From assembly GCA_021811185.1 (NCBI GenBank), contig JAJZPL010000012.1:1-64000 (forward strand): a stretch of 64,000 nucleotides of DNA, written 5' to 3'. A program made the position numbers and the translations under genes. Below, in pieces: positions 1 through 64,000 of the stretch. Under the pieces are notes generated by a model. That model ran no database searches and had not been told where the DNA came from. It worked only from the letters and a program-made list of their open reading frames with translations. Origin of the DNA: a bacterium (GTDB lineage Bacteria; Elusimicrobiota; Elusimicrobia; Elusimicrobiales; UBA9959). The stretch's first letter is position 1; each line of letters begins with the position of its first letter.

Positions 1-2
1 CG

Positions 3-161
3 CTCTCCCAGGTGGAAATAAAGGCCGGCGCGGTGCCGGCCAAGACCAGCGTTTCCTCCATAACCGTGGAGCTGGAAGGCCCCGCCGCCGACGTGGAGGC
101 CTGGGCGCGGCGCATAGACACGAAGAAAGTGCTGGGGCTGATAGACGCCACCGTGAAATAA
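3..161 (+). CDS. C-terminal end of a protein truncated by the window edge (possibly YbbR-like domain)
   Basis: Open frame 3 from the window start (LSQVEIKAGAVPAKTSVSSITVELEGPAADVEAWARRIDTKKVLGLIDATVK*), stop at 159-161; family is a guess. Confidence 0.55.
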   Translation, partial: LSQVEIKAGAVPAKTSVSSITVELEGPAADVEAWARRIDTKKVLGLIDATVK

Positions 162-177
162 ATACAGGCGCGGAAAG

Positions 178-207
178 AACCCCGCGGCCGCCCGCGGGGT
201 TTTTCTT
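178..207 (+). terminator. Rho-independent terminator
   Basis: AACCCCGCGG-ccgc-CCGCGGGGTT followed by T-rich tract, just after the upstream CDS stop. Confidence 0.75.
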
Positions 208-271
208 TTCGGCGGGGCTTCCTGAAGCGTTAAAAAGCGTGTAGAATCATTGTGTGCCGTAACGCCAGCCT

Positions 272-1507
272 ATGACCAAAGATAAGATCAACAAGCTTTT
301 CGCGGCGGAAGAGAGGTCCGGCGAGCAGAAGATGAACCTGGTAAGGCTCGTCTTCATAGCCGTCTTCTTCGCCAACGAGTTCCTGAACCGCTACGCCTTT
401 GGCGTGGTGGACCAGGCCCTGCACGTGCGCGCGGCCTGGACCCTGTTCGTCTGGGAACTATTCGCCGCCGCGGCGTGGCTGGCGGTGAACCGGCTGGGGT
501 TTTACGCCCGCTGGATGAAATACGCCGCCGCCGCCCTGGACGCGGTCTTCCTTACGCTGGTGCTGGTCCTGGTGGAGGGCAACAACGGCCCGCTGATCTC
601 GATGTACTACGTCCTTATCATCCTTTCCGCGATGCGCTACAGCGGCAAGGCCATCCTGGCTTCCGCCGGGCTTTCCGCCGCCGGCTACGCGGTGGTCTGG
701 TACTTCTCTTTCGGCAACCCGCGCCTGAGGCCCATCCCGGTGTACATGGCGGTGCTCACCATGCTGATCATGGCGCTGGTGGGCGTGATCGCCGGCTACG
801 TGGTGCGGAAAATGCGCGGGCTGGTCTTCAGGTTCGCGGAGAACCTGGTGCGCCGGGAGCTGGCCGAGAAAGCGCTGCTGCGCTACGTGTCGCACCAGGT
901 GGCCAGGAAGATCCTGGATTCGCCCGACGGCGGGGAGATCATGCGGGAGGGCAGGCGCACGCACGCGGCTATCCTTATTTCCGACATCCGCGGCTTCACG
1001 CCCATGTCCGAGGAGCTGGGCCCCGAGGAACTGGTGAAGCTGCTTAACGCCTATTTCAGCCGGATGGTGGACGTGGTGTTCCGGCATAACGGCACCCTGG
1101 ATAAATTCGTGGGCGACGCGCTGATCGTGGTCTTCAACGACCCGTTCGAGCAGCCCGACGCGGAAAAGCGCGCCGTGGCCTGCGCGGCCGAGATGCAGGC
1201 CGAGATCGCCGCCTTCAACCTGGCGCAGCAAGCCGCCGGCAAAAGAACGCTGGGCGTGGGCATAGGCGTGCACTGCGGGCCGGTGATAGCGGGCAACGTG
1301 GGCTCGCAGTCCAGGATGGACTACACCGTTATGGGGGAAACCGTGAATTTCACTTCCAGGCTGCAGGGCAGGGCCCCGGCCGGGGCGGTCTACGTTTCGG
1401 CCCAGGCCCGGGAAAGGACGGAAAGGGATTTCAGCTACAAGAGCCTGGGCCCCATGGAGTTCAAAGGCTGCAGCGCCCCCGCCGAGGTTTTCGAACTGGC
1501 GGCGTAA
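272..1507 (+). CDS. Membrane-anchored class III adenylate/guanylate cyclase
   Basis: N-terminal TM helices; catalytic domain motifs SDIRGFTPMSEELGPEELVKLLNAYFSRM, GTLDKFVGDALIVVF, GIGVHCGPVIAGNVGS. Confidence 0.92.
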   Translation: MTKDKINKLFAAEERSGEQKMNLVRLVFIAVFFANEFLNRYAFGVVDQALHVRAAWTLFVWELFAAAAWLAVNRLGFYARWMKYAAAALDAVFLTLVLVLVEGNNGPLISMYYVLIILSAMRYSGKAILASAGLSAAGYAVVWYFSFGNPRLRPIPVYMAVLTMLIMALVGVIAGYVVRKMRGLVFRFAENLVRRELAEKALLRYVSHQVARKILDSPDGGEIMREGRRTHAAILISDIRGFTPMSEELGPEELVKLLNAYFSRMVDVVFRHNGTLDKFVGDALIVVFNDPFEQPDAEKRAVACAAEMQAEIAAFNLAQQAAGKRTLGVGIGVHCGPVIAGNVGSQSRMDYTVMGETVNFTSRLQGRAPAGAVYVSAQARERTERDFSYKSLGPMEFKGCSAPAEVFELAA

Positions 1508-1561
1508 AAAAAGGGGACAGGCTACTTTATTTTTTAAAATAAAGTAGCCTGTCCCCTTTTT
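1508..1561. repeat. REP-like 26-bp-arm palindrome, probable bidirectional terminator
   Basis: AAAAAGGGGACAGGCTACTTTATTTT / AAAATAAAGTAGCCTGTCCCCTTTTT between convergent genes; near-identical copy at 34662-34714. Confidence 0.9.
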
Positions 1562-1568
1562 GCCGTTC

Positions 1569-2867
1569 TCAGGCTTCCCAGTAGGCTTCCTGCAGGCTGT
1601 CCTCTTTTTCGGGGAGGCCGCGCATCAGGCGGGGGGAGTTCTGCGCCAGCACTTCGTAGCTGACGCGGTTGGCGTACTTGGAGATCTGGGACAGGGAGGA
1701 ATAAGTGAGCGAGCTGACCAGGTTCTTGGGGGACTTGGGCACCTTGGTCTGGTGGTATTTCCTGGCGCCCAGGTCGTGCAGCAGCGCGGCCAGCGCGCCG
1801 TCGCCGGCGCCGTTGGTGTTCTTGATGATCTTCGGACCGCCCAGGAACGGGTTGATGTGGGAGTAGATCTTGACGGGCTTCGCGCAGTCGCGCTTGCGCA
1901 TCGGGCGGCTGAACTCGTACATGTTGTAGTCCACTATGGACTTGGTGTGCAGTTCATAGGTGGTCTTTTTGGCGTGCACCTCGTCCACATAGCCGGCCAG
2001 GTACAGCCCGTGTGCGCCCACGGTGAGCAGCGCCAGGTCGGCCAGCTCCAGCGTGTTCTCCGCCGCCAGGAGCGGGTCGTTCAGGCCGGTGAGGGCCAGC
2101 GCTTCCTGGTCGTTCATGGCCACGCAGGTGACGTATTTTTTTATGAAATCCCGGAAGAAATCTTTTTTCGACTCGATCAGGGAGGCGGTCCCCAGCGTCA
2201 TCACCACGGGGACGCCGGCCTTCAGGGCTATCTCGCAGGCCTTGGCGGTGGCGGCGAAGATCGGGGCGTTCTCTTCGCGCAGCAGGTAGGCGGAAATTAA
2301 AAGAGCCGAGGCTTTCTCGATGACCTCGCCGGGAATGAACTCGGGCGCCAGGTCGTTCATGCAGCCCTTGTTGATGCCGAAGGTGCGCTCGCCGTCGGGG
2401 GTGACGAAGCACATGGCGCGGCCCATCCTGTTGTCGGAGGGCTGCAGATAAGCAAGGTCCACCTTGGCGCTGGTATTGCGGATGTACTTGAAGGCGTAAT
2501 CCCCGACGGTGATGTTGCGGCTGATGGCGCCCAGCGCCACGGAGCGCTCTTCGGACAGCACCGAGTAATTGTTGAGGGTATTGCCCACCGAGCCGCCGGC
2601 GTATTCGCCCAGGATCTTCCCCTGCTCCTTCACTTCCCGGTAGATCGCCTCCGCGTCCTGGTCGGAGAGCACCTGGGACTCGCCTTTCTTCAGCCCGTGG
2701 CGGGCCAGGAACTCCGGTTCCACGGCGCATTCTATATCCACCAGCAGCTGGTCGATGCCCACCAGGTAAAAGGGTTCGGTCTGCAGGTTGCGCGGGTCCG
2801 CGCTCTCCCGGCCCTTGTCGGTGACGGGGAAGTAATGTTCGCTCTTTCTTTTTCCGGGGAATTTCAT
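1569..2867 (-). CDS. gsk: Inosine/guanosine kinase (PfkB family)
   Basis: Start set at MKFPGKRKSEHYFPV; closely resembles E. coli Gsk (VGIDQ.LVDIE, NTLNNYSVL, NTNGAGDGALAALLHD, SPRLMRGLPEKEDSLQEAYW). Confidence 0.92.
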   Translation of the reverse strand: MKFPGKRKSEHYFPVTDKGRESADPRNLQTEPFYLVGIDQLLVDIECAVEPEFLARHGLKKGESQVLSDQDAEAIYREVKEQGKILGEYAGGSVGNTLNNYSVLSEERSVALGAISRNITVGDYAFKYIRNTSAKVDLAYLQPSDNRMGRAMCFVTPDGERTFGINKGCMNDLAPEFIPGEVIEKASALLISAYLLREENAPIFAATAKACEIALKAGVPVVMTLGTASLIESKKDFFRDFIKKYVTCVAMNDQEALALTGLNDPLLAAENTLELADLALLTVGAHGLYLAGYVDEVHAKKTTYELHTKSIVDYNMYEFSRPMRKRDCAKPVKIYSHINPFLGGPKIIKNTNGAGDGALAALLHDLGARKYHQTKVPKSPKNLVSSLTYSSLSQISKYANRVSYEVLAQNSPRLMRGLPEKEDSLQEAYWEA

Positions 2868-2996
2868 AGTGGCCTTGAATTGCGGATGCCGCCGGGACCG
2901 CCCGGCCGCTGTTCCTGTACTCAATATTATAAAACTATCCGGCTGTCCCGCCACTTCCGGTACGAGGCGGACTTTTAAAATTGGTATTATTAGGGA

Positions 2997-3332
2997 ATGA
3001 AAGTACTGATCCATCTTTTTTTGAGCGCGCTGGCGGTTTTCGTGACGGCGCGGCTGCTGCCCGGGGTGACCCTGGACGGCTATACGACCGCGCTGGTGGT
3101 CGCCGTGGTGCTGGGCGTGGTGAATGCCGTGCTGCGGCCGGCGCTTTTGTTCCTTACGCTGCCTATCAACATCCTTTCCCTGGGCCTGTTCACCTTCGTG
3201 ATCATAGGCGGCCTGGTGGAACTGGTCAGCTTCCTGGTGCCGGGTTTCCGCGTGGCCAGTTTCTGGTGGGCGCTGGCCTTCGCGCTGGTGCTGTGGGTGA
3301 TCAACGGCTTCTTCCACCTGGTCGGGAAATAG
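2997..3332 (+). CDS. Phage-holin-4_2 / YvlD-like small membrane protein
   Basis: 111 aa, four hydrophobic segments, VVLGVVNAVLRPALLFLTLPINILSLGLFTFVI signature. Confidence 0.8.
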   Translation: MKVLIHLFLSALAVFVTARLLPGVTLDGYTTALVVAVVLGVVNAVLRPALLFLTLPINILSLGLFTFVIIGGLVELVSFLVPGFRVASFWWALAFALVLWVINGFFHLVGK

Positions 3333-3387
3333 CTTCCCGCCTTTTTTGTAATATAATTTCAGAAGCGGACTTGACCGGAGGAACGAG

Positions 3388-3738
3388 ATGGCCGAAAACG
3401 AGATAACCACCAGATCTGGGCTTAAATATACCGATATTACCGTAGGCGACGGCGCCGAGGCCGTAAGCGGCAAGACCGTGACCGTGCACTATACCGGCAC
3501 TTTCCCCGACGGCAAAAAATTCGACAGTTCCGTGGACCGCAACGAGCCCTTCGAGTTCGAGCTGGGCGCGGGCCGCGTGATAAAGGGCTGGGACGAGGGC
3601 GTGGCCGGCATGAAGATCGGCGGCAAGCGCAAGCTGGTCATCCCGCCTGAGCTCGGCTACGGCCAGCGCGGCGCAGGCGGCGTGATCCCCCCGGGCGCGG
3701 TGCTGCACTTCACCGTGGAACTGCTCGGCGTAAAATAA
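3388..3738 (+). CDS. FKBP-type peptidyl-prolyl cis-trans isomerase
   Basis: [62 protein letters not shown]. Confidence 0.97.
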
Positions 3739-3755
3739 AAGCGGCGCGGCAAGAT

Positions 3756-4367
3756 ATGTTTACCATTGATACGGGCTTCGTCTTCGGCATACTGTCGGTA
3801 GCGATGATGGTCTGCTCGCGCGCCGGGTATTTCGCCGGCATCATGCGCGGCAAGGCCCGCCCGCACGTGTTCTCCTGGCTCATCTGGGGCACTATCTCCT
3901 CCATCGGTTTCGCCGCGCAGGTGGCGGAAGGGGCGGGGGCGGGTTCCTGGGCGCGCGGTTTCGGGGCGGCCACGTGCTTCGTGCTGGTGTTCCTCGGTTT
4001 TTTTAAAGGCGAGAAGGATATTAAGCGGAGCGACTGGGTAACGCTGGCCGTGGCCGTTTCGGCCATTCCGCTGTGGGTGATCACCAAGACCCCGTTCTGG
4101 TCGGTGCTGATCGTGTGCTGCATCGATACCATCGGCTACCTGCCCACCGTGCGCAAGTCCTGGCTTAAGCCGCACGAAGAAACGGCCATAAGTTATCTTT
4201 TTTCCTGCCTGGGGGCGGCGTTCTCGCTGGCCGCCATAAAGCAGTACACCCCGTCCACCTGGCTTTACCCGCTGGTTCTCACTTTCTCGAACGGGGCCAT
4301 GTGGGCGTTCCTGAACGCGCGCCGCCGCGCCCTGCGCAGGCCGCTGGACTTTGCGGAAGCTGAATAA
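3756..4367 (+). CDS. Polytopic membrane protein, unknown function
   Basis: 203 aa, multiple hydrophobic helices, coding-like context directly after fkp gene. Confidence 0.75.
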   Translation: MFTIDTGFVFGILSVAMMVCSRAGYFAGIMRGKARPHVFSWLIWGTISSIGFAAQVAEGAGAGSWARGFGAATCFVLVFLGFFKGEKDIKRSDWVTLAVAVSAIPLWVITKTPFWSVLIVCCIDTIGYLPTVRKSWLKPHEETAISYLFSCLGAAFSLAAIKQYTPSTWLYPLVLTFSNGAMWAFLNARRRALRRPLDFAEAE

Positions 4368-4378
4368 TAGGGGGGACT

Positions 4379-4963
4379 ATGAACGTAAAAGAAGCTTTGG
4401 AAACCAGGCGGGCCTACCGGGCTTTCGAGCCGGTTGAAATAACCGGCGAGACGATAAAGGAACTGGCTGCGGCGGCGCAACTGATGCCGTCCTGTTTCAA
4501 TAACCAGCCTTGGAAGTTCGTTTTTGTCCGCTCCAAAGAAGCCTTGGCCAAAGTGCACGCCAGCCTGAGCGCGCACAACGACTGGGTCAGGAAAGCTTCG
4601 CTGATCGTAGCCGCCTTCGCCCGGAAAGAGAACGACTGCGTAGTGAAAGAGCGCGAATATTACCTCTTCGACCTCGGGCAGGCCGTGGCCGCGATCCAGC
4701 TGCGCGCCACGGAACTGGGCCTGGTGGCCCACCCCATAGCCGGCTTCGATAACGAAAAAGTGCGCCTGGCCCTGGGGATACCCGAAGGCAACATGGTGAT
4801 AACCATCATAAACGTGGGGAAAAAGAGCGCGAACCTGGAGGGGCTCACGCCGCCGCAGGCCGCCCAGGAGACAGGCCCCCGGCCCGCCCGGCTGGCCCTG
4901 GAAAACATTTACAGCGTGGACGCTTACGACGAAAAGCTGGCCGTAAAACCGGCGAGGGGATAA
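4379..4963 (+). CDS. Nitroreductase family protein
   Basis: ETRRAYRAFEP, MPSCFNNQPWKFVFV, GLVAHPIAGFD, GIPEGNMVITIINVGK. Confidence 0.9.
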   Translation: MNVKEALETRRAYRAFEPVEITGETIKELAAAAQLMPSCFNNQPWKFVFVRSKEALAKVHASLSAHNDWVRKASLIVAAFARKENDCVVKEREYYLFDLGQAVAAIQLRATELGLVAHPIAGFDNEKVRLALGIPEGNMVITIINVGKKSANLEGLTPPQAAQETGPRPARLALENIYSVDAYDEKLAVKPARG

Positions 4964-4964
4964 A

Positions 4965-5612
4965 ATGCTGATAGAATTGAACGCCATCGAAGCGCGGGTA
5001 CTCGGTTCCCTGGTGGAAAAGTCCCTCACCGTGCGGGAGCAGTACCCGCTCACGTTCAACTCGCTCTTGAACGCCTGCAACCAGAAGAGCAGCCGCGACC
5101 CGGTGATGACGCTGGACACCGACACCATGGGCAAGGCCGTGCAGAGCCTGCTGGAGAAAGGGCTGCTGGAGCGCCAGCAGATCCCCGGCGAGCGCGTGCC
5201 CAAGTTCCGCCACAATATCCGCCAGCTGCTCGACACCGACGACGCCAGGATAGTCGGCGTGATGACCGTGCTGCTGCTGCGCGGACCCCAGACCCCCGGC
5301 GAGATCAAGACCCGCACCGACCGGCTCTGCGAATTCACCGGCACCGCGGAAGTGGACGGCCTGCTGCAGGAACTGGCCGGCCGGGCGGAGAACCCGCTTG
5401 TGGCCCGCCTGCCCCGCCAGCACGGCCAGAAGGAGCAGCGCTTCTACCACCTTTTCTCCGGCGCCGCCGCGCCCGTTGCGGCCTCCGCGGAACCCGCCGC
5501 GGCGGCAGTCCCCGGCGACCGCCTGCACCAGCTTGAGCAGCGCGTGGAAACCCTGGAGGTGCTGGTGAAAGCGCTGACGGAGCGCCTGCCGAAGCCCGGC
5601 CAGCCGGCTTAG
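4965..5612 (+). CDS. YceH family (DUF480/UPF0502) protein
   Basis: LNAIEARVLGSLVEKSLTVREQYPLTFNSLLNACNQKSSRDPVM; RGPQTPGEIKTRT. Confidence 0.93.
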   Translation: MLIELNAIEARVLGSLVEKSLTVREQYPLTFNSLLNACNQKSSRDPVMTLDTDTMGKAVQSLLEKGLLERQQIPGERVPKFRHNIRQLLDTDDARIVGVMTVLLLRGPQTPGEIKTRTDRLCEFTGTAEVDGLLQELAGRAENPLVARLPRQHGQKEQRFYHLFSGAAAPVAASAEPAAAAVPGDRLHQLEQRVETLEVLVKALTERLPKPGQPA

Positions 5613-5728
5613 GCTTCAGGCCCACGCGCGCGTGGGGCCAAAGGACCTTGACTGTCGGGGCGCTATTCCTTATACTTGAATTGAGTCATGATTTAACCGG
5701 GGGACCTGCTTTTTTTCATGGTGAAAAT

Positions 5729-7552
5729 ATGAAACGATTAATTATACTGCCCTTTCTTCTGCTCGCCGCGGCGGCGCCAGCGGCCGCGCAGGACTTCACG
5801 GACCAGGAGAAACAGGCCCTGGATTCCTGCGAAAAGAACATAAACCAGAAAATATACGCGCCGGCGGACGCCGATACGTGCCTCGAGGCCCTTCACGACA
5901 GGGGCGACAGCTTGCTGTCGAAGCTGCGCGCGTCGGACGAGTCCCGGGCCACGTATATCCTTACCTATGAGCTTTCCATAAGCGACCTGGGTGAGTTTTA
6001 CGCTAACGCGGAAGACACTTATGTGCTGAAGAAGGGTTTGCAGGTGCGCCTGGAGCGGGACCCCTGCCCCCTGTGCACGCTCGGCATGGGCCCGCAGCCC
6101 GAAAAACTTTACCCCTGGATAAGCCGTTACGCCGCCGACAAGCTGGCAGACACCAAGAAGGCCGCGGATTCCTGGTCCGCCCTTCCGGCCGCCGCGGCCG
6201 CGCAGCTCGCTCAGAACGGCACCGGCGAGCCCGCCTGGGCGCAATATACCATAACGGAGCGCGAAGACGCCCTGAAAGCCTGGGCTAATACCGTATACGA
6301 GGAATTGCTGCCCCCGGGCGCCGCGCGCATCAACCTCGACAACCTCCGCAGCCACCAGGACGCGCTGAACGCCGCCTGGCCCTATTTTACCAACGCCCAG
6401 CGCGCCAAGATCAACGCGGATATAGAAGGCATAAAAGCGGATATCGCCAAAGCCAAGGCCGCGGCCGCTTCCCCTGAAAGCGCGGCAAAGGCCAAAGCGC
6501 TGGAAAAGAAGTACGCCGCCATGCAGGCCAACCTCCCCGCCATAGCGGGCTCCGGCAACGCGGCCTTCCTGAACAAAACCTTCGACAATTCCACCGGGGG
6601 CGGCGGCGCGCTTCCCAAGGCCGGGGCGAGCCAGCAGGGGACGAAGCCCGCGGTGTACACGCTCACCGACGAGCAGGCGAAAATCCTTTCTCCCAGGATG
6701 GAGCAGGCCCTGCTGGGCCCTAAAGGCGAACTCTCCGATACCCCCATAGGCCGGGACGCCATAGCTTTCTCTAAAACCCCGGGCGGAGCCCTTAAATTCT
6801 CCGTGGAAAAACTCGACGACGACAATACCCGCGGGGTGTTCGACCCCGGCAAGGTCACCGTAAAATTGAACAAAGCCGACGTGGAAGCCGCGATGAAACA
6901 GAACCACGTCACGGCGGCCGAGCTTATGGACGAGAAAGATCCCGCCGCCCTGCAGAAGGTGACGCGGTACGTGGCCCCCGTGTTCATCCACGAATATGAC
7001 GGCCACCAGGAGCAGACCGACTGGGCGAACAAGAACGGCGTCCCCGATCATTATTACCTGGGCCAGGAAAGGGAGGCTTTCTCGAAAGGCTCGCTTTTCG
7101 TGCTGCAAAAGCGCGAGGCGGAGCTGAAAAAGGGGAACACCGCCTACGAGGGCCAGGTGTCCGAATCCGACGTGAAAATGGCGAACCTGCTGAGGGCCAA
7201 GGGCATGGAGGGGATCAACAAGGAGATCATGTATTACGAGGTCCCCACCGAGAAGGGCGTGGCCGCGCGGAATTTCGCCGAATATGAAGCGCTGAAAAAA
7301 GAGCTTACCCTGCGGCAGATAGCGGCGCAGAAGGACGCGGCCGCGCAAGCCGCCCTGGACGCGAAGCGGCCTTCGTACTATACCACGAGCGCTCTTCAGA
7401 AGAAGTTCAACGCCATTTACCCCTGGTATAACCTGAGCGTCAAGAAAACCGCGGAGGAACAGAAATATTTCGACGACGCCCTTGCCGCGCTGGACGAGAA
7501 GGACAGCGGCAACGGCACCCTGCGCGGGAGCGCGGTCCCTGCCCCGCGTTAA
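5729..7552 (+). CDS. Secreted protein of unknown function with HEYDGH motif (possible metalloprotein)
   Basis: Signal peptide MKRLIILPFLLLAAAAPAAAQ; start shifted from ORF-track 5648; CPLC and HEYDGH motifs. Confidence 0.7.
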   Translation: MKRLIILPFLLLAAAAPAAAQDFTDQEKQALDSCEKNINQKIYAPADADTCLEALHDRGDSLLSKLRASDESRATYILTYELSISDLGEFYANAEDTYVLKKGLQVRLERDPCPLCTLGMGPQPEKLYPWISRYAADKLADTKKAADSWSALPAAAAAQLAQNGTGEPAWAQYTITEREDALKAWANTVYEELLPPGAARINLDNLRSHQDALNAAWPYFTNAQRAKINADIEGIKADIAKAKAAAASPESAAKAKALEKKYAAMQANLPAIAGSGNAAFLNKTFDNSTGGGGALPKAGASQQGTKPAVYTLTDEQAKILSPRMEQALLGPKGELSDTPIGRDAIAFSKTPGGALKFSVEKLDDDNTRGVFDPGKVTVKLNKADVEAAMKQNHVTAAELMDEKDPAALQKVTRYVAPVFIHEYDGHQEQTDWANKNGVPDHYYLGQEREAFSKGSLFVLQKREAELKKGNTAYEGQVSESDVKMANLLRAKGMEGINKEIMYYEVPTEKGVAARNFAEYEALKKELTLRQIAAQKDAAAQAALDAKRPSYYTTSALQKKFNAIYPWYNLSVKKTAEEQKYFDDALAALDEKDSGNGTLRGSAVPAPR

Positions 7553-7570
7553 ATTTAAGGAGAAGCGATA

Positions 7571-8170
7571 ATGAACAGAAATCTCACGATCCTCATCCCG
7601 GCCCTGCTCGCGGTTTCCTTCGCTTTGGCTCAGATATCGCGGGCGCAGGCGGATAAAACTATGCAAACCGATACCGCGGACTTTACGTGCGACGGGAATT
7701 TTTTCACCGCCAAGGCGCCGGAAGGCTGGACCAAGAGCGAATCCATAAGCCTGGGGAGACAGGCGAAGGAATACGGCGTGGATTTTAAAGGGCCGAAAGA
7801 CAAGGACGGCGCCTACGCGCGCATCTCGATCACTTACTACGGGCCCGATCACAGGCGGTTCAAGACCATGGAGAAGTATATAAATCTGAATTCCAAGCCC
7901 CTTATGGCCGTAAAGGGCGAGAAATACGGGCCTGTCACCAATATTACGGCGGCAAGCCGCCGCGGCAAGCGGTTCGAGCGCCGCACTTTCGATTTTATTC
8001 CGCCTTACGCCGTGAAGCCGCTGAAGGTGTCCGTGTTCGAGCTGCAGGTGGTCCTGCCGGGTAAAAAGGGCGGCTTCTACGCGCTGACTTACCACGCCCC
8101 CATGGACATCGCAAAAGCGAACAAGCCCGTTTTCGACAAAGTGCTGCTGAATTTTAAACCGAACAATTAA
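7571..8170 (+). CDS. Secreted hypothetical protein
   Basis: Signal-peptide-like N-terminus, RBS-like AAGGAGAAG upstream. Confidence 0.7.
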   Translation: MNRNLTILIPALLAVSFALAQISRAQADKTMQTDTADFTCDGNFFTAKAPEGWTKSESISLGRQAKEYGVDFKGPKDKDGAYARISITYYGPDHRRFKTMEKYINLNSKPLMAVKGEKYGPVTNITAASRRGKRFERRTFDFIPPYAVKPLKVSVFELQVVLPGKKGGFYALTYHAPMDIAKANKPVFDKVLLNFKPNN

Positions 8171-8289
8171 CCCGGGCAGCGGGTTCAGGGCGCGGTCCGC
8201 CGGCAGCGAGAACGCCGCGGCGGCTGAAACTTTTGCGCGACCGCCGGCTCTAACGGTTAAGAGGAACCCTCACCGGGAAATCAACATCT

Positions 8290-9234
8290 ATGACGGCAAC
8301 AGCGGCTCCCACTGGTATTTTTCCCAAATCGTTGTTTTTCGCCCTGTCGGTCTTTTGTTTTACCCCTTATGCCAGCCCGCCGCTGGCCCTGGCTCTGGGG
8401 CTGGGGCTGGCGCTTACTATAGGGCACCCGTACCGGACCCACAACAGCAGGGCGGTCAAATACCTGCTGCAGGCCTCGGTGGTGGGGCTCGGTTTCGGCA
8501 TGAACTTCGCCGAGGTGGTCAAAGCCGGCAGGACCGGGGTCGGCGTTACCGTGGTTTCCATAACGGCCACGCTGGCGGCCGGCGTGCTGCTCGGCAAACT
8601 CCTGTCCGTGAAACGCAATACCTCTTACCTTATAGCCTCCGGCACCGCCATCTGCGGCGGCAGCGCCATAGCGGCCATAGCCCCCATCCTGCAAGCGGAC
8701 GACCAGGAGATCTCGGTGGCGCTGGGGACCATCTTCATCCTGAACGCCGTGGCCCTGTTCATTTTCCCGCCCATAGGCCACGCGCTCTCCCTGACCCAGA
8801 CCCAGTTCGGGTTCTGGTCCGCCATAGCCATCCACGACACCAGTTCCGTGGTGGGGGCGGCGGCCCGGTACGGCGCGGAAGCGCTGAAGATAGCCACCAC
8901 GGTGAAACTGACCAGGGCGCTGTGGATAATCCCGCTGTCGCTGGCGGCCGCGCTGGCCGTAAAGAATAAAAGCGCGAAGGTCGCGGTGCCCTATTTCATC
9001 TTCGCCTTCGTGCTGGCCTCCATGGCCGTTACGGCCCTGCCGGTTTTTTCCGGCGCCTATGCCTTTATCGCGGACTACGCTAAAAAAGGCCTTACCTTCA
9101 CCCTGTTCCTCATAGGGGCCGGGCTTTCAAAGAAAACGATACAGCAGGTCGGGTTCCGGCCTATCCTGCAGGGCGTGGCCCTGTGGCTGCTGATCTCCGC
9201 GGGTTCGCTGCTGGCCATTAAAGGCGCGTTCTAG
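8290..9234 (+). CDS. YeiH-family putative sulfate exporter (UPF0324)
   Basis: LGLGLALTIGHPYRTHNSRAVKYLLQASVVGLGFGMN, SGTAICGGSAIAAIAPIL, SAIAIHDTSSVVGAAARYG. Confidence 0.92.
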   Translation: MTATAAPTGIFPKSLFFALSVFCFTPYASPPLALALGLGLALTIGHPYRTHNSRAVKYLLQASVVGLGFGMNFAEVVKAGRTGVGVTVVSITATLAAGVLLGKLLSVKRNTSYLIASGTAICGGSAIAAIAPILQADDQEISVALGTIFILNAVALFIFPPIGHALSLTQTQFGFWSAIAIHDTSSVVGAAARYGAEALKIATTVKLTRALWIIPLSLAAALAVKNKSAKVAVPYFIFAFVLASMAVTALPVFSGAYAFIADYAKKGLTFTLFLIGAGLSKKTIQQVGFRPILQGVALWLLISAGSLLAIKGAF

Positions 9235-9263
9235 CGCCCGCGCGGCCGCGGGCCGCCGCGGTG

Positions 9264-9293
9264 TTGACAACTAGTTTAGTATCTGCTAAACTA
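9264..9293 (+). promoter_or_regulatory. Promoter with embedded operator palindrome for the ArsR-type repressor
   Basis: TTGACA (9264-9269)-N17-TAAACT (9287-9292); perfect inverted repeat TAGTTTAG-N6-CTAAACTA (9272-9293), ATG at 9300. Confidence 0.8.
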
Positions 9294-9299
9294 CTATAC

Positions 9300-18204: not shown

Positions 18205-18473
18205 AAAAGAGAACGCTCGGTTTCTGTTTCAGCCTGGCCCTGGCGGCCGGGGCCATAGCGGCCGCGGTGCCCGCCCCGGCCGAGGTGATAGATAACCTGG
18301 ATTTTTTCACCGATTACGAGCTCTTGTCCAACCTGGACATCCTGGAGGACGAGCCGGCGGAGAACGACGAGGTTCCCGTTTCCACGGCCCCGGCCGTTTC
18401 GACCGGCGCCGTAACCTGCATAGTTTCTACGGAAACGGTTAAGGTATCCAGTTTTACGCGGGAGGCTATATGA
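18201..18473 (+). CDS. Secreted small acidic protein
   Basis: Signal peptide; 4-nt overlap with upstream gene; NLDFFTDYELLSNLDILEDEP resembles ENLDLLDDMDVLEAIPD at C-terminus of upstream protein. Confidence 0.65.
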   Translation: MKKRTLGFCFSLALAAGAIAAAVPAPAEVIDNLDFFTDYELLSNLDILEDEPAENDEVPVSTAPAVSTGAVTCIVSTETVKVSSFTREAI

Positions 18474-18922
18474 AGACAATAAAAATCACCTTAATGCTGG
18501 CCGTGCTGCTGTTCCCGGCCGGCTTCGCCGCGGCGCAGCAGGCGCCGGCCGCCCAGCCTGACCCGAAGCAGGCTGCCTGGGAAAAGCTGCCCGAGGCCGA
18601 AAAGAACAAGGTGCTCGCCAACTATGAAAAATGGAAAAGCCTGGCCCCGGAGAAAAAAGCGGAAATAAAAGCGAAGTACGCGCGCTTCCGGGCCATGCCG
18701 AAAGAACGGCAGGCCGAATTGCGCGGGCGCTGGGCCCGCTTCCAGGCCATGCCGGAGGCGGCCAGAGAAAAGCTCATAAAGAAATTCCAGAAGTGGCAGA
18801 AGCTCTCGAAGGAGCGCCGGGAAGAGCTGCGCGGCGAATACCGCAAACAGCGGAACGCCGAGCGGCGTTCCGGCGGAGGCTCCGGCTCCGGCGGCGGCGG
18901 AGGCCGCGGCGGGAGGCGGTGA
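18470..18922 (+). CDS. DUF3106-like secreted helical repeat protein
   Basis: Signal peptide; repeats KLPEAEKNKVLANYEKWKSLAPEKKAEIKAKYARFRAMPKERQAEL; Gly/Ser/Arg tail. Confidence 0.8.
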   Translation: MKTIKITLMLAVLLFPAGFAAAQQAPAAQPDPKQAAWEKLPEAEKNKVLANYEKWKSLAPEKKAEIKAKYARFRAMPKERQAELRGRWARFQAMPEAAREKLIKKFQKWQKLSKERREELRGEYRKQRNAERRSGGGSGSGGGGGRGGRR

Positions 18923-18936
18923 AAACCAGCCCCGGA

Positions 18937-18963
18937 CTAAACCTTGTGGAGAGCCGGGGCGTC
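18937..18963 (+). promoter_or_regulatory. Candidate ECF-type promoter matching that of the sigma operon
   Basis: CTAAACCTT-N14-CGTC (AACCTT 18940-18945, CGTC 18960-18963), upstream of 19006 ATG. Confidence 0.6.
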
Positions 18964-19005
18964 AGTATGAGAAGCGGCGCAAGGACGCCCAAACAAGGAG
19001 GAGTT

Positions 19006-19551
19006 ATGAAGAACAAACTAATGATGATCTCCGCGCTTGGCCTGGTTTCGGCCTTTTTAATGGCGGTACCGGTAAAAGCCGAGGACGCGGTGAAAGATCA
19101 GGATAAACTGCAGACCCAGGATCAGCTGCGGACCCAGGACCAGTTGCGGACGCAGGATAAGCTGCAGACGCAGGACCAGGTCCGTGACCAGGACCGGCTC
19201 AAAGCCCAGGACAAACTTCAAACAAAGGAACAGCTCAGGCTTAAGGCCGGTAAAGACGCGGAAGTTCCCGCCGGCGGCGAAAAAGCCGCCCTGAAAGACC
19301 AGGAAAAAACCCGCCTGATGAAAGGCGCCGGGAACGGCAAGGGTGAGATGGTGAGGGAGCGGGCGCAGAACGCGGGCGAGGATAAGGCGCTGAAGAACCA
19401 GGAGAAGACCGGCGCCGGGGACGGTAAAGAGGTCAAGAAGCAGGAAAAAAAGCAGACTAAGGCCTCGGTAAAAGAGCAGCGCCGCGCGGAGAACGCGGAG
19501 CGCCGGGCGAACCGCTCGGAGAACAGGAAAGCTGGCGGAAAGCGCAAGTAA
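19006..19551 (+). CDS. Secreted low-complexity QDQLRT-repeat protein
   Basis: AAGGAGGAG RBS; signal peptide; DQDKLQTQDQLRTQDQLRTQDKLQTQDQVRDQDRLKAQDKLQT; lysine/arginine-rich tail; ORF-track start 18631 is too far upstream. Confidence 0.75.
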   Translation: MKNKLMMISALGLVSAFLMAVPVKAEDAVKDQDKLQTQDQLRTQDQLRTQDKLQTQDQVRDQDRLKAQDKLQTKEQLRLKAGKDAEVPAGGEKAALKDQEKTRLMKGAGNGKGEMVRERAQNAGEDKALKNQEKTGAGDGKEVKKQEKKQTKASVKEQRRAENAERRANRSENRKAGGKRK

Positions 19552-19602
19552 GAAGCGCAGTGCTGCCGCCCCCGCTCCGGGGGCGGCGGGCCGGGAGGAA
19601 AT

Positions 19603-20472
19603 ATGAAAAAACAATTATCGATCGTCTTTCTCTTAATGGGTTTCTCTGGACAGGCCGGCGCTTATTTCGACGCCGGCTCCCGTTTTACTTCCGGCCCGGG
19701 CGGCTATGCCGGTTTTAACGTCTTCGGCGAGGGCGGCAGCGACGATTCTTACCTGCGCGCCTCGCTTAACACCTATAAAAGCGATATCGCGGACCGCTAT
19801 TCCACCTACTCCCTGGGCGCGGGGCTGGACCGGACTTACTGGCGCGCCGGCGCGGAAGTCTCCGTTACGCCGGAAACGGGAGGGTACAAAAACAACGCGC
19901 TGTACGCCGACCTGGCCTTTAACCTGCTGGGCGAGCCCGCGGAGGACGCGGCGCTGGAAGACCTGTCCCTGGGCTGCTTCGCCGGGCTAACCTCCCACGA
20001 GGACGCTTATTCCCTTTCCACGACCACCGTAAGTACCGGCTTCGGAAAAAAGACCAGCGTATCCTCGCTGACCAGCGCCTTCAAACTTAAACAGACGGAT
20101 TACGGCCTCACGGCGGCCGTGCGGGCCTACGGCGTGCGCCTGAGCGGGCGCTTCACCAAGACGGCTTACGACCAGGATATCACCGCGCTGGACAGGCAGC
20201 TGCCCATCGACATCGGCGGGATCGGCACCAGCGGCTACCCGGATAAAGCCGTAAGCGCCAGGCTGCGCTTCTCTTCGCTGCCGCTGTCCCCCGAGGCGGG
20301 CTACGTGAAGACCTACTACCTGCTTACCCAGCCCGATTCCGAGTCCGTAAGTTTCGGCCTTTCGCAGGAGCTGGGCGCGGTGGAACTGTCCGCGGGCTGG
20401 GAGAACTTCAACCCCGGCGGCGGCGCGCCCAAGAGCGATTATTATTCCCTGGGCCTGACCCTGTCGTTCTGA
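19603..20472 (+). CDS. Outer-membrane beta-barrel-like hypothetical protein
   Basis: Signal peptide, alternating beta-strand pattern, ends LGLTLSF*. Confidence 0.7.
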   Translation: MKKQLSIVFLLMGFSGQAGAYFDAGSRFTSGPGGYAGFNVFGEGGSDDSYLRASLNTYKSDIADRYSTYSLGAGLDRTYWRAGAEVSVTPETGGYKNNALYADLAFNLLGEPAEDAALEDLSLGCFAGLTSHEDAYSLSTTTVSTGFGKKTSVSSLTSAFKLKQTDYGLTAAVRAYGVRLSGRFTKTAYDQDITALDRQLPIDIGGIGTSGYPDKAVSARLRFSSLPLSPEAGYVKTYYLLTQPDSESVSFGLSQELGAVELSAGWENFNPGGGAPKSDYYSLGLTLSF

Positions 20473-20485
20473 GCGGCGCGCGCCG

Positions 20486-20539
20486 TTGACTTGCCGGGCG
20501 TAAGGTGGTAAACTATAGTTATTGGCATACGCCAATAAC
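20486..20539 (+). promoter_or_regulatory. Promoter plus 9-bp-arm operator palindrome for DUF134 gene
   Basis: TTGACT-N17-TAAACT (20486-20514) and GTTATTGGC-ATAC-GCCAATAAC (20518-20539), ATG at 20543. Confidence 0.75.
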
Positions 20540-20542
20540 ACT

Positions 20543-20863
20543 ATGGCACGCCCTTTTAAGAACAGGAAAATAACCTCCGAACCGCGGGCATATTACTTTA
20601 AGCCGCGGGCCGTGCCGCTTTGCGAGCTGGAAGAGGCCACGCTGTTCCTGGACGAGTTCCAGGCCCTGAAGCACTCCGAACTGGACGGCAAAGCCCAGGC
20701 CGCCGCCGCCGCGGCCATGAAAATTTCGAGACAGACTTTCGGGAACATCCTCGCTTCCGCCCGGAGGAAGCTGGCCGACGCCGTGGTGAACGGCAAGGCC
20801 CTTAAAATAGAGGGCGGGCCGGCAAAACTGGCGCGCCCCGCGTGCGAAAGGAAAAACAAATGA
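20543..20863 (+). CDS. DUF134 family HTH protein
   Basis: MARPFKNRKI.., LDEFQALKHSELDGKAQAAAAAAMKISRQTFGNILASARRKLADAVVNGKALKIEGG. Confidence 0.9.
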   Translation: MARPFKNRKITSEPRAYYFKPRAVPLCELEEATLFLDEFQALKHSELDGKAQAAAAAAMKISRQTFGNILASARRKLADAVVNGKALKIEGGPAKLARPACERKNK

Positions 20864-21225
20864 ACATCTGCGTACCCGTGGAGAACAGCGACGGCATGAA
20901 TTCCAAGGTTTACGGCCACTTCGGCAGCGCGCCGTTCTTCGCCATCTGCGACATGCGGACCGGCAAAGCCGAGTTCCTGGACAACGGCAACCAGCACCAC
21001 GAGCACGGCCAGTGCAACCCGCTGGGAGCCATCGCCGGCAAGGCCGTCACGGCCATCCTGGTGGGCGGCATAGGGGCCCGCGCGCTGGAACACCTCAACG
21101 CCGGAGGCATAAGGGCTTACCGCGCTCCCCAGGGCCCGCTTTCCATCGCCCTTGAAATGTTCAAGAAGAACGAACTGCCGGAGCTGCTGCCTTCGGATTG
21201 CTGCAAGGGGCACAGCTGCCATTGA
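20860..21225 (+). CDS. NifB/NifX-type dinitrogenase iron-molybdenum cofactor family protein
   Basis: MNICVPVENSDGMNSKVYGHFGSAPFFAICD, GGIGARALEHLNAGGIRAYRA. Confidence 0.9.
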   Translation: MNICVPVENSDGMNSKVYGHFGSAPFFAICDMRTGKAEFLDNGNQHHEHGQCNPLGAIAGKAVTAILVGGIGARALEHLNAGGIRAYRAPQGPLSIALEMFKKNELPELLPSDCCKGHSCH

Positions 21226-21295
21226 GAGCGAGCCGCGGCCGGGCTCCGCGCGGGCCGGAGAACCGGCCCGCGGGTTCCGGGTTTTGGAACGAACC

Positions 21296-21658
21296 ATGAA
21301 AGATAAAAAAATGCCTATCGAAGAAGCGCTGGCGAAGTATGCCGGCCGGCTTAACGACCCCGACGCCTCCGCCGAGGTCACCGGCGCCTGCGGCGATTCC
21401 ATGGAGTTCTACCTTTCTTTCAAGGAAGGGAAAGTGGACGATATCCGGTATTATTCCGACGGCTGCGAGGTTACCAGGGCCTGCGGCGCGGTAGCCGCTT
21501 TCTACGCGGACGGGCGCCCGCTGGAAGAGGCCATGTTCGTGTCCCCGGGCCTTATCCTTAAAACCCTGGGGCGGGTGCCGGAAGACCACCGGCATTGCGC
21601 CATCCTGGCCGCCACCACGCTGTATAAGGCCATGGCCGACTATCTGCTTAAGAAGTAG
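21296..21658 (+). CDS. NifU/IscU-like iron-sulfur scaffold-related protein
   Basis: VTGACGDSMEFYLSFKEGKVDDIRYYSDGCEVTRACGAVAA. Confidence 0.82.
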   Translation: MKDKKMPIEEALAKYAGRLNDPDASAEVTGACGDSMEFYLSFKEGKVDDIRYYSDGCEVTRACGAVAAFYADGRPLEEAMFVSPGLILKTLGRVPEDHRHCAILAATTLYKAMADYLLKK

Positions 21659-21714
21659 CCGGCCGTTCCGCGGGACTCACGGGCGGCGCGGCGGGGAAAT
21701 GCGGGTGATAACTA

Positions 21715-22260
21715 ATGAATAGCGAAAAAAATTTAATAGCGCGCGCCCAGACGGGCGACAACAAGGCTTTCGAGGCATTGGTCCTGAAATACAAGGACCG
21801 GCTTTATGAAATCGCCTCCAGCGTCTGCTCAAGGATGCCTTCCGAGACCCAGGACGTGGCGCAGGAAACCTTCATCTCCGCCTTGAAAAACATCAATTCC
21901 TTCAAGGGCAACGCCGCTTTCGGCACCTGGCTTTACCGCATCGCCGCCAATAACTGCTGGCAGCGGTTCCGCAAGGTTAAAACCGAGCGGCTCTCCGAGA
22001 TGCCCGACGAGAGCAGCAAGGGCCATCCTTCCCGCTCCTGCGTGAACGAGAACGCGCTTAAGAACGAGCTTTCCCGGGCGGTAAGCAGGGCCCTGGCCGC
22101 CATGCCGCCCATCTACCGCATGGCCGTAACCCTGAGCGACATAGAGGGCTTGTCCAACGCCGAAGCCGCCGCCCGCCTTAAGATCTCCGGGCCCGCCATG
22201 AAAACCCGGCTGCACCGCGCCCGCGGCCTGCTTAAAAAGCAGCTTACGGCTTTCCGCTGA
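21715..22260 (+). CDS. ECF RNA polymerase sigma factor (second)
   Basis: QDVAQETFISALKNINSFKGNAAFGTWLYRIAANNCWQRFRK; GLSNAEAAARLKISGPAMKTRLHRARGLLKK. Confidence 0.95.
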   Translation: MNSEKNLIARAQTGDNKAFEALVLKYKDRLYEIASSVCSRMPSETQDVAQETFISALKNINSFKGNAAFGTWLYRIAANNCWQRFRKVKTERLSEMPDESSKGHPSRSCVNENALKNELSRAVSRALAAMPPIYRMAVTLSDIEGLSNAEAAARLKISGPAMKTRLHRARGLLKKQLTAFR

Positions 22261-22302
22261 CCGAGGCGGTCGTTAAGCTCGCTTATAGGCCGCCGCCCCG
22301 GT

Positions 22303-22332
22303 GAACCTTTTTTGTCCTGCCGCGCATCTAAA
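22303..22332 (+). promoter_or_regulatory. Candidate ECF-type promoter upstream of thioredoxin
   Basis: GAACCTT (22303-22309) and CATCTAAA (22325-22332), classical ECF-like -35/-10 pair. Confidence 0.5.
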
Positions 22333-22392
22333 TAGCAGAGGTTAAGGCCGCGCCTTCATGGGCGCGCGCCGAGGCGGTACACGGGAGGAACA

Positions 22393-22746
22393 ATGGAAAA
22401 TCTGACACTGGCTTCGTTCAAGGCGAAGGTTTTCGATTTCGAGGGCAGCAAGGAATGGAAGTTCGCGGGGGACAAACCCTGCATAGTGGACTTTTACGCC
22501 GACTGGTGCGGCCCGTGCAAGATGATCTCGCCGGTGCTGGCCGAACTGGCTGAAAAATATTCCGGGAAACTGGATGTTTATAAAGTGAACACCGACGAGC
22601 AGGAGCAGCTGGCTTCGCTCTTCGGCATACAAAGCATCCCGACCCTGCTCTTTGTGCCGCTGGCCGGCAAACCCCAGCTCTCCGCAGGAGTTCTGCCTAG
22701 GGAAAGCCTGGAAAGGGTCATAGCGGAAGTGCTGGGCGTCAAATAG
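22393..22746 (+). CDS. Thioredoxin
   Basis: CIVDFYADWCGPCKMISPVLAELAEKYSGKLDVYKVNTDEQ, IQSIPTLLFV. Confidence 0.97.
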   Translation: MENLTLASFKAKVFDFEGSKEWKFAGDKPCIVDFYADWCGPCKMISPVLAELAEKYSGKLDVYKVNTDEQEQLASLFGIQSIPTLLFVPLAGKPQLSAGVLPRESLERVIAEVLGVK

Positions 22747-22777
22747 GGGACAAGCAGCGGCCAAAGCGCCGGCGCGT

Positions 22778-23161
22778 TCATCTGCCCAGCAGGCTGTAGG
22801 AAAGAATGGCGAGGACCAGCAGCGTGACGCCTACATACAGCCGGTCTTTCTGCCTGGCGAAAGCGAAGACGGAAAAGGCAACGCGGGCTACGGGGGTAGC
22901 GATAAGGATCAGCAGCCCCAGCTGGATTAGCCCGCGCCCGCGCCCGGCGAAGGTTTCCCTGATTATGCCGCTCACGTTGCAGAAGTCCGGGGGCTGGGTG
23001 CGGAAAACGCCGTAATCCATCTGTGCCCCGCCATGGCGGATAAGATAGATAACGCCGCCCAGCGAAACCACGGCGGCCGCGGCAATAACCCCGGCCCGGA
23101 GGAGATTTCCTATTATGGTCTCCGTCTCGTGTTTTATCTGTTCCAGCTCTTGTTTTTCCAT
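22778..23161 (-). CDS. DUF1634 membrane protein
   Basis: Adjacent to TauE/SafE gene, three TM helices, GLIQLGLLILIATPVARVAFSVFAFARQKDRLYVGVTL. Confidence 0.88.
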   Translation of the reverse strand: MEKQELEQIKHETETIIGNLLRAGVIAAAAVVSLGGVIYLIRHGGAQMDYGVFRTQPPDFCNVSGIIRETFAGRGRGLIQLGLLILIATPVARVAFSVFAFARQKDRLYVGVTLLVLAILSYSLLGR

Positions 23162-23162
23162 G

Positions 23163-23999
23163 TCAGATAAGGCCTTTTACGCCTGTATGGATCATTTCCA
23201 GCGCCAGCACGAACAGCACTACGCCGAAGATGACGCGGAGTTTTTTGGTTTCCGCGTCGAACAGGTGCTTCGCCCCGAGGGACGAGCCGAGCAGCACTCC
23301 GAGCATAACCGGCATGGTAAGCCCCGGGTCTATGTAGCCCTGCCTTAAATATATCCCCGCGCTGGCCGCGGCGGTAACGCCTATCATGAAATTACTGGTG
23401 GCCGTGGAGACCTTGAACGGCAGGCGCATGGCCTGGTCCATGGCCAGCACCTTTACGGCCCCGGAGCCTATGCCGAGCAGCCCGGAAATGCCGCCGGCCA
23501 GGAACATCAGGCCGAAGCCGGAGGGGACGGACGTGACGTTATAGGGAACGAGCCCCCCGCGCGCCGGGTAAGTGCCGTTCATCCCGAGGCGGGTGGCAAG
23601 CTTGTCCTGTTTGACCTTGCCGGGACTTTCGTCCCTGTGGCGGCTTGAAACATAGGCCGAATGCAGCAGGACGAGACCGAAGATCAAAGCTATTACGGGA
23701 GTGGAAAGGCGCAGCGCGAGAAAAGCGCCGAAAAGAGCCCCCACCGTGGTGGCTATCTCAAGGAACATCCCTATGCGGATATTGCTGAAGCCTTCTTTTA
23801 CGTAAGCGGCGGCGGCCCCGGAGGAAGTGGCTATGACCGACACCAGCGAGGCGCCAATGGCGTAGCGGATATCCACGCCGAAGACGACGGTGAGCAGGGG
23901 AATGATCACGATGCCGCCGCCCAACCCGGTGAGGGAGCCAAGGAAGCCGGCTCCGAAAGAGCCGACGAAGAGAAACGCTGTGAAAAGCAGGATGCTCAT
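23163..23999 (-). CDS. Sulfite exporter TauE/SafE family permease
   Basis: GFLGSLTGLGGGIVIIPLLTVVFGVDIRYAIGASLVSVIATSSGAAAAYV. Confidence 0.94.
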   Translation of the reverse strand: MSILLFTAFLFVGSFGAGFLGSLTGLGGGIVIIPLLTVVFGVDIRYAIGASLVSVIATSSGAAAAYVKEGFSNIRIGMFLEIATTVGALFGAFLALRLSTPVIALIFGLVLLHSAYVSSRHRDESPGKVKQDKLATRLGMNGTYPARGGLVPYNVTSVPSGFGLMFLAGGISGLLGIGSGAVKVLAMDQAMRLPFKVSTATSNFMIGVTAAASAGIYLRQGYIDPGLTMPVMLGVLLGSSLGAKHLFDAETKKLRVIFGVVLFVLALEMIHTGVKGLI

Positions 24000-24088
24000 G
24001 GAATTACGCGCCCCTGTATGGCTGATTGCCTCATAACCGCTATTTTATCATTTTAGTTGCCGCCTGATTTTTTGTAGCATTGACACTG

Positions 24089-24367
24089 ATGGGCTTACTG
24101 AAAGAAAAAACCAGGCTATTCTGCCTTTCCGCCGCGCTGCTGACAGTGCTGGCGTGGCCTGCCCACGAGGTCCTGGCCCATCATGGCGCCGACAGCGACT
24201 GCCAGATATGCGCTGTTTCCTTTTCGCCGGAACTCAACGCCGACTGCGGTTCCGCGCTGCTGGCCGCCCCCGAAAATTTCAGCCTGCTTAAGCAGGAAGC
24301 CGCGCCGCTTACGGCGATTACCGCGGTCAGCCCCGTCTTTTACGGCCGGGCCCCTCCGGCCATTTAG
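24089..24367 (+). CDS. Small secreted/anchored DUF2946-like protein near metal transporter
   Basis: MGLLKEKTRLFCLSAALL signal, HHGADSDCQICAVSFSP. Confidence 0.55.
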   Translation: MGLLKEKTRLFCLSAALLTVLAWPAHEVLAHHGADSDCQICAVSFSPELNADCGSALLAAPENFSLLKQEAAPLTAITAVSPVFYGRAPPAI

Positions 24368-24450
24368 GCCAATAAGACATATCCGAAAAACTCCAGGCCA
24401 CATCGCGGCCTGGCTCCTCCGCGTTCAAGGGTAAACACCCTGGAGAATCC

Positions 24451-25506
24451 ATGTTGAATAAAATATCTGTTTCGGCGTTCTGCTTTGCCGCGCTGTCGCT
24501 GGCCCCATCCTCCGCCGCGGTGGCGGGCGTGGTGAATCCCGATATTTCCGTGATCGGGCAGGTGGTTTATAAATACCATGACGATAAGGCGGCCGAGGGC
24601 GCCCGCAAGCCCACGCTGGACCTGGGCGAGACGGAACTGGTGTTCGATTCCTACCTGAACCCCTATGCCAAAGGCACCTTCGTGTTCACCGTGGGGGAAG
24701 ACGGGCTGGGAACCGAGGAAGCCTATCTCGACGTGATAAAGGGCCTTCCCGACGGGCTGGCGCTGCGGGGCGGCAAGTACCGCCTGGGCTTCGGCAAACT
24801 GAACCCGGTACATCCGCACGCTTACCCGTTCATCGACGCGCCGCGCGTGATGGCGGCCATGCTGCCTGGCGAGGACGGGTTCGACGACATCGGCACGCGC
24901 GCTTCGTACTATCTGCCGGTCTCCTGGGCTTCGGAACTTTCCGCCGACGCGCTGAAGGGCGCGGTTTTCCACCCGGACGAAACTGCGCCGGCGGCGGGCT
25001 GGCTGTCGCATTGGAGTAATTCGCTGATGCTCGGCGAGGCCACGCCGCTCGATATAGGCGTTTCGGCCGCGCAGGGCACCAATAACGTGCGCTGGGGAAC
25101 TAAAACCACGGTCTACGGAGCCGATATCAAAACGAAGGTCCCCTTCTCCAGCCTGACGAACCTGACCCTGCAGGGCGAGTATTTCTACAACAACAGCAGC
25201 GTCGTGGTCGACACCACCACCGGCGATACCAGCCATATGGGCAGGCAGGGCTTTTACGCCTTCGCCGACCTGAGGTTCAAACAAAGGTGGAACGCGGGTG
25301 CGATCTACGACCAGTATAACCCGGTTGAGAATAAAAATCTGACCTACAGGGCCATAAAAGGTTTCGCCGGGTACTCGCTGCTGGAGGAAACCACGATGCT
25401 CCGGCTTACGTATGAGCGGTTCAAGCCGGAGAATTCCCCGGCCGTGCACACCGTGATGTTCCAGGTGCTGTTCAGCATGGGGCCGCATAAAGCGCATCAG
25501 TTCTGA
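24451..25506 (+). CDS. Outer-membrane/porin-like protein associated with metal ABC transporter
   Basis: Signal peptide, beta-rich 351 aa, co-directional with ZnuA-like gene. Confidence 0.65.
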   Translation: MLNKISVSAFCFAALSLAPSSAAVAGVVNPDISVIGQVVYKYHDDKAAEGARKPTLDLGETELVFDSYLNPYAKGTFVFTVGEDGLGTEEAYLDVIKGLPDGLALRGGKYRLGFGKLNPVHPHAYPFIDAPRVMAAMLPGEDGFDDIGTRASYYLPVSWASELSADALKGAVFHPDETAPAAGWLSHWSNSLMLGEATPLDIGVSAAQGTNNVRWGTKTTVYGADIKTKVPFSSLTNLTLQGEYFYNNSSVVVDTTTGDTSHMGRQGFYAFADLRFKQRWNAGAIYDQYNPVENKNLTYRAIKGFAGYSLLEETTMLRLTYERFKPENSPAVHTVMFQVLFSMGPHKAHQF

Positions 25507-25522
25507 ACTTAAGGATAAAAAC

Positions 25523-26401
25523 ATGAAAAAACTCTTAACAACTCTGGTGTTCGCGATGGTTTCCGGCGCGCCCCTGGCGGCCGCCCAGCTCAAAGTTGCT
25601 GCGGCGCTGCCCGACCTGGGCTCGATAGCGTCCTACATAGGCGGCGACAAAGTGGATGTGTTCGCGATCGGCAGGAACAACGCCAACCCGCACGCCGTGG
25701 AGGTGCTGCCGTCGTATATGATCAGGGTCTCGCGGGCGGCAGTCTATCTTAAGGTCGGCCTGGCCCTGGACCAGTGGTCGGATGCCATCATAGACGGTTC
25801 GCGCAATAACAAGCTTATCGTTGCCGACTGCTCGGCCGGGATAAACCCGCTGCAGAAGCCGGCGGGAAAGGTGGACGCCTCGATGGGGGACGTGCATCCG
25901 GACGGGAACCCGCATTACTGGCTGGACCCGGCCAACGGCTTGATAATAGCCGCCAACGTGGCGGCGGCGCTGAAGAAGGCGGACCCGGCCAACGGGGATT
26001 ATTATGAAAAGAACTATGAGCGCTTTAAAGGGGAGCTGGCTAAACGCCTGGCGGGCTGGAAAGGCGCCATGGGCGGGCTGGCCGGGCAAAAAGTGATCAG
26101 TTACCATTCCTCGTGGATCTACTTCGCCACGGCGTTCGGTCTGACCATAGCCGGCAGCGTGGAGCCGCTGCCCGGCATCCCGCCTACCGCCAAACACCTG
26201 GCGGAGCTGGTGGACCTGATCAGGAAGGACCGCATTTCCATGCTGCTGCAGGAGTCGTACTTCCCCGACGACGCGCCGCGCTTCCTGGCGCGCCGGACCG
26301 GGATAAAGGTGTTCAAGCTCTCGCCGTCCTGCGGCAGCGTGAAAGCCGACTCCTATTTCGCGCACTTCGACGAGATAGTCTCAGCGCTGGCGGGGAGATA
26401 A
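25523..26401 (+). CDS. ZnuA/TroA-like metal ABC transporter substrate-binding protein
   Basis: Signal peptide; LPDLGSIASYIGGDKV, NPHAVEVLPS, GNPHYWLDPANG, YHSSWIYFATAFGLTIAGSVEPLPGIPPTAKHL. Confidence 0.92.
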   Translation: MKKLLTTLVFAMVSGAPLAAAQLKVAAALPDLGSIASYIGGDKVDVFAIGRNNANPHAVEVLPSYMIRVSRAAVYLKVGLALDQWSDAIIDGSRNNKLIVADCSAGINPLQKPAGKVDASMGDVHPDGNPHYWLDPANGLIIAANVAAALKKADPANGDYYEKNYERFKGELAKRLAGWKGAMGGLAGQKVISYHSSWIYFATAFGLTIAGSVEPLPGIPPTAKHLAELVDLIRKDRISMLLQESYFPDDAPRFLARRTGIKVFKLSPSCGSVKADSYFAHFDEIVSALAGR

Positions 26402-26405
26402 CATC

Positions 26406-27239
26406 ATGATGATATTTCAATACCATTTCGCGCTGACCGCGCTGCTGCTCTGCCTGGCGCTGACGGGGATCTACGCCTGCCTGGGTTACCACGTGGTGCG
26501 GCGCGGCGTGATCTTCGTGGACCTGTCGCTGGCGCAGGTGGCCGCGCTGGGCTCCAGCGTGGGCGTGCTGCTGGGCTGGGGCGAGCAGTTCCCCGTGCAG
26601 AATTACCTGATGTCCCTGACGTTCACGCTGCTGGGGGCGCTGCTGTTCGTGGTGTTCCGCAGCAGGCGGCAGAAAGTGCCTATAGAGGCGCTGATCGGCA
26701 TTACCTACGCCGGGGCCATAGCGCTGTCGCTCATCGTGCTCGAAAAATCCGCTACGGGAACCGAGGAAATAAAAGAGATGCTGACCGGCGCGCTGCTAAC
26801 GGTCTCGCCTAAGGAGCTCCTGTTCATAGCGGCCCTGGCTTCGGGTATCGGGCTCGTGCATTGGCTGGCCCGGCGGCAGCTGCTGCTGGTGACCGAGGAC
26901 CCCGATGGAGCCCGCGCCAAAGGCATGAAGATCTGGTGGTGGGATTTCGTCTTCTACGCCACGTTCGGGCTGATAGTGACCTCGTCCGTGAAGGTGGCGG
27001 GGGTGCTGCTGGTTTTCGCCTTCCTGATAATCCCGTCGGTGGCGGCGCTGCTGGCGGTAAAGGGCGTCTCGCGCAGGCTGGCGTTCGGCTGGCTGTTCGG
27101 CGTAACCGGCTGCGTGGGCGGGCTGGAGCTGTCGATGAGGCTGGATTGGTCCACGGGGCCCACTATTGTGGCGGTGTTCCTGGTGCTGCTGGTGGGGACC
27201 TGGGCGGCGAAAAGCGCGCTTCCTGGCGGGCGGGAATAG
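26406..27239 (+). CDS. ZnuB-like metal ABC transporter permease
   Basis: RGVIFVDLSLAQVAALGSSVGVLLG, VAGVLLVFAFLIIPSVAALLAV. Confidence 0.93.
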   Translation: MMIFQYHFALTALLLCLALTGIYACLGYHVVRRGVIFVDLSLAQVAALGSSVGVLLGWGEQFPVQNYLMSLTFTLLGALLFVVFRSRRQKVPIEALIGITYAGAIALSLIVLEKSATGTEEIKEMLTGALLTVSPKELLFIAALASGIGLVHWLARRQLLLVTEDPDGARAKGMKIWWWDFVFYATFGLIVTSSVKVAGVLLVFAFLIIPSVAALLAVKGVSRRLAFGWLFGVTGCVGGLELSMRLDWSTGPTIVAVFLVLLVGTWAAKSALPGGRE

Positions 27240-27256
27240 CCGCCCGCACGGCCGGC

Positions 27257-27466
27257 CTACCGCCTGTCCGAGGGGCAGGCCAGGCCTTTGGCGCCCAGTT
27301 TGCCCATAAGCCAGACTATGGGGCAGTCGCTGCCCACGGTCAGGCGGAAGAAGAGCCAGCCGGTAACCAGCGCGGCCAGGTAATAGTAGTCCTGGCCGCG
27401 TTCTTTCCCCAGGAACAGCAGCACCGTGGTCGCCAGCGCGGATAATACAATGCCTGTAGTTTTCAT
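27257..27466 (-). CDS. DUF2892-like small membrane protein
   Basis: WLFFRLTVGSDCPIVWLMGKLG. Confidence 0.7.
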   Translation of the reverse strand: MKTTGIVLSALATTVLLFLGKERGQDYYYLAALVTGWLFFRLTVGSDCPIVWLMGKLGAKGLACPSDRR

Positions 27467-27496
27467 ATCTTGCCGGTCCTCCGATCCTCTAATCCT

Positions 27497-27688
27497 CTAA
27501 CATTCTTTCAATCCCATCTTCTTAAAGAGCCAGATGGCCGGGCACCAGCCGGTGAAGGCGGACTGCAGCAGGTTGGCGCCCACGAAGATGGTCAGCCAGA
27601 GGAAGTTAGAGTTCACGTAAACCGCCAGGGCGGTGCTCAGCAGCACCATGACCCCGGCCAACAGCCTCAACGCGTCGTTCAGTTTCAT
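27497..27688 (-). CDS. DUF2892 small membrane protein
   Basis: RLLAGVMVLLSTALAVYVNSNFLWLTIFVGANLLQSAFTGWCPAIWLFKKMG. Confidence 0.85.
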   Translation of the reverse strand: MKLNDALRLLAGVMVLLSTALAVYVNSNFLWLTIFVGANLLQSAFTGWCPAIWLFKKMGLKEC

Positions 27689-27697
27689 TTTGCTCTC

Positions 27698-30600
27698 CTA
27701 TTCGCCCGTCGCTCCCAACATTTCGTCCGTAGCCTCGCCGGCGGGCCGCGCCGCGGCGCGGTGGCGGCGGATATGCTCTTTGTCGTCCTTGAAGGCCAGG
27801 TAGTACAGCACCGGCACCGCCACGCGCGACAGCAGCGTGGCCGCTATCTGCCCCGAGATCAGCGAGATGGCCAGCCCCTGGAAGATAGGGTCGAACAGGA
27901 TGACGCCCGCGCCCACGATCACCGCCAGGGCCGTCAGCAGCATGGGCCTGAAGCGCACCACGCCCGCCTCGATCACGGCCTCGCGCAGTTCCATGCCGTC
28001 CCTTACCTTAAGGTTGATGAAGTCCACCAGAATGATGGAATTCCTCACCACGATGCCCGCCGAGGCGATGAAGCCTATCATCGACGTGGCGGTGAAGAAG
28101 GCGTGCATGGCCCAGTGCGCCGGGATGATGCCTATCAGCGCCATCGGGATGGCCGCCATGATCACCAGCGGCGTAATGAAGTCCTCGAACCAGGCCACCA
28201 CCAGGATGTAGATCAGGATCAGCACCATGGCGAAGGCCAGGCCCAGGTCCCGGAACACCTCGTAGGTGATCTGCCATTCGCCGTCCCACTTGATGGCGGT
28301 CTCGGAGGCGTTCACCGGCTGGCGGGTGAAGTACTGGTTTATCTCCACGCCGCGCGCCTTGGCGAGGGCGTCTATTTTGGCTTTAAGGTCGATCACCGCG
28401 TAGACCGGGCTTTCGGTGCCGCCGGAGATGTCCGCCGTAACGTAGGCCACCCGCTGGAGGTTTTTGCGGTAGATGGGCTGGTTCTCCAGGCCGTTCTCGG
28501 TCCGCACGAAGCTGGCCATCGGGATGGCCGTGCCGTTGGGGGAGAAGAATTTTATCTCCTTGAGGGTGGCCAGCTGGCGGCGCTTCTCGGGCGACAGGCG
28601 CAGGCGGATATCCACCGCCTCGTTCTCGTCCTCCACGTGCGCGGAGTCTATGTCCGCGCCGGAAAGCGACATGGCGGCGGTTTGTACTATGTCCGAGGCG
28701 GCCACGCCGTTGAGCGTAGCCTTCTGCCGGTCCACCAGCAGCCGGGTAATGGGCTGGGCGTCGGGGATGTAGGAGTCCACGTCCACGATGCCGTCGGTCT
28801 TTTTAAGCAGGTTCTTTATGTCCTCGGCCAGGGCCCGCTGGTTCGCGGGGTTCGGGTCGAAGACTTCCACCAGCATGGTGGCCATGACGGGTGGGCCGGG
28901 GGGGACTTCGGCCACCTGCAGGCGCGCGCCGTAGCTGTCGGCGATCTTCTTAAGGGGCCCGCGCACCGCCACGGCGATCTCGTGGCTCTGGCGCTTCCGC
29001 TCGCCCTTGTCCGAAAGGTTCACCTGGATATCCGCCTGGTAAGGCTCCTGACGCAGGAAATAGTGGCGCACCAGGCCGTTGAAGTTGTACGGCGCGCTGG
29101 TCCCCGCGTAAACCTGGAGGTCGCGCACTTCCGGCACGGAGGCCAGCTGCGCGGCCATTTCGCGCGAGGCTTTCTCCGTGCGCTCCAGCGACGAGCTCTC
29201 CGGCATGTTGATGATCACCTGGAACTCGTTCTTGTTGTCGAAAGGCAGGGTCTTGAAGATCACCAGCCTGAAACCCACCATCGCCAGGACCAGGGCTAGC
29301 AGGCCGGCGGTGAAGGCCAGGAATTTCTTGCCGTTGGCGGGTTCGTAGATCAGCTTCTTCATCAGGCCGCGGTACAGGCGGTCCAGCAGGCCTTCCTTGT
29401 CGTTCTCGCAATGCTTGAGAGGCCAGCGCTCCACCACCCTGGAGTAAAGCCAGGGAGTGAAGGCGAAAGCCACTCCGAGCGAGAACAGCATGGCCACCGA
29501 GGCGCCTATGGGGATGGGGCGCATGTACGGGCCCATCATGCCGCTGACGAAGGCCATGGGCAGGATGGAGGCGATCACGGTCCAGGTGGCGAGGATGGTG
29601 GGGTTGCCCACCTCGTCCACGGCGTTGAGGATGTTGCGGTACAGGGAGTTCTTGCGGTTCAGCACGCAGTGGCGGTTGATGTTCTCCACCACCACGATGG
29701 CGTCGTCCACCAGGATGCCGATGGAGAAGATCAGCGCGAACAGCGTGATGCGGTTGAGCGTGTAGCCGTAGAGGAAGTACACCAGCATGGTGAGCGCCAG
29801 CGTTACCGGGATGGCTACCAGTACCACGGCGGCTTCGCGCAGGCCCAGCGTGAAGGCGATCAGCAGGGTGACCGACAGGGTGGCCAGCAGCATGTGGTAG
29901 ATCAGCTCGTCGGACTTGGCTTTGGCGGTTTCGCCGTAGTTGCGGGTGACGGTGATGTTGACGCCGTCGGGGATCTCGCGGCCCTTCATGGCCTCCACTT
30001 TGGCCAGCACCGCGCGGGAGACCGCGGTGGCGTTGGCGCCGCGGCGCTTGGCCACGGAGAGGGTTACGGCGGGGCTGGCGCCGGCGGCCTTAACGGAGGA
30101 GGCGGGGCCCTGCAGCATGGTAACGGAGTGTTCGTCCTCATCGGGCCCGTCCGCCACTTCGGCCACTTCGGAGAGTTTTACCGGGAGGCCGTTGTAAACG
30201 CCTACGATGATGTTCTTCAGGTCGGAGGCGGAGTGGATGAAGGCGTCGGTTTCGGCCAGCAGCCTGGTGTCGCCGTTGTTGTAATGCCCGGCGGGCAGGC
30301 TGGCGTTGGACATCTTGACTATGCCGGCGAGCATCTGGGGGGTGAGGCGGTGGCTGGCGAGGGCCGCGGGGTCGAAGTGCACTATGAACTGGCGCTTGTG
30401 GCCGCCTATGATGCGGGTTTCGGAGACGTTGGGAACGGCGTTGAGCTCGGTGCGGATGCGGGCGGCGGCGCGGCGCAGGGCGTAGTCGTCCTGGCCGTTG
30501 CCCCAGAGCGTGAGGGCCAGCACGGGCACGTCGTCTATGGCGCGGAACTTTATCTGGGGCTCGCCGGCGCCGCGGGGGAAGATGTCCTTGTTGTCCAGGG

Positions 30601-30967
30601 TTTTGGTGTAGACCAGGTTGGCGGCGTTCTCGGGGACGGTGCCCACTTTGAAGCGGACGGTGAACATGGCGAAGTTGGGCCGGGCTATGGAGTAGATGTA
30701 CTCTACGCCGGGGATCTCCCAGAGTTTGCGTTCGCCTACTTCCACGACGTGTTTTTCTATCTCCTTCGGTGTGGCGCCGTAGAAGGGGACCATGATGTCG
30801 AACATGGGGACGTTTATCTGGGGTTCTTCTTCGCGCGGGAGTTTTATGGTGGAGAAGACGCCCAGCAGGATGAAGGTGATGATGAGGATGGGCGTGAGGC
30901 GCGAGTTGATGAAGGCCCCGGCCATGCGCCCGGCCATTCCGTATTTTTTATGTGTTTCGTTCTGCAT
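27698..30967 (-). CDS. Efflux RND transporter permease
   Basis: 1089 aa; KLPREEEPQINVPMFDIMVPFYGATPKEIEKHV; IFSIGILVDDAIVVVENI; GIIPAHWAMHAFFTATSMIGFIASAGIVVRNSIILVDF. Confidence 0.95.
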   Translation of the reverse strand: MQNETHKKYGMAGRMAGAFINSRLTPILIITFILLGVFSTIKLPREEEPQINVPMFDIMVPFYGATPKEIEKHVVEVGERKLWEIPGVEYIYSIARPNFAMFTVRFKVGTVPENAANLVYTKTLDNKDIFPRGAGEPQIKFRAIDDVPVLALTLWGNGQDDYALRRAAARIRTELNAVPNVSETRIIGGHKRQFIVHFDPAALASHRLTPQMLAGIVKMSNASLPAGHYNNGDTRLLAETDAFIHSASDLKNIIVGVYNGLPVKLSEVAEVADGPDEDEHSVTMLQGPASSVKAAGASPAVTLSVAKRRGANATAVSRAVLAKVEAMKGREIPDGVNITVTRNYGETAKAKSDELIYHMLLATLSVTLLIAFTLGLREAAVVLVAIPVTLALTMLVYFLYGYTLNRITLFALIFSIGILVDDAIVVVENINRHCVLNRKNSLYRNILNAVDEVGNPTILATWTVIASILPMAFVSGMMGPYMRPIPIGASVAMLFSLGVAFAFTPWLYSRVVERWPLKHCENDKEGLLDRLYRGLMKKLIYEPANGKKFLAFTAGLLALVLAMVGFRLVIFKTLPFDNKNEFQVIINMPESSSLERTEKASREMAAQLASVPEVRDLQVYAGTSAPYNFNGLVRHYFLRQEPYQADIQVNLSDKGERKRQSHEIAVAVRGPLKKIADSYGARLQVAEVPPGPPVMATMLVEVFDPNPANQRALAEDIKNLLKKTDGIVDVDSYIPDAQPITRLLVDRQKATLNGVAASDIVQTAAMSLSGADIDSAHVEDENEAVDIRLRLSPEKRRQLATLKEIKFFSPNGTAIPMASFVRTENGLENQPIYRKNLQRVAYVTADISGGTESPVYAVIDLKAKIDALAKARGVEINQYFTRQPVNASETAIKWDGEWQITYEVFRDLGLAFAMVLILIYILVVAWFEDFITPLVIMAAIPMALIGIIPAHWAMHAFFTATSMIGFIASAGIVVRNSIILVDFINLKVRDGMELREAVIEAGVVRFRPMLLTALAVIVGAGVILFDPIFQGLAISLISGQIAATLLSRVAVPVLYYLAFKDDKEHIRRHRAAARPAGEATDEMLGATGE

Positions 30968-31022
30968 TGTTTTGCTCCTGAATTACTTCGGCTGAATATT
31001 AACCGCGAGACGTGAAGTCGGT

Positions 31023-31152
31023 GCCTGCCGGGGACATGGGCCCGTCGGGCACGCGGTCGCGCACACCGTGCGCGCCGCTCGTCACTCGGCCTCGTCGCTT
31101 ACGCAAGCCTCGGCCTCCGTGACGGCCCGCCGAACCCATGTCCCCGGCAGGC
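31023..31152. repeat. Intergenic element B: TIR-flanked structured element related to element A
   Basis: 18-bp perfect inverted repeats GCCTGCCGGGGACATGGG (31023-31040)/CCCATGTCCCCGGCAGGC (31135-31152); core reverse-complement aligns with 9922-10016. Confidence 0.82.
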
Positions 31153-31176
31153 TCCTCCGCTCGTTAACTTTCTAAA

Positions 31177-32535
31177 CTACTTCCCGGTTCCCAGTTTCTC
31201 CGACATTTCGTTTATGGCCGCGGCGTCCAGGGTTTCGGAGGCCAGCAGGGTCTGGGCGTGGTAAAGGTTAAGTTTATAGAGGGTTTCGTAGTACGCGGCT
31301 TCGGCCTGCAGCACGGAGGCTTTGGCGCGCAGGACTTCCAGCACGCTCTGGCGGCCCTGGCGGTAGAGGGGGACGAAGAGCTCGTACGACTGCCTGGCTT
31401 TGTCCAGGGTTTCTTTGGCTATGGGCAGGCTCTCCACTGCGGCCTGGTAGTTGTTGAGGGCGTCTTCGGTCTCTACTTTGGCCTGTTTGCGGGCTTCGTC
31501 CAGGCGGCTTTGCGCCATGGAGGTTTCGGCCGCGGCCGCGTTCTTCTTGGCGTAGTAGGCGGGGTCGCCCAGCGGCATGGTGAGCCGCAGGCCTACCAGG
31601 CGGTTGGACCTGAAATCCGAAAGGCTTTCCGAGTTGGTTTCCCAGGCCCCGAAAGCTTCCACCACGGGCAGCACGGAATTTTCCTGCATGGCCTGCGAGG
31701 TTTTGGAAATAGCCGCCATTTTTTCAAGGGCTTTCAGGTCGCGCCTGCCGCCGGCGGCGGCCGCGTCCAGTTCGGCGGAGGTTTTGGGCGCGTAGGCTAC
31801 TTCGCGCAGTTCTCCCGCGGGGGCGGGCAGGGCGCCGGGTGGCAGGCCCAGGGTGATGGCCAGCTTTTCATTCTCCAGTTCCAGCGCCTTGCGCCAGTTC
31901 AGGTCGTAGCCCTTGAGCGTGGAGAGGATGGCTTCCGCGCCGTAATAGTCGGAACCCAGCACCATGCCCTTGTCCTTTAGCATCTGCGCGGTCTTGAGTT
32001 CCGCTTCGGCCGACTTCACGCTCTCCGCGGATACTTCGGCGAGTTTCTCGCGCAGCAGCACGGTGAGCCACTGGTAGGCGATCTTGAAGGTGATGCCGGC
32101 GCGGGCCCTTTCATAGCCGTTCTGCGCCGCTTCTACGCCGAGGCCGCCCATTTTTACGGCGTTGCTGACGGCGAACCCGGTAAAAAGCGGTACGCCGGCC
32201 TCTATGCCGCCCATGTAGTTGCGCGCCGGGGAGGGATTATTGATGGTGGCCAGGGAGGCCATGCTGAAGGTGCCCTGTTTCATGGCGGTGGCGAAAGCGT
32301 AGACCGGGTCGGTGCCGTCGGTGTACATGCCTTTAAGCTTGAAGCCCCCCAGCCTGGACATTTTAGCCTGGCTCAGGCCGGCCCTGGCCCCGGTCACCCT
32401 GGCCGCCTCTTCCTTAATTATATTGTCTGATTTGAGCCCCTGTTCCACCGCCGCCCCCAGGGTCAGGGGGCCCGCTTTCGCGGCCGCCGGAATTGCAGTT
32501 AACAGAACCGATATTATTGTTATACTTCTGATCAT
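31177..32535 (-). CDS. TolC family outer membrane efflux protein
   Basis: Signal peptide MIRSITIISVLLTAIPAAAKAGPLTLGAAVEQGL; C-terminal YRQGRQSVLEVLRAKASVLQAEAAYYETLYKLNLYHAQTLLAS. Confidence 0.9.
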   Translation of the reverse strand: MIRSITIISVLLTAIPAAAKAGPLTLGAAVEQGLKSDNIIKEEAARVTGARAGLSQAKMSRLGGFKLKGMYTDGTDPVYAFATAMKQGTFSMASLATINNPSPARNYMGGIEAGVPLFTGFAVSNAVKMGGLGVEAAQNGYERARAGITFKIAYQWLTVLLREKLAEVSAESVKSAEAELKTAQMLKDKGMVLGSDYYGAEAILSTLKGYDLNWRKALELENEKLAITLGLPPGALPAPAGELREVAYAPKTSAELDAAAAGGRRDLKALEKMAAISKTSQAMQENSVLPVVEAFGAWETNSESLSDFRSNRLVGLRLTMPLGDPAYYAKKNAAAAETSMAQSRLDEARKQAKVETEDALNNYQAAVESLPIAKETLDKARQSYELFVPLYRQGRQSVLEVLRAKASVLQAEAAYYETLYKLNLYHAQTLLASETLDAAAINEMSEKLGTGK

Positions 32536-32828
32536 CGAACCCTCCGTCTTTGCTTCTACTAATGAGATGCGCCCGGGGACGAATAGTTTCACCTTTAACG
32601 CATAAAGCGGTGTGAACGGTCATTCTATGAAAGTTTGACAGGCGCGGCGGTGTTTTATTAAATTCCTGAAAAGAGACCCCGGCCATAATTAAAGCAATTT
32701 TAAAGAACGGTTCCTCCGGCGCGTCCCGCGCGGCGCCGCCCCCCGGGGGAAGTGGCAACTTTTACGTCGGAATTGCTATCATATCCGCGTTGCCCCGTTC
32801 CTATTTTGCTTCTTGAGGTGCCGCTTCC

Positions 32829-33185
32829 ATGAAAATACTTATCGCGGACGACGACGCGCTGTGGGTAAAGATCGTCAGCCATTATTTCTCCCTTAAAAAA
32901 CACGAGGTCCGTTCGGCGGGCACTTTCGCCGGCGCCCTGGCGCTGGCCGCCGGGCAGCGGCCGGACTGCATCCTGGCGGACGGCGAACTGGCCGACGGAG
33001 GCATCAGCGCTTTCTGCGCGGCCATAAAGACGACCGCCGGGCTGGAGAAGACCGCGCTGGTCTGTGTGAGCGGCGCCGAACAGTGCCCGGCGGAGAGCGG
33101 CGCGGACGCCTGCGTGGTAAAAGGCGGGGCGCTTTCCGAGCTGGAAGCGGTCATCGGCGCGGCGCTGAAGGCCCGCCTCGGGTAA
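32829..33185 (+). CDS. Stand-alone receiver-domain protein
   Basis: KILIADDDALWVKIVSHYFSLKKHEVRSAGTFAGAL...DCILADGEL. Confidence 0.85.
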   Translation: MKILIADDDALWVKIVSHYFSLKKHEVRSAGTFAGALALAAGQRPDCILADGELADGGISAFCAAIKTTAGLEKTALVCVSGAEQCPAESGADACVVKGGALSELEAVIGAALKARLG

Positions 33186-33223
33186 TTCTTGCCCGCCGCG
33201 GCAATAATTATATAATTGGGATT

Positions 33224-34657
33224 ATGGTAAAACTCTCCGATGTAAACTCGAAACTTCTCAAGGCGCGCTACGCGGTCCGCGGCAAGATAGTCGCGAGGGC
33301 GCAGGAGCTGGAAGGGCAGGGCCGCAAGGTCATTTACTGCAACATAGGCAACCCCCAGGCGCTAAAGCAGAAACCTTTAACTTTCATCCGCCAGGTGCTC
33401 AGCCTGCTGGAGTACCCGGAGCTGCTGAACTCCCCCGAAGCCGCTAAACTCTACCCCGCCGACCTTATAGCCAGGGCTAAAATGATCATGGGGCTGAACC
33501 CCAACGGCACCGGGGCCTACACGCAGAGCGCGGGCATCCCTTTCATCCGCCAGGCCGTAGCCGATTTCATTCAGAAGCGCGACGGCATCCCCGCCGACCA
33601 CAACCGCATCCTGCTCACCGACGGCGCCTCCAAGGGCGTGCAGGCCGTGTTCACGATGCTGACCAATAAAGAGAACGACGGCTACATGATCCCCATCCCC
33701 CAGTACCCGCTCTACAGCGCCACTATAGAGCTTTACGGCGCCAAGCAGGTGAACTATTTCCTAGACGAGGCCAACAACTGGCAGCTTAACGAGCACGAAC
33801 TGGTGCGCAGCATAGAAGAGGCCCGGAAGAACGGCATCAACCCGGTGGCCATCGCCGTGATCAACCCCGGCAACCCCACCGGCGCGGTGCTCTCCAAGGA
33901 GAACATCCGCATGGTGATCCGTTTCGCCAAGGCCAATAACCTGGCCATCATGGCCGACGAGGTCTACCAGGAGAATGTCTACGCCGCGGGCTTGAAGTTC
34001 CACTCTTTCGCGCAGGTCATGCACGAGCTGGGTGAGAAGGAAGTTACGCTGTTCAGCTTCCACTCCGTTTCCAAAGGCTTCCTGGGCGAATGCGGCCACC
34101 GCGGCGGCTACATGGAGATCCGGAACATGCCGGACGACGTGTACGGCGAAATGATCAAGCTGCAGTCCATCGGCCTCTGCTCCAACGTGGACGGCCAGCT
34201 GGTGACCTACCTGATGGTGGCGCCCCCGCAGCCCGGCGACGCCAGCTACGAACTTTACGCTTCCGAGCGCGGCGCCATTCTGGGCGACCTGAAAGAGAAG
34301 GCCGAGATCCTCGGCCGCGGCATCTCGGCGATAGAGGGCATGCACGCCCAGGTCCCGCAGGGCGCCATGTACGCCTTCGTCAGGTTCGACCTGCCGCACG
34401 CCAAGGGGATCGATCCCGAAGCCATGACTTCCGACGAGCGGCTCAAGTACGAGGCGGCGCGGGACTCCAAGTACTGCCTGCGCCTGCTCGAGGATACCGG
34501 CATCTGCGTGGTGCCCGGCTCGGGCTTCGGCCAGCAGCCCGGCACGCTCCACTTCCGCACCACCTTCCTGCCGCCCAAGGACGATATCAAGACCCTGGTG
34601 GAGAAGATGAAAAAATTCCACACGGCCTACGTGGAAAAGATAAAGAGCGCCTGTTAA
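33224..34657 (+). CDS. Class I/II aminotransferase, alanine aminotransferase-like
   Basis: Starts MVKLSDVNSKLLKARYAVRGKIVARAQEL; YTQSAGIPFIRQAVADFIQKRDG, LTDGASKGVQAVFTML, NPGNPTGAVLSKENI, SFHSVSKGFLGECGHRGGYME. Confidence 0.94.
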   Translation: MVKLSDVNSKLLKARYAVRGKIVARAQELEGQGRKVIYCNIGNPQALKQKPLTFIRQVLSLLEYPELLNSPEAAKLYPADLIARAKMIMGLNPNGTGAYTQSAGIPFIRQAVADFIQKRDGIPADHNRILLTDGASKGVQAVFTMLTNKENDGYMIPIPQYPLYSATIELYGAKQVNYFLDEANNWQLNEHELVRSIEEARKNGINPVAIAVINPGNPTGAVLSKENIRMVIRFAKANNLAIMADEVYQENVYAAGLKFHSFAQVMHELGEKEVTLFSFHSVSKGFLGECGHRGGYMEIRNMPDDVYGEMIKLQSIGLCSNVDGQLVTYLMVAPPQPGDASYELYASERGAILGDLKEKAEILGRGISAIEGMHAQVPQGAMYAFVRFDLPHAKGIDPEAMTSDERLKYEAARDSKYCLRLLEDTGICVVPGSGFGQQPGTLHFRTTFLPPKDDIKTLVEKMKKFHTAYVEKIKSAC

Positions 34658-34661
34658 GCTG

Positions 34662-34714
34662 AAAAAAGGGGACAGGCTACTTTATTTTCAATAAAGTAGC
34701 CTGTCCCCTTTTTT
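34662..34714. repeat. REP-like palindrome, second copy, probable bidirectional terminator
   Basis: AAAAAAGGGGACAGGCTACTTTATT-ttc-AATAAAGTAGCCTGTCCCCTTTTTT between convergent genes. Confidence 0.9.
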
Positions 34715-35718
34715 TATTGCTGGTCCGGGCTGGCCGGGGCGTCTTTCATTTTGTCGTATAGAAGCTCGAACTGGGGGGCTATGCGCTTGAAGATCTCCAT
34801 GATCTTGGGGTCGAAGTGCTCGGGTTTCAGCCGGTCGTCGCCCTCGGTCAGAACGCGGACGGCGCCGGCGTGGTCGTAGCAGGGCTTGTAGATGCGGGAA
34901 TTCCTGAGCGCATCGTAGCAGTCGGCCATCGCCACGATCCTGGCCTCCAGCGGAATCTGCTCGCCTTTAAGGCCGGCCGGGTAGCCGCTCCCGTCCCATT
35001 TCTCGTGGTGGCTGAGGGCGATGCGCCTGCCGAACTCCAGGTGGGGGTGGCCGCCTATGATCATCGCGCCGAAAGTGGTGTGCTTCTTCATCTCTTCCAT
35101 CTCGGCGTCGTCCAGGCGGCCGGGTTTCCGGAGGATGTCGGTGTGGATGTGCACCTTGCCCACGTCGTGCAGCGTGGCGTGCAGGCGGATGTTCTCTATA
35201 TATTTTTCCGGCATCCCGAGCTCGCGCGCTATCAGCGCTGAGTATTCGCCCACGCGCAGGATGTGGTTTCCGGTGTCCAGGTCGTTGGCCTCGGCCGCCC
35301 GGGCCAGCGAGCGTATCAAATAGGTGAACGCGTCCTCGTATTCGCGCGAGTTCAGCGTGTTCTTGATGCGCAGCAGGAGTTCCGCCTGGTCGATGGGCTT
35401 GGAGAGGAACTCGTCCGCGCCGGATTCCATGGCTTTCAGCTTGTTCTCGCGCGAGTCCAGCGAGGTTATCATGATGACGGGGATATGTTTCAGTTCGCCG
35501 TCCGCCCGGATGGCGCGGCAGACCTCGTGCCCGTCCATCCCCGGCATCTTCACGTCCAGCAGCACCAGGTCTATGTTCTTCTTCGAAAGCAGGTCCAGCG
35601 CCTCTTTGCCGTTAAGCGCGGTAAAGACCTCGTACCCGTGCGGCTGCAGCAGCGTTTCAAGCAGGTCCAGCGTAAAGTCTTCGTCATCCACGCAAAGTAT
35701 CCGGCGCGCTCTTTCCAT
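34714..35718 (-). CDS. Response regulator with HD-GYP domain (RpfG-like phosphodiesterase)
   Basis: REC motif VLLDVKMPGMDGHEV; HATLHDVGKVHI; HHEKWDGSGYPAGLKGEQIPLEARIVAMADCYDAL. Confidence 0.96.
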   Translation of the reverse strand: MERARRILCVDDEDFTLDLLETLLQPHGYEVFTALNGKEALDLLSKKNIDLVLLDVKMPGMDGHEVCRAIRADGELKHIPVIMITSLDSRENKLKAMESGADEFLSKPIDQAELLLRIKNTLNSREYEDAFTYLIRSLARAAEANDLDTGNHILRVGEYSALIARELGMPEKYIENIRLHATLHDVGKVHIHTDILRKPGRLDDAEMEEMKKHTTFGAMIIGGHPHLEFGRRIALSHHEKWDGSGYPAGLKGEQIPLEARIVAMADCYDALRNSRIYKPCYDHAGAVRVLTEGDDRLKPEHFDPKIMEIFKRIAPQFELLYDKMKDAPASPDQQ

Positions 35719-35739
35719 AAACCTGATTCTAGCAAACTA

Positions 35740-36879
35740 GGGGACGCTGCTTACTATCTTCCTAATTTTACCGGAGGCAATTTTTGTTCCAACTGCGGCA
35801 AAAACACTGAAAAATCAAAAAAATACCCCGACACTACGCTGTCGGGATGGTCTGCTATGCTATTTTAGAAGAAAAAGGGGGGGAGTATGCCAAGACAAGC
35901 GAGAATAGATGTGCCGGGCCAGCTGTATCATGTAATGTCGCGCGGAATAGAGCGCCGGCGCATTTTTATGGACGAAGGGGATTATGCCGATTTTAAGGGG
36001 CGTATAGCCTTATGGCTGAATAGGTCCGGCGGGAAATGCCTGGCCTGGTGCCTGATGCCTAACCATTTTCATTTTCTGGTACTGCGGGGCGCGCTGCCGC
36101 TTTCTGAAATGATGCACCATGTAATGACCGGTTACGCGGTAAATTTTAACCTAAGGCATCGCCGCGCCGGGCACGTGTTCCAGAACAGGTACAAAGCGAT
36201 AATCTGCGACCTGGAGGAATATTTGCTGGAGCTGGTGCCTTACATACACCTTAATCCTTTGCGCGCCAGGCTGGTCAAGGCCCTCGCCGGGCTTGATAAA
36301 TATAAATGGTGCGGACATGCCGCTGTGGTCGCCGATGTCGCGGATGGGCTCCTGGACAGGAAAGAACTCCTTTCCCGCCTGGGCGACGGGGAGCGGAGTG
36401 CAGTGGAAAAATATATCCGGGGAATGGCGGAGAAAGCGCGGAATGCGGGGCGTGACCTTTCCGGCGGCGGTTTGTCGCGCAGTTTCGGCGGGGAGCGAAC
36501 CGTACTTAAGGAGTTCCGGGTCCGGGATCGATTGCGTTCCGATCAGCGTATCCTCGGGGGAAGCGATTTTGTGGAAGCTGTGCTGAAAACCGCCGGGGAA
36601 AGCATGGGAAAAGACACGAAAAGCCGGTCGGAAGTGCTGGGCGAAGTGGAAAGCATGACCGGAATTACAAAGGAGGACATCTTCAGGCGCACGCGTGAGC
36701 GAGGCCCGGCGCATGCGCGCGCGGTATACTGCTATCTGTGCACAAAGGATGCCGGGATCAGCGGCAGTGAGTTGATGCGGGAACTGGGACTGAGTTCGGG
36801 CGGGGTTTCAAAGCTGGTGGCAAAAGGAAGGGTTCTTGTGGAAGAGTCGGGAAATAGTAAGATAGTAAGCAGCGTCCCC
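35740..36879. mobile_element. RAYT-containing element bounded by 21-bp perfect inverted repeats
   Basis: GGGGACGCTGCTTACTATCTT (35740-35760) / AAGATAGTAAGCAGCGTCCCC (36859-36879) bracketing a Y1 transposase gene. Confidence 0.85.
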
Positions 36880-36888
36880 TTAAATTGA
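35887..36888 (+). CDS. REP-associated tyrosine transposase (Y1 HuH family)
   Basis: MPRQARIDVPGQLYHVMSRGIERRRIFMDEGDYADF; CLMPNHFHFLVLRGALPLSEMMHHVMTGYAVNFNLRHRRAGHVFQNRYKAIICD; HLNPLRARLV. Confidence 0.95.
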   Translation: MPRQARIDVPGQLYHVMSRGIERRRIFMDEGDYADFKGRIALWLNRSGGKCLAWCLMPNHFHFLVLRGALPLSEMMHHVMTGYAVNFNLRHRRAGHVFQNRYKAIICDLEEYLLELVPYIHLNPLRARLVKALAGLDKYKWCGHAAVVADVADGLLDRKELLSRLGDGERSAVEKYIRGMAEKARNAGRDLSGGGLSRSFGGERTVLKEFRVRDRLRSDQRILGGSDFVEAVLKTAGESMGKDTKSRSEVLGEVESMTGITKEDIFRRTRERGPAHARAVYCYLCTKDAGISGSELMRELGLSSGGVSKLVAKGRVLVEESGNSKIVSSVPLN

Positions 36889-36891
36889 CTG

Positions 36892-38151
36892 ATGCTTAAA
36901 TTCCTGGCTGACCTGAAGAACAAACATCACAAGCGCGTTTTCGGCGGGCTGGAGATCTTGAAATATATAGGCCCGGGCCTTATCGTCACCGTAGGGTTCA
37001 TAGACCCCGGCAACTGGGCTTCCAACGTGGCCGCAGGTTCCCATTTCGGCTATTCCCTGCTGTGGATGGTAACGCTGTCCACGCTGATGCTGATAGTGCT
37101 GCAGCACAACGTGGCGCACCTGGGCATAGCCACCGGGCTGTGCCTGAGCGAGGCCGCGCGCGCCCACCTGCCCGCTGCTCTTTCCCGGCCTCTGCTGTGG
37201 TCCGCCATGGCCGCTTCCGTTTCCACGTCGCTGGCCGAGATCCTGGGCGGTGCCATAGCGCTGAAGATGCTTTTCGGGATCCCCATAAATATCGGTTCGG
37301 TTCTCGTCACCGCGCTATCCCTTTACCTGCTGTTGTCCAACAATTACCGCAGGCTGGAGAAGTGGATCATCGGCTTCGTTTCGCTGATCGGTCTCTCCTT
37401 CATCTACGAGCTGAAGCTGGCCCCGGTGGACTGGGGCGCGGCGGCGGCCGGCCTGGCGACCCCGGCGCTGCCTGGCGGCTCGCTGCCCATCGTGATGAGC
37501 GTGCTGGGCGCGGTGGTGATGCCGCATAACCTGTTCCTCCATTCCGAAATAATCCAGAGCCGCCAGTGGAACCTGCAGGACGAGACGGTCATAAAGAAGC
37601 AGCTCAAGTACGAGTTCGCCGACACCCTGGTGTCCATGCTGGCGGGCTGGGCGATAAACGCCTCGATGATCATCATGGCGGCGGCCGTTTTCTTCAGCGC
37701 CGGCAAGCCGGTGGGGGAGCTGGAACAGGCGCGGAACATGCTGACGCCGCTCTTGGGCGGTTCGGCCGGCACGGTCTTCGCGCTGGCGCTGCTGTTTTCC
37801 GGCGTGTCTTCCAGCGTCACCTCCGGCATGGCCGGCGGTTCCATCTTTGCCGGCCTGTACGGCGAGCCGCTCAACCTGAAGGACAGCCACAGCCGCCTGG
37901 GCGTTTACATCTCCTTCTTCGCCGCGCTGGGCATAATCTTTTTCGTTTCCAACCCGTTCCGCGGCCTGATCGTTTCGCAGATGGCGCTCAGCGTGCAGCT
38001 GCCTTTCACCATCTTCCTGCAGGTGTACCTCACGTCGTCGAAAAAAGTCATGGGCAAATACGCCAACGGGCGCTGGACGCTGTTCCTGCTCTGCGCGATA
38101 GGGTTGGCGGTGGCCTGGCTTAACCTGGAGCTGCTGCGGAGCCTTTTCTGA
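36892..38151 (+). CDS. Nramp-family divalent metal transporter
   Basis: IGPGLIVTVGFIDPGNWASNVAAGSHFGYSLLWM (DPGN); SVLGAVVMPHNLFLHSEIIQSR (MPHN). Confidence 0.94.
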   Translation: MLKFLADLKNKHHKRVFGGLEILKYIGPGLIVTVGFIDPGNWASNVAAGSHFGYSLLWMVTLSTLMLIVLQHNVAHLGIATGLCLSEAARAHLPAALSRPLLWSAMAASVSTSLAEILGGAIALKMLFGIPINIGSVLVTALSLYLLLSNNYRRLEKWIIGFVSLIGLSFIYELKLAPVDWGAAAAGLATPALPGGSLPIVMSVLGAVVMPHNLFLHSEIIQSRQWNLQDETVIKKQLKYEFADTLVSMLAGWAINASMIIMAAAVFFSAGKPVGELEQARNMLTPLLGGSAGTVFALALLFSGVSSSVTSGMAGGSIFAGLYGEPLNLKDSHSRLGVYISFFAALGIIFFVSNPFRGLIVSQMALSVQLPFTIFLQVYLTSSKKVMGKYANGRWTLFLLCAIGLAVAWLNLELLRSLF

Positions 38152-38826
38152 ATGGACAAAGCCGGGATATTGGAGCTTATAGCCCGCAGCGGCCTGCCGG
38201 AGAAGGTCAGGCTTTGCCTGGCCGGGGCCGTTTCCCGGGCCGAGGGCTCGGCGCTGAAAAAAACGCTTAAAAAAGATCCGGCAGCCCTGCTCTCCGGCGT
38301 CGGCGCCCTGCTGAAAGCGGCGGCCGGCATTCTTGCGCTGCCGGAAGAATCGGCGCTTTTTATCACCGGGTTCAACCCGAACAACGCCGCGCCGGACAGG
38401 TTCGAGGCCGCGCTGGCCGAACTGCGCGCGGTGGTTTTTCTGGACGCGCAGGGGTTCGGTGGATTGGAGCTGGTGGAACAGGGGCGTTCGCGCACCGCTG
38501 ACCTGGCCGGGACCAGGGACGGGCGGCGCTGCGTTTTCGAGGTGTGCCGCCTTAAGGATACCGGGGGTCGGGCGGGGGCGGAGCGCCTCAGGGCGAAGTA
38601 CGCCAAGAAGATAAGACAGGTGAAGGTGTCGCGGAAAAAGTGCGGCGGCGGACTGGGCGGCCTGGTGCTGGTGGACGGCCCGCTGGGTTTCGGCCCGCTC
38701 GCGGCGGACCCGGACCTGCTCGCCCTGGCGGCCGCGGCCGGACCAGGAAAAGACGGGGCCCGCGGCGAACATCTCTGCCTGCTGCGCGGGAACGGCTTCG
38801 CCGTCTGGCCGGAGTGGGGGAGATAG
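38152..38826 (+). CDS. Hypothetical protein, possible PD-(D/E)xK-like fold
   Basis: Starts immediately after Nramp stop; TADLAGTRDGRRCVFEV pattern. Confidence 0.6.
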   Translation: MDKAGILELIARSGLPEKVRLCLAGAVSRAEGSALKKTLKKDPAALLSGVGALLKAAAGILALPEESALFITGFNPNNAAPDRFEAALAELRAVVFLDAQGFGGLELVEQGRSRTADLAGTRDGRRCVFEVCRLKDTGGRAGAERLRAKYAKKIRQVKVSRKKCGGGLGGLVLVDGPLGFGPLAADPDLLALAAAAGPGKDGARGEHLCLLRGNGFAVWPEWGR

Positions 38827-38830
38827 GGCC

Positions 38831-38863
38831 TTTGGACCCTTTGCGGCCTGGGTCCAAAAACGC
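38831..38863 (+). terminator. Terminator-like hairpin
   Basis: TTTGGACCC-N10-GGGTCCAAA followed by AA. Confidence 0.5.
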
Positions 38864-38994
38864 GCGCCGCCTGGGCACAACGTATCTTAAATAACGATGT
38901 AACTAATGTTACAATATAACCATCGCCGGACCTCTCCGGCGGTTAGCCGGGGGGCTAGGCGGTGAGGGGATGCGGTTAGGCGCGAGGTAGTGAT

Positions 38995-39351
38995 ATGCCT
39001 GTAAGCATTCTGGTAGCGGACGACGACAAAGCCATGCTTAATCTTTACGCCCGTATTTTTTCGGGCAAGGATTATTCCGTAGTTATGGCCGAAAGTTTCG
39101 CCGCGGCTGCCGACCTGATCCGGAACAACGACTACGATCTGCTGGTGACCGACCTGATGTTCCCCGACGGGATAGGCACCGAGCTGGTGAAACTTTTCGA
39201 GAAGAAACGCGCGGGCGCCAAGAGCCTGGTGGTGACAGGTTCCGCTCCGCTGGACAACAGCCTGCTGCGTTCGGGAGCGGCGGCGTATTTCGAGAAGCCT
39301 TTCAAAGTGGAAAGTTTTATGGCAGCGGTGGAGAACGCCGTAGGCGTTTGA
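38995..39351 (+). CDS. Stand-alone response regulator
   Basis: SILVADDDKAMLNLYARIFSGKDYSVVMAES...DLLVTDLMFPDG. Confidence 0.9.
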   Translation: MPVSILVADDDKAMLNLYARIFSGKDYSVVMAESFAAAADLIRNNDYDLLVTDLMFPDGIGTELVKLFEKKRAGAKSLVVTGSAPLDNSLLRSGAAAYFEKPFKVESFMAAVENAVGV

Positions 39352-39363
39352 AACACACCGCTT

Positions 39364-39400
39364 AAAGAAGCCGCCGGGCGGACCCGGCGGCTTCTTTTAT
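39364..39400 (+). terminator. Rho-independent terminator
   Basis: AAAGAAGCCGCCGGG-N4-CCCGGCGGCTTCTTTT. Confidence 0.85.
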
Positions 39401-39942
39401 TTGCGGAGCAGCGCGTTCAGCGAGGCGGTGAAATCTTTAGTGTCGTCCGGGCTGAGCACGAAGAGGCCGTTCCCGGTCTTTACGGCCAGCAGGTCTTTGG
39501 TGCGCGTGACGTAGGCCCGGAATTTGCCCAGCTTCCTGTTCCAGAAAAGCCCGTAGTAGCCGTAAAAGCCGCTGGTTCCCAGCAGGCGCAGGCTCCCCCT
39601 GAAAAGGCCCTCTTCCAGCGCGGTCACTTCCGTTATTTCCCGGAGCGGGATCTTTATCGGCTTCATGGCCCGGTCGATCAGCAGTTCCACGTCGTTCAGG
39701 GCGTACCCTTTAGGGGCCATGGCTCGCGTTACGTAAGCCGTCAGCGCGGTGAGCGCGGCCAGAAACGTCAGCCCGAGGCCGAGGACCGCGCTGCCTAAAG
39801 GGAACGGGCAGGCCGCCTGGGCGGAAGTGGCCCTGAACCGGGTGAAGGCGAGAACGACCGGGAACAGGATGAAGAAGAGCCAGACCACGCGCGTGCTGAC
39901 GCGGAGCAGCTTGTCCATCTCGGCTTTGTAATATTTATTCAT
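39397..39942 (-). CDS. Membrane protein with bacterial PH-like domain (inferred)
   Basis: Two TM helices then beta-rich YALNDVELLIDRAMKPIKIPLREITEVTALEEG..YYGLFWNRKLGKFRAYVTRTKDLLAVKT. Confidence 0.7.
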   Translation of the reverse strand: MNKYYKAEMDKLLRVSTRVVWLFFILFPVVLAFTRFRATSAQAACPFPLGSAVLGLGLTFLAALTALTAYVTRAMAPKGYALNDVELLIDRAMKPIKIPLREITEVTALEEGLFRGSLRLLGTSGFYGYYGLFWNRKLGKFRAYVTRTKDLLAVKTGNGLFVLSPDDTKDFTASLNALLRK

Positions 39943-40730
39943 AAGGGTTGTTGTCTGGCCAGCGTAAGGCGCAGCTCTTCGGTTTCAAGGTCGGCCAGGC
40001 TGTCGTAGGGCAGCAGGGTCAGAGGGCGGCCTTCCTGCATGGCCAGCAGGCAGGCGTTCCTGAACGCGGCCGGGGTGAAGGCCGAAAGCTCGGCGCACAG
40101 CAGCCGGAAATTCACCTGGCTGGAATAGGTTTTTTTCTCTTTCAGGCCGGAAAAGTCGAAAGCGGCGGAGTTAAGGCGCAGGCGCTCCTGGCCGCCCTTA
40201 AGCAGTATGTCCAGGTAGAAGGAAAGCTCCGAGGTCTTTACTTCTTTTTTTGTTTCCTTGGTTTTCCCCATGCCTATGGGAAGGCCTGTCGCCACCATTA
40301 TGCCGATGCGCACGGCCTGTTCCTGGGCGGAGGGGCCCTCGCTGCTTTTAACCGTCTTGAAGAAATCTTCTTTTATCGGGGCGGCGGCCAGGAGGGAAAC
40401 GTCCTCGGGGATAACAGCTGTGAGCTGGGCGCCCGTGCCGGTGAACAGCGCCCGGCCGTTCTCGAAGGCCACCTTTTTAACCGGCTGCGGTATGGGGAGT
40501 TTAGCCGGGCCGGGATCGGGCAGAGTAAGGGTTTTTATCCCGAGGCCGGCGCAGAGCGCGCCAAGTTCGGAGGCGCCCGCCTCGTCCAGGCCGGCGCCTA
40601 GGAGGCCCCAGCAATGCCGGGCTTTGATGGCGGCGCTGGTGGGGTCCGTTTTCAGGGAGGCGGCCATGACCCGCGCCAGCAGGGGCAGTTCGGGGAGTTT
40701 TTCACCGGCCGTTATCACGCAAAGAGGCAT
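39939..40730 (-). CDS. Hypothetical protein
   Basis: 263 aa, 4-nt overlap with following gene. Confidence 0.6.
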   Translation of the reverse strand: MPLCVITAGEKLPELPLLARVMAASLKTDPTSAAIKARHCWGLLGAGLDEAGASELGALCAGLGIKTLTLPDPGPAKLPIPQPVKKVAFENGRALFTGTGAQLTAVIPEDVSLLAAAPIKEDFFKTVKSSEGPSAQEQAVRIGIMVATGLPIGMGKTKETKKEVKTSELSFYLDILLKGGQERLRLNSAAFDFSGLKEKKTYSSQVNFRLLCAELSAFTPAAFRNACLLAMQEGRPLTLLPYDSLADLETEELRLTLARQQPL

Positions 40731-40850
40731 GCGGGTATTCTAACAAATAGCCGCCCGGTTTATTCCCGCAAGCCGCAGGCAGGGAGGACTTTTTGAATTG
40801 CCCCGTCCAAGATGTATAATGGGATTTGACGGGTAAGGCAGGAGAGCTTT

Positions 40851-42212
40851 ATGAAAACAAATAAAATCGCGGTAGCGGCGCTGGCGTTCTGCTGCGCCGG
40901 CGCGGTATTCGCCGGGCCGGCTGAAAAAGCGCGCAAAGCGGTCAAGCCGGCGAAGATCTACGAGGTTAAAAGGGTGCTTGTGGCGCCTTATTCCGGGGTG
41001 ATAACCCCCGCCGCCGCCGAGTTCATGTCGGACGCGGTGGCGAGCGTGAACGCGCCGGGCGGGGCGGATATGCTGGTGATCGCGCTGGATACCCCGGGCG
41101 GCCTGGATTCGTCCATGCGCGAGATCATCAAGAATATGCTGGCTTCCAAAAAACCGGTGGCGGTCTACGTCTCGCCGCAGGGCGCGCGCGCGGCTTCCGC
41201 CGGCGTGTTCATCTCCATGGCCTCGCCGCTGGTGGCGATGGCGCCGGGCACCAATATCGGCGCGGCGCACCCCGTGATGATCGGCGCTATGCCCGGCGGG
41301 CTAGGAGACAAGGACGGGGCGAAGAAGGACCCGATGGAGGCCAAGGTGCTTAACGACGCCTCGGCCTACATGCGGTCCATTACGCAGAAGACTGGCCGCA
41401 ACGTGGACTGGGCCGTGAACGCGGTCACCAAGAGCGTGTCCATCCCGGCGGAAGAAGCGGTAAAGCTCGGCGTGGCGGATTTTATAGCTTCCGACGTGAA
41501 CGACTTCCTGCTGAAGGCCAACGGTTTCAAGGCGGGGGATTTCGGCACGCTGAGCTGCGCGGCGCCGCAGGTTGAATATTTAAGGCAGACGCGGCGGCAG
41601 AAGTTCCTGGCCACGATCACGGACCCGAACATAGCGATGATCCTGATGAGCCTCGGCGCGGCCGGGCTGTTCATCGAACTGTACAACCCCGGGCTGATCC
41701 TGCCCGGAGTGGTGGGGGCGGTGAGCCTGGTGATGGGCTTCTACGCGTTCCAGACGCTGTCGGCCAACTTCGCGGGGCTGGCGCTGATCCTGCTGGGTTT
41801 CGTGTTCTTCATCGCGGAGATCAAGGTGGTGAGCTACGGGCTGCTTACGGTGGGCGGCGCGCTGTCCATCCTGCTGGGCGGGCTTATGCTGTTCGACCAG
41901 CCTTCCATGGGAGGTCTTTCCGTGTCTATGAGCATGCTTCTTTCTGCGATCGTCGGGCTTATCGCGGTGGTGGCGGCGTTGGCTTATATAGTGCTTAAAG
42001 CGCAGCTGCGCACCGTGGTTACGGGGATAGAAAGCCTTAAGGACAAGAAGGGCCTGGCCAAGACGGCGCTTACTCCGGCGGGCAAGGTGCTGGTGGAGGG
42101 GGAGCTTTGGGACGCGCACAGCGTTTCCGGCGACATCCCCGCCGGCGCCCAGGTGGCCGTCACGGCCGTGGAAGGCTTCAGGATCCGCGTCCGCGCGGTT
42201 AAGCCGGACTAG
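40851..42212 (+). CDS. NfeD-like membrane-bound ClpP-class serine protease
   Basis: IALDTPGGLDSSMREIIKNML, SPQGARAASAGVFISMASPLVAMAPGTNIGAAHPV, C-terminal TM plus OB-like domain. Confidence 0.93.
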   Translation: MKTNKIAVAALAFCCAGAVFAGPAEKARKAVKPAKIYEVKRVLVAPYSGVITPAAAEFMSDAVASVNAPGGADMLVIALDTPGGLDSSMREIIKNMLASKKPVAVYVSPQGARAASAGVFISMASPLVAMAPGTNIGAAHPVMIGAMPGGLGDKDGAKKDPMEAKVLNDASAYMRSITQKTGRNVDWAVNAVTKSVSIPAEEAVKLGVADFIASDVNDFLLKANGFKAGDFGTLSCAAPQVEYLRQTRRQKFLATITDPNIAMILMSLGAAGLFIELYNPGLILPGVVGAVSLVMGFYAFQTLSANFAGLALILLGFVFFIAEIKVVSYGLLTVGGALSILLGGLMLFDQPSMGGLSVSMSMLLSAIVGLIAVVAALAYIVLKAQLRTVVTGIESLKDKKGLAKTALTPAGKVLVEGELWDAHSVSGDIPAGAQVAVTAVEGFRIRVRAVKPD

Positions 42213-42322
42213 TTCAGGGCGGCTAAAGCGCTGCCGGGGAGTAAAACCCGGGGCGCAGCGGCTCGGGATGTCGGGTGCGGGGGGCTTTGCCAGGCGGGTT
42301 TAAAAGGGGCCGCGGTTCAAAA

Positions 42323-42709
42323 TTAAACTATTTCCTTGTTAATTACGGCGACTACTTTTTCCTTGATCGTGTCCACAGGGGAGAGTTTGGTCATGAATAC
42401 CTTCACATTGTGTTCCGTTCTCAACAGGCTCTCGGTCAGGCTGTTGTAGTCGCTGGCGGTAATTACGATTATGGGCACCTGCGCCGTTTCCCGGCAGGCC
42501 GCAAGTTTCCTGGAAAATTCTATCCCCGTCATGCCCGGCATGTTTACGTCCAGCAATATCAGGTCCGGCACGTTCAGTTTCGCTTTTTCAAATCCTTCAT
42601 TGCCGTTGAACGCGATATCCACATCGTAGTCCATTCCGAATATCCCGACTATCATATCTATAAAAGCCGTGTTATCGTCTACTACGAGTATTTTGTTCTT
42701 ATCAACCAT
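42323..42709 (-). CDS. Stand-alone response regulator
   Basis: KILVVDDNTAFIDMIVG..LILLDVNMPGMTGIEFS. Confidence 0.92.
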   Translation of the reverse strand: MVDKNKILVVDDNTAFIDMIVGIFGMDYDVDIAFNGNEGFEKAKLNVPDLILLDVNMPGMTGIEFSRKLAACRETAQVPIIVITASDYNSLTESLLRTEHNVKVFMTKLSPVDTIKEKVVAVINKEIV

Positions 42710-43079
42710 ATAAAACCTTTTTTACTGCCGCCAGGATGTCCATTATCGGCATAGTCTTGCTTAAAAATTGGCGGACATTCTTTTCCTGTTTGAAAAGGCC
42801 GGGCGTGCCGCTGTCCAGGTGGCTGCCGGTAAGCACTATAATCGGGATGCCGCTTGTGGCCTCGTCGGCAACGAGCATGCGGGACATTTCAATGCCGGAA
42901 ATATTCGGCATCATGACGTCCATGAGTATTATGTCGGGCAATATCTCGGAGGCTTTCTTCACGCCCTCGCGGCCGTCCGCCGCGGTAAAGACCTCGAAGT
43001 CGTCCTCAAGCGCGCATTGCAGCAGCTGGGCGAAATTCTGATTATCGTCCGCTACCAGTACTTTCTTCTTGTCCCCCAT
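42702..43079 (-). CDS. Stand-alone response regulator
   Basis: KVLVADDNQNFAQLLQCAL..IILMDVMMPNISGIEMS; start chosen at MGDKKK. Confidence 0.92.
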   Translation of the reverse strand: MGDKKKVLVADDNQNFAQLLQCALEDDFEVFTAADGREGVKKASEILPDIILMDVMMPNISGIEMSRMLVADEATSGIPIIVLTGSHLDSGTPGLFKQEKNVRQFLSKTMPIMDILAAVKKVLYG

Positions 43080-43142
43080 GAAACACCTCTTTTCCCCGCG
43101 TGCTGTCTCAATTACTCCAGCCCGCCTCACAGGTGTATTTTA

Positions 43143-43856
43143 TCATAACCAGGAGCGGATTATGGCCAGTACCGATATGGCCGCAACCGCATACCCCCAG
43201 TTCTTCAGCCTAAGCACTTCCTCTTCTATCCTTTTGAATTCAAGATAGTTCTTCTCGGTCCGCTGCTTTTCCTTCAGCAGGTCCCGGATGAATTCCTCAT
43301 AACGAAGATTCTTGAGTTTTAGCGAGTCTTCCAGCTGCGTGGTCTTAGCAATGCAATATTGCAGATCTTCGTTTATTTTTTCGCTGGTTTGCCTGCTCTG
43401 CGCCGAGGTTTGGGCTTCCGTCATATTCAATTCTTCCTTTTCAGGGACTGGGGGCGCTGCGTTTACCGGAATGGTATGCGGGGGTTCTTCGCGGAATAAC
43501 CCGTTTATTACGCATGTTATCTTGTCGCACGACGCACCCTTCTGGACTATGGCGTCCGCGCCGCTGAGTACGAACTGCAATTCCTCCGCCTTTATGTCGC
43601 GCGCGGTGAATATAAGGATCTTAGGCCGGTTCGTTATGTTTTCAGAGATCTTTTCCGCTACTTTATATCCGTTTATCCCCGGCGTATTCACGTCCAGGAT
43701 CAGAAGGTCGTATTTTGTCCTGCCAAGATTTTTAAAGATCTCGTCGCTGCACCTGGCGAATTCCACCTCGTGGCCGTTCTCGGTGAGCAGGCTGAAGAGA
43801 AGGGCGCGTATCCCCTCGTCGTCGTCGCTGGAGAGTATGCGTAATTTGCGGTTCAC
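43143..43856 (-). CDS. Receiver domain fused to coiled coil and C-terminal TM anchor
   Basis: ILSSDDDEGIRALLFSLL..LLILDVNTPGINGYKV; coiled coil then GYAVAAISVLAIIRSWL*. Confidence 0.88.
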   Translation of the reverse strand: MNRKLRILSSDDDEGIRALLFSLLTENGHEVEFARCSDEIFKNLGRTKYDLLILDVNTPGINGYKVAEKISENITNRPKILIFTARDIKAEELQFVLSGADAIVQKGASCDKITCVINGLFREEPPHTIPVNAAPPVPEKEELNMTEAQTSAQSRQTSEKINEDLQYCIAKTTQLEDSLKLKNLRYEEFIRDLLKEKQRTEKNYLEFKRIEEEVLRLKNWGYAVAAISVLAIIRSWL

Positions 43857-43876
43857 ATTGAGGCGTTCTGATCTGT

Positions 43877-44248
43877 CTATTTGGGGATCCTGCGTCCCAA
43901 GGCGACTATCCTGGCCAGAAATACCTCGGTGTCGAACGGTTTCGTCAGGTAATCGTCCGCGCCGTTCTCGTAGCCCGCTATCTGGTCTTCGGCCAACTGG
44001 CGTATGGTCAGCATAAGCACCGGCAGCCCCCGGTAAACCTCATTGTCCCGTATGTTGCGCAAAAGACCGAACCCGTCCAGTTCCGGCATGTTTACGTCGG
44101 TCACCACCATGTCCGCCCCGGCAAGCAGCAGCCTCTCCCACGCCAGAAGTCCGTTCGGCTCAGGCATAGGCGTGTGCCCCGCCTGCTGCAGAACCTCTGT
44201 AATGAGCGTTCTGAAATTGTCGTCGTCTTCCGCGATCAATATGCGCAT
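43877..44248 (-). CDS. Stand-alone response regulator
   Basis: RILIAEDDDNFRTLITEVLQ..MVVTDVNMPELDGFGL..DDYLTKPFD. Confidence 0.93.
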   Translation of the reverse strand: MRILIAEDDDNFRTLITEVLQQAGHTPMPEPNGLLAWERLLLAGADMVVTDVNMPELDGFGLLRNIRDNEVYRGLPVLMLTIRQLAEDQIAGYENGADDYLTKPFDTEVFLARIVALGRRIPK

Positions 44249-44266
44249 ATTATAGTCGCCTTCCGG

Positions 44267-44704
44267 TCAGGCCGGCTCCGGTATGTCCCTGAAAACCGTT
44301 CCCGGCCCCACTATTCCGGGCCGCAGCGCGGCCTCTATCTTCCCGAGGAGGTTGGTGAAATCCGCCGGTTTCTGCTCCAGCAGCATGAAATTGTGCTTAA
44401 CTTTTAAACTTACCTCTTCAGCGTGGTTCAGGCTGGCCCCTGTCAGCATTATGACCGGGATGTCCCGGGTGCCCGCGTCCGCGCAGAGCGCGTCCATGAC
44501 TTCCAGCCCGGTCATGTCGGGCATTCTCAGGTCCAGCAGTATAATGTCCGGACGGAGCTGCGCCGCTTTTTTCAAGCCATCCCTGCCGTTCCCGGCCACG
44601 TCAACCTTGTGGCCGCCTACTAAAGTGAAAAATCTCGCCACTACCTGGTTGCAGCTCGAGTCGTCGTCGATGCTGAGTATCCTTAATTTTTTTTTATTTC
44701 CCAT
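44267..44704 (-). CDS. Stand-alone response regulator
   Basis: LRILSIDDDSSCNQVVARFFTL..IILLDLRMPDMTGLEV. Confidence 0.92.
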   Translation of the reverse strand: MGNKKKLRILSIDDDSSCNQVVARFFTLVGGHKVDVAGNGRDGLKKAAQLRPDIILLDLRMPDMTGLEVMDALCADAGTRDIPVIMLTGASLNHAEEVSLKVKHNFMLLEQKPADFTNLLGKIEAALRPGIVGPGTVFRDIPEPA

Positions 44705-44705
44705 G

Positions 44706-45428
44706 TTAAGGCGTGTCGTTCCCGGTAAACATATACCCCGCCCCGTACACGGTCTTTATCCGTTTGCCGTACGCCCCAAGTTTGCGTCTTAACGATTCAA
44801 TATGTTTGTCTATACACTCGGAGTACACGCCGTCTCCCCCGTCACCCCAGAGTTTTTCCAATATGCGTTCCCTTGTCAGCACCGTTCTTTCGTGCCGGAC
44901 AAGCATCGAAAGGATGTCGAATTCCTTCACCGTAAGGTTTGTGAGTTCCGTATCTTTCCCGGTCCTGGCCGCTATCTTCACCGCGCGCCTGTCGCGGTCT
45001 ATTTCTATGTCGCCGCAGCTCGACGCAAGTCTTGCTGCTTTTTCGGCTATTTGCGGCATAATTCTCCTCATGTGCGCCTTCAGTTTCGCCACCAGGATGC
45101 GTTCGTCGAGATTCTTGTAAACGAAGTCATCCGCCCCTGCTTCAAGGAAGGCGGCTATCTGCCTGTTCGATATCTTTTGCGGGTCCCCGAAAACTATGAT
45201 GGAGACCGGCTGGCGGGTTTTAAGTATGGATCTCAGGTCTTCCTGAACGCGGCAGTCCGGAGAGCCTATTTCAACAAGATCGAACTCGGCGCGTTTAACG
45301 CAGTTAGCTTCTCCGGCGGGGCAGCAGTCGGCGGTGGTTACCGGCCAGCCTTCTTTCTGGAAAGCATTCAGCCAGCGTCCGGATATCGTCCTGTCATTGG
45401 AGATTATGTGAAAGGTAAGTGCGCCCAT
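44706..45428 (-). CDS. OmpR-type winged-helix regulator with degenerate receiver
   Basis: C-terminal LTNLTVKEFDILSMLVRHERTVLTRERILEKLWGD..DKHIESLRRKLGAYGKRIKTVYGAGYMF; receiver lacks canonical Asp (FDLVEIGSPD). Confidence 0.88.
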   Translation of the reverse strand: MGALTFHIISNDRTISGRWLNAFQKEGWPVTTADCCPAGEANCVKRAEFDLVEIGSPDCRVQEDLRSILKTRQPVSIIVFGDPQKISNRQIAAFLEAGADDFVYKNLDERILVAKLKAHMRRIMPQIAEKAARLASSCGDIEIDRDRRAVKIAARTGKDTELTNLTVKEFDILSMLVRHERTVLTRERILEKLWGDGGDGVYSECIDKHIESLRRKLGAYGKRIKTVYGAGYMFTGNDTP

Positions 45429-45799
45429 TTGTGTCGTATGGTATATTCTACGGAACGCCTCCGGGCCGGTCCAATCAATTTATTCTTAAGATGCAGGCCC
45501 GTTCCGCCGCGGCTCTCCTCCGCTGGTTCGCCCCTTCGTCAGGAAAGAGCAATCTTGATACTACAACTAAACTTCTCAATGGAGAATGAGGCTAAATGCC
45601 TGCCCCCGCGGCCCTTTCGGCTTACGGAAAACAAAGCCCTGAAAACGCGGAATTGGTGACCCTGCGGGTCCTATTGTCGGCAACCGGACAGGTTTTGCTT
45701 CGGGATGCGGGAAAAAGATTTGTGTATAATAAGGAGCGTTAATGGCTAGGCGCTTCTTTCTGCGACGCCCGGGGGAACCAATAAATTACGGAGAGTTTT

Positions 45800-46486
45800 A
45801 TGAACAGCGGTATTTTAATTGTGGAAGACCACAAAGAAACCTGCGAATTGCTGAAGGCCGCACTGGATGACGCGGGTTTTAAAAGTAATTCTTTCGGCAC
45901 CGTTAAAGCCGCCATGGAGTTCCTGGGCGGCCAGCGCCCCTGCCTTGTTATCCTGGATATGCACCTGCCCGACGGGCACGGTCTTGAGGTCTGCCGCTGG
46001 CTCAGGAATAACGACAGGCTGGCGAATATCCCTATAATCGCCCTTACGGGCCAGGACGAACTGCACCACAAAAAGAAAGGTTTTTCCGCGGGCGTTGACC
46101 AGTACCTGACCAAGCCCATAATAATGGACGAGCTGGTTATGTGGGTTAAGGCGCTGTTGAGGCGGGTGGATATGGATAAGAGCGGGGGGGCGTTCTTAAC
46201 GGTAAACGGCCTGCAGCTGGATATTAACGCGCAGATCGTGAAGTATAAAAATAAACCGGTGGAAAATCTTACCCGCAGGGAGTTCGAACTGCTCTACGCC
46301 CTCGCGAAAAACAGCCCGAAGATAATGTCGCGGAAGGAGATCCTTTCGTCGATCTGGCGCACCGTCTCTGTCGAGAACCTTGTCGATACGCACCTGTTCA
46401 ACCTGCGCAACAAACTGCCGCCCGAACTCGCGGAGAAGATCCAGTCGGTTCCCGGCAAGGGGTTCAGATATTTCGATAAAGAGTAA
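45800..46486 (+). CDS. OmpR-family response regulator
   Basis: ILIVEDHKETCELLKAAL..LVILDMHLPDGHGLEV..DQYLTKPI; LTRREFELLYALAKNSPKIMSRKEIL. Confidence 0.95.
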   Translation: MNSGILIVEDHKETCELLKAALDDAGFKSNSFGTVKAAMEFLGGQRPCLVILDMHLPDGHGLEVCRWLRNNDRLANIPIIALTGQDELHHKKKGFSAGVDQYLTKPIIMDELVMWVKALLRRVDMDKSGGAFLTVNGLQLDINAQIVKYKNKPVENLTRREFELLYALAKNSPKIMSRKEILSSIWRTVSVENLVDTHLFNLRNKLPPELAEKIQSVPGKGFRYFDKE

Positions 46487-46497
46487 GACGAGAAGCT

Positions 46498-47349
46498 CTA
46501 AAAGTCGCGCAGTTTGACTATTCGCGCTTCTACGGCGTAGATCGCCGATTTAGCCGTTCTCTCGGTAACCGCATAGGAGTGAGCCGTAGAGAGGCTCATC
46601 CCCATGATCGGAAAAAAACCGCAAAGCGCGTCCGCGTCGGCCCTTATTATGCCCCTGCGCATCCAGGCATTGGAGCCCGCGGCTACAAGTTCTTCCTGAT
46701 ACTTCAAAAGCTTCCCTATCATTTCCTGCACGCTGGCGGTCAAATGCGGGTACTCCGCCATTTCCGCCGCCAGCGGGCATTTGTACTGTCCGTCTTTGGC
46801 TTTTTTAAATATTTTTACTTCCGCCAGCGATCTTACGGCTTTTTCCGCGGCTTTTTCCGTAAGCCCCGCAGCGGAGGCAAGCTTTCCGGCTGACCAGGTT
46901 CCCGTGTCGTTCGACATGGCCAGGAAGCCGAGATAATTGTCGCGGCTTTCGGAAATTACAGCCAGCTGCTTCGGGGTTATATAATACTTCTTGCCGGCCA
47001 GGGCTTTTTTCATGGCCTTATGCATAGGGGGCATTACGGCCGGTTCATGCCTGACCGCCAGCATAGGCTCCAGAACATCCTTGAACGTTTCCTCTCCCGC
47101 CATGGTTTTCAGCCAGGCCTTCACAAGTTCGTCGGCCGCGGAACTTTTGGGGATCACGCGCAGGCCGAAAAGCAGGCCTTTCAGCCTGCCGCATACGGGC
47201 AGATTTTTCCCCTGCTCTATGGCAAGGTATTTCCGGTAGGAGATCTTCAGTACCGGGGCGCCGCCGTTATCATGGTAAAAGCGGTAGGCGGTCGGAAATC
47301 CGGCTTCTTTTCTAAGCTTTGTAAGTGTTTCTGAAAATATTGTCCCCAT
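46498..47349 (-). CDS. Hypothetical protein with N-terminal HTH-like and central winged-helix-like regions
   Basis: MGTIFSETLTKLRKEAGFPTAYRFYHDNGGAPVLKISYRKYLAIEQGKNLP; SAGKLASAAGLTEKAAEKAVRSLAEVKIFKKAKDGQY. Confidence 0.6.
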   Translation of the reverse strand: MGTIFSETLTKLRKEAGFPTAYRFYHDNGGAPVLKISYRKYLAIEQGKNLPVCGRLKGLLFGLRVIPKSSAADELVKAWLKTMAGEETFKDVLEPMLAVRHEPAVMPPMHKAMKKALAGKKYYITPKQLAVISESRDNYLGFLAMSNDTGTWSAGKLASAAGLTEKAAEKAVRSLAEVKIFKKAKDGQYKCPLAAEMAEYPHLTASVQEMIGKLLKYQEELVAAGSNAWMRRGIIRADADALCGFFPIMGMSLSTAHSYAVTERTAKSAIYAVEARIVKLRDF

Positions 47350-47504
47350 AGTCCCTTCCACCCTTTTCCCCCCGGAATTCACTGGTATTATGTTACCAAA
47401 AACCCGGTTCCGTCCGCTCTAAAGTTTTTAGATCTTAACCGCTTCGTGATTTCTTCGGGATTCGGAAGCCGGCGCTCCCTATAATATCATAGGTGGAAAC
47501 TTTA

Positions 47505-48617
47505 ATGAGCCTCTACAGCCTGAAAAAATCTAATTCCAAGCCGCGCCGCATTGGCCGCGCCTTCCCTTTTTTTGTTTTTTTATCCGCATTCATCTTAGCC
47601 CCCCGGCCCGTCGTCGCTTTAGTGTCCGGCGCCGGCGAATATCAGCTGGAGTCTTCCGTGCGCGACAGCGGCGGCGGGGGGATACTTACGGGCGGGGAAT
47701 ACGTCTCAAGGGCTTCCGTCGGGCAGAACCTGTCCCCCCAGGGTTCCGGGGCGTCCGTTTCCGGCGCTTACGTCAACCGGGCCGGTTTCTACGATCCCCC
47801 GCATTTGTCTTTTCAGAAGGGGCTGCCCTCCGTTATCTCGTTCAATTCCGGTTCGTCCAGCCTCACCCTGCCGCCAGGGTCCGTGGATAAAGAAACCTTC
47901 GATATCACTCTTAATAAAAATCCCATGTCCGCCCCTATGTCCGTAGACCCGGAGATAATAAATTCCGCCAACAGCAAAATGGAGCAGAACGAAGGCGTCT
48001 GGGCCCGCCTGTTCCCTGGCAACATCACCGAAATGTCCCTTTTCGACGAGCAGGACGCCTGGGCGCGCCCGTTCGCTAAAAGCGGGCTCCTCTGCATGCG
48101 CTATAAGGACGACAATAACGACGGCGTCCTTGACGGCTCTAATCCGCCGGTAAGGGCTGATACGGTAAAGACCTGGGCGCTGGACGAGGCGCTCTCCATG
48201 TGGACAAAGCTTCCCGGCGCCGATACCGACTCGGTTTCTAAAACCGTTACCGTGCCTTTCGGGGGCCCAGGGGTTTATGCCCTGCTTGGCATGGTCGACG
48301 AATCCGTTAAGGACATATACGCTTTCCCCGTGCCGTTCCGGCCTAACGGGCCCAATGCCGGTTCCGGGGCCGGCCAGACGGGCGTGGAATCGGACGGGAT
48401 AATATTCACTAATATCCCGCAGACCGGGGATATAGAGATTTATACCACAGACGGGCGCCTGGTGCGGAAACTCCCCATTCCCGCGGGCCTCGTGATCCCC
48501 AAGCTTAAGTGGGACGTGCGCACCGCCGGCGGAGAAAGGGCCGCCAGCGGCGTTTATCTCTGGCGCGTAGTTTCCGGGTCGAACTCGAAAACCGGCAAAC
48601 TAATGGTGATTTGGTAA
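47505..48617 (+). CDS. Secreted protein with C-terminal FlgD/T9SS-sorting-like beta domain
   Basis: Signal peptide; YAFPVPFRPNGPNAGSG..GDIEIYTTDGRLVRKLPIP..KWDVRTAGGERAASGVYLWRVVSGSNSKTGKLMVIW*. Confidence 0.8.
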   Translation: MSLYSLKKSNSKPRRIGRAFPFFVFLSAFILAPRPVVALVSGAGEYQLESSVRDSGGGGILTGGEYVSRASVGQNLSPQGSGASVSGAYVNRAGFYDPPHLSFQKGLPSVISFNSGSSSLTLPPGSVDKETFDITLNKNPMSAPMSVDPEIINSANSKMEQNEGVWARLFPGNITEMSLFDEQDAWARPFAKSGLLCMRYKDDNNDGVLDGSNPPVRADTVKTWALDEALSMWTKLPGADTDSVSKTVTVPFGGPGVYALLGMVDESVKDIYAFPVPFRPNGPNAGSGAGQTGVESDGIIFTNIPQTGDIEIYTTDGRLVRKLPIPAGLVIPKLKWDVRTAGGERAASGVYLWRVVSGSNSKTGKLMVIW

Positions 48618-48644
48618 GTGCGGTTAATCGGTTAAGGAGGAAGT

Positions 48645-49484
48645 ATGAACATTAAAAAGATAGTAACCGGTCTGCTGACGGCGCTGGCGCTGTCGTGGAC
48701 CACGGCGGTATACGCCGACAACAACACGGAGTTCGGCATAGAGGACGACCTCACCGTGCTCGGGACCAACGGCACCGCCGCGGACCCCGACCTGGAAATA
48801 AAGGGGTTCTCGGTGTTCGGCGCCACGCAGTCCGCGCCTGGGCTGCAGATTCCCGCGGCGCCGGGGAACATGTTCGTGAACGGGTATGTGCAGGTGTCCA
48901 GCGGTATGTATGTGGCCGGGAGTTCCACCTTCACTTCGACCGTCTATATGCCGGCGCCCACGTCCCTGTTCGTAACTGGCGGGACCGAGGGGCAGATCCT
49001 GACCAAGAACGCGGCTACCGGGGCGCTAAGGTGGGATTCTATTTCATCCTACGTCTCGGGTGATAACCTTGGCAACCATGTCGCCACCACCACGCTGAAC
49101 ATGATGAACTTCGACGTTAAGAACGCCGGGTACATTACCGCGTCCAGCGCCGCGTTAAGCGGCCAGCTGGTGGTCTACGGCACCTCCACCCTTACCGGCA
49201 ACACCGGCGTGGGCGGTACCCTGACCTCGGCCGGGCTTGTAACAGCCTCAAACGGACTGTCGGTTACCGCGGGCAATGCCGCCGTCACCAACAACCTTAC
49301 CGTAAACGGCAACTCGCAGCTGGGGGATGGCTTAACGGACATCCACGGAGTTAACACCGCGGCGGAAGCCGGGACAGCCCTGAAGATAGCCGGCGATGGG
49401 ACCTCAGGCAAGTTCGTCGCCAAGTTCTATTCCGGCGACCCAGCGGTGTCTACCAACCTGGCCGCGTGGATAAAAAAGAAGTAA
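48645..49484 (+). CDS. Secreted tail-fiber-like repeat protein
   Basis: Signal peptide; EFGIEDDLTVLGTNGTAADPDLEIKGFSVFG; GDNLGNHVATTTLNM; shared with neighbours. Confidence 0.8.
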   Translation: MNIKKIVTGLLTALALSWTTAVYADNNTEFGIEDDLTVLGTNGTAADPDLEIKGFSVFGATQSAPGLQIPAAPGNMFVNGYVQVSSGMYVAGSSTFTSTVYMPAPTSLFVTGGTEGQILTKNAATGALRWDSISSYVSGDNLGNHVATTTLNMMNFDVKNAGYITASSAALSGQLVVYGTSTLTGNTGVGGTLTSAGLVTASNGLSVTAGNAAVTNNLTVNGNSQLGDGLTDIHGVNTAAEAGTALKIAGDGTSGKFVAKFYSGDPAVSTNLAAWIKKK

Positions 49485-49582
49485 GGGAACACGCGTCTTG
49501 CGGTTAATATTTCCTCCTTAACGTCCCGCCGGGAATAAGCCCGGCGGATCCGGTGGGGGGAATACAGCAGCCGGACAGATAT

Positions 49583-50986
49583 ATGAAAATGGTCGAGACA
49601 GGTAAAAAAACGCTGAACAGGCTCTTGAACGGGCCTGGCCGCGCTTTGTCCCTGGCCGCGCTTCTGCTTGCGGCCTACGGCTTACTGCCTGCGGTCTTGT
49701 CCGCCGAAGTCCCGGTCAAGTTCACGTATCAGGGCAACTTGCGCCAATCAGGCTTCCTTGTGAACGGGCAGCGTCCAATGGTTTTCCGCATCTACGCTTC
49801 TTCCTCCTCCGCCACGGAACTCTGGACCAGCCCCTCCTATAATGTAAGTCTTTCCACCGGCGTATTCAGGGTTACGCTCGAACCTGTTATTACCGACTGG
49901 CAGAGCGGCAGCTTATGGCTGGAACTCGAGGTGGAAGGCAACCGCATGTCCCCCAGGGAAGAACTCACCTCGGCGCCGTACGCCATAAACAGCCTTATGC
50001 TTTCCGGCAAGCGGTACACTACCGCCGCTTCAAGTCCGACGGCCGCGGCCAACGGGGACCTGTGGTATGATTCGGCCGCTAAATTGGTCAACTTCTGGAA
50101 CGGCGCGGCCTGGGTGCCCACTTCCGGTTCCGGTCTGCCCGGCGCCCACGCGGCTACGCATGCCGGCGGCGGCTCGGACCCCATAGTCTCGCTCGGGACG
50201 CATACCGTAACGGGGGCTTTAACCGTGGAAGGGCGTATTAATCCCGCCGCGGACCTGCTTATAGGCGGGGCGGGGTATTCCGTTTCTATCGCCTCTTCTG
50301 TATCGGCCGGCTGGTATTACGGCGACGGTGCGGGCCTTAATAACCTGAACGCTTCCAAGGTCACTTCCGGCTATCTCAATGGCGACCGGCTAGGCAACGT
50401 TATAGTTTCTTCGCACATAGTGGACGGCTCCATTCAAAATCAGGATCTGGCCGACGGTTCCGTTACCAGGGCCAAACTTAACCAGTCAGGCTGCGCCAAC
50501 GGCGACATCCTGCAGTTGAGCGGAGCTCAATGGGTTTGCGGCAGCGGCGCCGCCGCCGGCCTTGAAACCGACCCTCTTTCCATCCATAACCAGGATGTCC
50601 TGCAGGCGGGGGCAACTTTCTATGTGTCCTCCGGCACGGTAAACGATTTGAATGTAAACAATTCTCTTAAAGTAACGGGCACGGCCCTTTTGAAGGGCGC
50701 GCCCGGCCAGCAAGGGCTTTCCGTAGAGGCCACCGGCAACGTGGCTATTGGTATGGCCGGCGCTTCCGCCCGCCTCGAGGTCAAAGGCGTGGACACTCAG
50801 AATTACAGTTTCGCCGTCAGTACCGGCACGGCGCACCAGGTGGTGGTTTCCACTTCCGGCGCGGTGGGGATAGGCACCGAAACCCCCGCGGCCAAACTTG
50901 ACGTTACCGGCGGGCAGGCTTCCGGGGAATATATAGCGGTGTTCAATTCCGGCACTAAAATGGCTGCCTGGCTGCGGAATAAGTAG
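49583..50986 (+). CDS. Secreted tail-fiber-like protein
   Basis: Signal anchor; VPVKFTYQGNLRQSGFLVNGQRPMVFRIY; C-terminal YIAVFNSGTKMAAWLRNK*. Confidence 0.8.
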   Translation: MKMVETGKKTLNRLLNGPGRALSLAALLLAAYGLLPAVLSAEVPVKFTYQGNLRQSGFLVNGQRPMVFRIYASSSSATELWTSPSYNVSLSTGVFRVTLEPVITDWQSGSLWLELEVEGNRMSPREELTSAPYAINSLMLSGKRYTTAASSPTAAANGDLWYDSAAKLVNFWNGAAWVPTSGSGLPGAHAATHAGGGSDPIVSLGTHTVTGALTVEGRINPAADLLIGGAGYSVSIASSVSAGWYYGDGAGLNNLNASKVTSGYLNGDRLGNVIVSSHIVDGSIQNQDLADGSVTRAKLNQSGCANGDILQLSGAQWVCGSGAAAGLETDPLSIHNQDVLQAGATFYVSSGTVNDLNVNNSLKVTGTALLKGAPGQQGLSVEATGNVAIGMAGASARLEVKGVDTQNYSFAVSTGTAHQVVVSTSGAVGIGTETPAAKLDVTGGQASGEYIAVFNSGTKMAAWLRNK

Positions 50987-51073
50987 GCGCATTTCGGGAT
51001 TGCCTGGTAATTTTTGGTATATAATGGACAGCTTAGTTATGTTCGTTCGCGTTGGGTAGTAAAGGGTCAATAT

Positions 51074-53480
51074 ATGGGTCGGGTAAAACTCTGGATATCC
51101 TCCGGGAGTCGTACCGCATTGTGCGGTACGCGTCCCAGCATTGTGTCTTCACGGCACAGTCTTTTCCCCGCTCTTCTCTTATCCCTGGCGCTATCTGCCG
51201 CCTGCTGCTTGCTGCCTGCTATTGCCAACGCCCAGACCGAGTTCGGTTCCGAAGACGACCTGACCGTGCTCGGCGCCAACGGCACAGCCCTTGACCCCGA
51301 CACCGAGATCAAGGGCTTCACGGTTTTCGGTGCAGGCCGCTTACACCGGCGCGGTCGTCGGGCCCGGCGGCGTGGTGGTGAATGGCGCCCTGGCCGTTTC
51401 CTCCGGGGCGTACTTCGTAGACAGTTCCACTTTTCCTTCCGCGGGTAAAATATTCATAGGCGACGGTTCCCCGGGCCAGATCCTCAGTAAAAACTCCGAC
51501 GGCGCGCTGCAATGGGCCAGCAGCAGCGCTATGGGCGACAATTTGGGCAGCCATGTGGCCACCACCACGCTGAATATGGCCAACTGGGACGTGGTGAACG
51601 TGTCGTCGGTCAATTTTAAATCCAACGTTTTTATTTCTTCCGCCGCGGCGGCGCAGCTGGGCGGTGTTTATGTCAGCACCAACCTGTTCGTGGCAGGTGT
51701 GTCCTCGGCCACGGCGTATTATGGCGACGGCTCCACGCTTATGAACGTGTCCACCAATACGCTTAAGATAGGCGACAGTTACGGCGGCGGCATAGTGTTC
51801 TGGGTGGATTCCAAGGGGGAGAACTCTCTTATCGCCGCCCCAGCGGACCAACCCGCTGTAAAATGGTCCAATGATAATAATAAGACAGGTGCCGGTCTGG
51901 ACGGTATATACGCCGGGAAGGCTGACACGGTGATGATAAGCACCATGCAAGGTCCCGGCACTTATGCGGCGCGCCTGTGCGCGGACTACGCGGTAACGGT
52001 GAACGGGGTGTACTATGACGACTGGTACCTGCCGTCCAAGGCTGAGTTGCTGCTGCTTTACGCTCAGCGCGGGGTAGTAGGCGGATTTAGCTTAGGCGCC
52101 AGTTATTGGAGTTCCACTGAATATGTTTCGAACACTACCGGCGCGTGGTCAGTGGACTGGTGGAACGGCTACACGGGATACAGCATAAAGGTCAACACCT
52201 ACTTTGTGCGGTGTGTGCGCGGCGGCCCGGTTTCGGCTTTTGATTATTCGCGCGACGCGGAGACGGTGCGCAACGGGGCCTATGTGAACGCCGCGCAGAC
52301 CTTCACCGGCGCCAACACCTTTACCTCTTCCGTAACGGTGCCTTCCGCCGGCAACATCTATGTAAACGACGGTTCCGCGGGCCAGATACTGAGCAAGACC
52401 GGCGCGGGCAACCTGCAATGGACCAGCACCAGCGGCCTGGGTGACAACCTGGGCAACCACATCGCCACAACGACGCTGGATATGGCCAATTTCGGGATAG
52501 TGAACGTGGCCTCTATAACAGCGACCAACTTCATCCGGACGTCCACGCTTACGGTGATAGCGCCTAGTACAGCAGTGTCGTCGCTCTGGGTTTCAACTTC
52601 CGCAACCATTCCCCATTTATATGTTTCCACTAATGGCTGGGTGGGGTTGGGGACGGCCAGCCCGGCCTCTGTTCTCGACATAAAAAGCAACACGAATGCC
52701 AGAATTCTGGTAGCTAATACTGCCATAGATGCCCCCGGCAACTATGCCAACGTATATATTGCCGCCGATCCTGGCTGGAATACATCGGGTTATATGTCCG
52801 CCACCAGAACCGGCACTAATTACAACGGCTATGTGTCGTTCGGAAGCCCCTACGCCCCGGTCATCATAAACTCCGGCAGCAACGGCCAACCCGGTACGCC
52901 CGGTACCTACATTGCTTTTAAAACAGCCGCCGTCGATAACGGCTCCAGTGAACGAATGAGGATAGATACCGTCGGCAACGTGGGACTTTCCACCGGCGCG
53001 CCGCAAGCCCGGCTGGATGTGCTGGCCTCCGGCGCTACTCCCGACGTGATGGCGCAGCTCTGGCGGAACTCAGGCGGCACGGTGGTCTCCTCCGTAAGCG
53101 CCACCGGCGTGATAATGGCCGCAAAATTTATAGGCGACGGGTCCGCTCTTACCAACTTGACCGGCGCGTCCGACAACCTGGGGAACCACATAGCCACCAC
53201 AACGCTGAACATGGCCACGTTCAATATCGTCAATGTCGGGTCTATAACCGCAAACGGGTCCATTACCACTTACTCCAGCATGACGGTGGCCGGCAGCGCT
53301 TTCAGCGTGGGCGGCTCCACGCTTACCGTAAACTCCGGCAAAGTCGGCATTGGGACCGATTCCCCGGGCTATAAACTCGAAGTTAAGGACACAGGCATGG
53401 CCGGGTTCCAGGTTGAACCGCAGAACGGTTATGTCAGCCTGCGGATAAACGGCGTGGAAGTTGCCCAGATGATACCGTAA
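51074..53480 (+). pseudogene. Secreted tail-fiber-like protein with DUF1566-like insert, interrupted by a frameshift near 51330
   Basis: 5' part (ORF 51014-51448) has EFGSEDDLTVLGANGTALDPDTEIKGFTVFG; 3' part (ORF 51291-53480) continues the paralog alignment in another frame. Confidence 0.75.
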
Positions 53481-53514
53481 CGCGTCAGTAAAACTAAAAG
53501 CAGGAGAGATAAAT

Positions 53515-54069
53515 ATGAGGGCGATTTTTAAAGTCATGGCATTCCTTATGATCGCGGCAACCGCCGCCCCGATAGCCGCGATAGCAGCGGATGACGCGGC
53601 TCTGCGCGAACAACTGAAGTCCGCGTCCACTCCCGAGGAGCGCAAGGCTGTTTTGGAGCGTATCCGCCAGTCCCGGGGGCACGGCGCCGCGGCCGCCAGA
53701 AACCCTGTTACCCCCGCCGACGCTGCGGCCCGGAAGGCGAAATTTGAAGAGCGCCTGAAAAATAACCCGGAGCAATTGGAAGCCTACCGCTTAAGAGAGG
53801 CGCTGCATAACGCCAAAACGGAAGAGGAGCGGTCCGCCATACGCAAACAAATGGATGCCCTGCGCGCTAAAAGGGCAGCCGCGGCCGAGGCTGCCCTCAC
53901 ACCGGAGCAGAAGGCGGCGCGGGCGGAACGTACGGCAAAAATGGACGCGATGCGCGCCGAGATGCGTCCTTTAATGGAGGGGATGCGCTCAGCCAAAACG
54001 GACGCCGAGCGCAGCTCAATACGCGCCGCTATCGGCGAGGTACGTAAGAAATACAGCAAGCACCCTTGA
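53515..54069 (+). CDS. Secreted Ala/Glu/Arg-rich helical repeat protein
   Basis: Signal peptide; repeated AKTEEERSAIRKQMDALR / AKTDAERSSIRAAIGEVR. Confidence 0.75.
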   Translation: MRAIFKVMAFLMIAATAAPIAAIAADDAALREQLKSASTPEERKAVLERIRQSRGHGAAAARNPVTPADAAARKAKFEERLKNNPEQLEAYRLREALHNAKTEEERSAIRKQMDALRAKRAAAAEAALTPEQKAARAERTAKMDAMRAEMRPLMEGMRSAKTDAERSSIRAAIGEVRKKYSKHP

Positions 54070-54130
54070 TAAGCTGCGGCCGCGGTGTTTAAGCTAAGTA
54101 TTAATTAACTCTTTAAAGCTGGAGAATTGG

Positions 54131-64000: not shown

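Follow-up and report, generated by a model that had tools for sequence, protein, structure and literature searches.

A branched-hairpin repeat of an Elusimicrobia genus whose arms differ from copy to copy and still pair

Among the described systems closest to the repeat considered here, REPs and REPINs (or BIMEs) are short intergenic palindromes present in many copies, lying after genes in tandem or convergent gaps, and inverted doublets and compensatory changes have been described for them (PMC3733652; PMC3116915). ERIC, RUP, NEMIS and YPAL are imperfect palindromes of ~100–170 bp that are intergenic and encode no protein, and whose sites may be filled in one relative and empty in another (PMC2229807), and the inverted repeats of Y1 transposases known as TIRtrons carry a GGGGWSAS motif (PMC3733652). 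Template switching, finally, is a published route to two-sided changes and has been proposed both to create hairpins and to maintain them (PMC8794818).

How do long stems keep both of their sides matched? The question is an old one, and the family that we describe is a good natural case. Two of its copies, elements A and B, lie in a 64,000-nucleotide stretch of DNA from an elusimicrobial draft genome (the window; its features are collected in Table 1). Our reading, to which we give a probability of roughly 0.6, is that both elements represent a non-coding intergenic repeat, dispersed in the genome and of REP/ERIC/MITE type, that would be spread in trans by a candidate enzyme reading the folded single strand.

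Table 1. Element B, its parts and its neighbors in the window
Feature	Coordinates	Strand	Details
Element A, second family copy in the window	9907..10031	+	15-bp arms GGCCAGGGGGACCGG/CCGGTCCCCCTGGCC; no tail; covariance model 120 bits
RND efflux transporter gene (ACR_tran)	27698..30967	-	starts ~53 bp after element B
Element B 3' tail, common to about half of own-genome copies	31003..31022	-	ACCGACTTCACGTCTCGCGG on minus strand
Element B (branched-hairpin repeat; B subtype, core member of the family)	31020..31155	-	covariance model match 31027-31148 minus, 102 bits
Element B 3' arm, folding orientation	31023..31040	-	CCCATGTCCCCGGCAGGC on minus strand
Helix 3 hairpin of element B	31054..31078	-	GCGCGCACGGTGTGCGCGAC, conserved ACGGTGT apex
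Helix 2 hairpin of element B	31088..31115	-	GGCCGAGGCTTGCGTAAGCGACGAGGCC, conserved inner GCTT-RCGY-AAGC
Element B 5' arm, folding orientation	31135..31152	-	GCCTGCCGGGGACATGGG on minus strand
Outer membrane efflux protein gene (OEP)	31177..32592	-	ends ~22 bp before element B
Y1 tyrosine transposase (RAYT/TIRYT-like)	35887..36888	+	own inverted repeats 35739-35767 and 36852-36880

An earlier note on this DNA had taken element B to be bounded by perfect 18-bp arms and to be a relative of element A in the opposite orientation, and both points hold: the arms are where Table 1 places them, and the core of element B (~130 bases in all, non-coding), once reverse-complemented, matches element A at 78% identity with an E value of 2.4e-6 in a search of its own genome, so that the resemblance is not a chance likeness of GC-rich DNA. 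Compared with 200 dinucleotide shuffles, the minus strand has a z score of -9.4 folded as RNA and -9.2 folded as DNA. Both strands fold far below the shuffles, the minus strand being the better of the two (-105.2 vs. -97.2 kcal/mol as RNA), and DNA folding puts the strands in the same order.

BLAST searches with A and B find at least 62 copies in the 3.09-Mb draft genome itself, and a covariance model (R1) finds the family in 32 of 32 genomes of the genus, the count per genome running from 9 to more than 60. The same model gave one weak match among five genomes from other genera of the family and nothing in 24 of 24 genomes from another family of the order; as far as tested, then, the repeat is restricted to one Elusimicrobia genus and perhaps a sister genus. 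Rfam gave no match for ten loci with E allowed up to 1 and none at the gathering score in the window, viral contigs held no match to the element (carriage by phage is not supported), and a literature search of incomplete coverage found no paper on such a repeat in Elusimicrobia.

The unit is ~110–140 bases long, intergenic, non-coding and GC-rich. Aligning 50 intact own-genome copies reveals a common fold made up of a variable outer arm of ~12–25 bp, an inner stem (in folding orientation, GTTAGCAAAAC...GTTTTGCGTT in A-type copies and TTCGGCGGGC...GCCCGACGGG in B-type ones), a short stem, a helix 2 whose inner hairpin, GCTT-RCGY-AAGC, is conserved and a helix 3 that keeps ACGGTGT at its apex. 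A 3' tail similar to CGACTTCACATCTCGCGG is present in addition in about half of the own-genome copies, B among them and A not. The arms pair within each copy and differ between copies, tail-type copies having more in common. GGGGAC, which had been supposed to be the shared part of the arms, is not: many copies read GGGTATGGG, GGGGGCCGG, TGCTGACCGG and the like. The variants of helices 2 and 3 occur in every combination (GGCTCCGG with GGCC or GGGC, GGCCCGAG with GGCC or GGGC), and the copies are therefore mosaics. Insertion into larger palindromes was considered and rejected, as pairing beyond the tail, in the flanks of 27 copies of tail type, is no better than with shuffled partners (p 0.34). 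In several copies, L063 (G000:C58:25549), L017 (C65:2471), L016 (C66:2243) and L075 (C77:37659), a second small palindrome, GTGGAGCGCAGCGACAC with the tail TTTCTTG, interrupts the element at one place, a REP-like repeat nested within it.

The arms had been read earlier as a covariation pattern around a conserved core. That pairing is kept while arm sequence varies stands; that the core is simply conserved does not, because the inner hairpins also covary. RNAalifold recovered only a partial structure from the raw alignment, at the mosaic helices, so a structure of 39 pairs was set by hand from the folds of individual copies and then tested. Within the 50 own-genome copies, 28 of the 39 pairs show two-sided change and the covariation score is 0.312 (0.107 shuffled), a value reached by none of 500 shuffles, while slid structures score at most 0.09. 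Among 132 genus-wide copies two-sided change extends to 35 of the 39 pairs, the score rises to 0.545 (0.139 shuffled) and 93.0% of cells are paired overall, in an alignment that was fitted to the model and so leans towards it; in that same model-fitted alignment, the 13 arm pairs hold 98.6% standard pairs and use all four Watson-Crick types, so that the arms of additional copies do pair. Shuffles ignore relatedness, and we therefore wrote a tree-based null in which the substitutions inferred along every branch of the tree are replayed at random columns. By this null, 23 of the 39 structure pairs are significant at E<0.05, and the 28 significant pairs out of all 7140 column pairs include those 23, with 27 lying within one position of a structure pair. 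The covariation test proposed for the arms thus comes out very strongly. Pairing is not absolute: in some same-site comparisons (L296 vs. L281), the arms have ceased to match.

The departures from standard pairing tell the strands apart. At paired columns we counted 309 G.A, 1 C.T, 101 G.T and 21 A.C cells (cells that are not independent, given shared ancestry), and conservation of the opposite strand's fold would have shown itself as C.T and A.C; it is therefore the fold of one strand that is conserved, a fold that contains tandem G.A pairs. Relative to GC skew, no strand bias appears overall (102 of 215), and a strongly skewed subset (21 of 63), having been chosen post hoc, is left unused. 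Covariation so strong and so strand-specific, tandem G.A pairs included, is what one might see in a functional structured RNA (an mRNA 3'-end stabilizer, an attenuator or a small RNA) that ordinary compensatory selection maintains at numerous loci. Strong covariation alone is no proof of a conserved regulatory RNA, and we think such an RNA unlikely here.

One reason lies in the tempo of change. We read eleven same-site pairs from two genomes that are ~95% alike, G002 and G011, on the model alignment: 333 base pairs are unchanged, 42 have changed on both sides and still pair, 5 have changed on both sides with a mismatch and 22 have changed on one side (9 still paired, 13 with a mismatch before or after). 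At ~5% divergence, independent point mutation would strongly favor one-sided changes, so 42 two-sided against 22 one-sided ones implies concerted change, too fast for the stepwise compensation on which a structured RNA would depend. Individual sites show, moreover, that the change comes in blocks: at L307/L305, ten pairs have changed on both sides with the flanks and much of the core unchanged; at L268/L100, most of the core has been exchanged between unchanged outer arms; and at L296/L281, one arm has changed without the other. Where might a new arm come from? The new arm of G011 at L307/L305 has no other occurrence in that genome at up to 3 mismatches, and the idea that gene conversion had brought the L305 arm in from another copy bearing it was rejected, since neither G011 nor G002 holds that arm a second time.

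Simultaneous multi-base changes on both sides of one stem, ten pairs at once and with no donor copy in sight, would also follow if template switching between the arms during replication rewrote one arm from the other, in which case the arm covariation would be mainly mutational and owe nothing to structural selection; the proposal that template switching creates and maintains hairpins (PMC8794818) speaks for this as well. We regard it as possible, if improbable, as a full account. Template switching alone leaves unexplained the conserved mismatches and loops and the bias toward G.A and not C.T, and it homogenizes arms and would not bring a large number of new bases into one arm in a single step; a different member of the family taking a copy's place may be another source of block change. 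Covariation need not mean slow compensatory selection, and the mostly simultaneous two-sided changes at shared sites suggest replacement, conversion or template switching joined to a strand-specific structural filter. Under our preferred reading of a repeat spread in trans, arm and hairpin sequences would be replaced in concert (by replacement of the element, conversion between copies or template switching in the hairpin), arm spelling would drift as a result and copies unable to fold would be lost or would stop spreading. Because it supplies more than a thousand examples of a single fold within one genus, with arms that are spelled differently and many sites that can be compared, the family lets selection, copy conversion and template switching be told apart by ordinary strain sequencing.

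Copies come and go at orthologous sites, and presence or absence of this kind, the mark of a MITE, is found both in the OEP-RND gap of 24 species and at a second site (L271 vs. L112). In 12 of the 24 orthologues, the OEP-RND gap is 4–31 bp long and has no element; elsewhere the element lies in it in sense orientation (G000, G031 and G015) or antisense (G016 and G005), and G020, G014 and G012 have a different GC-rich hairpin instead. Both orientations at one site, with half of the orthologous gaps empty, tell against the structured RNA. The different hairpin in three species (L238, L239 and L252) belongs to a family of its own, with a GGAAACCGCGCAACGGTTTCC core and long arms. At L256/L257, in the same gap, the sense element of G015 has behind it a remnant right arm that resembles the one of the antisense copy in G005, an arrangement suggesting that the core was inverted between paired arms.

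At the second site, a 128-bp unit in G011 is absent from G002, the surroundings being almost identical. The empty junction reads GCGCTGG^CGGCTCC in G002, and G011 has the same right half-arm, CGGCTCC, with its complement GGAGCCG as left half-arm. Comparisons below ~90% identity are too diverged for the ends to be placed. This is the one clean filled/empty pair; it shows an imperfect 4–5 base repeat (GCTGG/GCTGA) and no clean target duplication, and deletion is possible. Because CGGCTCC is already there in the empty site whereas GGAGCCG is new, one might imagine that the outer arms are not passed on with the element but are formed, or formed anew, wherever it lands, one half coming from the target itself and the other copied from it as a reverse complement; insertion would then produce a perfectly paired stem peculiar to its site. 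Drawn from one filled/empty pair, the idea strikes us as improbable. At two gene ends (L273/L293 and L313/L335), one of the genomes G002 and G011 has the element where the other has an unrelated REP hairpin, as though hairpins of any kind would serve, which is a point in favor of a structured RNA. The REP hairpin, GGGGTCAGGTCTTGCATTT...AAATGCAAGACCTGACCCC, stands at L293 and L335, two unrelated gene ends where the close relative has the element.

Placement was scored on 243 copies with a crude codon-usage gene caller. Gaps holding copies are tandem in 128 cases, convergent in 45 and divergent in 7, as against 302, 41 and 56 among element-free gaps, and the median distance from copy to gene 3' end is 28 bp; placement after genes and avoidance of divergent gaps have Fisher p values of 1e-4 and 1e-5 (with the crude caller), and both agree with an RNA acting at the ends of messages. 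Orientation to tandem genes, however, is random (57 sense, 71 antisense, p 0.25), which such an RNA does not predict. If a repeat spread in trans is the better reading, what the candidate enzyme would recognize in folded form is most likely single-stranded DNA, a preference over mRNA that we draw solely from this random orientation.

Neighboring copies within 1.5 kb of each other are nearly always head to head (37 divergent, 1 convergent, 0 tandem), across gaps of 96–199 bp (25 pairs) or 546–1375 bp (12 pairs), and the longer gaps enclose one or two small genes. Sites of the attC type likewise conserve fold over sequence. Divergent pairs that bracket small genes, with gene content that differs between close species (in case B and at L300/L336), might thus recall attC-like recombination sites, at which the genes would be exchangeable cassettes and an integrase would read the folded single strand; this we find very hard to credit. 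No IntI lies above the family cut-off, attC needs AAC...GTT whereas the element has the opposite box order, GTT...AAC, the copies are not arrayed but mostly solo or in 100–200 bp doublets, and some of the enclosed genes look ordinary. The small accessory genes between head-to-head elements that differ between close species at one and the same site, in L215 vs. L291 and L300 vs. L336, resemble exchangeable cargo.

What, then, might move the element? The earlier note had pointed to the RAYT at 35.9 kb, and a REPIN-like element mobilized by such a Y1 transposase would suit the nearness of this one (5 kb away), the presence of at least one in 27 of the 32 genus genomes and the REPIN-like doublets. 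We found no link. Five genomes with 29–56 copies have no Y1_Tnp (that draft state hides a transposase in all five is unlikely), copy number and the count of Y1 transposases show no positive correlation (Spearman -0.28, p 0.13), the RAYT in the window has different inverted repeats of its own and element ends bear no GTAG or CGTC tag. We accordingly rate mobilization by RAYTs as quite improbable; the transposase at 35887-36888 is an unlikely mobilizer, and mobilization in the past may have occurred. A search that covered Y1_Tnp and integron integrase found no mobilizing enzyme. The inverted repeats flanking this transposase are 29 bases long and start AGGGGACGCTGCTTACTATCTTCC, and its C-terminal part has a weak DnaA_C-like helix-turn-helix match under the curated cut-off.

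Set beside the known systems, the element is REP/ERIC/MITE-like in behavior and a member of neither REP nor ERIC (ERIC, a 127-bp enterobacterial repeat, being compared by description). It shares with REPs and REPINs all the habits listed at the outset, but those are simple hairpins of 20–40 bases and it is a branched fold of 110–140; the GTAG/CGTC end tag is absent (arms and core of 60 copies), and REPs and REPINs go with a RAYT, whereas the element shows no RAYT dependence and is confined to one genus. With ERIC and the MITE-like RUP, NEMIS and YPAL it has in common size, intergenic site, palindromy, lack of a protein and empty/filled sites; those repeats have a shared TIR, but its arms differ at nearly every site, and it is GC-rich, without an Rfam match, TA ends or a clear target duplication among the features seen. 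As in TIRtrons, inverted repeats containing GGGGAC occur in the window at 1505-1561, at 34662-34716 and around the RAYT, and GGGGAC is found in some element arms; these window repeats, however, are simple hairpins without the element's conserved core, and GGGGAC is missing from many element arms.

Two minor observations may be added. The hairpins at window 1505-1561 and 34662-34716 are near-perfect, GGGGACAGGCTACTTTATT...AATAAAGTAGCCTGTCCCC, and at L308/L309 the element sits between both arms of a hairpin of this type. At window 62726-63977, at least eight in-register repeats of 144–147 bases bring to mind a repeat protein of the kelch or propeller kind.
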